Source: Sinomonas mesophila (GTDB taxonomy: Bacteria > Actinomycetota > Actinomycetes > Actinomycetales > Micrococcaceae). Taken from it: 48,340 bases of DNA. A program made the position numbers and the translations under genes. The DNA is taken from NCBI RefSeq assembly GCF_001999765.1, contig NZ_KV908333.1:1-48340 (forward strand). The letters run 5' to 3'. The notes below the pieces were generated by a model. The model did not search any database and was not told the origin of the DNA. It saw nothing but the letters and a program-made list of their open reading frames with translations. Positions 1 to 48,340 of the stretch are shown here, in pieces (positions within the stretch are counted from its first letter, which is position 1; each line of letters opens with the position of its first letter).

Positions 1-55
1 CGAACTCGACGGCCACAGCGCCGCGCTCCCGGCGCCTATGGGAGTTGCTTTTCAT
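1..55 (-). CDS. TadE-like pilus protein, N-terminal fragment (cut by window edge)
   Basis: Only the first 18 codons are inside the window, read on the minus strand from an ATG at 55. They give a basic leader followed by RGAVAVEF. This is the hallmark of TadE/TadG pseudopilins of the Tad (tight adherence) system, where a short charged stretch precedes the first membrane helix with its conserved Glu. The position just downstream of an Flp pilin gene on the same strand fits a Tad operon. The call rests on one short motif and on context. The rest of the gene lies outside the window. Confidence 0.6.
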   Translation of the reverse strand, partial: MKSNSHRRRERGAVAVEF

Positions 56-86
56 GGTTCCCCGAATCGCTGTGATGATCAGTAAG

Positions 87-136
87 CGCGTGGTGGGCGA
101 TGTCAGGATTTGCTCTTGGACATCGCCCACCACGCG
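87..136 (-). terminator. Perfect 18-bp hairpin after the Flp pilin gene
   Basis: Bases 87-104 and 119-136 are perfect reverse complements (18 bp) around a 14-base loop, 13 bases past the pilin stop. There is no clear U-tract, as is common in high-GC actinobacterial terminators. It probably attenuates transcription between the abundant pilin message and the TadE-like gene. Confidence 0.65.
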
Positions 137-149
137 GCGTGGTTGATTC

Positions 150-350
150 TTAGACGGCGCCGACCTTAGTCGCGATGTCGGTGAAGAGCGTCGCGATCGT
201 CGTGCCAAGCGGCCCCACAGCGAGCATGACGACCACGGCGATGAGGGCGACCATGACGCCGTACTCAACCATCGTTGCTCCCTTCTCCTTCTCGCCCTTG
301 CCCGTGATGTCGTTCCAGAACATCTGAAGGGAGACCAGAAACCTGTCCAT
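150..350 (-). CDS. Flp family type IVb pilin
   Basis: A 66-residue protein with the layout of Flp major pilins. A short basic and acidic leader ends in KGEKEKG, followed by ATMVEYGVMVALIAVVV. The prepilin peptidase would cut after the Gly, leaving Glu at mature position 5 and one hydrophobic helix that forms the pilus core. Flp pilins are processed by TadV-type peptidases and assembled by the Tad apparatus for adhesion. The ATG at 350 is preceded on the minus strand by AAAGGAC, a good ribosome site. The next gene on the strand starts with a TadE signature. The remaining tad genes must lie left of the window. Confidence 0.9.
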   Translation of the reverse strand: MDRFLVSLQMFWNDITGKGEKEKGATMVEYGVMVALIAVVVMLAVGPLGTTIATLFTDIATKVGAV

Positions 351-710
351 GACTTTGTCCTTTGCATTTGCCGTGCAGCGAAATTCGGTTCCATCAGCGG
401 CGTCTCCCAGTAGGTCCGCCAGGTTCCGATCCCCTAAGCTTTGCGGCCGGCGAGGGTGAAAACTATCCGTAGCGGTACTCGAATAATAGACAAAACGCCT
501 GTTTTTGATACGCGGTGCGTGGGGAACCTACTCAGTTCCACGCGGCTCGGTTACTTGGACGCATGCCGGGTGTACTCAGAACTCGGCCCGGATCCCTTGC
601 AATCACTAGGGAGACGGCTCATGCTCGGCGGCCCGGCTCGCTTTGACCCGCTGAGAGGCGGCGGGGTACCCTTGATAGTCGTTGTGCGTGTCCTAGCTCG
701 ATGGTGCGCG
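351..710. other. Intergenic region between divergent pilin and rplM genes
   Basis: No credible gene is visible. The only long open frame (441-866) has poor actinobacterial codon character and no family resemblance. The stretch holds one copy of the GTACTCGA octamer (475-482) seen in other spacers, a GGTTACTTGGACGC motif (549-562) repeated at 16811, and an imperfect hairpin around 515-545. Promoters for both flanking genes must lie here, but I could not place a convincing -35/-10 pair. Confidence 0.5.
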
Positions 711-713
711 CCG

Positions 714-850
714 CGGGAGTGTCCAGTTGCAGGACACCGGCTCCCGGGGTGCATTCGAGACACACGGGATGACTGGTCTGGGAGCCCTCACCTCTGGTCC
801 GGTAGCGCACCGAAGAACGGGGTGTATCTCACCGGCGCCCCACCAGACCA
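714..850 (+). promoter_or_regulatory. Candidate structured leader of the rplM-rpsI mRNA
   Basis: Two nested signals lie directly upstream of the rplM ribosome site. A hairpin pairs 714-724 with 732-746 (with a bulge), and an 8-bp perfect pairing joins TGGTCTGG (774-781) to CCAGACCA (843-850), closing a 61-base domain. L13 operons in other bacteria carry autoregulatory leaders, so this may be an L13-binding element. Covariation has not been examined. Confidence 0.4.
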
Positions 851-868
851 AGAACGAAGGCAATAACT

Positions 869-1312
869 GTGCGTACGTACACTCCGAAGCCCGGCGACGC
901 CGACCGTCAGTGGCACGTCATTGACGCGACCGACGTCGTGCTGGGTCGCCTTGCCAGCCAGACCGCAACACTGCTGCGCGGGAAGCACAAGCCGACCTTT
1001 GCGTCCCACATGGACATGGGCGATTTCGTCATTATCATCAACGCTGACAAGGTCGCCCTCACCGGCGCCAAGCTCCAGCAGAAGCGCGCCTACCGCCACT
1101 CGGGCTTCCCGGGCGGTTTGACTAGCGTCACATACGCCGAGCTCCTCGAGAAGAACCCGGTGCGCGCCGTGGAGAAGGCCGTCAAGGGCATGCTCCCAAA
1201 GAACAAGCTGGCCGCCCAGCAGCTGTCCAAGCTCAAGGTCTACGCGGGCCCGAACCACCCGCACGCTGCGCAGCAGCCCAAGACCTTCGAGATCACCCAG
1301 GTCGCTCAGTAG
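869..1312 (+). CDS. rplM: 50S ribosomal protein L13
   Basis: A 147-residue protein matching bacterial L13 along its whole length. Landmarks are the N-terminal [16 protein letters not shown], the central [16 protein letters not shown] and YRHSGFPGG, and the C-terminal [17 protein letters not shown]13 binds 23S rRNA early in assembly of the large subunit. The start is a GTG at 869 with GAAGG eight bases upstream. The gene begins an operon with rpsI (38-base gap) and is preceded by a structured leader. The length is normal for the family. Confidence 0.97.
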
Positions 1313-1350
1313 TCCTGGCCACTACCTAGAAATTCACCAAGGAGATCACT

Positions 1351-1857
1351 GTGGCTCAGAACGACGAGCTTGCCCAGGCCCCCGAGGCCGAGGAGAACCT
1401 GACCAGCTACACGAGCGAGAGCGCCCCGGCCGCCGAGGCTGCCGTCAAGCGCGAGCGCCCGGCCCTCACGGTGTCCGGCGCTGCCGTCGGCCGCCGCAAG
1501 GAGGCCGTGGCCCGCGTCCGCGTCGTCCCCGGCTCCGGCCAGTGGACCATCAACGGCCGCACGCTCGAGAATTACTTCCCGAACAAGCTGCACCAGCAGG
1601 AGGTGAACGACCCGTTCAAGCTCCTCGACCTCGAGGGCGCCTACGACGTGATCGTCCGCATCCACGGCGGTGGCCCCTCCGGCCAGGCCGGCGCCGTGCG
1701 CCTCGGTGTCTCGCGCGCTCTCAACGAGATCGATGCCGAGAACAACCGCCCGGCCCTCAAGAAGGCCGGCTTCCTGACCCGCGACGCCCGCGTGGTCGAG
1801 CGCAAGAAGGCCGGTCTCAAGAAGGCCCGCCGCGCTCCGCAGTACTCGAAGCGCTAG
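1351..1857 (+). CDS. rpsI: 30S ribosomal protein S9
   Basis: A 168-residue protein. The first 35 residues or so are an acidic, low-complexity extension common in actinobacterial S9. The conserved S9 fold follows, with [16 protein letters not shown], the [17 protein letters not shown] segment and the basic tail [12 protein letters not shown]. The C-terminal Lys-Arg reaches into the ribosomal P site. The start is GTG at 1351 with AAGGAG seven bases before it. It is co-transcribed with rplM and followed by a strong hairpin. Confidence 0.97.
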
Positions 1858-1890
1858 ATCGGCTTCGGCCTCGCCCCGGCGAGTCTCCTC

Positions 1891-1926
1891 GGTAGGCCCG
1901 TCCCGCATGTGCGGGGCGGGCCTACC
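1891..1926. terminator. Bidirectional terminator between rpsI and the GT39 gene
   Basis: A 16-bp stem (1891-1906 with 1911-1926, one G-U pair) closes a four-base loop, ATGT. It lies between two convergent genes and can serve rpsI on the plus strand and the glycosyltransferase on the minus strand. Confidence 0.8.
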
Positions 1927-1936
1927 GCGTGTCTGG

Positions 1937-3826
1937 CTATTGATGCAGTGCGAAAATTCGGACGCCATCGATGTTCTGGGGAATGAAGGCGCTCCTCACC
2001 CAGTCAATAATTCTCTTCATCTCGGGGCGTTCGGCTAGTACGGGATCGAGTTCGGGATAGTCCACGAAATAGCAAATTGCCCCCATTGCGGCCATGGACT
2101 TGAATTTCTCAAGATTTGGAAAAGGGTCCGCGGCAGAAAATCCCCCGAGCGGGAGGATAGGCCTTTCGGCGGCCAACTGCCAATTCGCCGCGGTCTGTGC
2201 AGGCAGGGTCGCTGCGGCCCACATACATTCTTCTGGCGCGCCTCTCAGTAGGTCAGCTGGCCTGGGCGCCACGGGAGCACCCACGGCGATGTTCCTGAGC
2301 CACTCGGGGTCCCCGGCCCGCACCATGGCCAGTAAATGGCTGATCGTGCTGGGGTTGCGGGTTAGGGTTCCCGAGAGAGGATTGGATCCTTGCTGGGAAG
2401 TGGAGAGGGTCGCAGTGTTTGTCGCGACGGGACCCACAGCCAGCCCTGCGACTGCGAGGATGCATGCCACGCTGTTGAGCCACTCCCGTGGAGGGGGAAT
2501 CGCGGTGAGTCCAGCGGCCAGGAGAGACACGCATAGGGAAGCCACGGCGAGGGCTGGGGCCAGCGGGTTTTGGGTGGAATTGAGGGTCAGGGAGCCTATG
2601 CCAGCACTCGCGGCGATGCCAAGGGCAACAGTCGCTCGAAGAGGGACAGACCTCGGGCGCCTCGTCATGGCCTCGACAGCCATGCCAACGCACAGGGCGA
2701 TCGGCGCGGCAAGACTCATGGTGTAGTACGTGTGGATGTCGTTCCCCATGAACGACAGCACGAGGTATACAGTGACGAGCCAGATCAAGGAGATGAGTGC
2801 CAAGAGCCGACCCCTCGACGCCCTGAGCGAGATAACGGAAGTGACTCCGGACACCAGGCCTAGAACCAGAAGCCAGGAGGCCTCTTGGTTGTAGTTGCCA
2901 TTCAGCAATCGGAACAGCCCCGCGTCGCTGCCTTGACCGACGAACTGCTGGGGGATGAGCCGGTTCACGAGGGACTCCTGTCCCGTGATTCGGCTGATCC
3001 CGTTGTAGCCGAGCGTGAGCTCCACGATGCTGTTGGTCGTCGATCCACCGACGTAGGGTCGCTGGTCCTTGGGGGTCAGTTCCACGACCGCGATCCAGCT
3101 CCCGGCGACCGCAGCGAGGCCTCCGAGAGCGGCACCAGCCCCGGCCACGATTTTCGCCCAAGCAGCCCGCCACGTCCACAAGACCCCAGCCGCGAGTGCT
3201 GGCACGACCAGCATCGCCTGGAGCTGCTTCGTGAGGAAGGCGAGTCCCAGGAGCGCCCCTGCCGCGGCGAGCCAGCGGACACGGCCGTTCTCGATACCCC
3301 GCAGGGCCACGGCAACCGCCGCGACCGTAAGGAAGATCAGCAGGGGATCAGGGTTGTTGTACCTGGACATTAGAACAACGATGGGGGTCGTCGCGTACGC
3401 CAGTCCAGCGAGGAACGCCGGTACTACGCGAGTGCGCTTCCTGACGATCCTGTAGATCAGAAGCGTCGTCGCGATGCCGAGGAGCGCCTGTGGAAGGAGA
3501 AGCCCCCAGCTGTTGAAGCCAAAGATCCGCACTGAAAGCCCCATGAGCCAGAGGCTCAGCGGTGGCTTGTCCACGGAGATCGCATTGCCCCACTCGCTGG
3601 ACCCAAAGAGGAAGGCTTCGGCATTGTGCAGGCCGGATTGGACGGCGGCCGTGTAGTACGCGTTGGCCCATCCGTTCGACTGGAGATTCCACAGGTTCAA
3701 GAAAGCGCTCACCGACGCGAGGCCGGCAATTGCGAGCCATTCGAGCTGGGGGCGGGGCCCCTCTGCTGGCTGCGGCGCGCTGGGATCGTCTGTCCGGGCG
3801 CGGATAGCCTCGTTTTGGCTGCGCAT
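1937..3826 (-). CDS. GT39-type membrane glycosyltransferase (YkcB/ArnT-like)
   Basis: A 629-residue polytopic membrane protein. After a charged cytoplasmic start it has a first membrane helix, then WANAYYTAAVQSG and the DKPPLSLWLMGLSVRIFGFN block typical of YkcB-like members of the ArnT/PMT superfamily. Ten or more further helices follow, then a periplasmic-type C-terminal domain (about residues 480-629). Such enzymes move a sugar from a polyprenyl-phosphate carrier to a lipid, polymer or protein on the outer face of the membrane. The gene starts two bases after the stop of the upstream GT2-GtrA gene, which would make and flip the sugar carrier, so the pair is very probably one pathway. The acceptor and the sugar cannot be read from sequence. 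Confidence 0.85.
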   Translation of the reverse strand: MRSQNEAIRARTDDPSAPQPAEGPRPQLEWLAIAGLASVSAFLNLWNLQSNGWANAYYTAAVQSGLHNAEAFLFGSSEWGNAISVDKPPLSLWLMGLSVRIFGFNSWGLLLPQALLGIATTLLIYRIVRKRTRVVPAFLAGLAYATTPIVVLMSRYNNPDPLLIFLTVAAVAVALRGIENGRVRWLAAAGALLGLAFLTKQLQAMLVVPALAAGVLWTWRAAWAKIVAGAGAALGGLAAVAGSWIAVVELTPKDQRPYVGGSTTNSIVELTLGYNGISRITGQESLVNRLIPQQFVGQGSDAGLFRLLNGNYNQEASWLLVLGLVSGVTSVISLRASRGRLLALISLIWLVTVYLVLSFMGNDIHTYYTMSLAAPIALCVGMAVEAMTRRPRSVPLRATVALGIAASAGIGSLTLNSTQNPLAPALAVASLCVSLLAAGLTAIPPPREWLNSVACILAVAGLAVGPVATNTATLSTSQQGSNPLSGTLTRNPSTISHLLAMVRAGDPEWLRNIAVGAPVAPRPADLLRGAPEECMWAAATLPAQTAANWQLAAERPILPLGGFSAADPFPNLEKFKSMAAMGAICYFVDYPELDPVLAERPEMKRIIDWVRSAFIPQNIDGVRIFALHQ

Positions 3827-3828
3827 GG

Positions 3829-5070
3829 CTATGCCACGTCAGCCGCGGGAAGGGGCTCTGTGATCAGGCTCGAGCTCTTGGCTCTCACGGCACCCTGACG
3901 GAAGACCCAGGCCTTGAGCAGTGCGAACCTCAGTACGGTTGCCAGCACATTCGCAGCTGTGAGCGTCACGAGCTCGGCGGTGGCACCGGAATCTGGAAGC
4001 GTCATGTGCAGGACGGTGAGGGACGACGATGTCAGGGCCCACGCGAGCCCGAACACGATGAGCCCTTGGAACTGCTGGGTCGCGTAGTGCTCGGGGCCTC
4101 GGATGCCGAAGGTGAAGCGGCGGTTCGCAGCCGTGTTGAGCACAGCGGTGATCAGCAGCGCAGAGAAGTTTGCCGACTGTGCGCCCAGGAACGGCTGCAA
4201 GGCCAGGAACAGGAGCGCGAACGCCACGGTAGAGAAGACGCCCACCGTGCCGAAGCGGAGCACTTGGCCGAAGAAGGAAGGCGGCGAGGCGGGCACGAGC
4301 GGCCGCCGTCCAAGTTCGGCATAGATCGCCGCCAGGGGGATGCGCCCGTGCAGGAGGGACAGCGCCACCCGAACGATGCCTCGCATGTCGTCCTTGGCGG
4401 TCTGGACGATGTCCACCGAGCTAGTCGGATCATCTGTCCAGTCGACCGGGATCTCGTGGATGCGCAGCCCCGCACGTTCGGCGAGGACGAGCAGCTCGGT
4501 GTCGAAGAACCAGGCGTTGTCCTCGACGTGCGGGATCAGGGCTCGGGCGACGTCCGCCCGCACGGCCTTGAAGCCGCACTGCGCGTCCGAGAAGCGGACC
4601 TTGAGCGCCCCGTGCAGCATGGCGTTGTACGTCCGGGAAATGAACTCCCGCTTGGGCCCGCGAATGACTCTCGAATCACGGCGGAGCCGAGTGCCGATGG
4701 AAATGTCCGAATGGCCCGAGAGCAGGGGCGCGATCAGCGGCGGGAGGGCCGCGAGGTCAGTGGAGAGGTCCACATCGACATAGGCCACGACCTTAGCCGG
4801 GGACGCGGACCATGCGTCCCGCAGGGCATAGCCCCGGCCCTTCCGTTCCATCCGTCGGTAGACGACACCTGGCAGCTGGAGCGCCAGGGATTCACCGATG
4901 GCACGCGTGCCGTCGGTAGACGCGTTGTCCGCAATCGTCACGCGCCAAGGCACGTGAAAGGACTCTTCAAGGTAGTTAACGAGCGTGGTCACGCTTGCCG
5001 CGAGTGCCGTCTCTTCGTTATAGACGGGTACGACAATGTCGATCGCCAGGCCCCCATCGCCGGTGGTCAT
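3829..5070 (-). CDS. GT2 polyprenyl-phosphate glycosyltransferase fused to a GtrA domain
   Basis: A 413-residue fusion. Residues 1-245 are a DPM1/GtrB-like GT2 domain with IDIVVPVYNEE, the metal-binding YVDVDLSTD motif and a conserved FSDAQCGFKAVR. It would transfer a sugar from a nucleotide donor to polyprenyl phosphate on the inner face. Residues 265-390 form a four-helix GtrA-type membrane domain, a family linked to flipping of the lipid-linked sugar. The fusion therefore combines synthesis and translocation, feeding the GT39 enzyme encoded two bases downstream. The ATG at 5070 has no good ribosome site but lies six bases after TAACTT, which suggests leaderless translation. GtrB and GtrA are separate proteins in many bacteria, while fusions are frequent in Actinobacteria. 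Confidence 0.88.
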   Translation of the reverse strand: MTTGDGGLAIDIVVPVYNEETALAASVTTLVNYLEESFHVPWRVTIADNASTDGTRAIGESLALQLPGVVYRRMERKGRGYALRDAWSASPAKVVAYVDVDLSTDLAALPPLIAPLLSGHSDISIGTRLRRDSRVIRGPKREFISRTYNAMLHGALKVRFSDAQCGFKAVRADVARALIPHVEDNAWFFDTELLVLAERAGLRIHEIPVDWTDDPTSSVDIVQTAKDDMRGIVRVALSLLHGRIPLAAIYAELGRRPLVPASPPSFFGQVLRFGTVGVFSTVAFALLFLALQPFLGAQSANFSALLITAVLNTAANRRFTFGIRGPEHYATQQFQGLIVFGLAWALTSSSLTVLHMTLPDSGATAELVTLTAANVLATVLRFALLKAWVFRQGAVRAKSSSLITEPLPAADVA

Positions 5071-5082
5071 GCAGACAAGTTA
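5071..5082 (-). promoter_or_regulatory. Candidate leaderless promoter (-10) of the GT2-GtrA gene
   Basis: On the minus strand TAACTT (5082-5077) ends six bases before the ATG, matching the TAnnnT-N6/7-start pattern of leaderless genes. No clear -35 hexamer is seen. Confidence 0.4.
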
Positions 5083-5121
5083 GGTGCCGCTTGTGACTGC
5101 CTACTAGCGGTTCTGACGAAG

Positions 5122-5353
5122 TCGAGTACAGAGGTCATGGAATCGAGTAGCGAACGCCAGTACTCGAATTCCCACGCCCAGTGGTGCGATGCCCCAGCGG
5201 TCAGATCCAGCGTCCCAGCCTCACACGCGGAATCGCTCCATCGAAGGGGAGGGCCCGATCCGAGCGCCCGGGGGCCTCAGAGTGCGTACACCCGAGGCCC
5301 CCATAGGTACTCAAAATGCGGTACTCGACTTCCCCAACCAGTGGTGCATCGCG
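5122..5353. repeat. Imperfect direct and inverted repeats in the GT2-GtrA upstream region
   Basis: A segment of about 33 bases occurs at about 5159-5193 and again at about 5321-5353. The copies share GTACTCGA, a TTCCC run and CCAGTGGTGC. TCGAGTAC (5122-5129) is an inverted partner of the first GTACTCGA. The function is unknown; a regulator binding array or a decayed mobile repeat are both possible. Confidence 0.45.
5270..5302. terminator. Hairpin in the 5071-5418 spacer
   Basis: GGGGGCCTC (5270-5278) pairs perfectly with GAGGCCCCC (5294-5302) around a 15-base loop. It lies in a spacer between divergent genes, so it may be an attenuator or a decayed repeat rather than the end of a transcript. 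Nothing else is seen in the roughly 350-base spacer except the GTACTCGA repeats. Confidence 0.4.
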
Positions 5354-5418
5354 CCCGCGCGACGACTAACTTCACTACATCAGCCTCCCCACCGGGACCC
5401 AATGAAGGGACTCAGACC

Positions 5419-5544
5419 ATGCGCAGCAGCCATTCACGCGCCACCGCCACCCAATTCGAGGCGGCCGCCGGCGGAAGGGCTGCAACGGATGAAACCGGCA
5501 GAGGCACGTCGTCAGCGACAGCGACGTCCCACTCCACCACGTAG
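5419..5544 (+). CDS. Possible small Ser/Thr-rich peptide (41 aa)
   Basis: An ATG at 5419 follows GAAGGGA by eight bases, a good ribosome site. It opens a 41-residue frame that ends in RGTSSATATSHSTT. There is no signal peptide, no membrane segment and no Cys. The stop lies 13 bases before the ATG of the next gene, so the two could be coupled. No family is recognised. It may equally be a chance frame in the leader of the next gene. Confidence 0.3.
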   Translation: MRSSHSRATATQFEAAAGGRAATDETGRGTSSATATSHSTT

Positions 5545-5557
5545 AAACCCCAGGGAC

Positions 5558-6463
5558 ATGTCCCGCTTCCGATTGGGGGACCCCATGGTCCATTCACTCA
5601 TCCCGAGCAGGCGTCTAGGCCGCCCGGTGAACCTGTCGCGGACGGGCTCGCACGAGTCCGGCAATGCGGTCAAGCCGTGCCGGCTCGACCGGATCGGCGA
5701 GGAGCTTGCGGCCCTCGGCCCGTACGTCGAAGAACTGCGGGGCCGGATCGGGGCCCTGCGCGCCACCGGCAACGACGCCGAGGCTCGGGCCCTGCACGCG
5801 AGGGCGGTCTGCGAGGCAGGCCGGACGCTCGTCATTCTCGATCTTGCCCGCACCGACGTGCGGCGGCGGGCAAGGGCGGAGGAGCATTGGGGGGACGTCA
5901 TGGGCAGCGTGGTCTACGCGTTCATGACGTCCAGCTCTCCGTCCACGGTCGGCGAAGCCAGGCGTGAGGTGCGGCGGCTGCTGGGCGCACCTCACCCTGG
6001 TGAGCCGTACGACCCCGAGCTGTCCGTGTGGCGGGAATTCCTGCGCTCGTGCCTCGAGGGCCATCATGAGGGCCCCGTGCCGACCCCGGAGCCGGCCCCG
6101 CACATGCCAGGCACGACGGGCCGATCGTGGCCCGGGAGCCAGGTGATCGAGCTCGTCTCGGCCATGCACCGCCTCGGCCTCCTCGGCATGGCGGGCGCCT
6201 TCGCCGCCGCCCGCGTCTGGACCCCCGTCACGATCACGGACGGGATCTCGTGGGAGGCCGCCTGGTACCGCAACGCGGAGGTCCTCGAGCAGGCCGTCCC
6301 GGAGCCGCGGCTCTCGGCCGAGGAGCTCGCGGGCGCCGTCCGGGCCGTGCTCGACGACTGGACGTTCCCGCTTCTCGGGATCGACCTTCCCGGTGCATCC
6401 CCCGCCGCGCCCGCGCGTGCCACAAAGGACGGCGTGTGGTTCCGACGTCGCCGCACTACGTAG
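5558..6463 (+). CDS. Hypothetical protein
   Basis: The plus-strand frame has strong actinobacterial third-position GC bias from about 5640 to its stop at 6463. It encodes about 301 residues, soluble and mostly helical. It includes a leucine- and charge-rich stretch around [19 protein letters not shown], and its C-terminal part contains [17 protein letters not shown] recognise no domain. The start is uncertain: ATG 5558 is used here, ATG 5585 follows a GGGGGA run, and the frame stays open further upstream. The stop codon overlaps the -10 element of glmM. The neighbours (GT2-GtrA, glmM) hint at the cell envelope but do not define a role. Confidence 0.6.
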
Positions 6464-6473
6464 ACTTGGCCGG
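6461..6473 (+). promoter_or_regulatory. Leaderless promoter (-10) of glmM
   Basis: TAGACT (6461-6466) ends seven bases before the GTG start of glmM, with no ribosome site between them. Its TAG is also the stop codon of the preceding gene. Confidence 0.55.
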
Positions 6474-7823
6474 GTGACTAGGCTCTTCGGCACAGATGGC
6501 GTGCGCGGGCTGGCCAACGGCCTGCTCGACGCGCAGCTCGCACTCAAGCTCTCCCAGGCGGCCGCCGTCGTCCTCGGACACCGGCAGGTGACGGCCGGCA
6601 GCCGGCCCCGCGCCGTCGTCGCCCGCGACCCCCGCGCCTCCGGCGAGTTCCTCAGCGCCGCCGTCGAGGCCGGCCTCGCGAGCGCCGGCGTGGACGTCTT
6701 CGACGCCGGGGTCCTCCCGACGCCGGCCGCGGCCTACCTCGTCGCGGACCTGGGCGCCGACTTCGGCGTCATGATCTCCGCGAGCCACAACCCCGCACCC
6801 GACAACGGGATCAAGTTCTTCGCGCGCGGCGGGCACAAGCTCCCCGACGAGACCGAGGACGAGATCGAGGCGCTGCTCACCGCTGAGCCGCTGCGCCCGA
6901 CAGGCGGCGCCGTCGGCCGCATCCAGCGCTTCTCCGACGCCGAGGACCGCTACGTCGTGCACCTCCTCACGACCCTCCCGCACCGCCTGGACGGCCTCAC
7001 CGTGGTCCTGGACTGCGCGCACGGCGCCGCGGCCGGCTGCTCGCCGCAGGTGTTCAAGGACGCCGGCGCGAAGGTCATCGTCATCGGCGCCGAGCCGGAC
7101 GGGCTCAACATCAACGACGGCGTCGGGTCCACGCACCTCGAGCAGCTCCAGGCCGCCGTGGTCTCCCACGGCGCCGACCTGGGCATCGCGCACGACGGCG
7201 ACGCCGACCGCTGCCTTGCGGTCGACCATGAGGGCGCGGTCGTGGATGGCGACCAGATCATGGCGATCCTGGGCCTGGCCCTCAAGCAGGCCGGGAAGCT
7301 CAAGGACGACGTGCTCGTCGCGACCGTCATGAGCAACCTCGGCCTCAAGATCGCCCTGCGCGAGGCTGGCGTCTCGATCCGCGAGACGGCCGTCGGCGAC
7401 CGCTACGTGCTCGAGGAGATGCGCGCCCGCGGGTACTCGCTCGGCGGCGAGCAGTCAGGCCACGTGATCTTCTCCGACTACGCCACGACCGGCGACGGCG
7501 TCCTGACGGGCCTCCAGCTCGCGGCGCAGGTGGCCAGGACAGGCAGCACGCTCAAGGAGCTCGCCGCCGTCATGACCCGCCTCCCGCAGGTGCTGATCAA
7601 CGTCAAGGGCGTGGACAAGGCGCGGGTCGCGGCGGACGACGGCGTGGCCGCGGCCGTCGCTGCCGCCGAGGCCGAGCTCGGGGAGACCGGGCGGGTGCTC
7701 CTGCGCCCCTCGGGAACCGAGCCGGTGGTCCGGGTCATGGTCGAGGCGGCCGACGAGGAGACCGCCCAGGCGATCGCCCAGCGCCTCGCGGGAGTCGTGC
7801 AGAGCCAGCTCGCGCTGGCCTAG
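6474..7823 (+). CDS. glmM: Phosphoglucosamine mutase
   Basis: A 449-residue enzyme that converts glucosamine-6-phosphate to glucosamine-1-phosphate on the way to UDP-GlcNAc and peptidoglycan. It starts with [13 protein letters not shown] and has the active-site phosphoserine loop [17 protein letters not shown]. The metal-binding DGDADR motif follows, then the sugar-binding GGEQSGH and the phosphate-binding C-terminal [14 protein letters not shown]. All four landmarks of the alpha-D-phosphohexomutase family are present. The family start (xRLFGTDG) fixes the GTG at 6474 rather than upstream codons. Together with glmS in this window it supplies amino-sugar precursors for the cell wall. Confidence 0.97.
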
Positions 7824-7829
7824 CTTCAC

Positions 7830-7890
7830 AACGCCGCATCGCAACACGCCGCTATTCCTCTCGGATGGCGGCGTGTTGCGATGCGGGGTT
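7830..7890. repeat. Family A palindrome / terminator after glmM
   Basis: 23-base arms (7830-7852 and 7868-7890, one mismatch) share the core CGCATCGCAACACGC. The same core forms the arms of a larger palindrome after accC (42646-42708), so this is a repeated intergenic element. Here it sits seven bases after the glmM stop and can act as its terminator. Confidence 0.75.
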
Positions 7891-7918
7891 GAGAGGGGTG
7901 GTGCTGGGCACCGGCCGC

Positions 7919-7931
7919 TAAGGTGGGCTCC
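7919..7931 (+). promoter_or_regulatory. Leaderless promoter (-10) of the methyltransferase gene
   Basis: TAAGGT (7919-7924) lies seven bases before the ATG at 7932. This favours that ATG over the GTG three codons upstream, which would overlap the -10 element. Confidence 0.5.
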
Positions 7932-9011
7932 ATGCGCACCCCGCCGCCCGCCGTCGTCCGCACGATCCAGCGGCTCGGGGCCGCCCTCCAGCGCGCGGCG
8001 GGCGCGCTCCAGCCGCCCCAGGCGCGCTTCCTCGAGGTGAGCGGCGGCGTCGCCGCGGTGCTGCTCCTGCGGGCGGCGCTCGAGACGCGGCTCGTGGAGC
8101 CGCTCGCGGGGAGAAGGGCGACGGCGGGGGAGGTCGCCGGGGAGCTCGGGCTGCATGCCGACACCGTCCATCGCGTGCTGCGCGGTCTGGCCGTGTACGG
8201 CGTCACCCGCCTGGGCCGGGACGGGCGCTTCGCGCTGACCCGCGTCGGCGAGCTGCTGCTCGAGGGGCACCCGCACTCCATGGCCGGGTGGATCCGCTAC
8301 GTGACCTCGGACGCGAACCTGGCCGGCTGGCGGCGGCTGCCGGAGAGCCTGCGGGACGGTCGGCCGGCCTTCAACGCCGCGACAGGGCGGAGCATCTGGG
8401 AGCACCTCGCGGAGCACCCCGAGGAGGAGGCGGGCTTCGCGCGGACCATGCGCGAGCTCACGCTGCTGTCCGCGCCGTTCATCGTGGCCGCTTACCCCTG
8501 GCCCGCTGCGGGGACGGTGTGCGACGTCGGCGGCGGGACCGGTGCGATGCTCGCCGAGGTGCTGCGGGCGCGTCCCGCGCTCGACGGCGTGCTGGTCGAC
8601 CAGGCGGGCCCGCTCGCCTCGGCGGGGGAGTACCTCGCGTCGCGTGGCGTCGCGGGGCGGGCCCGGACCGTCGAGGGCGACCTGTTCGCCGGGTTCGACG
8701 CCGAAGCGGACCTGTACCTGCTCAAGGACGTCCTGCACGACTGGGACGACGACCAGTGCCGGGCGATCCTGGCCTCGGTGCGGGCCGCGGCGCCCGCGGG
8801 GGCGCGGGTGCTCGTCCTCGAGTGGCTGCAGGAGCCGAACGTGGCCTCGTTCCCAGTCTCGGTCTCGGACCTCATGATGCTCGCGCAGACCGAGGGGCGC
8901 CAGCGGTCGCCCGCCGAGCTGCAGGCGCTGGGGGCCGCGGCCGGGTTCGCGCCGGGGCGGGTCATCGACACGGGCGTGTACGGGATCGTGGAGCTCGTGG
9001 CCGCCGGCTAA
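7932..9011 (+). CDS. SAM-dependent O-methyltransferase (COMT-like, Methyltransf_2)
   Basis: A 359-residue class I methyltransferase. The N-terminal part (about 40-110) is a winged-helix dimerisation domain with ATAGEVAGELGLHADTVHRV, typical of secondary-metabolite O-methyltransferases. The catalytic part has the SAM loop VCDVGGGTGAML and the LKDVLHDWDD motif, whose His269 is the expected catalytic base that deprotonates a hydroxyl substrate. The length is typical. It stands alone between the glmM terminator and a convergent transporter gene, whose 3' end it overlaps by four bases. The substrate is unknown; a small aromatic or polyketide hydroxyl is the family norm. Confidence 0.88.
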   Translation: MRTPPPAVVRTIQRLGAALQRAAGALQPPQARFLEVSGGVAAVLLLRAALETRLVEPLAGRRATAGEVAGELGLHADTVHRVLRGLAVYGVTRLGRDGRFALTRVGELLLEGHPHSMAGWIRYVTSDANLAGWRRLPESLRDGRPAFNAATGRSIWEHLAEHPEEEAGFARTMRELTLLSAPFIVAAYPWPAAGTVCDVGGGTGAMLAEVLRARPALDGVLVDQAGPLASAGEYLASRGVAGRARTVEGDLFAGFDAEADLYLLKDVLHDWDDDQCRAILASVRAAAPAGARVLVLEWLQEPNVASFPVSVSDLMMLAQTEGRQRSPAELQALGAAAGFAPGRVIDTGVYGIVELVAAG

Positions 9012-9745
9012 TGGGGCCTGCGGGTGAGCGGCAGGCCCTGTAGCAGGGGCCGTGGCGGCGCCTGGCACTCATCGCAGCAGCCGTCGTCGGCGTCGTTGTC
9101 TGTGCTCTCGGAATCGCCCACCGTGTGCGGGACCGTGCAGCAGACGTCGCCCCGCCAGGCGTTGACGCCCTCGCGCACGGCGACGAGCGCGATGACGAGG
9201 GCGGCGCCGGCGTCGGCCCACCACCAGCCGAGGGCGCTGTTGAGCACGAGGCCGGCCAGGAGGACGGCGGAGAGGTACGTGCACAGGAGCGTCTGCTTCG
9301 AGTCCGCGACCGCCGTCTTCGAGCCGAGTTCGCGCCCCGCCCGGCGCTGGGCCCAGGACAGCGCCGGCATGACCGCGAGGCTCAGGGCCGCGATCACGAT
9401 GCCCGGGGTCGAATGCTGCGCCTCGCCGGCCCCGGCGAGCGATCGGACGGCGTCGACGGCGACGAATGCAGCGAGGGCGAAGAAGGAGAGCGCGATGAGC
9501 CGCAGTGTCAGGTGCTCGCGCCGCTCGGGATCCTGGGAGGCGAACTGCCAGGACAGCGCGAGGGCGGAGGCGACCTCGATGACCGAGTCGAGGCCGAAGC
9601 CGAGGAGCGCCGACGAGTCGGCGACGCCGCCTGCCCACAGCGCCGCGACTGCCTCGACGACGTTGTAGGTGATCGTGGCCGCGGCGAACAGCCGGATGCG
9701 GCGGTTCAGGACCGCCCGCCGGGCCGGGGCGAGGGCGGCGCTCAT
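9008..9745 (-). CDS. CDF-type cation efflux transporter with Cys-rich tail
   Basis: A 245-residue membrane protein of the cation diffusion facilitator superfamily with about six helices. It carries the FGLDSVIEVASALAL segment and WWWADAGAALVIALVAVREG, which hold the transport-site acidic residues. The C-terminus is not the usual cytoplasmic domain. It is a short tail with CC, CC and DEC motifs, suited to binding soft metals. The ATG at 9745 overlaps the stop of the CmtR-like gene (ATGA), so translation is coupled. A GTG at 9754 is an alternative. With its regulator it probably exports Cd/Pb/Zn-type cations. The metal is inferred from the regulator's cysteines. Confidence 0.85.
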   Translation of the reverse strand: MSAALAPARRAVLNRRIRLFAAATITYNVVEAVAALWAGGVADSSALLGFGLDSVIEVASALALSWQFASQDPERREHLTLRLIALSFFALAAFVAVDAVRSLAGAGEAQHSTPGIVIAALSLAVMPALSWAQRRAGRELGSKTAVADSKQTLLCTYLSAVLLAGLVLNSALGWWWADAGAALVIALVAVREGVNAWRGDVCCTVPHTVGDSESTDNDADDGCCDECQAPPRPLLQGLPLTRRPH

Positions 9746-10068
9746 GCGACGCACGTCCCGTCCGGGGCGCAGCTGGCGGGGTCCACGGCCAGGACGACGC
9801 CGATCAGGTCCCTCAGGGCATGGCCGAGCCTGGCGTCGGCAAGCTCGTACCGCGTGCGCCTGCCGTCTGGGACCGCCACCACGAGGCCGCAGCCGCGCAG
9901 GCAGGTCAGGTGGTTGGACATGCTCTGCCGCGAGACCTCGAGGGACTCGGCCAGGTCCGAGGGGTAGCCGGGCGCCTCGGCCAGGGCAAGGAGCACGCGG
10001 GCGCGCGTGGGATCGGAGATCGCGTGGCCGAAGCGGGCCAGGACAGGCGCATGGGTGAGAGCCTCCAT
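9742..10068 (-). CDS. cmtR: ArsR/SmtB-family metal sensor, CmtR-type
   Basis: A 108-residue winged-helix repressor. The DNA-recognition helix includes SRQSMSNHLTCLRGCG. Cys56 and Cys60 in that helix and Cys100 near the C-terminus match the Cys57/Cys61/Cys102 set that binds Cd(II) and Pb(II) in mycobacterial CmtR. A further Cys106 is present. Metal binding would release DNA and induce the operon. The ATG at 10068 is seven bases from a TAGCGT -10 element (leaderless). An upstream start at 10104 would run through the promoter and is not favoured. The gene is translationally coupled to the cation exporter downstream. Confidence 0.85.
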   Translation of the reverse strand: MEALTHAPVLARFGHAISDPTRARVLLALAEAPGYPSDLAESLEVSRQSMSNHLTCLRGCGLVVAVPDGRRTRYELADARLGHALRDLIGVVLAVDPASCAPDGTCVA

Positions 10069-10111
10069 TCCGCCCACGCTACAGAGGCTGCTGAATACAC
10101 GCAAATGTGTA
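10069..10111 (-). promoter_or_regulatory. Promoter and candidate operator of the cmtR operon
   Basis: On the minus strand the -10 TAGCGT (10081-10076) stands seven bases from the ATG. An inverted repeat TACAC-N6-GTGTA (10096-10111) overlaps the expected -35 position. Autorepression by the CmtR-like protein at this dyad is a reasonable inference. Confidence 0.5.
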
Positions 10112-10130
10112 CTCTCGCCCCGCTCGCCCC

Positions 10131-10144
10131 GTTCAGGCCTGAAC
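10131..10144. repeat. Perfect 14-bp palindrome over the ZIP gene stop
   Basis: GTTCAGGCCTGAAC is fully symmetric and includes the stop codon of the ZIP gene. It has no loop or U-tract, so it is more likely a protein site or chance than a terminator. Confidence 0.3.
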
Positions 10145-11377
10145 CAGCAGCCCGGTCGCGAACATCACCGCCATCCCGACGATGATCCCGGCGACGGTGG
10201 CCGGGCTGAGGGTGCGCCCCGCGCCGTCCCTGAGCATCGGCAGCAGCTTGACGGCCACCTGCGCCACGGCGCCGGCGCCGAGGCCGAGCAGGAACGCGGA
10301 GAGCGACGGCTGGTACACGCTGGCCCCGAGGACGGCCCCGAGGATGGCCGGGGCGCCCGCGATGAGACCCAGCGCGACGAGCCGGGCGAGCCCGGGCGGC
10401 TCCTTCGCCAGCGGCGTGACGATCGCGAGCCCCTCGGTGGTGTTGTGGATGGCGAAGCCCACGATGAGCGCTGCGCCGAGCGCGAGCGAGCCCACGGCAT
10501 AGGCAGAGCCGATCGCGAGGCCCTCGCCGAGGTTGTGCAGACCGATGCCGACGGCGACGAGCAGCGCGAGGGTGCGCGGCGCCGTCGTCCGAGGGGCGGC
10601 TCCGGGGCCGCCCCGGCGTCGCGCACGCATCCACGCGTCCACTCCCTCGAGCAGCAGCGCGGCGATCAGCGCCCCGAGCAGGACCGCGAGCGGGCCGCCG
10701 AAGGCGCTGTTCCCCGCCACGAGCGCGAAGCCCTCCGCGACGGCGTCGAGCGCCAGGAACGCCAGCAGACCGACGGTGACGCCCAGGAGGAGCCGCACCC
10801 ACGGCCCCGTGGACCGGCGCACGAAGGGCATCCAGAGCATGCCCAGGGCAACGGGAATGACGCCGACGTAGACGCCGAGGAGGGCCATGAGGGTGAAGAA
10901 GGATCCGTCGCGCTCGGGCGTGGCGGCGGCGGCGTCCACCTCGGCGATCACCTTGCCGCCGATCGACGTCACGAGGGCGATCTCGTAGGGGTCGCCGTCC
11001 ACCCAGTGGTAGTCGACCGAGACCGTGCTGGACTCGAGCGGGGCTATCGTGTCCCTCGTCTGGGTGAACGTCGCGAAGTAGTCGGAGACGTTGACCTGGG
11101 CGATCGAGACCGGGTCCGGGCCCGTGTTGCGCACTGTGACCTCGATGACGCCGGGGGAGAGGCGCACGTCCTCGACGACGACTTCCTCCCGGGGAGGGAC
11201 CCGCTCGCCGAGGGAGCCCAGGGCGGGCCCGTTGAGGAGGGCCAAGAAGCCCAGGACCAGCGCGATGAGGGCGAGCGGGCCGAGCCCCAGCAGCCAGCGC
11301 GGCAGCGGTCGCCGGGCTCGTGGCTCGTCGGGGCGCCCTGAGCCGGCCCTGTTCCTGTGCCTTGCCTCGGTGCTCAT
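10133..11377 (-). CDS. ZIP-family metal transporter with N-terminal extracytoplasmic domain
   Basis: A 414-residue protein. A first membrane helix (about 30-50) is followed by a roughly 100-residue Ig-like extracytoplasmic segment with VRLSPGVIEVTVRNTGPDPVSI. Eight or so helices of the ZIP fold follow. Two metal-site motifs are clear: GLHNLGEGLAIG and AIHNTTEGLAI, the paired HNxxEG signatures of helices 4 and 5. ZIP proteins normally import Zn, Fe or Mn. The start ATG overlaps the stop of the multicopper oxidase gene (ATGA). An oxidase that changes metal redox state next to a transporter suggests joint handling of Fe or Mn; this is inference. Confidence 0.85.
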   Translation of the reverse strand: MSTEARHRNRAGSGRPDEPRARRPLPRWLLGLGPLALIALVLGFLALLNGPALGSLGERVPPREEVVVEDVRLSPGVIEVTVRNTGPDPVSIAQVNVSDYFATFTQTRDTIAPLESSTVSVDYHWVDGDPYEIALVTSIGGKVIAEVDAAAATPERDGSFFTLMALLGVYVGVIPVALGMLWMPFVRRSTGPWVRLLLGVTVGLLAFLALDAVAEGFALVAGNSAFGGPLAVLLGALIAALLLEGVDAWMRARRRGGPGAAPRTTAPRTLALLVAVGIGLHNLGEGLAIGSAYAVGSLALGAALIVGFAIHNTTEGLAIVTPLAKEPPGLARLVALGLIAGAPAILGAVLGASVYQPSLSAFLLGLGAGAVAQVAVKLLPMLRDGAGRTLSPATVAGIIVGMAVMFATGLLVQA

Positions 11378-12516
11378 GCCGGACTCACCTCGAAGAAGCC
11401 CATCCAGCCGAGCTCGGCGAACTCGGTCTTGTGGGCGTGGAACATGTACTTGCCCGGGTAGGGGAAGCGGAGCTCGAGCATGCCGCGCTGGCCCTGCACC
11501 TGGGAGACGGTGTCGGTGAACTCGCTCGGCGTGAGCATCGTCCCGGTCGGGTAGTAGTGGAAGAAGTTGCCGTGGATGTGGAACGAGTTGACCGGGTCGT
11601 ACTCGAGGATGTTGATCAGGTGGATCCGGACGAGCGCGTTCTGCCTCACCTGGACGGGGAAGTCCATGAAGTGGAAGGGCAGGCCGTTGACCGTGTAGAA
11701 CTCGTTGTCGTCACCGCCGTCGGTGTTGTAGCCGTTCATCACCATGACCATCTCGTCGTCCGCCGGCGGGCGCCCTTCGCGAGGCTCGATGATGAAACCG
11801 CCGTAGAGGCCCTTGGCGATGTGCGGGGCAAGGGGTGCCTGGTGGCAGTGGTAGAGGTGGGTGCCGAAGGGGACGGCGTCGAATTCGTACGTGAACCCCC
11901 TGCCGGGGTCGATCGACCCGGCACCGATGCCCGGGGTGCCGTCCATCTCCGCACGGTGGATGCCGTGGAAGTGGATGGTATGGGGGTGCGATCCGGCATT
12001 GGTGAAGTGGATGCGCAGCAGGTCGCCCTCGCGTGCCCAGAGCGTCGGCCCGGGAATCCGCCCGTTGTAGGTCCAGCCGGCGAACGTGACGCCCGGGGCG
12101 ATCTCGAACTCCCTGTCGAGCGCGACGAGGTCCCATTCGCGCAGGGTCCGCCCGTCGGGCAGGGAGCTCGTCCTGCCCCGGTCGAAGTCGCGCAGGATCG
12201 CCGTCGGATCGATGCCCGCCCGCTCTGGCGGCACCGAGCCGCCCTGGAACCCCGCATGGCCGGCGTGGGCGATGCCGGTCCCGTTCGCCGCGCTGGCGGG
12301 GGGCGCAGGTGCCGGCGAGGGGCCCGGGCCGCCGTGCCCCGTGTGGGTATCGCCCTCCGCTGGGACCTGCTTGGCGGTCACGAGGGGCACTCCGGCCAGC
12401 GCCGCTGCTCCCGAGAGCATCATGGACCGTCGGCTCGGCAGGGACGGGGCAGGGCGGAGACCTGCGGGCGCACGGTGAGGGCCGTCGTCGTGCGTCCTGG
12501 TGTGCGCGGCTGACAT
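11374..12516 (-). CDS. Two-domain multicopper oxidase, Tat-exported
   Basis: A 380-residue protein with a twin-arginine signal (SRRSMMLSGAAALAG) and a Pro/His-rich linker. Two cupredoxin domains follow. The copper motifs are HTIHFHGIH, HLYHCHQAPLAPHIAKGL, NSFHIHGNFFHY and FHAHKTEFAELGW. The type 1 Cys occurs only in domain 1 (YHCHQ). The matching site in domain 2 reads HAH with no Cys, as expected for type C two-domain oxidases that work as trimers. AAGGAGG precedes the ATG at 12516. It is the first gene of an operon with the ZIP transporter and lies downstream of a DtxR-like box, so metal oxidation outside the cell is the likely job. Confidence 0.87.
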   Translation of the reverse strand: MSAAHTRTHDDGPHRAPAGLRPAPSLPSRRSMMLSGAAALAGVPLVTAKQVPAEGDTHTGHGGPGPSPAPAPPASAANGTGIAHAGHAGFQGGSVPPERAGIDPTAILRDFDRGRTSSLPDGRTLREWDLVALDREFEIAPGVTFAGWTYNGRIPGPTLWAREGDLLRIHFTNAGSHPHTIHFHGIHRAEMDGTPGIGAGSIDPGRGFTYEFDAVPFGTHLYHCHQAPLAPHIAKGLYGGFIIEPREGRPPADDEMVMVMNGYNTDGGDDNEFYTVNGLPFHFMDFPVQVRQNALVRIHLINILEYDPVNSFHIHGNFFHYYPTGTMLTPSEFTDTVSQVQGQRGMLELRFPYPGKYMFHAHKTEFAELGWMGFFEVSPA

Positions 12517-12536
12517 CCCGGAGCCTCCTTGCCCCC

Positions 12537-12575
12537 GTTTCGGTATCCCGAAACCTCTTCTTTAGGCAAGTCTAA
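12537..12575 (-). promoter_or_regulatory. DtxR/MntR-like box and second palindrome upstream of the oxidase operon
   Basis: TTAGGCAAGTCTAA (12562-12575) has the TTAG...CTAA arms of DtxR/IdeR/MntR-family boxes and contains TAGACT, a possible -10, on the minus strand. A separate perfect inverted repeat GTTTCGG-N4-CCGAAAC (12537-12554) lies between it and the ribosome site. Together they suggest repression by a metal-sensing regulator. Confidence 0.5.
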
Positions 12576-12671
12576 GGCGCTCTGGAGGCGCGCGACAGGG
12601 TGCGCCTCCTCGGTGTCGTGGCGGCTGGGAGAGGCTGGTGCGCCCGTAGGCGCCGAGCGGGGCCCGGTCCG

Positions 12672-13391
12672 TCAGGATTCCCCGAGGGCCTCCTCTGCGA
12701 GGCGGCGTTCCAAGGCGTTGCTCGACCAGCGGCGATACAGGCCCACGCCCGAGACGCCCGTCAGGAGCAGGCCCGCGGCGGCGAAGACCATCGATGCCGG
12801 ACTGATCTCGAGGGGCTCCCTGTCGCCCTGGCTGGTGGCAAGGTGGCCGTCGTCCGGCGCGGCTGAGATCCCGGTGCGCGATGCGGACGGGGTGGTCGAG
12901 GGGGAGCGGCCGGCCGACTCAGTAGCCGGAGCGGGAGACGGCGAGGCCTCGGCGGCCCCGGCGCCGGCGGCCGCGGGGTTCCCGCCGGCGGCCCCGCGAG
13001 CGGTCTGCGTCGGCGCCCCCACCACCGGGGCCGGGGGTTTCGGGCCTGGGTTCACGGCGGCGGGGCTCGACGGCGCGGGCGCGGCCGGCGAGGGAGCGGG
13101 GGTGGTGGACGAGGGAGCCACGGTGGTCGGCGACGACGCTGGCTGGGACGTTGTCGTCTGGGGCGAGGGCGCCGGCGTCGTTGTTGCCGACGGTGATGTC
13201 GCCTCCAGTGAGAGGGACGACTCGAGGGTGGGCAGGGGGGCGGAGAGGAGCGGCTCCTGGGCCTCGACGCACACAGTCACTGGCATGAGCCTGGGCTCGC
13301 ACTGGGCGACCTCCGCCGGGACGGCGGCGGGGAGGCTCCCACCTGCGACTGACGCAGCCAGAGCCACTCCGGTAGTCAATGGCGCAATCAC
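12672..13391 (-). CDS. Pro/Ser/Thr-rich surface protein with C-terminal membrane anchor
   Basis: A protein of about 239 residues. The N-terminus is a signal-like hydrophobic stretch (TTGVALAASVAGG). About 120 residues of alternating Ser, Thr, Ala and Pro follow, a cell-wall-spanning or glycosylated stalk. A single helix near the C-terminus (SMVFAAAGLLLTGVSGVGL) with a basic, charged tail ends it. No LPXTG motif is seen, so it is membrane-anchored rather than sortase-linked. The start is uncertain: GTG 13391 fits a TAGGAT -10 eight bases upstream, while ATG 13418 would add nine residues. No enzymatic domain is visible and function is unknown. It lies downstream of mscL on the same strand. Confidence 0.65.
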   Translation of the reverse strand: MIAPLTTGVALAASVAGGSLPAAVPAEVAQCEPRLMPVTVCVEAQEPLLSAPLPTLESSLSLEATSPSATTTPAPSPQTTTSQPASSPTTVAPSSTTPAPSPAAPAPSSPAAVNPGPKPPAPVVGAPTQTARGAAGGNPAAAGAGAAEASPSPAPATESAGRSPSTTPSASRTGISAAPDDGHLATSQGDREPLEISPASMVFAAAGLLLTGVSGVGLYRRWSSNALERRLAEEALGES

Positions 13392-13473
13392 GGGGCACCA
13401 TCCTACACAACGCTCCATAACGTCTGTTCTGGAGGAGAATGGCGGCCCGTCGTGAGGGCCGAGAGGCGGCCCT

Positions 13474-13863
13474 CTAGTCCCGGGCCGCCTTGAGGGTGTC
13501 GCGGATCTCGGTCAGGAGCGCGATCTGGGGATCGACCTTCTCGCCCTGCTCCTCGTCCTTGATGGCGAGCTTGCGGTTGCGTCGCTCGATGAGGTGGTTC
13601 ATCGGCATGACGATGACGAAGTAGATCGCCGACGCGACGAGCAGGAAGTTCACGAGTGCCGTCAGGAACACCCCGAACCTGATGTCCCCGAACGCGAGGA
13701 ATTCATCGAAGTTCGGCTCGCCGACGAGGACGGAGATGAGGGGCATGAGGACGCTCTTGACGAGCGCGTCCACGACGGCACTGAACGCCGTGCCCATGAT
13801 GACGGCCACGGCAAGATCGACGACGTTGCCCTTCATGATGAAGGCTTTGAATCCACTCAGCAT
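13474..13863 (-). CDS. mscL: Large-conductance mechanosensitive channel
   Basis: A 129-residue protein with the MscL layout. It has a short amphipathic N-terminus (MLSGFKAFIMKGNVVDLAVAVIMG), the pore helix M1, a periplasmic loop, M2 (FVIVMP end) and a charged cytoplasmic helix bundle. It opens under membrane tension to release solutes during hypo-osmotic shock. The start ATG at 13863 is fixed by the family N-terminus and lies seven bases after the -10 element TAGGGT. The open frame continues upstream into repeat DNA, but that part is not MscL. Together with TrkH nearby it points to osmotic balance. Confidence 0.95.
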   Translation of the reverse strand: MLSGFKAFIMKGNVVDLAVAVIMGTAFSAVVDALVKSVLMPLISVLVGEPNFDEFLAFGDIRFGVFLTALVNFLLVASAIYFVIVMPMNHLIERRNRKLAIKDEEQGEKVDPQIALLTEIRDTLKAARD

Positions 13864-13876
13864 GCTGCACACCCTA
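13864..13876 (-). promoter_or_regulatory. Leaderless promoter (-10) of mscL
   Basis: TAGGGT (13876-13871, minus strand) ends seven bases before the ATG of mscL. No ribosome site lies between them. Confidence 0.55.
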
Positions 13877-13917
13877 CCGGCCGACGGCTTCACATCGATG
13901 ACAGGAAACCCGGTCCT

Positions 13918-14310
13918 TCCCCGCGAGACGGGTCCGTTCCGCGCCGGTCTCGCCCGAAACCGGCCCTTCCCCGCGAGACAGGTCGGCTCCGCGCCGGTGT
14001 CGCAGCAAGGCACCGGCTTCAAGGCGAGACCGGTGCCAATCTTCGGGGCCCGGCATGCTCAGGGCCGGGTCAGGCCGCGGGCCGGGTCAGGCCGAGGGCA
14101 GGCCCGGCCTCTCTCCTTCTCCGACCGGTGGACCGGAGGCCGGGGCCCCAAGGGCAAGGTTCGGTCGCCCGAAACCGGTCTTTCCCTGCGAGACAGGTCG
14201 GCTCCGCGCCGGTCTCGCAGCAAGGCACCGGCTTCGTGGCGAGACCGGTGCCAATCTTCGGGGCCGGGTCAGGCCGCGGCCCCGGTCAGGCCGCGGGGCG
14301 GGGCGGAGTA
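13918..14310. repeat. Family C repeat block between mscL and the coiled-coil gene
   Basis: The 480-base spacer holds no convincing gene. A segment of about 102 bases at 13951-14052 recurs at 14166-14267 with about seven differences. A third partial unit lies at about 13918-13955, and short units of CCGGGTCAGGCCG recur at 14065-14095 and 14265-14295. The 16-mer GCGAGACCGGTGCCAA inside both copies is also found at 38779-38794. These are intergenic repeats rich in CGAGACCGG/CCGGTCTCG pairs that can fold. Confidence 0.75.
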
Positions 14311-14343
14311 GCCTACGCCCGCCACTGAGGGGGAACCCGTGGA

Positions 14344-16671
14344 TCAGACAGCGCAGCCGCCGTTCGTGATGGTCGAGTCGAGGACGGCGATCTTCGTCTG
14401 AACCTCTCCGATCTGGTTCTGGAGGTTCGCCACCGTGGTCTTCTGGGCGGCAATCGCGTCCTTGTTCTGCCTCCTTTGGGACTCGAGGGTCCGGAGCGTG
14501 CTCTGCGCGTCGGTGACCTGCTTGTCGAGGGAGGTCAGCTGGGCCTGGAGGTCTTTGAGCTGGGCCTCCGTGGCGCTGATCTCGCCCTCGAGGCTCGTCA
14601 GCAGCGCCTGGAGCGGGGCCACACGGTCCTGCAGGGACAGGATCTCGGCTTCCTTCGCGTCGATCTGCGGGTTGAGGGCTTCGAGCACGGCGGTGAGCCC
14701 GTCGATGTCGGCGTTGAGCCCGTCGATCTCGCCCTGCTTGGCGGCCACGGCCTGCGTGGCGGCGTCCAGCGCGCTCTGGAGCCCGGGCAGCTCGGACTCG
14801 AGGGTCGCGAGCTGGGCGGTCGCGGCCGCGACGGCGGCGTTCGCGTCCGCGAGCAGCTGATCGGCCGCCGCCTTCTTCGCCCTGAGGTCATCGAGGACAC
14901 CCTGCTGCAGCGCGACCTCCTGCTCTGCCGCGGCGAGGTTCTCCGTCAGGCCGGGGAGCGCCGCCTCGAGGCCGCGCACCACCTCCTCCTGCTGGAGGAC
15001 GGCGTCCGCCGCGGCTGCCGCCGTGGCCTGGAGCCCGGGAAGCTCCGCATTCAGGGTGGCCAGCACGCCCTCCTGGGCCTCCACCGCGCCCGTGGTCGCT
15101 TGGAGGCTGGCCTCCGCTGCCGCGAGCTGCGCCTGGAGCGCCGCGATCTCGGCTTCCTTCGTCGCTACGGCCGTGTTTGCGGCCGTGAGGCTCGCCTGCA
15201 GGGGCGCTGCCTGCTGCTGCAGGGCGCTGCTCTCCTGCTGCTTGGCCAGCAGCGCGGCGTTGAGGGCCTGGACCTCGTTCTGGAGGACGGCCAGGTCACC
15301 GCTGAGGCCGTTGATGAGTGTGGTCTTGTCCGTGATCTGCGTCGTGACCCCGGCCAGCTCGGCCCGATAGGAGGCGATCAGGGCCAGGCGGGCGTCCCTC
15401 TCGCCGTTCTTGTTGTTGTCCTTGACCGCAGTGAGGCGGGCGATCTCGGACTCCAGCCACGTCCTGCGTTCCTGGAGGGCTGCGAGGTCAGTCTGGGCCT
15501 GCTGCAGCTGGGCCTCGACGGTCTCGATCTCGGCCTGCTTCGCGGCGAGCTGCAGTTCGAGGGCGGACTGTTCTTGAGCCAGCTCGTCGAGGGCGTCCTG
15601 GTTGGCGGCCAGGGCGTCGGCGGCCTGCTGCGCCTGCAGCTGCAGGGCGGCCAGCTCGGTCTGGGCACGAGCGAGTTCGGCGGTCTTCGCCTCCACTGTG
15701 GCGACTGCGCTCTGCTGCTCCTTCTGGAGCGTGGCGAGCTCGGCCTCCGCGGCGGCGATCTCGGCCGTCGTGCCAGCGACGGCGAGGGCGGCGGCGTCGG
15801 AGGCGGCGGTGAGGGTGCCAAGCGTGTCCTGGGCCTGCTGGACGGCCGCGAGCTGGGCGTCCAGGGCGTCCTGGGCCATCCCCTCGATGCCCTCGAGCCG
15901 GAGGAGCTCTGCCGCTGCGGCCTCGACGGCCGCGCCGGCGCTCGCGGCGTCGGCGGCGGCCTGCTCTGCGGCCTGGACGAGGGTCTCGAGCTGGGCGCGG
16001 GCGTCGGCGATCTGCGTGGTCTTGACCCCGACGGCACCCGCGGCAGCGTCGGCATCGGCCTTCAGACCCTCGAGTTCGGCCGTGGCCGTCCCGAGCTGAG
16101 CCTGCCGCTCGGCGAGCCGGGCTTCGACGTCGGCCTCCTCGGCCTGCAGCCGGGCGTTCTCGGCCTGGGCTGCCGCCAACTGCTCCTCGAGCGGGGTGAG
16201 GCGGTCCCTTGTGTCCTGCCACGAGGCCTGCAGGGACGCCAGCCGCGTCTGAGTCTCGGAGATCGACTGCTCGGTTGCGGCCCGGGAGGCCTCGAGCCCG
16301 GCGAGCTCCGTCTGGTTGCTGCCGATCTGGACGTCGGTCTGCGCATTCTGCGCGTCGAGATCGGCGATCTCCTGCTCGGTGGCGGCAATCGTGGCGTTGA
16401 GCGCGTCGGCCTGCGCTGTCAGGGCTGCGCGCTCAGCCTCGAGCTGGGCGATCAGCGCGGCGTTCTTGCGAGCAGCGGCCTTGAGCAGGTCCTCCTGGAC
16501 GGAGCCGCGGTAGGACAGCTGGTTGACGATTCCGCTGCAGATGCCCTCCTGCGAGCCCGCCGGAGCGGCCACTGCCGCGGGGGCAGAGAAGGCCAGCATG
16601 CCGCTCAGGATCCCGGGGACGACGACGGCGCCCGCGAGTCGGCGCGCGATGCGGGGTGTGGACTGGTTCAT
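14344..16671 (-). CDS. Secreted long coiled-coil protein with terminal cysteines
   Basis: A 775-residue protein. A signal peptide (about 1-36, ending AVAAPAGS) is followed by some 700 residues of almost unbroken heptad-type sequence rich in Ala, Glu, Gln and Leu, with very little Pro. I see only two Cys in the whole chain: Cys45, just after the signal, and Cys773, three residues from the end. Near the middle (418-426) a DNNKNGERD loop resembles a calcium-binding loop and may form a hinge. The ATG at 16671 has AAGGGG upstream; upstream codons are rejected because the signal peptide starts here. No catalytic domain is visible. It could be a rod-like cell-surface spacer or a peptidoglycan-hydrolase activator. 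Alignment of coiled coils alone cannot assign function. Confidence 0.8.
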   Translation of the reverse strand: MNQSTPRIARRLAGAVVVPGILSGMLAFSAPAAVAAPAGSQEGICSGIVNQLSYRGSVQEDLLKAAARKNAALIAQLEAERAALTAQADALNATIAATEQEIADLDAQNAQTDVQIGSNQTELAGLEASRAATEQSISETQTRLASLQASWQDTRDRLTPLEEQLAAAQAENARLQAEEADVEARLAERQAQLGTATAELEGLKADADAAAGAVGVKTTQIADARAQLETLVQAAEQAAADAASAGAAVEAAAAELLRLEGIEGMAQDALDAQLAAVQQAQDTLGTLTAASDAAALAVAGTTAEIAAAEAELATLQKEQQSAVATVEAKTAELARAQTELAALQLQAQQAADALAANQDALDELAQEQSALELQLAAKQAEIETVEAQLQQAQTDLAALQERRTWLESEIARLTAVKDNNKNGERDARLALIASYRAELAGVTTQITDKTTLINGLSGDLAVLQNEVQALNAALLAKQQESSALQQQAAPLQASLTAANTAVATKEAEIAALQAQLAAAEASLQATTGAVEAQEGVLATLNAELPGLQATAAAAADAVLQQEEVVRGLEAALPGLTENLAAAEQEVALQQGVLDDLRAKKAAADQLLADANAAVAAATAQLATLESELPGLQSALDAATQAVAAKQGEIDGLNADIDGLTAVLEALNPQIDAKEAEILSLQDRVAPLQALLTSLEGEISATEAQLKDLQAQLTSLDKQVTDAQSTLRTLESQRRQNKDAIAAQKTTVANLQNQIGEVQTKIAVLDSTITNGGCAV

Positions 16672-16810
16672 TCTGGGCCCCTTGGGTGCGGTTCTGCGGC
16701 GGTGCAGAGGCGGTGATGACGATGCTCTCCACGCTAGGGGGCGGGGCGGGGACGGGTCAGTCGGTCTGCGCACCTGACTTCTGGGATTCGCTACCTGTCT
16801 TTGCAGGCGG

Positions 16811-16841
16811 GGTTACTTGGACGCCCGTTGTGAGTACTCGC
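16811..16841. repeat. Repeated motif GGTTACTTGGACGC
   Basis: The 14-mer at 16811-16824 also occurs at 549-562 upstream of rplM, in both cases followed within 16 bases by a GTACTC-type hexamer. The 16672-16875 spacer holds no gene. Confidence 0.35.
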
Positions 16842-16875
16842 GCGTCGGCGCGAGGTTTCTCGACCCTGCGAGCCA

Positions 16876-18204
16876 TCACCCGATGACCGGACGCTCCTCC
16901 GGCAGCCGGTAGAGCCGCTGCCGCGTGGAGATGGCGAGGGCCGAGGCCACCGTGATGGTCCCCACACGCCCGATGAACATGAGCGCCATGAGGACCAGCT
17001 GGGCGCCGTGCGGGAGGTGGAAGGTGATGCCGGTGCTCATCCCCACCGTGGCGAAGGCCGAGATGGACTCGAAGAGCACCGACTCCAGGTCGTGCTCCGT
17101 GAGCACGAGGAGCAGGAACGTCCCCGCAATCACGGCGGCCACGGCCAGGAGGGCGACCGAGAGGGCCTGCCGCTGGACCGGGGGGCTGATGCTCCGGTGG
17201 GCGATCGTCACCTGATCGTGTCCCCGCACCTCGTTGACGATCGCGAAGCCCAGCACGAGGAAGGTCGTGATCTTGATGCCCCCGGCCGTGCCCGCGCTGC
17301 CCCCTCCGATGAACATCAGGACGTCCGTGATCACGAGGGTCTCTGGGGCGGCGGCCCCGTAGTCGATGCTGTTGAAGCCCGCCGTGCGGGGGAAGACCCC
17401 GCCTGCCAGGGCCCCAAGGATCCTGCCCTCGGGGGAGAGGGGCCCGAGGGTTTCGGGCCGGTTCCACTCCAGGACGGCGAACAGCGCCGTCCCGACCGCC
17501 AGCAGCCCGACGGTTCCGTAGACCGTGAGCCGGGTGTGGACGCTCCACAGCCGCGGATGCAGGCCATGCTGGCGCAGCTCCGCGAAGACCGGGAAGCCGA
17601 GGCCGCCCGCGACAATGGCGGCGCAGATGGGGAGGATGATCCACGGGTCCGCGGCGAATCCGATGAGGCTGTCGCTGTAGAGGGCAAAGCCCGCATTGTT
17701 GAAGGCGGAGATGGCATGGAACAGTCCGTGCCACAGGGCCGTGCCGACGTCGTGGTGGTACTGCCAGAAGCGGACGGCGAGGACCGCCGCGATCGCAGCC
17801 TCGGCGATGGCCATGATCCTCGCCACGCGCACCAGAATCCCGCCGACGTCGCCGAGGTTCAGGGCCTGGGTCTCCGACTGGGCGAGGAGCTGGCTCCGCA
17901 GCCCGAGGCTCTTGCGCACGAGCAGGGTCAGGAGGGTCGCGAGGGACATGATCCCGAAGCCGCCGAGCTGGATCAGGCAGAGGATCACGATGTGCCCGAA
18001 GGGTGTCCAGTACGTGGGCGTGTCCACCGTGATCAGCCCGGTCACACAGGTGGCGGAGACTGCGGTGAACAGGGCGGGCATCACGGCCTCGCCGGTCGGA
18101 TCCACGCGTGCCAGGGGCAGCATGAGCAGGAGGGCCCCGATGGCGATCACTCCGAGGAAGCCCAAGGGGATGAGCCGCACCGGGTGCCGGAACCACTCGC
18201 CCAC
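16876..18204 (-). CDS. TrkH/KtrB-family potassium uptake channel subunit
   Basis: A 442-residue membrane protein with the four-fold membrane-pore-membrane repeat of TrkH/KtrB. The four selectivity-filter segments are visible in order: SATCVTGL, FNNAGFAL, RTAGFNSID and ATVGMSTG, each with the conserved Gly. GGGSAGTAGGIKITTF is the intramembrane loop typical of the family. It takes up K+ or Na+-coupled K+ and normally needs a cytoplasmic TrkA/KtrA RCK subunit. No such gene is in the window, so the partner is encoded elsewhere. The start is GTG at 18204 with GGAGGAGG before it. It is divergent from the APC permease gene. Confidence 0.93.
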   Translation of the reverse strand: MGEWFRHPVRLIPLGFLGVIAIGALLLMLPLARVDPTGEAVMPALFTAVSATCVTGLITVDTPTYWTPFGHIVILCLIQLGGFGIMSLATLLTLLVRKSLGLRSQLLAQSETQALNLGDVGGILVRVARIMAIAEAAIAAVLAVRFWQYHHDVGTALWHGLFHAISAFNNAGFALYSDSLIGFAADPWIILPICAAIVAGGLGFPVFAELRQHGLHPRLWSVHTRLTVYGTVGLLAVGTALFAVLEWNRPETLGPLSPEGRILGALAGGVFPRTAGFNSIDYGAAAPETLVITDVLMFIGGGSAGTAGGIKITTFLVLGFAIVNEVRGHDQVTIAHRSISPPVQRQALSVALLAVAAVIAGTFLLLVLTEHDLESVLFESISAFATVGMSTGITFHLPHGAQLVLMALMFIGRVGTITVASALAISTRQRLYRLPEERPVIG

Positions 18205-18345
18205 GCCGCCCCCTCCTCCTCCCGTTGCCGCGAAACAGCTGCCGCCATGACTGGCACTTCGAACGTACTGGCGCGCGGAGGGTTCTGGACCGGGGGAGGG
18301 CGTTAGGAGTCCGTTAAGGTTTCCTGCCGGGGCCGAGGGAGGCCA

Positions 18346-18357
18346 TAGCTTGGCAGG
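18346..18357 (+). promoter_or_regulatory. Leaderless promoter (-10) of the APC permease gene
   Basis: TAGCTT (18346-18351) ends six bases before the GTG at 18358. No ribosome site is present in the gap. Confidence 0.5.
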
Positions 18358-20343
18358 GTGAGCGCACCAGCAAACTACTCGATGCCAGAGAGCGTCCCCG
18401 GTCCCGCGAGGCTGATGCCTCCCGGGACGCGCTTTACCTCATGGCTGCTCGAGAAGCGCGTCCAGCAGCCGCAGGGACCCGAGGCCTCCGAGGACCACCT
18501 CGAGACCCACTCGTGGTGGAAGGTCATGTGCCTCACCGGCGTCGACTACTTCTCGACCCTCTCCTACCTCCCGGGCATCGCCGCGCTCGCAGCCGGTGCC
18601 CTGTCGCCGCTGGCCACGCTGCTCATCGTCGCGCTCACCCTGCTCGGGATGCTGCCGATGTACCGCCGGGTCGCCAAGGAGAGCCCGCACGGCCAGGGCT
18701 CGGTGCATATGCTCGAGACGCTGCTGCCCTTCTGGCGCGGCAAGGTCTTCGTGCTCGTGCTCCTGGGCTTCGTGGCCACCTCCTGGATCGTCACGATCAC
18801 CCTCTCAGCGGCCGACGCCACCGTGCACATCCTCGAGAACCCGTTCCTGCGGCCGGCCCTCGACGGGCAGGCGGTGCCGATCACCGTCGTCCTCCTGCTG
18901 ATCCTCGGCGGCGTCTTCCTGCTCGGCTTCACCGAGGCCGTCGTCGTGGCCATCCCGCTCGTCGCCGTGTTCCTGGGCCTCAACGCCGCCATCATCGGCG
19001 CGGGCGTGGTGGAGATCGCCTCGCATCCGACGGCGCTCGCCGACTGGGGCTCGGCCCTCACCGAGGCGGGCGGCGGCCCGGGCGGCCTGCTCGGGCCGGC
19101 GCTCCTGGCCTTCCCGCTGCTCGTCCTGGGCCTCTCCGGGTTCGAGACCGGCGTCAGCATGATGCCCCTCGTGGCCGCCCGCGGGAAGACCGCCGAGGAG
19201 CAGCTCGCCGACCGGGTGCGGAACACGCGCAAGCTCCTCACCGCGGCCGCGCTCATCATGAGCATGTACCTCATCGGCAGCAGCGTCGTCACGACGGTCC
19301 TCATCCCTGCCGACGCGTTCGAGGAGGGCGGTGAGGCCAGCGGACGTGCCCTGGCGTACCTTGCCCACGAGCGGTTCGGCGACGCCTTCGGCTCGGTCTA
19401 CGACGTCAGCAGCATCCTCATCCTCTGGTTCGCAGGGGCCTCCGCCATGGCCGGGCTGATCAACATCGTCCCGAGGTACCTTCCCTCCTACGGCATGGCC
19501 CCGGAGTGGGGCCGCGCCGTCCGGCCCGTGGTGCTCGTGTACACGGGCATCAGCATCGCCATCACGATCGGCTTCAACGCCGACGTCAACGCCCAGGCCG
19601 GCGCCTACGCCACCGGGATCCTCGCCATGATGGTCTCCGGGGCCGTCGCCGTCACCATCTCGGCGTACCGCAGACGACGGCGCGCGGCGGGGGCTGCCTT
19701 CGCAGTCCTCACGCTGGTCTTCCTCTACGCGCTCGTGGCCAACATCGTCGAGAAGCCCGACGGGATCGCGATCTCGGCGGGGTTCGTCGCCGGCATCGTT
19801 GTCGTCTCCCTCGTCTCGCGGGTCAGCCGGACCACCGAGCTCCGGGCGGACAGGATCGAGTTCGACGAGGCTGCGCGCCGGTTCGTTCTCGACTCCCTGG
19901 AGTTCGACGGACGCCTCAACCTCATCGCCCACCGGCCCGAGGCCGGGGACCCCTCGTCCGAGTACACGGTCAAGGAGATTGAGCAGCGGATCATGAACCC
20001 CGTCCCGGGCACCGCGGACGTCATCTTCCTCGAGATCGAGATCGCCGACCCGTCCGCCTTCAGCGACGTCCTCCTCGTGCGCGGGCTCGAGGTGGGCGGC
20101 CACCGGGTCCTCAGGGCCGCGAGCCCGGCGGCCCCCAACGCCATCGCCGCGATCCTGCTGGCGCTCCGGGACGGCACCGGCGTCAGGCCGCACGCCTACT
20201 TCGAGTGGTCCGAGGGGCACCCGCTCGCGCACCTCATGCGCTACCTCCTCCTGGGCCGAGGCGACACCCCGCCCGTGGTCCGGGAGATCATCCGCGAGCA
20301 CGAGCCCGATCCGGCGCGCCGACCAGGAATCCATGTCGGCTGA
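18358..20343 (+). CDS. APC-superfamily amino-acid permease with cytoplasmic C-terminal domain
   Basis: A 661-residue transporter. After about 55 soluble residues come roughly twelve membrane helices (about 60-490). The first includes [20 protein letters not shown], an APC-type unwound helix 1, and the second and third follow the usual [15 protein letters not shown] loop. The last 180 residues form a soluble domain, longer than in plain amino-acid permeases. The substrate cannot be deduced; amino acids or potassium-like cations (KUP/APC relatives) are possible. It is transcribed divergently from trkH, with no downstream partner in its operon. Confidence 0.85.
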
Positions 20344-20389
20344 ACCGGCGGCGTCGGCCGGCCTGCCCGCCGTCGTGCGCCGCGCAGGA

Positions 20390-20431
20390 GCCGCAGAAGC
20401 CGCGGAGAAGTCGCGGAGAAGCCGCGGAGAG
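20390..20431. repeat. Tandem 11-base repeats
   Basis: About four units of GCCGCGGAGAA (first unit shortened, some single changes) lie 37 bases upstream of the lipoprotein gene. The rest of this 124-base spacer shows nothing else. Confidence 0.6.
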
Positions 20432-20467
20432 CTGGACCGGCAGCACGCCTGCTGATAGAGCTGGGGC

Positions 20468-20953
20468 ATGCTCAAGTCGATCGGCAGGGCGTGGGCGGCG
20501 GTGCCGGTGTGCATCGTGCTGCTCGGGACGGGCTGCGGGATCTCCGTCCCCGCCGATCCCGACGGAACCCTCGACAGGGTCAGGGGCGGGGTCCTGCGGG
20601 TCGGCGTGACCGAGAACCCGGGCTTCGTGGAGCTGCCGGGCGACGGCGATCCGCAGGGCACCGAGCCCGAGCTCGTCCGGGAGTTCGCCGCCGTCGTCGG
20701 GGCCGAGGTGACGTGGGTCGAGGGCAGCGAGCGCGAGCTCGTGGAGGGGCTGAAGGACGGCGAGCTCGACGCGGCGGTGGGCGGCTTCAGGGACGACTCG
20801 CCCTGGCAGCAGAAGGCCGGCATGACGCGGCCCTACGGGGAGACGGTGGACGAGCACGGCGCGACGGCGAAGCACGTCCTGTTCGTCCCCGAGGGCGAGA
20901 ACGCCTTCCTCCTCGAGCTGGACAGGTTCCTGCAGGATCGGAAGCAGGGATGA
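20468..20953 (+). CDS. Lipoprotein with a one-lobed solute-binding (SBP_bac_3-like) domain
   Basis: A 161-residue lipoprotein. Signal and lipobox are VCIVLLGTGC, with lipidation at Cys23. The mature part matches lobe I of family 3 solute-binding proteins: GGVLRVGVTENPGF, a PELVREFAAVVGAEVTWVEG segment, LKDGELDAAVGGF, then a short bridge and a C-terminal FLLELDRFLQ helix. The central lobe II, normally about 90 residues, is absent, so a classical ligand-closing clamp cannot form. The stop overlaps the ATG of the CDF transporter (ATGA), so the two are coupled and it may be a sensor or metal-handing accessory. The family as a whole is 220-270 residues. Truncation by decay is less likely because the fold ends properly. 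Confidence 0.75.
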   Translation: MLKSIGRAWAAVPVCIVLLGTGCGISVPADPDGTLDRVRGGVLRVGVTENPGFVELPGDGDPQGTEPELVREFAAVVGAEVTWVEGSERELVEGLKDGELDAAVGGFRDDSPWQQKAGMTRPYGETVDEHGATAKHVLFVPEGENAFLLELDRFLQDRKQG

Positions 20954-21942
20954 GCAGGCCGCCGGCGAGGGCCCGCTTCGGCACCACCGAACTCCCCAAG
21001 GAGCAGCATGAGGCGCTCCTGAGGGCCAAGCGCCTCGAGTGGACGTCGATCGGGAGCCTCTCGGTCACGGTCCTGCTGGTGTTCCTCGTGCTCGGCAATT
21101 CGCAGGCGATGAAGGTGGCCTGGATCGAGGACATGCTCTCGCTCCTGCCGCCGATCGCCTTCCTCATCGCCGGGCGGTTCATCAGGCGCCAGCCCGACCG
21201 GGAGCACCCGTACGGCTTCCACCGCTCCATCGGCGTTGCCCACCTGGTCGGGGCGGTCTCCCTCCTGACCATGGGCGGCATCCTCGTCGTCGACTCAGGG
21301 ATCAACCTCCTGCAGGCGAAGCATCCCACCATCGGCGGCGTGCACGTCGTCGGCGAGACGATCTGGCTCGGCTGGCTCATGATTGCCGTGCTCGCCGTGA
21401 CGTCCATCGCGCCGGCCATCCTGGGCCGCAAGAAGATGGAGGTCGCAGCGCAGCTCCACGACAAGGTCCTCTACGCCGACGCCGACATGAACAAGGCCGA
21501 CTGGATGACGGCCAGCGCCGCGATCATCGGCATCCTCGGCATCAGCGTGGGGCTCTGGTGGGCCGACGCGGCCGCCGCGCTCCTGATCTCGGTGGGCATC
21601 CTGCACGACGGCGTGCGGAACCTCCGCGCCGCGGTCGCCGGTCTCACAGACACCCGGGCCAGGACGTACGACGACAGGGCCCCGCATCCCGTGGGGCAGC
21701 GCGTCGAGGAGTTCCTCACCGGCCTCGACTGGGTCGCGGCGGCGGAGATCCGGGTCCGCGACCTGGGCCACGTCTTCCATGTGGAGGCGTTCGTCGTGCC
21801 CCACGAGGGCGCGCTCCCCCCGCTCGGCGTGCTGCAGACGGCCCGCGAGGGCTGCCGCGCACTCGACTGGAAGATCCACGACATGGTCCTGATTCCCGTC
21901 GAGGAGCTCCCGGGCCAGAGCGGTCACGATGGGGAGGCGTAG
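20950..21942 (+). CDS. Cation diffusion facilitator transporter
   Basis: A 330-residue protein. Six membrane helices span about residues 30-235. They contain the charged loop REHPYGFHR after helix 2 and DADMNKADWMTASAAIIG with GLWWADAAAALLIS in helices 5-6, where transport-site Asp residues are expected. A cytoplasmic domain of about 90 residues (AEIRVRDLGHVFHVEAFVVP) has the ferredoxin-like fold typical of CDF exporters. It probably exports a divalent cation in exchange for protons. The start ATG overlaps the upstream lipoprotein stop by four bases. The metal is not predictable here. Confidence 0.88.
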   Translation: MSRPPARARFGTTELPKEQHEALLRAKRLEWTSIGSLSVTVLLVFLVLGNSQAMKVAWIEDMLSLLPPIAFLIAGRFIRRQPDREHPYGFHRSIGVAHLVGAVSLLTMGGILVVDSGINLLQAKHPTIGGVHVVGETIWLGWLMIAVLAVTSIAPAILGRKKMEVAAQLHDKVLYADADMNKADWMTASAAIIGILGISVGLWWADAAAALLISVGILHDGVRNLRAAVAGLTDTRARTYDDRAPHPVGQRVEEFLTGLDWVAAAEIRVRDLGHVFHVEAFVVPHEGALPPLGVLQTAREGCRALDWKIHDMVLIPVEELPGQSGHDGEA

Positions 21943-21958
21943 GGGCGCCCCTCGAAGG

Positions 21959-22129
21959 CTACGCCGAGGCCATGCCCTTCTCGATGTCCCGTGCCAGGCG
22001 GATGATCTTCTCCAGGTCGCGGCGGGACTCGAGCCCGTTGACCCGCCCCCTGACGCCTTGCGCCAGCTGCTCGATCTCCCGGGCAGCATCGACCAGCTGC
22101 TGCAGTGCCGAACCGTCTTCCTGACCCAT
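21959..22129 (-). CDS. Small helical protein (56 aa)
   Basis: A 56-residue minus-strand frame. The ATG at 22129 has GAGAGGG eight bases upstream. The protein is charged and predicted to be two amphipathic helices (LQQLVDAAREIEQLAQ and LEKIIRLARDIEKGMASA), a helical-hairpin pattern unlikely by chance. It has no Cys and no membrane segment. Its stop lies 17 bases from the stop of the convergent CDF gene. No family is recognised. An overlapping longer frame on the same strand (start 22142) encodes low-complexity Arg/Gly-rich sequence and is rejected. Confidence 0.6.
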   Translation of the reverse strand: MGQEDGSALQQLVDAAREIEQLAQGVRGRVNGLESRRDLEKIIRLARDIEKGMASA

Positions 22130-22213
22130 GTCGCCCTCTCATCGCCGTTGAATCGTGTCCCTCATGTGGCCGTGCGGCCGGGCGGCTCCCGTCAGTCTAC
22201 GTCCCGCCGGGCC

Positions 22214-23008
22214 TCAGTACGTCGGCGCCGCCGGGAGACCCAGGTACTCCTCGAGCGTCGGGATGCCGCGTGCGTGCATGTCCGCCGCCGCCTCCGCCCC
22301 GATGTACCGCAGGTGCCACGGCTCGTAGTAGTAGCCGGTCGTCTCGTGGTGCCACCACGGGTACCGCACGATGAACCCGTGCTCGTGCCCGTGCGCCGCG
22401 ACCCACACCGCCGCGGGGGTGTCCTTGAAGCACGGCATGAGCGAGCACGCGCCGCCCGGGTCCGCGATGTCGAACGCGAACCCCGTCTGGTGCTCCGAGT
22501 AGCCCGGCCGGGCCGACGCGACGTCGGCCGCCTCCTGACCCTGCCGCGCGACCCAGCCGTCGTACGTCGCGGCCTGCGTCGCGTAGGACCGGTAGCCGCT
22601 CAGCAGCACCATCGGCGCCCCGTCCCGCGCCGCGGCGGCGAACATCGCCTCGGCCGCGCGCGCCGTCGTCGGGCTCAGCTGCGCGCCCTCGCCGTCCACC
22701 GCGAGCGGGACGGCGGGGACGGTGAGCGGCGGCGCGTAGTCGATCGGGGTGAGCGGGGTGCGCTTGTTCACGACGACGAGCGGGCTCGCCGGGTCGGTCG
22801 CCGCCGCCGGTGCCCGCATCGCCGAAATGGGGGCCTGTGCCGCCGACGTGGGGGCCTGTGCCGCCGAGGTGGGGGCGGACGACGGCGAGCCGGTCGCCGC
22901 CGCCGCGGGCGTCGCCGTCGCCTGCGGTGACGCGGGGGAGCATGCGGAGAGCGCGAGCGGGAGGGCCACGGCGAGGAGTACTAGCGCACCCGTGCTACGA
23001 CCGGCCAC
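22214..23008 (-). CDS. M15-family D-alanyl-D-alanine carboxypeptidase lipoprotein (VanY-like)
   Basis: A 264-residue lipoprotein with lipobox ALSAC (Cys23) and an Ala/Ser/Pro linker containing a short repeat (SAAQAP twice). The catalytic domain (about 105-264) carries LLSGYRSYATQ, the zinc motif SEHQTGFAFD, and EPWHLRYIG with the catalytic Glu and a zinc His. It would trim D-Ala from peptidoglycan stem peptides at the outer membrane face. The start is GTG at 23008, with AGGAAAG seven bases upstream, three bases after the coaA stop, so it is coupled to coaA. Confidence 0.9.
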   Translation of the reverse strand: MAGRSTGALVLLAVALPLALSACSPASPQATATPAAAATGSPSSAPTSAAQAPTSAAQAPISAMRAPAAATDPASPLVVVNKRTPLTPIDYAPPLTVPAVPLAVDGEGAQLSPTTARAAEAMFAAAARDGAPMVLLSGYRSYATQAATYDGWVARQGQEAADVASARPGYSEHQTGFAFDIADPGGACSLMPCFKDTPAAVWVAAHGHEHGFIVRYPWWHHETTGYYYEPWHLRYIGAEAAADMHARGIPTLEEYLGLPAAPTY

Positions 23009-23011
23009 CGT

Positions 23012-23980
23012 TCACACTTTCCTCAGGAGCATGCGGCGGATCGAGTGGTCCGCGTCCTTCGTGAGCACGAGCTGGGCCCGGCCGCGGGTCGGGAGGACGT
23101 TCTGGACGAGGTTCGGCTCGTTGATCCGCTTCCAGATGCTGCGCGCGGTGGTGACGGCCTCCTCGTCGGAGAGCGAGGCGTAGCGGTGGAAGTAGCTCTC
23201 GGGTTGGGCGAACGCGCTTGTGCGCAGCTTGAGGAACCGCTCGACGTACCACTGCTCGATGTAGCTCGTCTTGGCGTCCACGTAGAGCGAGAAGTCGAAG
23301 AAGTCGCTCAGGGCCAGGCCCGTGGTCCCGTCGTGCCGGGCCCGGGCGGGGGCGAGGACGTTGAGGCCCTCGACGATGAGCACGTCCGGCCGCCGGACCA
23401 CGACCTCCTTGCCGGGCACGATGTCGTAGGTCAGGTGCGAGTACCAGGGCGCCCGGACCTCCTCGGCGCCGGACTTGATCTCGGCGACGAACCGCAGGAG
23501 CGCGCGGCGGTCGTACGACTCGGGGAAGCCCTTGCGCTCGAGCAGGCCGCGGCGGGTCAGCTCGGCGAGCGGGTAGAGGAAGCCGTCGGTCGTGATGAGC
23601 TGCACGTCCGGCGTCGAGGGCCAGCGGCGCAGCATCTCGCGCAGCACGCGGGCGATCGTGGACTTGCCCACCGCCACCGAGCCGGCGACGCCGATCACGA
23701 ACGGCGTGCGCTGGGTGCGTTCGCCGAGGAACGTGTTCGTCGCGGAGTGAAGCTGCTCGGAGGCCTCGACATACAGGTTCAGGAGGCGGGAGAGCGGGAG
23801 GTACACGTCCCGGATCTCGCGCAGGTCGAGCGGGTCGCCCAGGCCGCGGACCCGGTCGATGTCCTCCTGGTTGAGCGGCTGTTCCATGCGGTCCGCGAGG
23901 CGGGCCCACGTGGCACGGTCGAGCTCGACGAAGGGGGTTGCCCCATCGCCGTCGAACTCGCTCCTCTGCAGACTCACCAT
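23012..23980 (-). CDS. coaA: Type I pantothenate kinase
   Basis: A 322-residue enzyme for the first step of coenzyme A synthesis, the phosphorylation of pantothenate. It starts with a typical [14 protein letters not shown], has the P-loop [12 protein letters not shown] (about 98-109) and [18 protein letters not shown] and the [12 protein letters not shown] strand follow, then the [12 protein letters not shown] lid and the [12 protein letters not shown] segment. Length and order match type I CoaA. It is divergent from glmS; the spacer holds a leaderless -10 for glmS but no convincing promoter for coaA. The ATG at 23980 is the best family start. Confidence 0.96.
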
Positions 23981-24037
23981 GGTGATTCTGCCAAGTGGCG
24001 TGCGCTACGCGAAATAAGGCGGGAACCTGCCCGCCGG

Positions 24038-24050
24038 TAGGATGGGCGGC
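24038..24050 (+). promoter_or_regulatory. Leaderless promoter (-10) of glmS
   Basis: TAGGAT (24038-24043) ends seven bases before the ATG that gives the required N-terminal Met-Cys. This decides the start against the in-frame GTG/ATG codons upstream. Confidence 0.6.
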
Positions 24051-25922
24051 ATGTGTGGAATCGTCGGCTACGTGGGCCGCGCCGAGGCGCGCCCTAGCCA
24101 CAGTGCCCTGGACGTTGTGATCGAAGGACTGCGCCGCCTCGAGTACCGCGGATATGACTCCGCGGGGGTGGCCGTGGTGGCCGAGGGCTCGATCGAGTCC
24201 CGGAAGAAGGCCGGCAAGCTCGCCAACCTCGAGAAGGAGCTCTCGGAGCACCCGCTCCCCGAGAGCCTGACCGGCATCGGCCACACCCGCTGGGCCACGC
24301 ACGGCGGCCCGACGGACGCCAACGCGCACCCGCACTTGGCCGACGGCGGGAAGCTCGCGGTCATCCACAACGGCATCATCGAGAACTACGCCTCCCTCAA
24401 GGCCGAGCTCCAGGCCAAGGGCGTCGAGTTCCTCTCCGAGACGGACACCGAGGTCGCCGCGGCGCTCATCGGCGAGATGTACCGCGGCGCGGCCGACGGC
24501 GACATCACCAAGGCGATGCAGCTCGCCTGCCAGCGGCTCGAGGGAGCGTTCACGCTCCTCGCCATCCACGGGGAGCAGCCCGGCGTCGTGGTGGCCGCGC
24601 GGCGGAACTCGCCGCTCGTCGTCGGGCTCGGCGACGGCGAGAACTTCCTCGGCTCCGACGTCTCGGGCTTCATCGACCACACGCGCCGCGCCGTCGAGCT
24701 CGGCCAGGACCAGATCGTGACGATCACGCCGGAGACGTTCGAGGTCACCGACTTCTTCGGCAAGCCCGCCCAGGGCAAGGAGTTCGAGGTCTCGTGGGAC
24801 GCGGCCTCGGCGGAGAAGGGCGGCTTCCCCTCCTTCATGGAGAAGGAAATCCACGACCAGCCGGCCGCCGTGCACGATACGCTCCTGGGCCGCTCCGACA
24901 AGTCCGGCCGGCTCGTCCTCGACGAGCTGCGGATCGACCCTGAGGAGCTCAAGCGGGTCGACAAGATCATCGTCCTCGCGTGCGGCACCGCCGCGTACGC
25001 GGGCCTCGTGGCGAAGTACGCGATCGAGAACTGGTGCCGGATCCCGACCGAGGTCGAGCTCGCGCATGAGTTCCGCTACCGCGACCCGATCGTGGACGCG
25101 AACACCCTCGTCGTCTCGATCAGCCAGTCCGGCGAGACCATGGACACGCTCATGGCCGTGCGCTACGCCCGCGAGCAGGGCGCCAAGACGATCTCGATCT
25201 GCAACACGAACGGGTCAACGATCCCGCGCGAGTCCGACGCCGTGCTGTACACGCACGCGGGCCCGGAGATCGCTGTCGCCTCGACCAAGGCGTTCCTGGC
25301 CCAGATCACCGCCGCGTACCTGCTGGGCCTCTACCTGGCACAGCTGCGCGGGAACATCTTCACGGGCCAGATCAAGGACGTCCTCGCGGACCTCGCCAAG
25401 ATCCCGAAGAAGATCCAGAAGGTCCTCGACTCCGCCGGCCCGCTGCGCGAGCTCGCCCGGAGCATGAAGGACGAGAAGTCCGTCCTGTTCCTCGGCCGGC
25501 ACGTGGGCTTCCCGGTCGCGCTCGAGGGCGCGCTCAAGCTCAAGGAGATCGCGTACATCCACGCCGAGGGTTTCGCCGCGGGCGAGCTCAAGCACGGCCC
25601 GATCGCGCTCATCGACGAGGGGCAGCCCGTGTTCGTCGTCGTGCCGTCGCCGCGCGGGCGCAACTCGCTGCACGCGAAGGTCGTCTCCAACATCCAGGAG
25701 GTGCGGGCCCGCGGGGCGCGCACGCTCGTGATCGCGGAGGAGGGCGACGAGGACGTGCGCGAGTACGCGGAGCACGTCTTCTACGTCCCCGAGACCCCGG
25801 TGCTGCTCATGCCGCTCCTGACGACGGTCCCGCTGCAGATCTTCGCGGCCGAGCTCGCCTCCGCGAAGGGCTACGACGTGGACCAGCCGCGCAACCTCGC
25901 GAAGTCCGTCACCGTCGAGTAG
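24051..25922 (+). CDS. glmS: Glutamine-fructose-6-phosphate aminotransferase (isomerizing)
   Basis: A 623-residue enzyme making glucosamine-6-phosphate from fructose-6-phosphate and glutamine. The N-terminal glutaminase domain starts MCGIVGYVGR, with Cys2 as the nucleophile after Met removal, and has GIGHTRWATHGGPTD and HNGIIENY. Two SIS sugar-isomerase domains follow (about 290-430 and 460-600), with SISQSGETMDTL and HAEGFAAGELKHGPIALID. The C-terminus DQPRNLAKSVTVE is the family tail that closes the active site. It supplies GlmM. No glmS ribozyme is expected or seen in this actinobacterium. Confidence 0.97.
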   Translation: MCGIVGYVGRAEARPSHSALDVVIEGLRRLEYRGYDSAGVAVVAEGSIESRKKAGKLANLEKELSEHPLPESLTGIGHTRWATHGGPTDANAHPHLADGGKLAVIHNGIIENYASLKAELQAKGVEFLSETDTEVAAALIGEMYRGAADGDITKAMQLACQRLEGAFTLLAIHGEQPGVVVAARRNSPLVVGLGDGENFLGSDVSGFIDHTRRAVELGQDQIVTITPETFEVTDFFGKPAQGKEFEVSWDAASAEKGGFPSFMEKEIHDQPAAVHDTLLGRSDKSGRLVLDELRIDPEELKRVDKIIVLACGTAAYAGLVAKYAIENWCRIPTEVELAHEFRYRDPIVDANTLVVSISQSGETMDTLMAVRYAREQGAKTISICNTNGSTIPRESDAVLYTHAGPEIAVASTKAFLAQITAAYLLGLYLAQLRGNIFTGQIKDVLADLAKIPKKIQKVLDSAGPLRELARSMKDEKSVLFLGRHVGFPVALEGALKLKEIAYIHAEGFAAGELKHGPIALIDEGQPVFVVVPSPRGRNSLHAKVVSNIQEVRARGARTLVIAEEGDEDVREYAEHVFYVPETPVLLMPLLTTVPLQIFAAELASAKGYDVDQPRNLAKSVTVE

Positions 25923-25936
25923 CCCCCTCCTCCGTT

Positions 25937-26035
25937 TCGGGTACGCATCTCGACGCGGAATCCCCATCTCGGGTGCACTGTGGTCTGGCCGCCGTGTACC
26001 CGAGATGCGTTTAAGGCGTCGAGATGCGTACCCGA
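25937..26035. repeat. Family B nested palindrome after glmS
   Basis: Outer arms of 19 bases (25937-25955 and 26017-26035) are perfect complements starting TCGGGTACGCATCTCGACG. Inner arms (about 25965-25974 and 25998-26007) repeat the CATCTCGGGT theme. A similar element of about 105 bases lies at 38645-38749. It can terminate glmS transcripts. Confidence 0.75.
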
Positions 26036-26076
26036 GAGTGAAGGGCGACGCGGCGGGTTGGGTCGCGCGGGAGCGG

Positions 26077-26310
26077 TCAGTCCTTGCGGTGCCGGCCGTG
26101 GCGGTGGACCTCGTGGCCCTCCTTCTCGTACGGGTCTCGGGTCACCTCGATCCAGTAGCTCTCCCGGCCCCGCAGACGCGTGCCGGGCCCTGGGATCTGG
26201 GCCGCGGCCAGGTTCGGCATGGCCGGATCACGCCCGGAACCGTGCGTCGCCCCGCCGGACCAGTGCAGCCGCTCCGTGGCGGGAGACCTCCACATGCGGA
26301 ACAGTCGCAT
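26077..26310 (-). CDS. Small basic protein with His-rich tail (77 aa)
   Basis: A 77-residue frame with a strong ribosome site (GAGGAGG, eight bases before the ATG at 26310). The middle is Gly/Arg-rich, followed by GRESYWIEVTRDPYEKEG, a conserved-looking block, and a tail HEVHRHGRHRKD. It has no signal peptide or membrane segment. The tail could bind metal or nucleic acid. No family is recognised. It lies between glmS and a deacetylase gene on the opposite strand to glmS. A GTG three codons upstream would overlap the ribosome site and is less likely. Confidence 0.6.
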   Translation of the reverse strand: MRLFRMWRSPATERLHWSGGATHGSGRDPAMPNLAAAQIPGPGTRLRGRESYWIEVTRDPYEKEGHEVHRHGRHRKD

Positions 26311-26366
26311 TGCCAACACCTCCTCGGGGATGTACTACCCATTGTCGCGCGTGTCGCACGGGAACG

Positions 26367-27395
26367 TCAGAGCAGAGCCTCGAGCGTCACGAAGCCGTAG
26401 CCCGCCGCCCGGAGCTGGGCGATGAGCGCGGGGAGGGCGTCGGCGTCGAGCGTCGAGCCGTCCTCAGGGTGCGAGCCAACGTGCATGAGCGCGATCAGCC
26501 CGTGCTGCGCCGCGCCCATGACCCGGGACACGACGAAGTCAGGCCCGCGTGTGCCGCCCATCGTGCCCTGCCAGCCGAGGGAGTCGACGGTCCAGCGCAC
26601 CGCCGCGTACCCGTTGGCATTGACGGCGGCGATCGTGCGGGCGTCCCGGTCGCCGTACGGGAAGCGGAACAGCGGCCGCGGGTCGGCGCCGACCGCCATG
26701 ATCGCTGCCTGCGCGCGGGCGAGGTCCGTGCCGATCTCGGCGTCGCTCAGTCCGGTGAACGCCGCGTGCGTCATCGAGTGGCTGGCGAGCCGGTGGCCGG
26801 CGGCCGCAATCCCGGCGACCCCGCCCGGATTGGCCAGGGCCCACTGGCCCGTCACGAAGAACGTGGCCGGGACGCCTTCGTCCCGCAGTGTCGCGAGGAT
26901 CGAGGGGAGCCCGGCGCTGCTCGCGCCTGCGTCGAAGGTCAGCGCCGCGATGCGTTGGGTGGTCGGGATCCTTTCGATGTCGAGGCCGCGCAGCGCGTCC
27001 GGGAGGGCGTTCGACGGCGGCGGCACCGGCTGCGGGCTCGGCGCCTGGGAGCCAGGCTGAGGCGGAGGAGCAGGTGCGGGGACCGGGGTGTCGGCCGGGC
27101 CCGGCTCCTCCCCGGGCGCGGGCTCCCCGGGGGTTCCGTGCCCCGGCGGCGGCGCGGGGATGCCAGTGGGGTCCGCGGACTCCGTCGGGGCCGGCTCGCC
27201 AGAGGCGATGGAACCCTGCTGACCGCTGCCGGTCGCGGGCCCTGCGGACGCGGGCGCGCCCGTCGTCGGCGGCGGAGCCGCTCCCTCCAGGGCAGCCGGA
27301 CGCAGCACAGCGATGGCGACCGCCGCGGCCACGAGCAGCAGCGCGGCGATTGCCGAGACAACGAGGGCGAGCCGTCGCCCGCCGAGAACCGCCAT
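26367..27395 (-). CDS. NodB-domain polysaccharide deacetylase, membrane-anchored
   Basis: A 342-residue protein with an N-terminal membrane anchor (ALVVSAIAALLLVAAAVAIAV) and a Pro/Gly-rich linker (about 35-135). A NodB domain follows. Motif 1 reads ALTFDAGAS: the first Asp is kept, while the second, metal-binding Asp of TFDDG is Ala, as in one subgroup of the family. Motif 2 is HSMTH and motif 3 RFPYGDRD. The domain would remove acetyl groups from cell-wall or capsule GlcNAc. The ATG at 27395 has AGGGG upstream, and CATAAT (27412-27417) may be its -10. Confidence 0.85.
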   Translation of the reverse strand: MAVLGGRRLALVVSAIAALLLVAAAVAIAVLRPAALEGAAPPPTTGAPASAGPATGSGQQGSIASGEPAPTESADPTGIPAPPPGHGTPGEPAPGEEPGPADTPVPAPAPPPQPGSQAPSPQPVPPPSNALPDALRGLDIERIPTTQRIAALTFDAGASSAGLPSILATLRDEGVPATFFVTGQWALANPGGVAGIAAAGHRLASHSMTHAAFTGLSDAEIGTDLARAQAAIMAVGADPRPLFRFPYGDRDARTIAAVNANGYAAVRWTVDSLGWQGTMGGTRGPDFVVSRVMGAAQHGLIALMHVGSHPEDGSTLDADALPALIAQLRAAGYGFVTLEALL

Positions 27396-27595
27396 GGCGC
27401 ACCCCTGGGGATTATGCCTCGACGGTACGCCTGCTGGAGTCGTGTGGCGAGTGAGGCTGGGCCGGGTGGGCTGGCTGTCCCTACCTGCTCCGAAGAGCCC
27501 GGGAACGACGGCGTCAGCCGGTGGCGGGGAACACGGACGTGGGGCGCCCCGTTGCTGGGTGTATGGGAGCAGCGAACGCCAAGCGCATGAACCAC

Positions 27596-28543
27596 ATGAA
27601 TGCCGCGTACTACACGGGCTTCGGCGGCCCCGAGGTCCTCCGGTTCGGCGAGCAGCCCGTGCCGAAGGTCCCGCCCGGCTGGGTGCTCGTGCGCGTCATG
27701 GCGGCGGGCGTGAACCCCGTTGACTGGAAGCTCATGGACGGTTCCCTGGACGCCATTCTCGACACGGTCTTTCCCGCGGTCCCCGGGTGGGACGTGGCCG
27801 GCGTCATCGAGCGCGTCGGCCTAGACACCCCAGAATTCAGCCCGGGGGACGAGGTCGTCGGCTACGCCCGCAAGGAGGTCGTGCGGGGCGGGACGTTCGC
27901 CGAGTACGTCGCGCTGCCGGCGGAGTCGCTGGCTCCCCGGCCGCGCGAGGGCTCGTGGGAGGCGGCCGCAGCGCTCCCGCTGGCCGGGATGACGGCGCTG
28001 CGGGCCCTCGAGCGCGCCGGGGCCGGCGCAGGCGAGCCGCGCACCGTGCTCGTCCACGCGGCCGCCGGCGGCGTCGGCCAGTTCGCCGTCAAGGCCGCGA
28101 CGGCCTTTGGCCATCGGGTGATCGGGACCGCCTCGCCGGCCAACCACGGTTTCCTCGCCGAGCTCGGGGCCGAGCCCGTCGACTACCACGGGGACTGGCC
28201 AGCGCGGGTCCGCGAGCTCGCGCCGGAGGGGGTCGACGCCGTCGTCGACTTCGTGGGCGGCGTCGTGCGGGACAGCCGCGCGCTCCTGCGCGAGGGCGGC
28301 GGGCTCGTCTCGAGCGTCGACCCGGTGGTCGTCAAGCGCGGCGGGACGCTCTCGTGGCTGCGGGCCGACGGCGCCCTCCTGGCGCGCGTCGTCGAGCTCG
28401 TGGACAGCGGCGCCGTCGCCCTCGACGAGCCCGCCGTCTACCCGCTCGCCGGCGCCGCGGCCGCGCTCGAAGCGAGCCGCGCGGGCCACGCGCGGGGGAA
28501 GCTCGCCCTCCGCGTCGCGGAGGGCGTGACCCCGGATCCCTGA
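27596..28543 (+). CDS. Zinc-less MDR NADP-dependent oxidoreductase (quinone-oxidoreductase-like)
   Basis: A protein of about 315 residues. The N-terminal GroES-like part begins AAYYTGFGGPEVLRFGE, carries VMAAGVNPVDWKLMDG and lacks the zinc Cys residues. The Rossmann part has VLVHAAAGGVGQFAVKAA for NADPH binding. Enzymes of this subgroup reduce quinones or activated double bonds. ATG 27596 gives the usual family start; ATG 27587 and 27563 are in-frame alternatives. The gene precedes the biosynthetic cluster and is separated from it by tandem repeats and a strong hairpin, so membership in the cluster is doubtful. Confidence 0.85.
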   Translation: MNAAYYTGFGGPEVLRFGEQPVPKVPPGWVLVRVMAAGVNPVDWKLMDGSLDAILDTVFPAVPGWDVAGVIERVGLDTPEFSPGDEVVGYARKEVVRGGTFAEYVALPAESLAPRPREGSWEAAAALPLAGMTALRALERAGAGAGEPRTVLVHAAAGGVGQFAVKAATAFGHRVIGTASPANHGFLAELGAEPVDYHGDWPARVRELAPEGVDAVVDFVGGVVRDSRALLREGGGLVSSVDPVVVKRGGTLSWLRADGALLARVVELVDSGAVALDEPAVYPLAGAAAALEASRAGHARGKLALRVAEGVTPDP

Positions 28544-28586
28544 GATGTGACCCCGCATCCTTGGGATGTGACCCCGCGTTGGGGAT
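28526..28586. repeat. Tandem 21-base repeats across the oxidoreductase stop codon
   Basis: Three units of about 21 bases start GTGACCCC(G)CATC at 28526, 28547 and 28568 (last one 19 bases). The first contains the stop codon of the gene. Similar units occur at 30577-30639. Confidence 0.7.
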
Positions 28587-28589
28587 GAC

Positions 28590-28634
28590 GCACGACGGCG
28601 GGCCGCACCACTGTGGTGCGGCCCGCCGTCGTGC
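28590..28634. terminator. Perfect 22-bp palindrome upstream of the cluster
   Basis: Bases 28590-28611 and 28613-28634 are exact complements around a single central base. No U-tract follows. It probably ends oxidoreductase transcripts and isolates the biosynthetic cluster. Confidence 0.75.
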
Positions 28635-28671
28635 GCACACCCGACCGGCTCAGCGGTCGGCTCAGCGGGTC

Positions 28672-28691
28672 CCTACTGCAGGCGCAGTAGG
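28672..28691. promoter_or_regulatory. Inverted repeat just upstream of the cluster promoter
   Basis: CCTACTGC and GCAGTAGG are perfect complements separated by four bases, ending six bases before the -35 hexamer. The position suits an activator site. No regulator gene lies in the cluster. Confidence 0.5.
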
Positions 28692-28697
28692 CCGAGC

Positions 28698-28726
28698 TTG
28701 GAATTTAGAAAATCATTGGATAAATT
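28698..28726 (+). promoter_or_regulatory. Promoter of the biosynthetic cluster
   Basis: TTGGAA (28698-28703), a 17-base spacer, then TAAATT (28721-28726), in an A/T-rich patch that stands out from its surroundings. It is followed by a roughly 100-base leader with a small hairpin (GAGGCG/CGCCTC near 28790). Confidence 0.6.
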
Positions 28727-28835
28727 ACCCTGAACCCCTTCCCATTCCATTCCGATGCGGGGACAGTAGTTCACGGAGAGCCCACGCGAGGCGCTTCGCC
28801 TCGGGACATGGGGAGTCCCGGCATTGGGGGGAACA

Positions 28836-29624
28836 ATGGAACGCTTGCAAGGACGCGTGGCGCTCGTCACGGGCGGGTCCGGAGGGATCGGCCGCGCGAT
28901 CTGCCTGCGGCTCGCGGCCGACGGCGCTCAGGTCGCCGTCCACTACCGGACCGGCAAGGACGCAGCGCAGGATGTCGTCGAGCAGATCGTCCGCGCGGGC
29001 GGCACGGCCACGGCCGTGGGCGGAGACGTCTCCGACGCCGCGGACGCCGCACGCATCGTCGACGAGGCCATCGGCGCGGGGGACCGCCTCGACATCCTGG
29101 TCAACAACGCGGGGGCCACGCGCAACCGGCTCATCGACGACATGGTCGAGGCCGACTGGCTCGACATCATGCGCATCAACCTCGGCGGCGTGTTCAACTG
29201 CACCCGCGCCGCGGCGTCGCGGATGCGCGGGGGAGGCTCGATCATCAACGTCTCGTCGATCATGAGCGTCAACGGCTGGCGGGGCTGCTCCGCGTACTCG
29301 ATGTCCAAGGCCGCGATCAACGCGTTCACGCGCTCGTGCGCGATCGAGTACGCGCGGTTCGGCCTGCGCGTCAACGCCGTCCTGCCCGGCTTCGTGGAGA
29401 CGGACCTCGTGTCCGACCTCATGGCGAAGGACGGCGGGCGGGGCATCCGCGCCCAGCTGCCCACGCGGCGCTCGGCGCCCGCAGACGAGGTCGCGGACGT
29501 CGTCGCCTACCTCGCCCAGGAGGGGCCGTCCCAGCTGACGGGCGCGCTCCTGCCGGTCGACGGCGGCGCGACCGCGACGCTGCTGCTCGGCCATCCGAAC
29601 AGCTCCGCGGGCCGCACTCGCTGA
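28836..29624 (+). CDS. SDR-family 3-oxoacyl-ACP reductase (FabG-like ketoreductase)
   Basis: A 262-residue short-chain dehydrogenase. Cofactor motif VTGGSGGIGRAI near the start, NNAG in the middle and the catalytic Ser-Tyr-Lys set in VSSIMSVNG...AYSMSKAAIN are all present. As first gene of the cluster it would reduce beta-ketoacyl-ACP to beta-hydroxyacyl-ACP with NADPH. GGGGGGA precedes the ATG at 28836; a TTG twelve bases upstream is not needed. The spacer to the ACP gene (169 bases) includes three tandem 17-base repeats. Confidence 0.9.
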   Translation: MERLQGRVALVTGGSGGIGRAICLRLAADGAQVAVHYRTGKDAAQDVVEQIVRAGGTATAVGGDVSDAADAARIVDEAIGAGDRLDILVNNAGATRNRLIDDMVEADWLDIMRINLGGVFNCTRAAASRMRGGGSIINVSSIMSVNGWRGCSAYSMSKAAINAFTRSCAIEYARFGLRVNAVLPGFVETDLVSDLMAKDGGRGIRAQLPTRRSAPADEVADVVAYLAQEGPSQLTGALLPVDGGATATLLLGHPNSSAGRTR

Positions 29625-29669
29625 CACTGGCGGCCCGCTGACGACGGCGGCCCGCTGACATCGGCGGCC
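29619..29669. repeat. Tandem 17-base repeats across the ketoreductase stop codon
   Basis: Three adjacent units, 29619-29635, 29636-29652 and 29653-29669, share CGCTGAC..xGGCGGCC. The first contains the TGA stop of the ketoreductase gene. Nothing else is visible in the remaining spacer before the ACP ribosome site. Confidence 0.7.
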
Positions 29670-29793
29670 TGCCGCCACAACACCACACCAGACCCGTGCG
29701 CTTCTGGCGCGCGAGGGCACGCCCTGCAGGGCCGTGTCCCGATGGCCCCTGCCCACCCACACGGCGGGCGGGCACCTACGAGAAGGAGCAACC

Positions 29794-30201
29794 ATGACCG
29801 CAGTCACCGAATCCTCCGCCCTGACGAGCGTGCAGAACATCGTCGCCGACGCCCTCGCGCTCGACTTGGACGAGGTCACCCCGGAGTCGACGCTCTTCGT
29901 CGACCTCGGCACCGAGTCGATCGACCTCCTGGACTTCCTCTTCCGCATCGAGCAGGAGCTCGGCGTGAAGATCCAGGCCGCCCAGCTGAGCGAGATCATC
30001 CAGGGCGGCATCCCCGACGAGGAGTTCGGGACGCCCGAGGGCATGGTGAGCAGCGTGGGCCTCGCCCAGTTGAAGAAGACCATGCCGCAGATCGACGAAG
30101 AGGCCCTCGCCGGGAAGCTCCCCGCCGAGGACGTCATGAACCACTTCACCGTCGGCAACCTCGCCGCGATCGTCGCCGCGCATGGCGCAGACCGCTCCTG
30201 A
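29794..30201 (+). CDS. Acyl carrier protein with a long insertion
   Basis: A 135-residue ACP, well above the usual 75-90. Helix I, LFVDLGTESIDLLDFLF with Ser42 as the phosphopantetheine site, and the last-helix motif FTVGNLAAIV are all seen. The distance from Ser42 to that motif is about 77 residues against about 27 in E. coli AcpP, so roughly 50 residues are inserted in the helix II/III region (about 66-115). The residue before Ser42 is Glu, not the common Asp. AAGGAG precedes the ATG at 29794. The gene overlaps acpS by 20 bases, so its product is probably activated by it. The insertion could be a docking element for the cluster's KS or dehydratase partners. Confidence 0.85.
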   Translation: MTAVTESSALTSVQNIVADALALDLDEVTPESTLFVDLGTESIDLLDFLFRIEQELGVKIQAAQLSEIIQGGIPDEEFGTPEGMVSSVGLAQLKKTMPQIDEEALAGKLPAEDVMNHFTVGNLAAIVAAHGADRS

Positions 30202-30580
30202 GCCTCGCATCGGGGTGGACCTCGTCGCCGTCGCCCGCATCGAGCGGATCGTGCACGACGGCGGGGGCCTCCTCGGCGCGGTCTTCTCGCCCGAGGAGCT
30301 GGCCGGGGGCACGGGCGCCGAGTACCTGGCCGGCCGGTTCGCCGGGAAGGAGGCCGTCGCGAAGGTCCTCGGCACGGGCTTCTCCCGCGGTGTGGGGCCC
30401 CTCGAGATCGAGGTCCTGCGCGGCCGGCTCGGGTCGCCGCGCGTCCGGCTCACGGGGGCCGCCGCGGCCTCCGCCGAGGCACAGGGCCTGGGCCCGATCG
30501 ACCTCTCCATCTCACACACGGGCGGCATCGCCGTCTGCGTGGCCGTCGCCGCCGCACCAGCGGTGGCCTCAGAGGAATGA
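30182..30580 (+). CDS. acpS: Holo-ACP synthase
   Basis: A 132-residue AcpS-type phosphopantetheinyl transferase. RIGVDLVAVARIERI holds the Mg-binding Asp, and the second motif RFAGKEAVAKVLG has the catalytic Glu and Lys. The fold ends with a ISHTGGIAVCVAVA strand. It moves 4'-phosphopantetheine from CoA to the ACP Ser. Actinobacteria often have a housekeeping acpS downstream of glmS. This copy sits inside the cluster and overlaps the ACP gene, so it may be dedicated to it or may be the only acpS. The stop codon lies within a tandem repeat. Confidence 0.9.
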   Translation: MAQTAPEPRIGVDLVAVARIERIVHDGGGLLGAVFSPEELAGGTGAEYLAGRFAGKEAVAKVLGTGFSRGVGPLEIEVLRGRLGSPRVRLTGAAAASAEAQGLGPIDLSISHTGGIAVCVAVAAAPAVASEE

Positions 30581-30639
30581 CCCCGCATCGCAGGGACGTG
30601 ACCCCGCATCGCTGGGACGTGACCCCGCATCCAGACCTG
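30577..30639. repeat. Tandem 21-base repeats across the acpS stop codon
   Basis: Three units, 30577-30597, 30598-30618 and 30619-30639, share TGACCCCGCATC. The first contains the acpS stop. The same unit is found at 28526-28586. Confidence 0.75.
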
Positions 30640-30685
30640 GGACGGGGAGTCACACCCCTGCCACCACTCACCGCAAAGGATCCCC

Positions 30686-31153
30686 ATGAGATTCCACCTC
30701 ATCGACCGGGTGACCGAGATCGACCCGGGGCGCGGGCTCCGAGCCCGCAAGCTCACGAGCCACGCCGAGCCGTACTGGCGCTCGGCCCGCATGCCCGTGC
30801 CGCTCATCGTCGAGTCCTTCTGCCAGGCCGCCGCGTGGCTCATCTATGCGGGCAGCGGCGGCCGCGAGCGCGGGCTCGTTCTGCAGTTCGGGCACATCGA
30901 GGCCCACGGCCCCGTCCTGGCCGGCGACGTCGTCGACATCGCGGTGGACGTTGTCTCCGCCACCGACACGTCGATGGTCGTCCGCGGGACCGCGAGCGTG
31001 GACGGCGTCATCGTCGTAACGCTCGAGGACATCATGTGCGCGATCACCGAGGCCGGGGGCCTCGAGGATACCCGCTCAACGTCAGACCGCCAGGCCACTG
31101 TCTTTGCGGGAACCGTCGTTGCGGATACCGCGTCTGCGGGGGCCGCGGCATGA
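30686..31153 (+). CDS. Hotdog-fold dehydratase-like protein with Glu but no catalytic His (DH1)
   Basis: A 155-residue FabZ-like protein. It aligns at HLIDRVTEIDPGRGLRARK and at MPVPLIVESFCQAAAWLI, where Glu43 matches the catalytic Glu68 of E. coli FabZ. The adjacent GHFPG segment that carries the catalytic His is replaced and shortened (EPYWRSARMP). A long C-terminal tail is low-complexity. Alone it should be inactive. The second hotdog protein of the cluster (32399-32917) has the opposite defect, so a heterodimer is inferred. AAAGGA precedes the ATG at 30686, and the stop overlaps the KS start by four bases. Confidence 0.8.
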   Translation: MRFHLIDRVTEIDPGRGLRARKLTSHAEPYWRSARMPVPLIVESFCQAAAWLIYAGSGGRERGLVLQFGHIEAHGPVLAGDVVDIAVDVVSATDTSMVVRGTASVDGVIVVTLEDIMCAITEAGGLEDTRSTSDRQATVFAGTVVADTASAGAAA

Positions 31154-32409
31154 GGGCCGTTGCCATCACCGGCATCGGCGCCGTCACGCCCCTGGGTACG
31201 ACGGCGGACTCGACCTGGGCGGGGCTCGTCGCCGGCCGCTCCGGCGTGGGACAGATCGAGACCTTCGACCCGTCGTCGTTCCCCGTGCGCATCGCGGGGC
31301 ACGTGCGCGGCTTCGACGCGGCCTCTGTCCCCGCGGTCTCCGGCGCGGAGTACCTCGGCCGGGCGGCCGGCTTCGGCGCGGCGGCCGCGGCGGAGGCGCT
31401 GGACCAGGCCGCCCCGTCCGCCGAGGCGCACCCCTCCGACCGCCGCGGCGTGTTCGTCGGCGGCCACGTCGGCCGGCCCGAGCCCGAGGAGCTCGCCGAG
31501 ATCGCCCACTCGCTGGCGCTCACGGGCGGCCGGCCGGAGCGCCGGCGGGACCTCGCGTCCGTCCTGACCACGAGCCAGGGGGTGGACATCACCGCGATCG
31601 CTGAGATCGCCGACGCCAACGGCCCGGTGATCGGCATCAGCACCGCGTGCGCGTCCTCCGCCCACGCCCTCGGCGAGGCCGTGCGGCGCATCCGCGCCGG
31701 GGAGATCACGCTCGCCGTGGCGGGCGGGCAGGACAGCCTCACGACCTGGCTCGATGTTGCCGGGTTCTCCCTCCTGGACGCGCTCACGACGACGCACAAC
31801 GACGACCCGCAGTCGGGGTCGCGCCCCTTCGAGGCCACGCGGGACGGCTTCGTTCTGGGTGAGGGCGCCGTGTTCGCCGTCCTCGAGGACGGGGAGGCGG
31901 CGCTCGCCCGCGGTGCGCGCGTCCTCGCCTGGATCGACGGCTACGCCGCGACCATGAACGCCTACCGCATCACGGACGCGCCCCCGGACGGCGGCCGCTC
32001 GATCGACGTCATGCGCCGCGCGCTCGACGACGCCGGCACGGGGCCCGAGGCGGTCGACGCCGTCTTCGCGCATGGCACCAGCACGCCCGGCAACGACATC
32101 TCGGAGACCACCGCCATCCGGGCGGTCTTCGGCGGCCACGCCGACTCCCTCGCGGTGACGGCGACGAAGTCCATGACCGGCCACCTCACCGCCGGCGCCG
32201 GCGCGCTCAACGTCCTCGCTGCCGTCTACGCATTCCGCGACCAGACCATGCCGCCCACCATCAACTACGACCAGCCCGACCCGGCGCTGACCCTCGACCA
32301 CGTGCCCCACACGGCGCGCGCCCAGCGGGTCGACCGTGCCCTCGTCAACGCCTTCGCCTTCGGCGGCACGAACGCCGCGCTCGTCCTCAGGAGCCCTCAT
32401 GCCCAGTAG
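31150..32409 (+). CDS. Beta-ketoacyl-ACP synthase, KS-alpha type
   Basis: A 419-residue FabF-like condensing enzyme with a full Cys-His-His set: STACASSAHA (Cys167), HGTSTPGND, and KSMTGHLTAGAG. FGGTNAALVL marks the end of the fold. It would extend the ACP-bound chain by decarboxylative condensation with malonyl-ACP. The ATG overlaps the stop of the preceding gene (ATGA). A KS-like gene lacking the catalytic residues follows two genes later, as in KS-CLF pairs of type II polyketide synthases, where the CLF sets chain length. Confidence 0.9.
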   Translation: MRAVAITGIGAVTPLGTTADSTWAGLVAGRSGVGQIETFDPSSFPVRIAGHVRGFDAASVPAVSGAEYLGRAAGFGAAAAAEALDQAAPSAEAHPSDRRGVFVGGHVGRPEPEELAEIAHSLALTGGRPERRRDLASVLTTSQGVDITAIAEIADANGPVIGISTACASSAHALGEAVRRIRAGEITLAVAGGQDSLTTWLDVAGFSLLDALTTTHNDDPQSGSRPFEATRDGFVLGEGAVFAVLEDGEAALARGARVLAWIDGYAATMNAYRITDAPPDGGRSIDVMRRALDDAGTGPEAVDAVFAHGTSTPGNDISETTAIRAVFGGHADSLAVTATKSMTGHLTAGAGALNVLAAVYAFRDQTMPPTINYDQPDPALTLDHVPHTARAQRVDRALVNAFAFGGTNAALVLRSPHAQ

Positions 32410-32917
32410 CACTCTCACTCGGGAGGCCGCGCGCCTGTGCGCGGGTCCCGGCTTCGCGCTGCCCAGCCCCGCACCGACCCCCGCACCGGGGGACGGACTG
32501 GCGCTGGACCGCATCACCGGCCTCACCGCCGCGTCCGGCCGCGCGCTCGTGAACGTCCCGAGCACGCTGCCGCTCTTCGACACCCACTTCCAGCGCTCGC
32601 CGATCGTCCCCGGCGTGCTCTACCTCCAGCTCCTCGCGGACCTGGCCGCCCTCGTCGTCGCTCAGGGCGACCCCGATGCCGTGGAATCCTCGACGCTGCG
32701 CGAGGTCCAGCGCGCCAAGTTCCGCCGGATGGGCCGCCCTGGCGACCAGCTGACGGTCTCCGTGGAGGCGCTGGCGCCGCACCGGCCGCTGGGTGACGCG
32801 ACGGACGACGGCGGCGCCGCCTTCCGCGGCTCGGTCGCCGTCCCCGAGGGGATTCTCATGGACGTGCGCCGTTTCGTCGTGGTGCCCGGCCCCTCCCCGA
32901 GGGAGGTGCTGGCATGA
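32399..32917 (+). CDS. Hotdog-fold dehydratase-like protein with His but no catalytic Glu (DH2)
   Basis: A 172-residue FabZ/FabA-like protein. THFQRSPIVPGVLYLQLLADLA aligns with the FabZ active-site helix. His63 matches FabZ His54, and Gln77 replaces Glu68 at the same 14-residue spacing. Glu is therefore lost while His is kept, the mirror image of DH1. In FabZ dimers the two residues come from different subunits, so DH1 and DH2 together can build one site. AGGAG precedes the ATG at 32399, which overlaps the KS gene; the stop overlaps the next start (ATGA). The N-terminus (about 1-45) is Pro/Ala-rich and may be a linker. Confidence 0.8.
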   Translation: MPSSTLTREAARLCAGPGFALPSPAPTPAPGDGLALDRITGLTAASGRALVNVPSTLPLFDTHFQRSPIVPGVLYLQLLADLAALVVAQGDPDAVESSTLREVQRAKFRRMGRPGDQLTVSVEALAPHRPLGDATDDGGAAFRGSVAVPEGILMDVRRFVVVPGPSPREVLA

Positions 32918-34254
32918 GCATGAGGCGCAATGCCCCCATGAGGCGCGTCGCCGTGACTGGTATCGGCATGGCCGGGGCCCTCGGCCGCGAGGTCCCGCAG
33001 GTGTGGGGCTCGCTCCTCGCGGGCGGCTCCGGCATCGGGCCGATCTCGGCCTACGATCCCTCCGCGCTGCTCACCCAGGTCGCGGGCGAGGTCCCCGAGT
33101 TCGACGTGCGCCCCGCGCTGAGCAAGCGCCGCGCCGTCAAGCTCATGAACAGGGCCTCCCAGCTCGCGATGTCCGCCCTCTCGGGCGCCCTGCGGGACGC
33201 CGCCCTGGACCCGGCGGCCCTTGATCCCTCCGGGGTCGGCGTCTACATGGCGAGCGAGAACCAGATCTCGGACGCGACCCACGTCCTCCCCGCGACGCTC
33301 AAGGCCCGCCGCCCGGGCGGCGGGATCGACCCCGAGGCCCTCGGCAAGGCGGCCATGGAGATGTACCCGCTGTTCTTCCTCGAGGGGCTTCCCGCCGCCG
33401 CGCTCTTCTTCGCCTCCGAGCAGTACGGCTTCGCTGGCCCCAACGCCTTCTACTCCGGCTCCGCGGACGCGGGGGCGTCGGCGGTCGGAAACGCCTTCCG
33501 GGCGGTCGCGCAGGGCGACTGCTCCGTCGCCGTCGCCGGCGCGTTCGACGACGCCGCCTCCTGGTGGTCGATGATCAAGATGGACGTCCTCGGCGTGCTC
33601 GCCCCCGCACAGGTGGACGACGACGAGGCGTACCGTCCGTTCTCCGCCGACGGCCGCGGGACCGTCCTGGGCGACGGCGCGTGCATGCTCGTGCTCGAGG
33701 ACCTCGAGTCCGCCCGCGCGCGGGGCGCCCGCATCTACGCCGAGGTCACCGGATTCGGGGCGGGTTGGGACCGCGGCGCGCCGCTCGAGTTCTGGCGGCA
33801 GGGACCCGGCCTGGCCACCGCCATGCGGCAGGCCCTCCGGGAGGCCGGGCTCACCGGCGCCGAGGTGGGCCTCGTCCTCGCGGACGGCAGCGCCGACGCC
33901 GTCGGCGACGCGATCGAGGCGTCCGCCATCGCTGAGGTCTGCGGCGAGCCGCTCGTCACCTGCGCCCACGCCGCGCTCGGCCACCAGCTCTCCGCGGCGG
34001 GGACCCTCAACGTCGCGCTCGCCGCGCTGGCCCTCTCGACGGGGGCCCTGCCGCCGACCCTCACCACCGAGCCCCTCGCGGACTACGCCCCGCCGCGGCT
34101 CGTGCGCGGCGGCCCCGCCATGCATGAGGCGCGCGTGGCCCTCGCGCTCGCCCGCGGGCTCGAGGGGCAGTCCGTGGCGGTCGCCCTCGCGGCCGCACCG
34201 CAGGAGGCGGGGCGCCCCGCCTCCGTCCCCGACCTCGAAGGAGCCTCCTCATGA
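32914..34254 (+). CDS. Chain-length-factor-like KS (KS-beta), catalytically dead
   Basis: A 446-residue KS-fold protein. The nucleophile loop reads YSGSADAGASAVG, and gap-free alignment with the cluster KS puts Ala184 at the catalytic Cys. The first His motif becomes ADGSADAVGD; the second His survives in AALGHQLSAAG. It cannot condense but keeps the dimer interface, as in chain-length factors. Its partner is most likely the KS of 31150-32409, two genes upstream. Both ends overlap neighbours by four bases. Confidence 0.85.
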   Translation: MSMRRNAPMRRVAVTGIGMAGALGREVPQVWGSLLAGGSGIGPISAYDPSALLTQVAGEVPEFDVRPALSKRRAVKLMNRASQLAMSALSGALRDAALDPAALDPSGVGVYMASENQISDATHVLPATLKARRPGGGIDPEALGKAAMEMYPLFFLEGLPAAALFFASEQYGFAGPNAFYSGSADAGASAVGNAFRAVAQGDCSVAVAGAFDDAASWWSMIKMDVLGVLAPAQVDDDEAYRPFSADGRGTVLGDGACMLVLEDLESARARGARIYAEVTGFGAGWDRGAPLEFWRQGPGLATAMRQALREAGLTGAEVGLVLADGSADAVGDAIEASAIAEVCGEPLVTCAHAALGHQLSAAGTLNVALAALALSTGALPPTLTTEPLADYAPPRLVRGGPAMHEARVALALARGLEGQSVAVALAAAPQEAGRPASVPDLEGASS

Positions 34255-36635
34255 GCGCCGCTGTTGCTGTCCTGCCCGGTGGAGTGCCGGGGGCGATGCC
34301 GGCCCGACCCGCCCGCCGCGCCGTCGCCGTCGTCGCGCTCGGCGCGGTGACGGCCCACGGCACCACCGCCGAGGACCTGTGGGAGGGTGCCGGCGCGGGA
34401 CGGGTCGCGATCTCCGCCGTCGAGCACCTGCCGACCGAGGGCTACACGACCCGGCTCGGCGGAGAGGTCAAGGCAGAGGTCTCCGCCTCGCCCGTGTCCG
34501 GGACGGTCGGCGGCTTCCGCGACCGGTCCTTCGACTTCATGTTCGCGGCTGCCGGCGAGGCGTCGGGGAAGGCGGCGATCGCGTTCGACGCCGTCCCGCC
34601 CGAGCGCCGCGGGCTCGTCCTGGGCACGTGCAACGCCGGGATGCTCTCCGCCCTCGAGTGGTACCGCGAGCCCTCGGCCCATCCGAGGCTGCCTCTCTAC
34701 GGGCCGCCGCAGTCGATGGCCGAGTCCCTCGCCGCGCACCACGGCGTCCGCGGGCCGGTCCTGACGGTCAACACGGCGTGCGCCGCCGGGGCCAACGCGC
34801 TCGGGCTGGCGGCCGATCTCGTCGCGGACGGCCGCGCGGACCTCGTGTTCGCCGGCGGGAGCGACGGCCTGGCCGACCTCTCGTACGCGGGCTTCAACTG
34901 CCTCGGCTCGCTCTCGCCGCGCCCGGCCGCCCCCTACGCCGCGGACCGCAGCGGCCTCTCCCTCGGCGAGGGCTCGGGCATGATGGTCCTGATCGCGAGC
35001 AGCCTCGCGGCCGAGCTCGGCCTCGAGGTCCTGGCCGAGGTCCGCGGGTACGGCCTCTCCGCGGACGGCTTCCATCCGACCGCCCCGCACCCCGAGGGCC
35101 TCGGGGCGGCGCGGGCCATCCGCTCGGCCCTCGAGCAGGCCGGGGCGGCCCCGGAGGACGTGGACTACGTCAACAGCCACGGGACCGGGACGCCCAAGAA
35201 CGACTCGGCCGAGTCGAGGGCCACCGTCCTCGCGATCCCCGGGGCCCGCACCGACGTTCCCGTGAGCAGCACGAAGTCCATGGTCGGGCACCTCCTCGGG
35301 GCGGCGGGGGCCGTCGAGGCCGTCGTCACCGTCCAGGCGCTCCAGCACCAGACGGTGCCGCCGACGGCGAACATGACCGCCCCCGACGAGGACTGCGCGC
35401 TCCGGCACGTTCCCAACGCGCCCGAGCAGCGGCCCCTGCGCCTCGCCGTGTCGAACAACTTCGCCTTCGGCGGCGCCAACGCGAGCCTCGTCCTGGGCCT
35501 CCCCGGCGCGCCGTCCCGGCCCGGGCCGGCGGGCGACATCCGCGTCGTCGTGACCGGGGCCGGGGCCGTCACCGCGGCGGGGCGCGGCCTGGGCGCCGTC
35601 GAGGAGGCGAGGCGCTCGCCGTCGGCCCCCCGGGGCCTCGGCGGCGTCCCCGTGCGCCGGGTCCAGGCCCCAGAGGAGCACCCCTATGTCTCCCGGCGGG
35701 ACTCGCGCCGCATGGACCGGCTCAGCACGCTCTCGATCCTCGCGGCGGGGGACGCGCTCGCCGAGGCGGGCGAGTCGCTCCTGGCGGAGCCGGAGCGCGT
35801 GGGCGTCGTGTTCGGCACGGGCATCGGCCCCATGGAGGCCATGGAGTCGTTCTACCGGCCCGTGCTGGCCGACGGCGCCTCCGCGGCGAACCCCGGCGTG
35901 TACCCCAACCTCGTGTACAACGCCGCCGCCGGCGCCGTGGCGACCCACCTGCGCACCCTCGGGCCGACGTCGACCGTCACGACCGGCCACGCCGCCGGGG
36001 CGACGGCGCTCGCCTACGCCGCCGACCTCCTGCGCACGCACCGCGCGGACGCGATCGTCGCGACCGCCTGCGACGTCCTCACCGCGTCCGTCGCCCGCGC
36101 CTACGCCGGGCTCGGGGTGCCGTTCAGGGGCGGGCTCGCGCTCGGCGAGGCCGCGGCCGCCGTCGTCCTCGAGACCGCGGAGTCGGCACAGCGACGGGGC
36201 GCGGCCGCCTCCGCCGAGCTGCTCTCGCACGCGACGGCGTCCGACGCCCTGGGCCCGGGGCTCTGGGACCCCCGCGGACGCGGCGCCGAGCGCGCGATGC
36301 GCGAGGCCCTCGAGCTGGCCGGGCTCGCCCCCGGGGACGTGGCCGAGGTGTGGGCCGCCGACTGCGGCTGGGAGGAGCACGACCGCCCCCAGCGCGAGGC
36401 CGTCCAGAGGGTCCTCGGCCCGGACGCGCGGCGGGAGAGCGCGTGGACCGCGGTCGGCGAGCCGATCGGCGTCGGCGGGCTCCTGCGGGCCGCGCTCGCG
36501 GCGCGCCGGCTCGGCGCCCGCGCCTCGGGAGGCGCCGGCACCCCGGCCAGCACCAGGACCTCGGGGGGCGCCGTCGTCGTGAGCGCGAGCTCGTGGGGCG
36601 GAACCCACGTGTGCCTCGTCCTCGCCCCGCTCTGA
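34251..36635 (+). CDS. Fused KS-CLF protein (active KS plus dead KS-like half)
   Basis: A 794-residue tandem. The N-terminal half (about 25-425) is a full KS: NTACAAGANA (Cys177), HGTGTPKND and KSMVGHLLGAAG. The C-terminal half (about 430-794) is a KS fold in which Cys becomes His580 (TTGHAAGATA), the first His is lost (ADCGWEEHD) and the second is Glu in VGEPIGVGG. This is the arrangement of a KS-alpha/KS-beta heterodimer on one chain. With the separate KS and CLF it gives the cluster two condensing systems. The ATG overlaps the CLF stop (ATGA). The sequence is continuous with no sign of frameshift joining. Confidence 0.88.
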   Translation: MSAAVAVLPGGVPGAMPARPARRAVAVVALGAVTAHGTTAEDLWEGAGAGRVAISAVEHLPTEGYTTRLGGEVKAEVSASPVSGTVGGFRDRSFDFMFAAAGEASGKAAIAFDAVPPERRGLVLGTCNAGMLSALEWYREPSAHPRLPLYGPPQSMAESLAAHHGVRGPVLTVNTACAAGANALGLAADLVADGRADLVFAGGSDGLADLSYAGFNCLGSLSPRPAAPYAADRSGLSLGEGSGMMVLIASSLAAELGLEVLAEVRGYGLSADGFHPTAPHPEGLGAARAIRSALEQAGAAPEDVDYVNSHGTGTPKNDSAESRATVLAIPGARTDVPVSSTKSMVGHLLGAAGAVEAVVTVQALQHQTVPPTANMTAPDEDCALRHVPNAPEQRPLRLAVSNNFAFGGANASLVLGLPGAPSRPGPAGDIRVVVTGAGAVTAAGRGLGAVEEARRSPSAPRGLGGVPVRRVQAPEEHPYVSRRDSRRMDRLSTLSILAAGDALAEAGESLLAEPERVGVVFGTGIGPMEAMESFYRPVLADGASAANPGVYPNLVYNAAAGAVATHLRTLGPTSTVTTGHAAGATALAYAADLLRTHRADAIVATACDVLTASVARAYAGLGVPFRGGLALGEAAAAVVLETAESAQRRGAAASAELLSHATASDALGPGLWDPRGRGAERAMREALELAGLAPGDVAEVWAADCGWEEHDRPQREAVQRVLGPDARRESAWTAVGEPIGVGGLLRAALAARRLGARASGGAGTPASTRTSGGAVVVSASSWGGTHVCLVLAPL

Positions 36636-36674
36636 ACGCCGCTCTCCGGCACAACTCCGCACGGAAGGACCGCC

Positions 36675-37784
36675 ATGCCCATCGTCAACCTCATCTCCAC
36701 CGGATCCCACCGCCCCGGCGAGCCGATCCCGAACCGCACCATCGAGGAGCTCGCGGGCCACCTCCCCGCCGAGGTGCTCGAGGGGCTCCAGGTCACCGAG
36801 CGCCACTGGATCATCGACCCCGTCACGGGCGAGCACCGCACGAGCAACTCCCGCATGGCCGCGGACGCGGCCCTGCACGCCCTCGGCCGCGCGGGTCTGG
36901 AGCCCGCCGACGTAGACCTCGTCGTCGTCTCCACCGCGAGCCCCGAGTTCCACCTGCCGGCGGTCTCGAGCCTCGTGCTCGAGCTCCTCGGCATCCCCGA
37001 GGCCACCGCCCTCGACGTCCGCTCGGGCTGCGCGGGGTTCGTCCAGGCCATGGACATCGCGCGCCTCCAGCTCGAGGCGGGGGCGGCCCGCCGCGCCCTC
37101 GTGATCGGCTCCGAGGTCATCTCCCCGATCGTGCACCCCATCTACCGGGGCAAGGAGCCGGGGAAGGTGCGTATGCGGGACCGCATCCTCGCCTACACCT
37201 TCGGGGACGGGGCGGGCGCGGTGCTGCTCGAGGCTTCGGACGGCGCGGACGACGGCGCGCTGCCCGCCGGGGCCGGCATCTCCGGCTCCGTCCTGCGCAC
37301 CGTCGGCGGGCTCCGCAAGCCCGGCATGAAGATCTCGGGCGGCGCCACGCACGCGCCGCTGCACGAGCAGCAGGCCGCGCGCCGGCTCGTGGACCTGTAC
37401 GTCGACGTCGTCGAGTCCGGCCGGTTCATCCCGCACATGCTCACCCGCTCGATCCAGGAGCTGCTCGCGGCCACCTCGACCGCCGCGGCCGACGTCGACC
37501 TGATCGTCATCCCCGAGGGCAACGCGGGCTATGTCACCGGCGAGCTCGAGGCCGCGGGCCTGCTGACCGAGGACTGGATGGCCCTGCGGGACAAGGTCTA
37601 CGAGAACATCGGCAGCGTGGGCGCGACCGGCTCCGCGGCGGTACCGCTCGCCCTCGACGAGGCCGCCTCGACGGGCCTGCTGTCCGAGGGCGACACGCTC
37701 ATGCTCCTCGCGATCGAGACGAGCAAGTGGACGTACGCGGGCATGGGCCTGCGCTGGCACGGGGGAGCGGCATGGGCGGCGTGA
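36675..37784 (+). CDS. KASIII-like protein (FabH/KSIII family) lacking His and Asn of the triad
   Basis: A 369-residue thiolase-fold protein. The nucleophile loop DVRSGCAGFVQAMDIA keeps Cys119. The His motif of FabH is replaced (VIPEGNAGYVTG, Glu281 in place of His). The Asn motif becomes VGATGSAAVPLALDEA, with Ala for Asn. Decarboxylation of malonyl-ACP is therefore doubtful; KASIII relatives with changed triads act as acyltransferases that load or transfer acyl groups. Its likely job is starter loading or product transfer. GAAGGA precedes the ATG at 36675. Its stop lies within the start region of the hydrolase gene. Confidence 0.85.
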   Translation: MPIVNLISTGSHRPGEPIPNRTIEELAGHLPAEVLEGLQVTERHWIIDPVTGEHRTSNSRMAADAALHALGRAGLEPADVDLVVVSTASPEFHLPAVSSLVLELLGIPEATALDVRSGCAGFVQAMDIARLQLEAGAARRALVIGSEVISPIVHPIYRGKEPGKVRMRDRILAYTFGDGAGAVLLEASDGADDGALPAGAGISGSVLRTVGGLRKPGMKISGGATHAPLHEQQAARRLVDLYVDVVESGRFIPHMLTRSIQELLAATSTAAADVDLIVIPEGNAGYVTGELEAAGLLTEDWMALRDKVYENIGSVGATGSAAVPLALDEAASTGLLSEGDTLMLLAIETSKWTYAGMGLRWHGGAAWAA

Positions 37785-38626
37785 GGGATACGACCGGCAC
37801 GGCCGGCATGACCAGCACGGCCGGTATGACTCGGCTGAACAGCACAGTCCTCGAGCAGCGCTCCCTCGAGCTCGACGGCCGCCGCCTCGCCTACGCCGTC
37901 CGGCCCGGCGGCCCGCGGACCCTCTGCTTCGTGCACGGGCTCGGCGCGCGCTGGCAGACGTTCCGCAGGCTCATGGCGCACATCGGGCCCGAATGGACCG
38001 TCCTCGCCTTCGACCAGCGCGGGCACGGGCAGTCGTCCTGGACCACCGGCCGCTACGCGCTCGCGGACTTCGCGGGCGACCTCGTGGAGTTCGTCCGCGC
38101 CGTCACCAGCGGGCCGCTGGTCCTGTACGGGCACTCCCTCGGCGGCTGGGTCAGCGCCCTCGCCGCCCCGCGGCTCGCCGACGTCCTGCTCGGGGTGGGC
38201 GTCGAGGACTCCGCCCTCTACGAGCCGGCCGCGGAGCTGCAGGCGGAGATGGAGGCCTTCGCCCGGCCCGGCGCCGTCATGCGCTCCCTGAACCCGTCCC
38301 TCCGCCTCGCGGATCCCGGCCTCGAGGCCCGGTGGACCGAACGCCGCGCCCACGCGGAGCAGGACCCGCGCGAGATGCTCGCCGCGCTCCCGTGCCCCCT
38401 CCTGCTCGTCCGCGGGGACACGGCGGCCGGCGGTCTCCTGAGCGCCGAGTCCGCCCACCGGGCACTCCGCGCGACGGCAGTCCCCGCCACCGAGGTGTTC
38501 GTCGCGGGAAGCCCCCACGCCGTCCACGCGAAGGAGCCGGGGACCGTGGCGCGCGCCATCGCGGACTTCGCCACCCATCTCTCCACTACGGGAGTAGAAC
38601 GCGACGTCAGGCGGTGGCCGGGATGA
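37772..38626 (+). CDS. Alpha/beta hydrolase (putative releasing thioesterase)
   Basis: A 284-residue hydrolase. CFVHGLGARW forms the oxyanion region, YGHSLGGW the nucleophile elbow (Ser122). LLLVRGD gives the likely acid and SPHAVHAKEP the His. GGGGGAG precedes the ATG at 37772; the gene overlaps the KASIII end by 13 bases, and a GTG at 37781 is an alternative. Inside the operon it most likely frees or transfers the finished acyl chain from the ACP; a type II editing thioesterase is the other option. It ends the first block of the cluster. Confidence 0.85.
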   Translation: MGGVRDTTGTAGMTSTAGMTRLNSTVLEQRSLELDGRRLAYAVRPGGPRTLCFVHGLGARWQTFRRLMAHIGPEWTVLAFDQRGHGQSSWTTGRYALADFAGDLVEFVRAVTSGPLVLYGHSLGGWVSALAAPRLADVLLGVGVEDSALYEPAAELQAEMEAFARPGAVMRSLNPSLRLADPGLEARWTERRAHAEQDPREMLAALPCPLLLVRGDTAAGGLLSAESAHRALRATAVPATEVFVAGSPHAVHAKEPGTVARAIADFATHLSTTGVERDVRRWPG

Positions 38627-38644
38627 GCGTGACGTTGCACGCCC

Positions 38645-38749
38645 GTCTCGGGTACGGATCTCGTCGCCGAATGCGGATTCCGGGTACAGCAACGCGCGCC
38701 GTCCGTGTACCCGAAACCCGATTTCCGCATCCAGATCCGTACCCGAGAC
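38645..38749. repeat. Family B nested palindrome inside the cluster
   Basis: Outer arms of 17 bases (38645-38661 and 38733-38749) are perfect complements. Inner pairs ATGCGGA/TCCGCAT and CGGGTAC/GTACCCG nest inside. It matches the element after glmS in layout and in the TCGGGTACG termini. It splits the KS block from the acc genes and may lower read-through. Confidence 0.75.
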
Positions 38750-38762
38750 GCCTCCCGTCCGG

Positions 38763-38890
38763 CGAGACGGAGTCTCCTGCGAGACCGGTGCCAACAGGGC
38801 CGGTTTCGCGGTCCAGGAACGTGAGACCGGCGCTTCCTCGCGAGGCCGGTCCCGACAGCACCGGTATCGCGGCCAAGAACCGGTCTCGCC
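38763..38890. repeat. Family C repeats upstream of the acc genes
   Basis: Several CGAGACCGG-type units, including the 16-mer GCGAGACCGGTGCCAA (38779-38794), which also occurs twice between mscL and the coiled-coil gene. The rest of the 38627-39008 spacer shows only a GAAAGG ribosome site. Confidence 0.6.
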
Positions 38891-39008
38891 GACAAGGGTC
38901 GGCTGCGGAAGCACGTCGTCGCGGACGACCGCTCCCAGACAGGTTCCCGATCCCCACGGCGCGGCATCGCCCCTGAATTGCCAACCCCCTTGCAGAAAGG
39001 CCAGTCCA

Positions 39009-40760
39009 ATGAACCCGTCCGACACCCACGCCACCTGGCACCGCTGCCCCGGGTGCCAGCAGCTCCACTACCTGCCGCGCGTGCGCCGCAGCCTCGGCGT
39101 CTGCCCGGGCTGCGGCCGGCACCACCGGCTGGGCTCGCGCGAGCGGCTCGACCTCCTCGCGGACCCCGGCAGCTTCGTCCCCGCCGAGGACCTCCCGGAG
39201 GTCCGCTCCGTGGACGTCCTCGGCTTCACCGACACCCGCCCCTACCCCGAACGGCTCGACGGGGCGCGGCGCAGGACCGGGCTCACGGACGCCGCCGTGT
39301 ACGGCACGGCGAGGATCGAGGGCCAGCCCGCCGTCGTCGTCGTCATGGACTTCGCCTTCATGGGCGGCTCGATGGGCAGCGCCGTCGGCGAGCTCGTGAC
39401 CCGGGCGGCCGAGAGTGCGCTCGAGAGCCGCCTGCCGCTGCTCGTCGTGTGCGCCTCGGGCGGGGCGCGCATGCAGGAGGGGCCGCTGTCCCTCATGCAG
39501 ATGGCCAAGACCGGGCAGGCCTTCGGCCGACTGCGCGAGGCAGGCATCCTGAGCGTGTGCCTCCTGACCGACCCGACCTACGGCGGGGTGACGGCCTCGT
39601 TCGCGATGCTCGGCGACCTCGTCGTCGCGGAACCCGGCGCGATGATTGGCTTCGCGGGGCCGGGGGTCATCCGGCAGACCATCGGGGAGGAGCTTCCGGA
39701 GGGGTTCCAGACCGCTGAGTTCCTCCTCGAGCACGGGATGCTCGACGCGGTGCTGCCGCGGTCCGAGGCGCGCGGCTTCCTCGGGCGGGTCTTCGGCGCA
39801 TGGCACCAGACGCACGGGTGGGACCGTGCAGTCGGTACGGCCGGCGCCCTCGGTGCGGTTGCCGCCGTCGTGCGCGACCCCTCGCGCCTGCCCCGGCAGG
39901 ACGCGGCGGCCACGGTCCGGCTCGCCCGCACCTCGGGCCGGCCCACGACCCTCGACTACCTGGCCCTCGCCTTCGACTCGTTCACGGAGTTCCACGGCGA
40001 CCGGCTCGGCCACGACAGCAAGGCCATCGTCGGCGGCCTCGCACTCCTCGAGGGCGTGCCTGTGATCGTGGTCGGCCACCAGAAGGGCCGGAGCACGAGG
40101 GAGTCCGTCCTGCGGAACTTCGGCATGCCCGAGCCGGACGGGTACCGGAAGGCGCTGCGCCTCATGAAGCTCGCCGTGACGTTCGGCGTTCCCGTCGTGA
40201 CGCTAATCGACACGCCCGGGGCGTACCCGGGGATCGACGCCGAGAAGCACGGCCAGGCCGTCGCGATCGCGGAGTCCATCCTCGAGGCGTCCCGGCTGCC
40301 CGTGCCCGTCGTCGCCTGCGTGACCGGCGAGGGCGGAAGCGGCGGGGCGCTCGCGCTCGCGGTCGCGGACCGCGTGCTCACGCTCGAGAACAGCTACTAC
40401 TCGGTCATCAGCCCCGAGGGCTGTGCGACGATCCTCTTCAACGACGCCGGCCAGGCCCATCGGGCCGCCGAGGCGCTGCGGCTCACGCCCGCGGATCTCC
40501 TCGACCTCGGCGTCGTGGACGCCGTGGTCCGCGAGCCCGACGGCGGGGCCCACCTCGACGCCGCCGCGACGGCCGAGCGGCTCCGTGCCGCGCTCGTCGA
40601 GCACCTCACGGAGCTCGTGCCCCTCGGCGCCGGGGAACTCGTCGAGCGGCGCCAGGGCCGCTTCCGGGCCTTCGGGGCCTTCGAGCCCTTCGAGGCGTTC
40701 GGTGATCAGGCCGCCGTCGTACCACTCAACCACCACACGATGGGAGCGCAGAGCGCATGA
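39009..40760 (+). CDS. Acetyl-CoA carboxylase carboxyltransferase, AccD-AccA fusion
   Basis: A 583-residue fusion. The N-terminal zinc ribbon has Cys13/16/32/35 (CPGC...CPGC), typical of AccD. An AccD crotonase-type domain (about 70-290) has CASGGARMQEG. An AccA-type domain (about 310-560) has FTEFHGDRLG and DTPGAYPGIDAEKHGQ, and GEGGSGGALALAVADRV. It moves CO2 from carboxybiotin to acetyl-CoA to give malonyl-CoA. Unlike the usual actinobacterial AccD (acyl-CoA carboxylases with one beta subunit), this is the bacterial AccA/AccD type. The stop overlaps the accB start (ATGA). GAAAGG precedes the ATG at 39009. Its place beside the KS genes indicates dedicated malonyl-CoA supply. Confidence 0.92.
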   Translation: MNPSDTHATWHRCPGCQQLHYLPRVRRSLGVCPGCGRHHRLGSRERLDLLADPGSFVPAEDLPEVRSVDVLGFTDTRPYPERLDGARRRTGLTDAAVYGTARIEGQPAVVVVMDFAFMGGSMGSAVGELVTRAAESALESRLPLLVVCASGGARMQEGPLSLMQMAKTGQAFGRLREAGILSVCLLTDPTYGGVTASFAMLGDLVVAEPGAMIGFAGPGVIRQTIGEELPEGFQTAEFLLEHGMLDAVLPRSEARGFLGRVFGAWHQTHGWDRAVGTAGALGAVAAVVRDPSRLPRQDAAATVRLARTSGRPTTLDYLALAFDSFTEFHGDRLGHDSKAIVGGLALLEGVPVIVVGHQKGRSTRESVLRNFGMPEPDGYRKALRLMKLAVTFGVPVVTLIDTPGAYPGIDAEKHGQAVAIAESILEASRLPVPVVACVTGEGGSGGALALAVADRVLTLENSYYSVISPEGCATILFNDAGQAHRAAEALRLTPADLLDLGVVDAVVREPDGGAHLDAAATAERLRAALVEHLTELVPLGAGELVERRQGRFRAFGAFEPFEAFGDQAAVVPLNHHTMGAQSA

Positions 40761-41266
40761 CCACGAGCGACACCGACGCGACACCGGCCGCCGACATCGC
40801 GGCTGCCGCGATCCTCCTGCGCGAGGCCCTCGCCATCGCGGACTCCTCCGGGCGCACGCCGGCCCGCATCGCCCTTGCTGTGGGCGGGGCGTCGGTCGAG
40901 GTCGACTGGAGCCAGACCCCGGCGGCGGCCGCGCCGCAGCCCCTCGCCCTGACGGGCGCGCCGTCCGCCGTCGTCCCGGCCGCCGGGGCGGACGACGGCG
41001 GGGCGATGCCCGGCATCGCCGTCGAGTCGCCGCTCGTGGGCACGTTCTACCGGGCGCCCTCGCCCGAGGCGGACCCCTTCGTGTCCGTGGGGGACGTCGT
41101 CGAGGAGGGCCAGACCATCGCGATCGTCGAGGCCATGAAGCTCATGAACACGATCACGGCCCCCGAGCGCGGGCGCATCTCCGCGATCCTGCCCGAGGAC
41201 GGGGACCGGGTCGAGTTCGGCCAGCCGCTCGTGAGGCTCGTGCCGCTCGGGACGGACGCGGCATGA
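40757..41266 (+). CDS. accB: Biotin carboxyl carrier protein
   Basis: A 169-residue BCCP. The N-terminal half is helical and Ala/Pro-rich. The C-terminal biotinyl domain has SPLVGTFYRAPSPEADPFV and the VEAMKLMN motif, with Lys128 as the biotin site, typical of AccB. It shuttles carboxybiotin between AccC and the carboxyltransferase. Both ends overlap neighbours by four bases (ATGA). The length and the thumb segment (PSPEADPF) match AccB of the multi-subunit enzyme. Confidence 0.94.
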   Translation: MTTSDTDATPAADIAAAAILLREALAIADSSGRTPARIALAVGGASVEVDWSQTPAAAAPQPLALTGAPSAVVPAAGADDGGAMPGIAVESPLVGTFYRAPSPEADPFVSVGDVVEEGQTIAIVEAMKLMNTITAPERGRISAILPEDGDRVEFGQPLVRLVPLGTDAA

Positions 41267-42624
41267 GACGCGTACTCATCGCCAACCGCGGCGAGATCGC
41301 CCTGCGCATCATCCGTGCCTGCCGGGACCTCGGCCTCGAGACGGTCGTGGTGCACTCGACGCAGGACCGGGACACGAGGCCGGTGCGGATGGCGGACGCC
41401 GCCGTGTGCATCGGCCCGCCTGAGCCGGCCCGCAGCTACCTCTACACGCCCGCCGTCGTCGAGGCCGCCCTGGCCTCCAGGGCGGATGCCATGCACCCCG
41501 GGTACGGCTTCCTGTCCGAGGACGCCGACCTCGCCGCGGTGTGCCGCGAGAACGGTCTCACGTTCGTGGGCCCCTCCGCCGAGGCCATGGCCCGGGTCGC
41601 GGACAAGGCCGAGACGCGGGCCCTCATGACCGAGGCCGGCCTGCCCCTCCTGCCGGGGACGACGGCGGCCGTCCAGTCCGAGGCCGAGGCCTTCGCCGTG
41701 GCCGAGGAGATCGGCTTCCCGCTGATCCTCAAGGCCACCGCTGGCGGCGGCGGGCGGGGCATGACGGTCGTGCGGGGCAGGGAGCACCTCGCCAAAGCGT
41801 TCCGCGAGACCCGCACCCAAGCGAAGCTCGCCTTCAACGACGGCTCGCTCTACATCGAGCGGTACCTCGAGGGCGCGCGCCACATCGAGGTCCAGATCCT
41901 GTGCGACGCCCACGGCAACGGCGTCCACCTCGGGGAGCGCGACTGCTCCGTGCAGCGGCGCCACCAGAAGGTCCTCGAGGAGGCGCCCTCGCCCGCGCTC
42001 ACCCCGGCGATGAGGGACGACGTCGGCGCCCTCGCCGTGCGCGGCGCGCTCGCCGTCGGCTACCAGGGGGCTGGCACCATGGAGTTCCTGCTGGACGCCG
42101 AGGGCAGGTTCTGGTTCATGGAGATGAACGCCCGGATCCAGGTCGAGCACCCCGTGACCGAGATGGTCACCGGGATCGACCTCGTGGCCGCGCAGCTGCG
42201 GGTCGCGGCGGGGGAGCGGCTCTGGTTCGGGCAGGAGGACGTCAAGGTCACCGGCCACGCCATCGAATGCCGCATCAACGCCGAGGAGCCGCGCAGCGGC
42301 TTCGCCCCGCGGACGGGCACCGTCACGGACCTGGCCCTGCCGGCCGGGCCCTGGATCAGGGTCGACTCGCATCTCGAGGCCGGCACGCACGTGTCGCCGC
42401 ACTACGACGCGCTGCTGGCAAAGGTCGTCGCGTGGGGCGCGGACCGGGAGGAGTCCGCCCGGCGCATGCGGCGCGCGCTCGCGGAGCTCAGGGTCGAGGG
42501 CAGGGGGCTGGCGACGACGCGCGACCTCCACGAGGCCGTCCTCGGCGATGCCGAGTTCCTCGACGGGGGAGTGACGCTGGACTACCTGGGCCGCCGCCTC
42601 GACGACCTGGTGGCGACCGACTGA
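41263..42624 (+). CDS. accC: Biotin carboxylase subunit of acetyl-CoA carboxylase
   Basis: A 453-residue ATP-grasp enzyme that carboxylates biotin. It starts RRVLIANRGEIALRIIRACRD and carries the Gly-rich lid TAGGGGRGMTVV, the catalytic EMNARIQVEHPVTE and the C-terminal GVTLDYLGRRL. All expected landmarks are present and the length is normal. The ATG at 41263 overlaps the accB stop. A degenerate second copy of its last 110 bases lies 2.6 kb downstream. A strong family A palindrome 22 bases after the stop probably ends the operon. Confidence 0.95.
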   Translation: MRRVLIANRGEIALRIIRACRDLGLETVVVHSTQDRDTRPVRMADAAVCIGPPEPARSYLYTPAVVEAALASRADAMHPGYGFLSEDADLAAVCRENGLTFVGPSAEAMARVADKAETRALMTEAGLPLLPGTTAAVQSEAEAFAVAEEIGFPLILKATAGGGGRGMTVVRGREHLAKAFRETRTQAKLAFNDGSLYIERYLEGARHIEVQILCDAHGNGVHLGERDCSVQRRHQKVLEEAPSPALTPAMRDDVGALAVRGALAVGYQGAGTMEFLLDAEGRFWFMEMNARIQVEHPVTEMVTGIDLVAAQLRVAAGERLWFGQEDVKVTGHAIECRINAEEPRSGFAPRTGTVTDLALPAGPWIRVDSHLEAGTHVSPHYDALLAKVVAWGADREESARRMRRALAELRVEGRGLATTRDLHEAVLGDAEFLDGGVTLDYLGRRLDDLVATD

Positions 42625-42645
42625 CGCGGGGTGCGCCCCAGTTCT

Positions 42646-42708
42646 CAACCCCGCATCGCAACACGCTGTCATGGCTCCGCCATGACAGCGTGTTGCGATG
42701 CGGGGTTG
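42646..42708. repeat. Family A palindrome / terminator after accC
   Basis: 29-base perfect arms (42646-42674 and 42680-42708) around a five-base loop. The arms share CGCATCGCAACACGC with the element after glmM. It follows the biosynthetic operon and precedes the immunity-gene region. Confidence 0.8.
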
Positions 42709-42728
42709 CAACATAAGGTGCAGTTGTC

Positions 42729-43094
42729 ATGCCGTGCGGACGGCAGCGCAGATCGTTTCGGGAAGGCCCCAAATTGCCCGGCACTCTTGACTTTCGCCTC
42801 CAAGTGCTGCTCTCCTTCCAGCGAGCACTCTGGGATATGGTGACGCCGCCCCTGCGGGGCGTCGCGATTCGGCTTACCGAGCCGTTGATAGAGGCCAGAT
42901 TCATCTATGAACACCAGCCCACGGAGGACGAAATTCAGATTGTCGCTGAGGTCGAGACGTATGTCATCGCTGACTTCACGCCCCCGACGATCGCCAGCTT
43001 CAAGGCGGTTGGCGCATCGCTGCTGGCTCCTCGGGAGCTCATGACAGGGGAGGAGTGGGTTTATCTCCGCCATGAAGCCGGTATCGAGGCGTGA
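42729..43094 (+). CDS. Putative small immunity-type protein (CdiI-like)
   Basis: A 121-residue protein with base use unlike its high-GC neighbours. The conserved part runs from MVTPPLRGVAIRLTEP through VETYVIADFTPPTI to EEWVYLRHEA. The PLRGV start, an acidic ETxVIADF block and a terminal VYxRxE are features I associate with small toxin-immunity families (CdiI-type). The family assignment is tentative. AAGGTG lies upstream of the ATG at 42729. It begins an array of five or six small genes on one strand with separate ribosome sites. Confidence 0.5.
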   Translation: MPCGRQRRSFREGPKLPGTLDFRLQVLLSFQRALWDMVTPPLRGVAIRLTEPLIEARFIYEHQPTEDEIQIVAEVETYVIADFTPPTIASFKAVGASLLAPRELMTGEEWVYLRHEAGIEA

Positions 43095-43134
43095 CGACCA
43101 TCAGGTCAATGTAGGCATGCCTGTCAGGAATTGA

Positions 43135-43416
43135 GTGCTACTAGCCATGAAGAGAGAACTCGTACTGCCGCCGGACTTTGATGACTATGGCTGGGAGGTG
43201 GAATACAAGGGCGTGTTCTGGGGCGGCGCCGTGCGGGTCGACGACCGCCTGATCAATGTCATCTTCTACGCCCCCGTTCGTTTGCAGCAGGATATTGCTG
43301 CGGACCCTTCCGCTGGGCGCCTCTTCACGGAGAAGCATTTGCTTGTTGTCGCGAGAGTTACCCTTGAGAACATGCGGTGGGTGGTTGAGAACGCGCCAGA
43401 CGGATTCTTCGAATGA
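43135..43416 (+). CDS. Small hypothetical protein in the immunity array
   Basis: A 93-residue acidic protein (PDFDDYGWEVEYKGVFWGG, then INVIFYAPVRLQQDI). No membrane segment and no known domain. GTG 43135 has AGGAA nearby; ATG 43147 is an alternative. Size, base use and position between two immunity-type genes suggest another immunity protein, by context only. Confidence 0.55.
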   Translation: MLLAMKRELVLPPDFDDYGWEVEYKGVFWGGAVRVDDRLINVIFYAPVRLQQDIAADPSAGRLFTEKHLLVVARVTLENMRWVVENAPDGFFE

Positions 43417-43453
43417 TCGCGACCCGGCCAGCTGGCATCTCACTGAGGTAGAT

Positions 43454-43957
43454 ATGGCTAACGAATTCTTTGAAGATGACGAGTACTATACTGGCCCGCC
43501 GCTAACCCCTGACCTGGTTGACCGAGCTGAGCGTTCCCTCGGATTGCATCTTCCTCACGCGTATCTTGACCTCCTCCAACAGCGGAACGGAGGCGTTCCC
43601 CGCAAACGCTGCTATCCGACCCAGTTTCCGACTTCCTGGGCCCCCACTCACTTCGAGGTTTCAGCCGTGCTTGGACTCGGCGGTAGGTTGGGCGTCGACG
43701 CTGAAGAAGGACAGGGGAGTGCTGATCTGATCCGTGAATGGGGCTATCCAGATCTCGGAGTAGTCGTCTGCGACACCCCATCCAGAGGTCATGACACAGT
43801 GATGCTCGACTATACGGAATGCGGCAAGGATGGAGAACCTCGCGTCGTCTATGTCGACGAGGACCGGGTCCCTCGGGTCATCGCCTCGTCCTTTTCGGAC
43901 TTTCTCCAGACTCTTGTTACTTGCCCTGAAGTCGGACGATATGGCAGCACTGAGTAA
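43454..43957 (+). CDS. SMI1/KNR4 (SUKH) family protein
   Basis: A 167-residue protein with the SUKH start: PPLTPDLVDRAERSLGLHLPHAYLDLLQQRNGG, read here in parts, matches the hallmark of helix-turn with 'LPxxYxxLLxxxNGG'. The later part has WGYPDLGVVVCDTPSRGHD and VMLDYTECG, the usual SUKH beta strands. SUKH proteins are common immunity partners of polymorphic nuclease toxins. GAGGT lies five bases upstream of the ATG at 43454. No toxin gene is in the window. Confidence 0.8.
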   Translation: MANEFFEDDEYYTGPPLTPDLVDRAERSLGLHLPHAYLDLLQQRNGGVPRKRCYPTQFPTSWAPTHFEVSAVLGLGGRLGVDAEEGQGSADLIREWGYPDLGVVVCDTPSRGHDTVMLDYTECGKDGEPRVVYVDEDRVPRVIASSFSDFLQTLVTCPEVGRYGSTE

Positions 43958-44021
43958 TGCCGCCAACTGGGACGCGGTGGGCGGGAACCATCACGATGCA
44001 GATGGAATTCCGAGGTGATGA

Positions 44022-44336
44022 ATGGCCATTCTGCTCACAATTCACGTACAGAATCAGTTGCACGAAACGGTGAGAACCTTTGTGGAGCCGCCAGGGGAGC
44101 CCTTCCTGAAGTTCTGTCGCGCCGCGACTACTCTCGGGGTGCGATACGTCGACTTCATTTGGCCGTACGCGGACGCGATGTTGAACTTTTTCCAACTGGC
44201 GGCCTGGATGGAGGACTTTCCACGGGTTCTGGACTCCGATGTGCTCTCGCCTGAGGAGAGCGCGAGCTCCCGGAGGGTGCTTGAGGCGGCCAAGGAGGCT
44301 CACGCTATAGATGGCTACTTGTTCATCGAAGGCTGA
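44022..44336 (+). CDS. Small hypothetical protein in the immunity array
   Basis: A 104-residue protein, helical, with one weakly hydrophobic stretch (FIWPYADAMLNFFQLAAW) and a C-terminal EAAKEAHAIDGYLFIEG. No recognised family. GAGGTGAT precedes the ATG at 44022. The lower GC and gene context match its neighbours. It may be an immunity protein or an accessory of one. Confidence 0.5.
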   Translation: MAILLTIHVQNQLHETVRTFVEPPGEPFLKFCRAATTLGVRYVDFIWPYADAMLNFFQLAAWMEDFPRVLDSDVLSPEESASSRRVLEAAKEAHAIDGYLFIEG

Positions 44337-44407
44337 CATATGGACGACATTGGACGGAACTCATCAGGGAACGCACTGAATCTATCAGTGGCCCGGAGGG
44401 ATGTGGC

Positions 44408-44827
44408 GTGCTGGAGAGTGATCACAACCCCGATACTGTCGCTCGCGTCGCACAACACGCGATCGAGGTAGGCTTGGGCTACGAGGCGGTCGTGCTCGCC
44501 GATCGAACCGCTATGCCTGCCTGGCACTTGGAATTCCAAAGGCCGCTCGACCCGGACGACCAGGATCGTCAGCTTGGCCTTGATACCTATTGCGTGGTGC
44601 TGCCCACTGGGGCTACCGGCTACGGTTGCCTGGCTTCGGCGAGTGTTTCAGAGCAACGCCTTCGCTTGACCTTTCACGCCGATCAATTGACTGAGCTCGG
44701 GCTCACCGACCCAACGCTTGAGATCAAGCTCGCGCTCGAAGCAGCATCCCTCGAAGAGTTCGTGAATGGATTGCGGCAGGTGCTCGGTCAGCCACGCGGG
44801 CCGGCTCTAGGAGGCCTCCTGACGTGA
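44408..44827 (+). CDS. Imm10-family immunity protein
   Basis: A 139-residue protein. LEFQRPLDPDDQDRQLG, read with DTYCVV, TGYGCLASASVS and LRLTFHADQLTELGL, follows the Imm10 pattern of a beta-rich fold with a conserved D-Q-D/LGxDTYC core. Imm10 proteins neutralise polymorphic toxins. The start is a GTG at 44408 with GGAGGGA six bases upstream. The stop overlaps a possible downstream start (GTGA). It supports the view that the whole array consists of immunity genes. Confidence 0.75.
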   Translation: MLESDHNPDTVARVAQHAIEVGLGYEAVVLADRTAMPAWHLEFQRPLDPDDQDRQLGLDTYCVVLPTGATGYGCLASASVSEQRLRLTFHADQLTELGLTDPTLEIKLALEAASLEEFVNGLRQVLGQPRGPALGGLLT

Positions 44828-44931
44828 GACGGAAATGGCGCAACAAGCATGCGTGTTCTTTGCTCTCGGGGAAGCATGGTTCCGAGGCTGCTCCTCACAT
44901 ACCGCAAAGACTATTCAGGAGTGTGGGTGAC

Positions 44932-45099
44932 ATGACCAATTCAACGGGACAACTGACAAGGGTTGACCCGAGCTTTCCGTCCTCCTCAAACGAGTTCGAG
45001 CCGTGGGAACTGTCCGGACCTGACGGATTGCTTAGTGTCTCGTTGCCTGGGGCGAGATCTCCATCTGGGAATCTTGAAGACCGATCCGGACATCCCTGA
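44932..45099 (+). pseudogene. Truncated small gene at the edge of the array
   Basis: ATG 44932 with AGGAG upstream opens a frame of 55 codons (MTNSTGQLTRVD, then FEPWELSGPDGLLSVSLPG) that stops at 45099. About 20 bases later the accC-like fragment begins. The size and the abrupt end suggest a small immunity-type gene cut by the recombination that brought in the accC fragment, though a complete small protein cannot be excluded. A GTG at 44824 would extend it. Confidence 0.35.
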
Positions 45100-45121
45100 A
45101 TCGGGTGGCCTGCTCCACGGC

Positions 45122-45235
45122 CGCGACCTCCACGAGGCCGTCCTCGGCGATGCCGAGTTCCTCGACGGGGAGTGACCCTGACTACCTGGGCCGGCGCCTC
45201 GACGACCTGACCGTGGCCAACGGACGCGGGGTGAG
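45122..45235 (+). pseudogene. Degenerate duplicate of the accC 3' end
   Basis: From 45122 the sequence repeats accC from 42520: the first 49 bases are identical. Two one-base deletions and several changes follow, up to the common GGACGCGGGGTG-like end. The deletions shift the frame, so it cannot encode the AccC tail. It marks the right border of the immunity-gene segment. Confidence 0.8.
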
Positions 45236-45464
45236 CGGGCGGGGAAGGCCGGGCATGGCCGCCTACGCGTAGTTCTCCATGCCCGCGACATCCTGAAACA
45301 GGTACCCACTACTCGTGTGCGCTCAGGGCCGTCTCGGGTTCTATGGTGGCACGCCGTGCCATTGGATCTCCCGTGGGGGCCGCGGGCGGCGGCGTGTTCA
45401 CGTTGGCGGTCGCCGCCCGGGCGCTGGACGCCGGGTCGGGACGCTCGGACGAGAGGGTAGGGCC
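45236..45464. other. Spacer with a hairpin before the SBBP gene
   Basis: CGGGCATGG (45250-45258) pairs with CCATGCCCG (45277-45285) around an 18-base loop. No gene and no clear promoter is visible in the rest. GAGAGGG just before the next start is a ribosome site. Confidence 0.45.
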
Positions 45465-48340
45465 ATGACAGTGCTGACCGGATACTCGCCTGTGGGAGTG
45501 ACCGACTGGGGCGGAGGCCCCGGCAACCGGCCAAGCCGACATCGGGTGAGGTCCACCATGGTCCTGATCGTCCTGGCCATGGTCGCCGTCGTGTCGGTCG
45601 TGCTGGCGCAGGCGACCTTGAGAGCCGCTGGAGGCCCCGCGCCTGCGGCGGCCGGGCCGGTGCCTGCCGCTCAGGCGGCCCTGGGCCTTCCCCAGGCTGG
45701 GGTTCCGGGATCGGCCGGCCTCTCACCGGTGAGCACGGACAGTGCCCTCGAGGCCTACGGGAAGCTGCCGCTGTCCTTCGTGGCGAATGCCGGCCAGACC
45801 GATGAGGGCGTGCGCTACTACGCGCAGGGAGCCGGCTTCGGCTTCTTCTTCACCGAGGACAAGGCCGTCCTGTCCTTGTCCAAGGGCGACCGCGGCCACG
45901 CGCTTGAACTTGGGTTCCTCGGCTCCAGCCCGGACGCGACCCTCGAGGTGAGCGAGCCCGCTCCCGGGACGGTGAACTACCTGGCGGCGGGCGAGAACCA
46001 CACCAACCTGCCCACCTACAAGCAGGTCGTCTACCGGGGGCTGTGGCCGGGCATCGACATGATCTTCGCCGGCCGGGACGGAACGCTCAAGTACGAGTTC
46101 CACGTGGCGCCCGGAGCCGATCCCTCCGACATCCGCCTCTCCTACGCTGGCGCCGACGGGCTCGCGCTCGGCCAAGGGGGCGAGCTGTTGATCTCCACGC
46201 CGCTGGGGACTCTGAGCGACTCCACGCCCCGCAGCTACCAACCGATCGGCGGGCGAGAGGTCGCCGTCCAAAGCCGCTTCGCGCTCGAGCAGGGCACACA
46301 GACGGAAGCCTACGGTTTCGCCCTCGCCGGCTTCGACACCCACCACCCGCTCGTGATCGACCCCGCCCTCGACTACTCGACCTTCCTGGGCGGAGCCATG
46401 GACGACCGAGGCTTCAGTATCGCCGTCGACTCCGCGGGAAACGCCTACGTGACCGGCACGACCACTTCTACGGACTTCCCGACCACCACAGGTGCGTTCG
46501 ACACGGCCGCCAACGGCGGTGCTGACGCGTTCGTGACGAAGCTCGACGCCACGGGGACATCCCTCGTCTACTCGACCTACTTGGGCGGAACGTCCACTGA
46601 GAATGGCACCGGGATCGCCGTCAACTCCGCGGGGAACGCCTATGTGAGCGGCTTTACAAATTCGGTGAACTTCCCAACCACCCTCGGGGCATTCGACACG
46701 AGCCTTGGCGGCTCCAGTGACGCCTTCGTCACGAAGCTGAACGTCGCTGGCACGGCCCTGGTTTATTCGACCTATCTCGGGGGATCGGGTCCCGACAACC
46801 CCACGATCTGTTCGGCGGGCCCGACGGGCTGTAATGGCATCGCCGTCGACGCGCTCGGGAACGCGTACGTGACTGGCCAGACCCTCTTCGGCTTCCCCAC
46901 CACTCCCGGGGCGTTCGCCACCAGCCCCATCGGGGGCTTTGACGCGTTCGTCGCAAAGCTCAACCCCGCTGGCGCGGGCGCCAGCGATCTCGTCTACTCC
47001 ACCTATCTGGGCGGGAGTGCAGGCGACTCGACGAGTGCGATCGCCCTGGACGCGGCCGGCAACGCCTACGTGACCGGCCAAACCACCTCCTCGAACTTCC
47101 CCACCAGCCTCGGGGCATTCGACGCGACCTTTGCCGGCCCCGACGATGCCTTCGTCACGAAGCTCATCCCCGCCGGCACCGGCGCCAGCGACCTCGCCTA
47201 CTCCACCTATCTGGGCGGAACCGGAGGCGCGGTGTTCGGTCCGCTCGAGGCAGGTTTCGCGATCGCCGTCGACGCGACGGGGAGCGCGTACGTGACCGGA
47301 GCGACCAACTCCCTCGACTTCCCCACCACCACGGGGGCGTTCGACACGGGCTTCGGCGGCTTCGAGGACGCCTTCGTCACCAAGGTCAACCTCACGGGCA
47401 CGGGGCTCACCTACTCCACTTACCTGGGCGGGACTTCCGCCGACCGCGGCTCGGGTATCGCCGTCGATACGGCGGGGAGCAGCGCCGTCGTGACCGGCCG
47501 TACCTCCTCGACGGGCTTCCCCACCACCACGGGGGCGTTCGACACGACGTACAACGGCGCCGATGACGCCTTCGTCACGAAGTTCAACCTCACGGGCTCG
47601 GCAGTCGACTACTCCTCTTTCGTCGGCGGGGCTTCGAACGATCAGGCTCACGGGATCGCCCTGGATGCAACCGGCGACGCCTACGTGACCGGCGAGACCC
47701 TCTCTTTGGGCTTCCCCACGGCTGGGGCGTTCGACACGACCTTCAATAGCGGTGCCGATGCCTTCGTCACGAAACTGTCGCCAGTCGCCGCCGCCAACCA
47801 ACCGCCGACGGCGGTGGACGACGCGTACTCGACGGCGGAGGACACGGCCCTGGTCGAGCCGGCCCCGGGCGTGCTGGGCAACGACACCGACCCGGACGGG
47901 GACCCGCTGACCGCGGTCCTGGTGGCCGGGCCGGGCAACGGCACGCTGACGCTGAACGCGGACGGGTCGTTCTCCTACACCCCGAACGCGAACTTCAACG
48001 GCACGGACACCTTCACCTACAAGGCCAACGACGGCACCGCTGACTCGAACACGGCCACCGTCACGATCACGGTGACCGCGGCCAACGACGCGCCGACGGC
48101 GGTCGACGACGCGTACTCCACGGCGGAGGACACGGCCCTGGTCGAGCCGGCCCCGGGCGTGCTGGGCAACGACACCGACCCGGACGGGGACCCGCTGACC
48201 GCGGTCCTGGTGGCCGGGCCGGGCAACGGCACCCTGACGCTCAACGCGGACGGGTCGTTCTCCTACACCCCGAACGCGAACTTCAACGGCACCGACACCT
48301 TCACCTACAAGGCCAACGACGGCACCGCTGACTCCAACAC
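45465..48340 (+). CDS. Large SBBP beta-propeller and cadherin-like repeat protein (3' end outside window)
   Basis: At least 958 codons, open to the window end. Residues 1-60 are a short basic leader and one membrane segment ([17 protein letters not shown]). Residues about 95-310 match the N-terminal domain of SBBP proteins ([39 protein letters not shown]). Seven SBBP blades follow (about 310-775), each with YSTYLGG, GIAVDxxGNAYVTG and FPTTxGAFDTT and DAFVTKL. Near the end begin 96-residue cadherin/VCBS-like repeats ([16 protein letters not shown]...[14 protein letters not shown]). Such proteins are surface adhesins or matrix proteins. ATG 45465 has GAGAGGG upstream; the ATG near residue 33 is an alternative. 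Confidence 0.85.
47805..48340 (+). repeat. 288-base tandem coding repeat (cadherin-like)
   Basis: A complete unit (47805-48092) and a second one cut by the window edge (48093-48340) are nearly identical. In the 248 aligned bases I count six differences, all G-to-C at third codon positions and all synonymous. Confidence 0.85.

What the first reader, a model, noticed from the sequence alone, without database searches (positions are those of the whole stretch)
30686..32917. Two dehydratase-like proteins with complementary broken active sites
DH1 keeps the FabZ catalytic Glu (Glu43) but has lost the His-bearing HFPG segment. DH2 keeps the His (His63) but has Gln77 where Glu should be, at the exact 14-residue FabZ spacing. 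In FabZ homodimers each active site combines His of one subunit with Glu of the other. The pair therefore predicts an obligate heterodimer with one working site and one dead site per dimer. Heterodimeric dehydratases are known (HadAB/BC, ApeI/ApeP). A clean His/Glu split between two genes is, to my knowledge, unusual.
Basis: partly seen in the sequence, partly recalled or inferred. Interest (0 to 1): 0.9.

Follow-up and report, generated by a model that had tools for sequence, protein, structure and literature searches.

The report
Two-gene dehydratase sharing one active site
Two neighbouring genes in an actinobacterial lipid/polyketide gene cluster most likely make the two halves of one dehydratase, one giving the catalytic histidine and the other the glutamate; this is an arrangement already seen in other bacterial pigment clusters, so it is a good example rather than a new principle.

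Summary
DH1 (30686-31153) has the FabZ Glu (Glu43) and no HFPG; DH2 (32399-32917) has His63 and Gln77 where the acid should be. They are the only two FabA/FabZ-family loci in this nearly complete genome. Relatives in other Actinomycetota, many on Streptomyces plasmids, keep the order DH1-KS-DH2. In 28 such pairs (window included) DH2 His is 28/28 and DH1 Glu 28/28. The other two positions drift: DH1's His position holds 8 residue types (His in 4/28), DH2's acid position is E18 D6 G3 Q1. This fits one working composite site (DH2 His + DH1 Glu) and one decaying site, so the heterodimer reading is well supported. But the clean split is not a conserved trait, and it is not new: in the published ApeI/ApeP heterodimer family, 14/14 sampled ApeP keep Glu without HFPG, 14/14 ApeI keep His, and 9/14 ApeI have no acid. 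Heterodimer formation itself was not tested: no complex could be modelled, and a naturally fused homologue folded poorly. Verdict: new member of a known kind.

The parts
28824..29624 (+). 3-oxoacyl-ACP reductase (FabG-like KR)
   Evidence: NCBIfam 3oxo_ACP_reduc 1.8e-63, below its cut-off; a KR lies directly upstream of DH1 in the Streptomyces clusters
29794..30201 (+). acyl carrier protein (start at the first ATG inside ORF 29734-30201)
   Evidence: PF00550 3.7e-13 on 29785-30201; the choice of ATG 29794 is a reading
30182..30580 (+). phosphopantetheinyl transferase (AcpS type)
   Evidence: NCBIfam TIGR00556 70.2 bits, cut-off 45.35
30686..31153 (+). DH1: FabZ-like hotdog subunit, keeps Glu43, HFPG segment lost
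   Evidence: Glu43 in 28 of 28 syntenic pairs
31150..32409 (+). ketosynthase (KS) with active-site Cys (STACASS), between DH1 and DH2
   Evidence: NCBIfam fabF 1e-111; Cys motif read; a KS lies behind DH1 in all 28 pairs (only 277 aa in L233)
32399..32917 (+). DH2: FabZ-like subunit, keeps His63, Gln77 in place of the acid
   Evidence: His in 28 of 28, acid position E18 D6 G3 Q1
32914..34254 (+). KS-like protein without the active-site Cys (chain-length-factor-like)
   Evidence: NCBIfam fabF 2.2e-65; motif FYSGSADAGAS read
34251..36635 (+). KS and CLF-like halves fused in one 794-aa protein (first half with Cys, second without)
   Evidence: two ketoacyl-synthase stretches; motifs read; a gene of the same size (about 2.37 kb) follows in L173 and L174
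36675..37784 (+). KAS III-type ketosynthase
   Evidence: PF08545/PF08541, NCBIfam
37778..38626 (+). alpha/beta hydrolase, thioesterase-like (start uncertain)
   Evidence: PF12697 2e-16, PF00975 1.3e-6
39009..40760 (+). acetyl-CoA carboxylase carboxyltransferase (two parts in one protein)
   Evidence: PF03255 1.2e-108, PF01039 1.6e-36
40757..41266 (+). biotin carboxyl carrier protein
   Evidence: PF00364 9.1e-22

Best explanation
DH1 and DH2 are the two subunits of one 3-hydroxyacyl-ACP dehydratase in a reducing type II PKS/fatty-acid-like cluster (KR, ACP, PPTase, KS, CLF-like, fused KS-CLF, KAS III, malonyl-CoA supply). They pair as a FabZ-type dimer; the working site combines His63 of DH2 with Glu43 of DH1 (inferred), and removes water from ACP-bound 3-hydroxyacyl chains after the KR step (inferred). 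The opposite site would combine DH1's lost His position with DH2's acid position; it is dead and both positions drift. In the window's lineage the drift has gone to Gln77, so neither protein alone has a full dyad. Shown here: family, residues, gene order, conservation pattern, no other FabA/FabZ locus in the genome. Inferred: dimer formation, geometry, reaction, product.
For: 28 of 30 examined sources gave a DH1-KS-DH2 set. DH1 Glu 28/28, DH2 His followed by Phe 28/28; DH1's His column holds A6 S4 D4 H4 E4 P3 Q2 N1, DH2's acid column E18 D6 G3 Q1: invariance falls on exactly the two residues of one composite site. 28 distinct DH1 and 25 distinct DH2 sequences. PF07977 is matched in the own genome only by DH1 and DH2 (genome 99.98% complete). 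Natural fusions of a His-less, Glu-bearing domain with a His-bearing domain occur in L057 and L140. The same kind of asymmetry occurs in 23 of 23 more distant Streptomyces DH pairs examined and in ApeI/ApeP, for which a heterodimer 'with a single active site' is in print (PMC8041823, passage). The DH1 model is a FabZ-like hotdog.
Against: No complex was modelled and no activity is known; the fused homologue L057 folded poorly (pTM 0.43), so the geometry is untested. 24 of 28 DH2 keep Glu or Asp, so a DH2 homodimer could work in those relatives; both domains of DH2's kind in the fusions L057 and L140 also keep an acid. In 4 of 28 DH1 (L178, L180-L182) a His stands at the FabZ spacing, though followed by Thr, not Phe, and not shared by their nearest kin. 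14 of the 28 pairs are from Streptomyces and several are near-identical. Two acid losses are what the tree shows, but one origin is not rejected (AU p 0.10). MaoC-type dehydratases elsewhere in the genome were not searched for.
Confidence: 0.8

Rival explanations
1. DH2 works as a homodimer with His63 alone or with another acid, and DH1 is an accessory or scaffold protein.
For: 24 of 28 DH2 in the syntenic pairs have both His and an acid. PMC6697708 (passages) cites a single-base mechanism with His as the base in type I DH domains, so an acid-less site might keep some activity.
Against: Does not explain why DH1's Glu is 28/28 invariant while its His position drifts through 8 residue types, nor the loss of DH2's acid in the window (Gln) and in L136, L240 and L241 (Gly).
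Confidence: 0.1
2. The pair, or DH2 alone, does another hotdog reaction, such as decarboxylation or isomerisation.
For: AmcE, a DH-like protein of the cispentacin cluster with the FabZ His but differing residues near the substrate site, is a decarboxylase (PMC10698177, passages).
Against: A KR beside the KS genes suggests 3-hydroxyacyl intermediates that need a dehydratase (inference), and no other FabA/FabZ locus exists in the genome. The retained DH1 Glu is not explained.
Confidence: 0.07
3. The residue losses are decay of a non-functional cluster, not a working split.
For: The window's proteins sit on a long branch (1.48).
Against: Open frames with coding composition, KS Cys motif in place, the invariant Glu and His kept, gene overlaps kept.
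Confidence: 0.03

Closest known systems
ApeI/ApeP heterodimeric dehydratase of aryl polyene clusters (PF22818/PF22817)
   Same: Type II PKS setting; one subunit (ApeP) keeps Glu and lacks HFPG (14 of 14 sampled), the other (ApeI) keeps His (14 of 14) and often lacks the acid (9 of 14). In print as a heterodimer with a single active site (PMC8041823, passage).
   Different: The window proteins match FabA/FabZ (PF07977), not the ApeI or ApeP models, at E up to 1, though 3 of 4 DH2-family members give weak ApeI-like matches, best 4.4e-4. Different cluster and gene order. Whether by descent or convergence was not tested.
Paired dehydratases of Streptomyces, probably cinnamoyl-lipid-type clusters (GlaS/GlaT, EpcN/EpcO)
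   Same: Two FabZ-like proteins side by side or fused; one with HY/HF..PG and an acid, the other with ES[WF].Q and no HFPG, in 23 of 23 loci L190-L212 (these are the 23 distant matches for which a locus was returned, of 48 listed). Two DH genes are named in such clusters in print (PMC9381841, PMC9321520; passages).
   Different: The His partner keeps E (20) or D (3) in all 23; the His-bearing domain comes first and no KS lies between. That L190-L212 belong to cinnamoyl clusters is my inference.
Double-hotdog DH domains of type I PKS
   Same: One His/Asp dyad per double hotdog; FluA DH His69 and Asp231 (PMC6697708, passages). That they lie in different hotdog halves is recalled.
   Different: One polypeptide, Asp in place of Glu.
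FabZ homodimer
   Same: Family and fold, HF..PG context in DH2, Glu in the helix of DH1.
   Different: FabZ has both residues in each chain and two equal sites (recalled); neither window protein has both.
HadAB of mycobacteria
   Same: Heterodimeric hotdog dehydratase with a single active site (PMC4491049, passages incl. abstract).
   Different: Both catalytic residues (Asp36, His41) come from HadB; no MaoC match in DH1 or DH2 of the window.

Membership tests
FabZ (3-hydroxyacyl-ACP dehydratase, NCBIfam equivalog) | score above the curated cut-off (113 / 155.15 bits) | tested here: not met
   DH1 41.5 / 35.2, DH2 54.9 / 48.3 bits
FabZ (3-hydroxyacyl-ACP dehydratase, NCBIfam equivalog) | catalytic His and Glu in the same chain, 14 residues apart | tested here: not met
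   DH1 Glu only; DH2 His only, Gln77
FabA-like domain (PF07977) | score above Pfam gathering cut-off of 23 bits | tested here: met
   DH1 26.1, DH2 41.1 bits
ApeI/ApeP dehydratase | match to PF22817 (ApeP-like) / PF22818 (ApeI-like) | tested here: not met
   no match at E up to 1 for DH1 or DH2; no ApeP match among 4 DH1-family members; weak ApeI-like matches in 3 of 4 DH2-family members, best 4.4e-4
ApeI/ApeP dehydratase | one subunit Glu without HFPG, partner with His | tested here: met
   same in ApeI/ApeP
ApeI/ApeP dehydratase | forms a heterodimer with one working site | not testable with these tools
   no complex prediction on hand; fused homologue model poor
HadAB-type (hydratase 2 / MaoC) dehydratase | MaoC-like domain with D-x-N-P-x-H motif in one subunit | tested here: not met
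   no MaoC match for DH1 or DH2 and motif absent from both translations; 2 of 4 DH2-family members do give weak MaoC matches, best 7.3e-4

The most novel reading that the evidence does not exclude
The pair belongs to a separate, FabZ-derived line of two-gene dehydratases in Actinomycetota in which the His/Glu division arose independently of ApeI/ApeP and of type I PKS DH domains, so that splitting one site over two hotdog chains is a repeated outcome, with the dead site's acid lost more than once.
Probability: 0.25. Interest if true: 0.55.

Novelty: new member of a known kind. Interest (0 to 1): 0.35.

Why it matters
If confirmed, it gives a clear biochemical test case: two proteins that should each be inactive and be active together, with one residue in each to change. 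The survey also suggests that asymmetric dehydratase pairs are common in reducing type II PKS clusters, so 'two DH genes' in such clusters may often be one enzyme. This helps annotation and heterologous reconstitution, where leaving out one gene would look like a failed pathway.

Tried and rejected
Structure: the natural DH1-DH2-type fusion of L057 was folded as a stand-in for the heterodimer (three rows, mean pLDDT 60, pTM 0.43) and is too poor to use; the DH1 model alone is good. No complex prediction is offered, no DH2 model was made, and the box held no coordinate file, so the His-Glu distance was not measured.

Rejected readings: FabZ homodimer (residues missing); HadAB type (no MaoC match in the window pair); clean split as conserved trait; clean split as unusual. 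My own first reading that DH1 never has a His at the FabZ position was wrong: 4 of 28 do.

Independent loss of DH2's acid: the tree (DH1+KS+DH2, acid column left out) needs 2 changes, but holding window, L136, L240 and L241 together is not rejected (AU p 0.10), and the window is a long branch. Left open.

Led nowhere: the KS-bait scan of genome contigs (80 loci kept) gave FabZ-family domains in only 3 of those loci (L057, L074, L132). The DH1 alignment found only G233 itself in its class (1 of 66). The DH1 alignment matched in 23 of 36 of the bait genomes; those I read were mostly ordinary FabZ with both residues. Paper searches. The JACS 2019 aryl polyene paper (doi 10.1021/jacs.8b10776) is not held, so its account of ApeI/ApeP was not seen.

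Full report
What is there. Both are FabA/FabZ-family proteins by Pfam, NCBIfam and PDB sequence, below the FabZ equivalog cut-offs. DH1 folds as a FabZ-like hotdog with Glu43 in helix 38-56; the 50 PDB matches listed are all FabZ-type dehydratases, TM-score by target length 0.71-0.85. DH2 was not modelled. DH1 and DH2 show no significant similarity to each other by BLASTP.

Setting. The genes sit in a reducing type II PKS/fatty-acid-like cluster: KR 28824, ACP about 29794, PPTase 30182, DH1, KS 31150, DH2, CLF-like 32914, a KS-CLF fusion 34251, KAS III 36675, a hydrolase about 37778, and acetyl-CoA carboxylase parts from 39009; a biotin-carboxylase-like start (MRRVLIANRGEIALRI) can be read at 41264. 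In the own genome PF07977 is matched only by DH1 and DH2, so no FabZ or FabA stands in for them; MaoC-type dehydratases were not searched for.

Relatives. Near kin rarely have it. DH1 matches in 2 of 98 relatives including the own genome; the second (G038/L140) is a fused two-hotdog protein. DH2 matches in 4 of 98; the three others, all of the same genus, are ordinary FabZ with His and Glu. In the phylum sample DH1 matched in 21 of 396 genomes and DH2 in 164 of 396. Of 59 ORF entries read from the loci held then (some of them repeats), 54 have both His and an acid at the FabZ spacing; the other five are all from G233. G233 (L136) has both genes in the same order. DH1 matched 13 plasmid records, all Streptomyces, at 36-38% identity. 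The 10 that I opened, all linear, read fabD-ACP-KR-DH1-KS-DH2-KS and then a further KS gene. In 295 genomes of one genus 47 matched the DH1 alignment at 1e-10, 7 of them at 1e-59 or better; I take the genus for Streptomyces because two places agree with the plasmid records. In 394 genomes of the class 15 matched at 1e-15, 13 of them, own genome included, at 1e-50 or better.

Conservation. From 30 sources, 28 gave DH1 and DH2 on one strand about 1.6-1.9 kb apart, each with a KS in between (only 277 aa in L233). DH1 Glu: 28/28. DH2 His: 28/28, always followed by Phe. DH1's column at the FabZ His: A6 S4 D4 H4 E4 P3 Q2 N1. DH2's column at the FabZ acid: E18 D6 G3 Q1. Half of the set (14 of 28) is from Streptomyces; 28 DH1 and 25 DH2 sequences are distinct. 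So constraint rests on one His and one Glu, from different proteins, and is weaker on the reciprocal pair. This is what one composite site per heterodimer predicts.

Results against a clean split. 24 of 28 DH2 keep an acid, and 4 of 28 DH1 (L178, L180, L181, L182) have a His at the right spacing, so in those four pairs both proteins carry both letters. The DH1 His is followed by Thr and replaced by Ser, Ala or Asn in nearest kin. Loss of the acid in the window (Gln) and in L136/L240/L241 (Gly) looks like two events on the tree, but one event is not rejected (p 0.10).

Wider pattern. Of 48 more distant matches listed, the 23 with loci (L190-L212) were read: 23 of 23 have a His-bearing DH with E (20) or D (3) next to or fused with a Glu-bearing DH that has lost HFPG. 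L057 carries a natural fusion in which the first domain has Ile for His and keeps Glu, and the second has both; in L140 the first domain has both and the second keeps Glu without HFPG. A protein from a MAG labelled Nitrospirae (L144) with a DH1-like start has both residues.

Known precedent. [quoted passage not shown] I therefore sampled that family: 13 of 185 genomes in one class had ApeI, and all 13 also had ApeP, 12 of them on the same contig. With E. coli CFT073, 14 ApeI have His 14/14, and at the acid position H5 D4 G2 S1 A1 E1; 14 ApeP have Glu 14/14 with the HFPG segment lost (one FabZ row left out). Thus 9 of 14 ApeI/ApeP sets show the same clean split as the window. I found no paper stating this residue pattern in the searches and the passages read, but the main biochemical paper was not held.

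Mechanism. Most likely DH1:DH2 is one dehydratase with DH2 His63 as base and DH1 Glu43 as the acid partner (roles from knowledge of FabZ, recalled), acting after the KR. Dimer formation, geometry and reaction are inferred; the attempt to model a fused homologue failed.

Verdict. Observation confirmed; the heterodimer reading well supported though untested; the claim of rarity not supported. New member of a known kind, interest 0.35.

Noticed in passing
window 34251-36635: KS and CLF-like halves are fused in one 794-aa protein beside a separate KS and CLF-like gene; a gene of the same size follows in the Streptomyces plasmid clusters L173 and L174.
   Followed up: partly
window 28526-28577 and 30577-30628: 21-nt spaced tandem repeats TGACCCCGCATCnnnGGGAnG near and between genes of the cluster; 24 matches of the 30-nt pattern across the own genome, 0 for the reversed control. 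Function unknown.
   Followed up: partly
L173-L182: The same DH1-KS-DH2 cluster lies on linear Streptomyces plasmids of 139-297 kb (10 opened of 13 records matched by DH1); a monooxygenase, an aldo/keto reductase, an AMP-binding protein and a protein annotated 'thermostable hemolysin' are nearby in L173 and L174.
   Followed up: partly
L140 8238-9107 (-), L057 7375-8301 (+): Natural two-hotdog fusions with a His-less Glu-bearing domain and a His-bearing domain, in opposite orders.
   Followed up: partly
window 31067-31150: The C-terminal tail of DH1 (residues 128-154) has pLDDT under 50 and aligns poorly with orthologues.
   Followed up: no
L004, L005, L006: Three genomes of the window's genus have an ordinary FabZ (His and Glu), while the window's own genome has none besides DH1/DH2.
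   Followed up: partly
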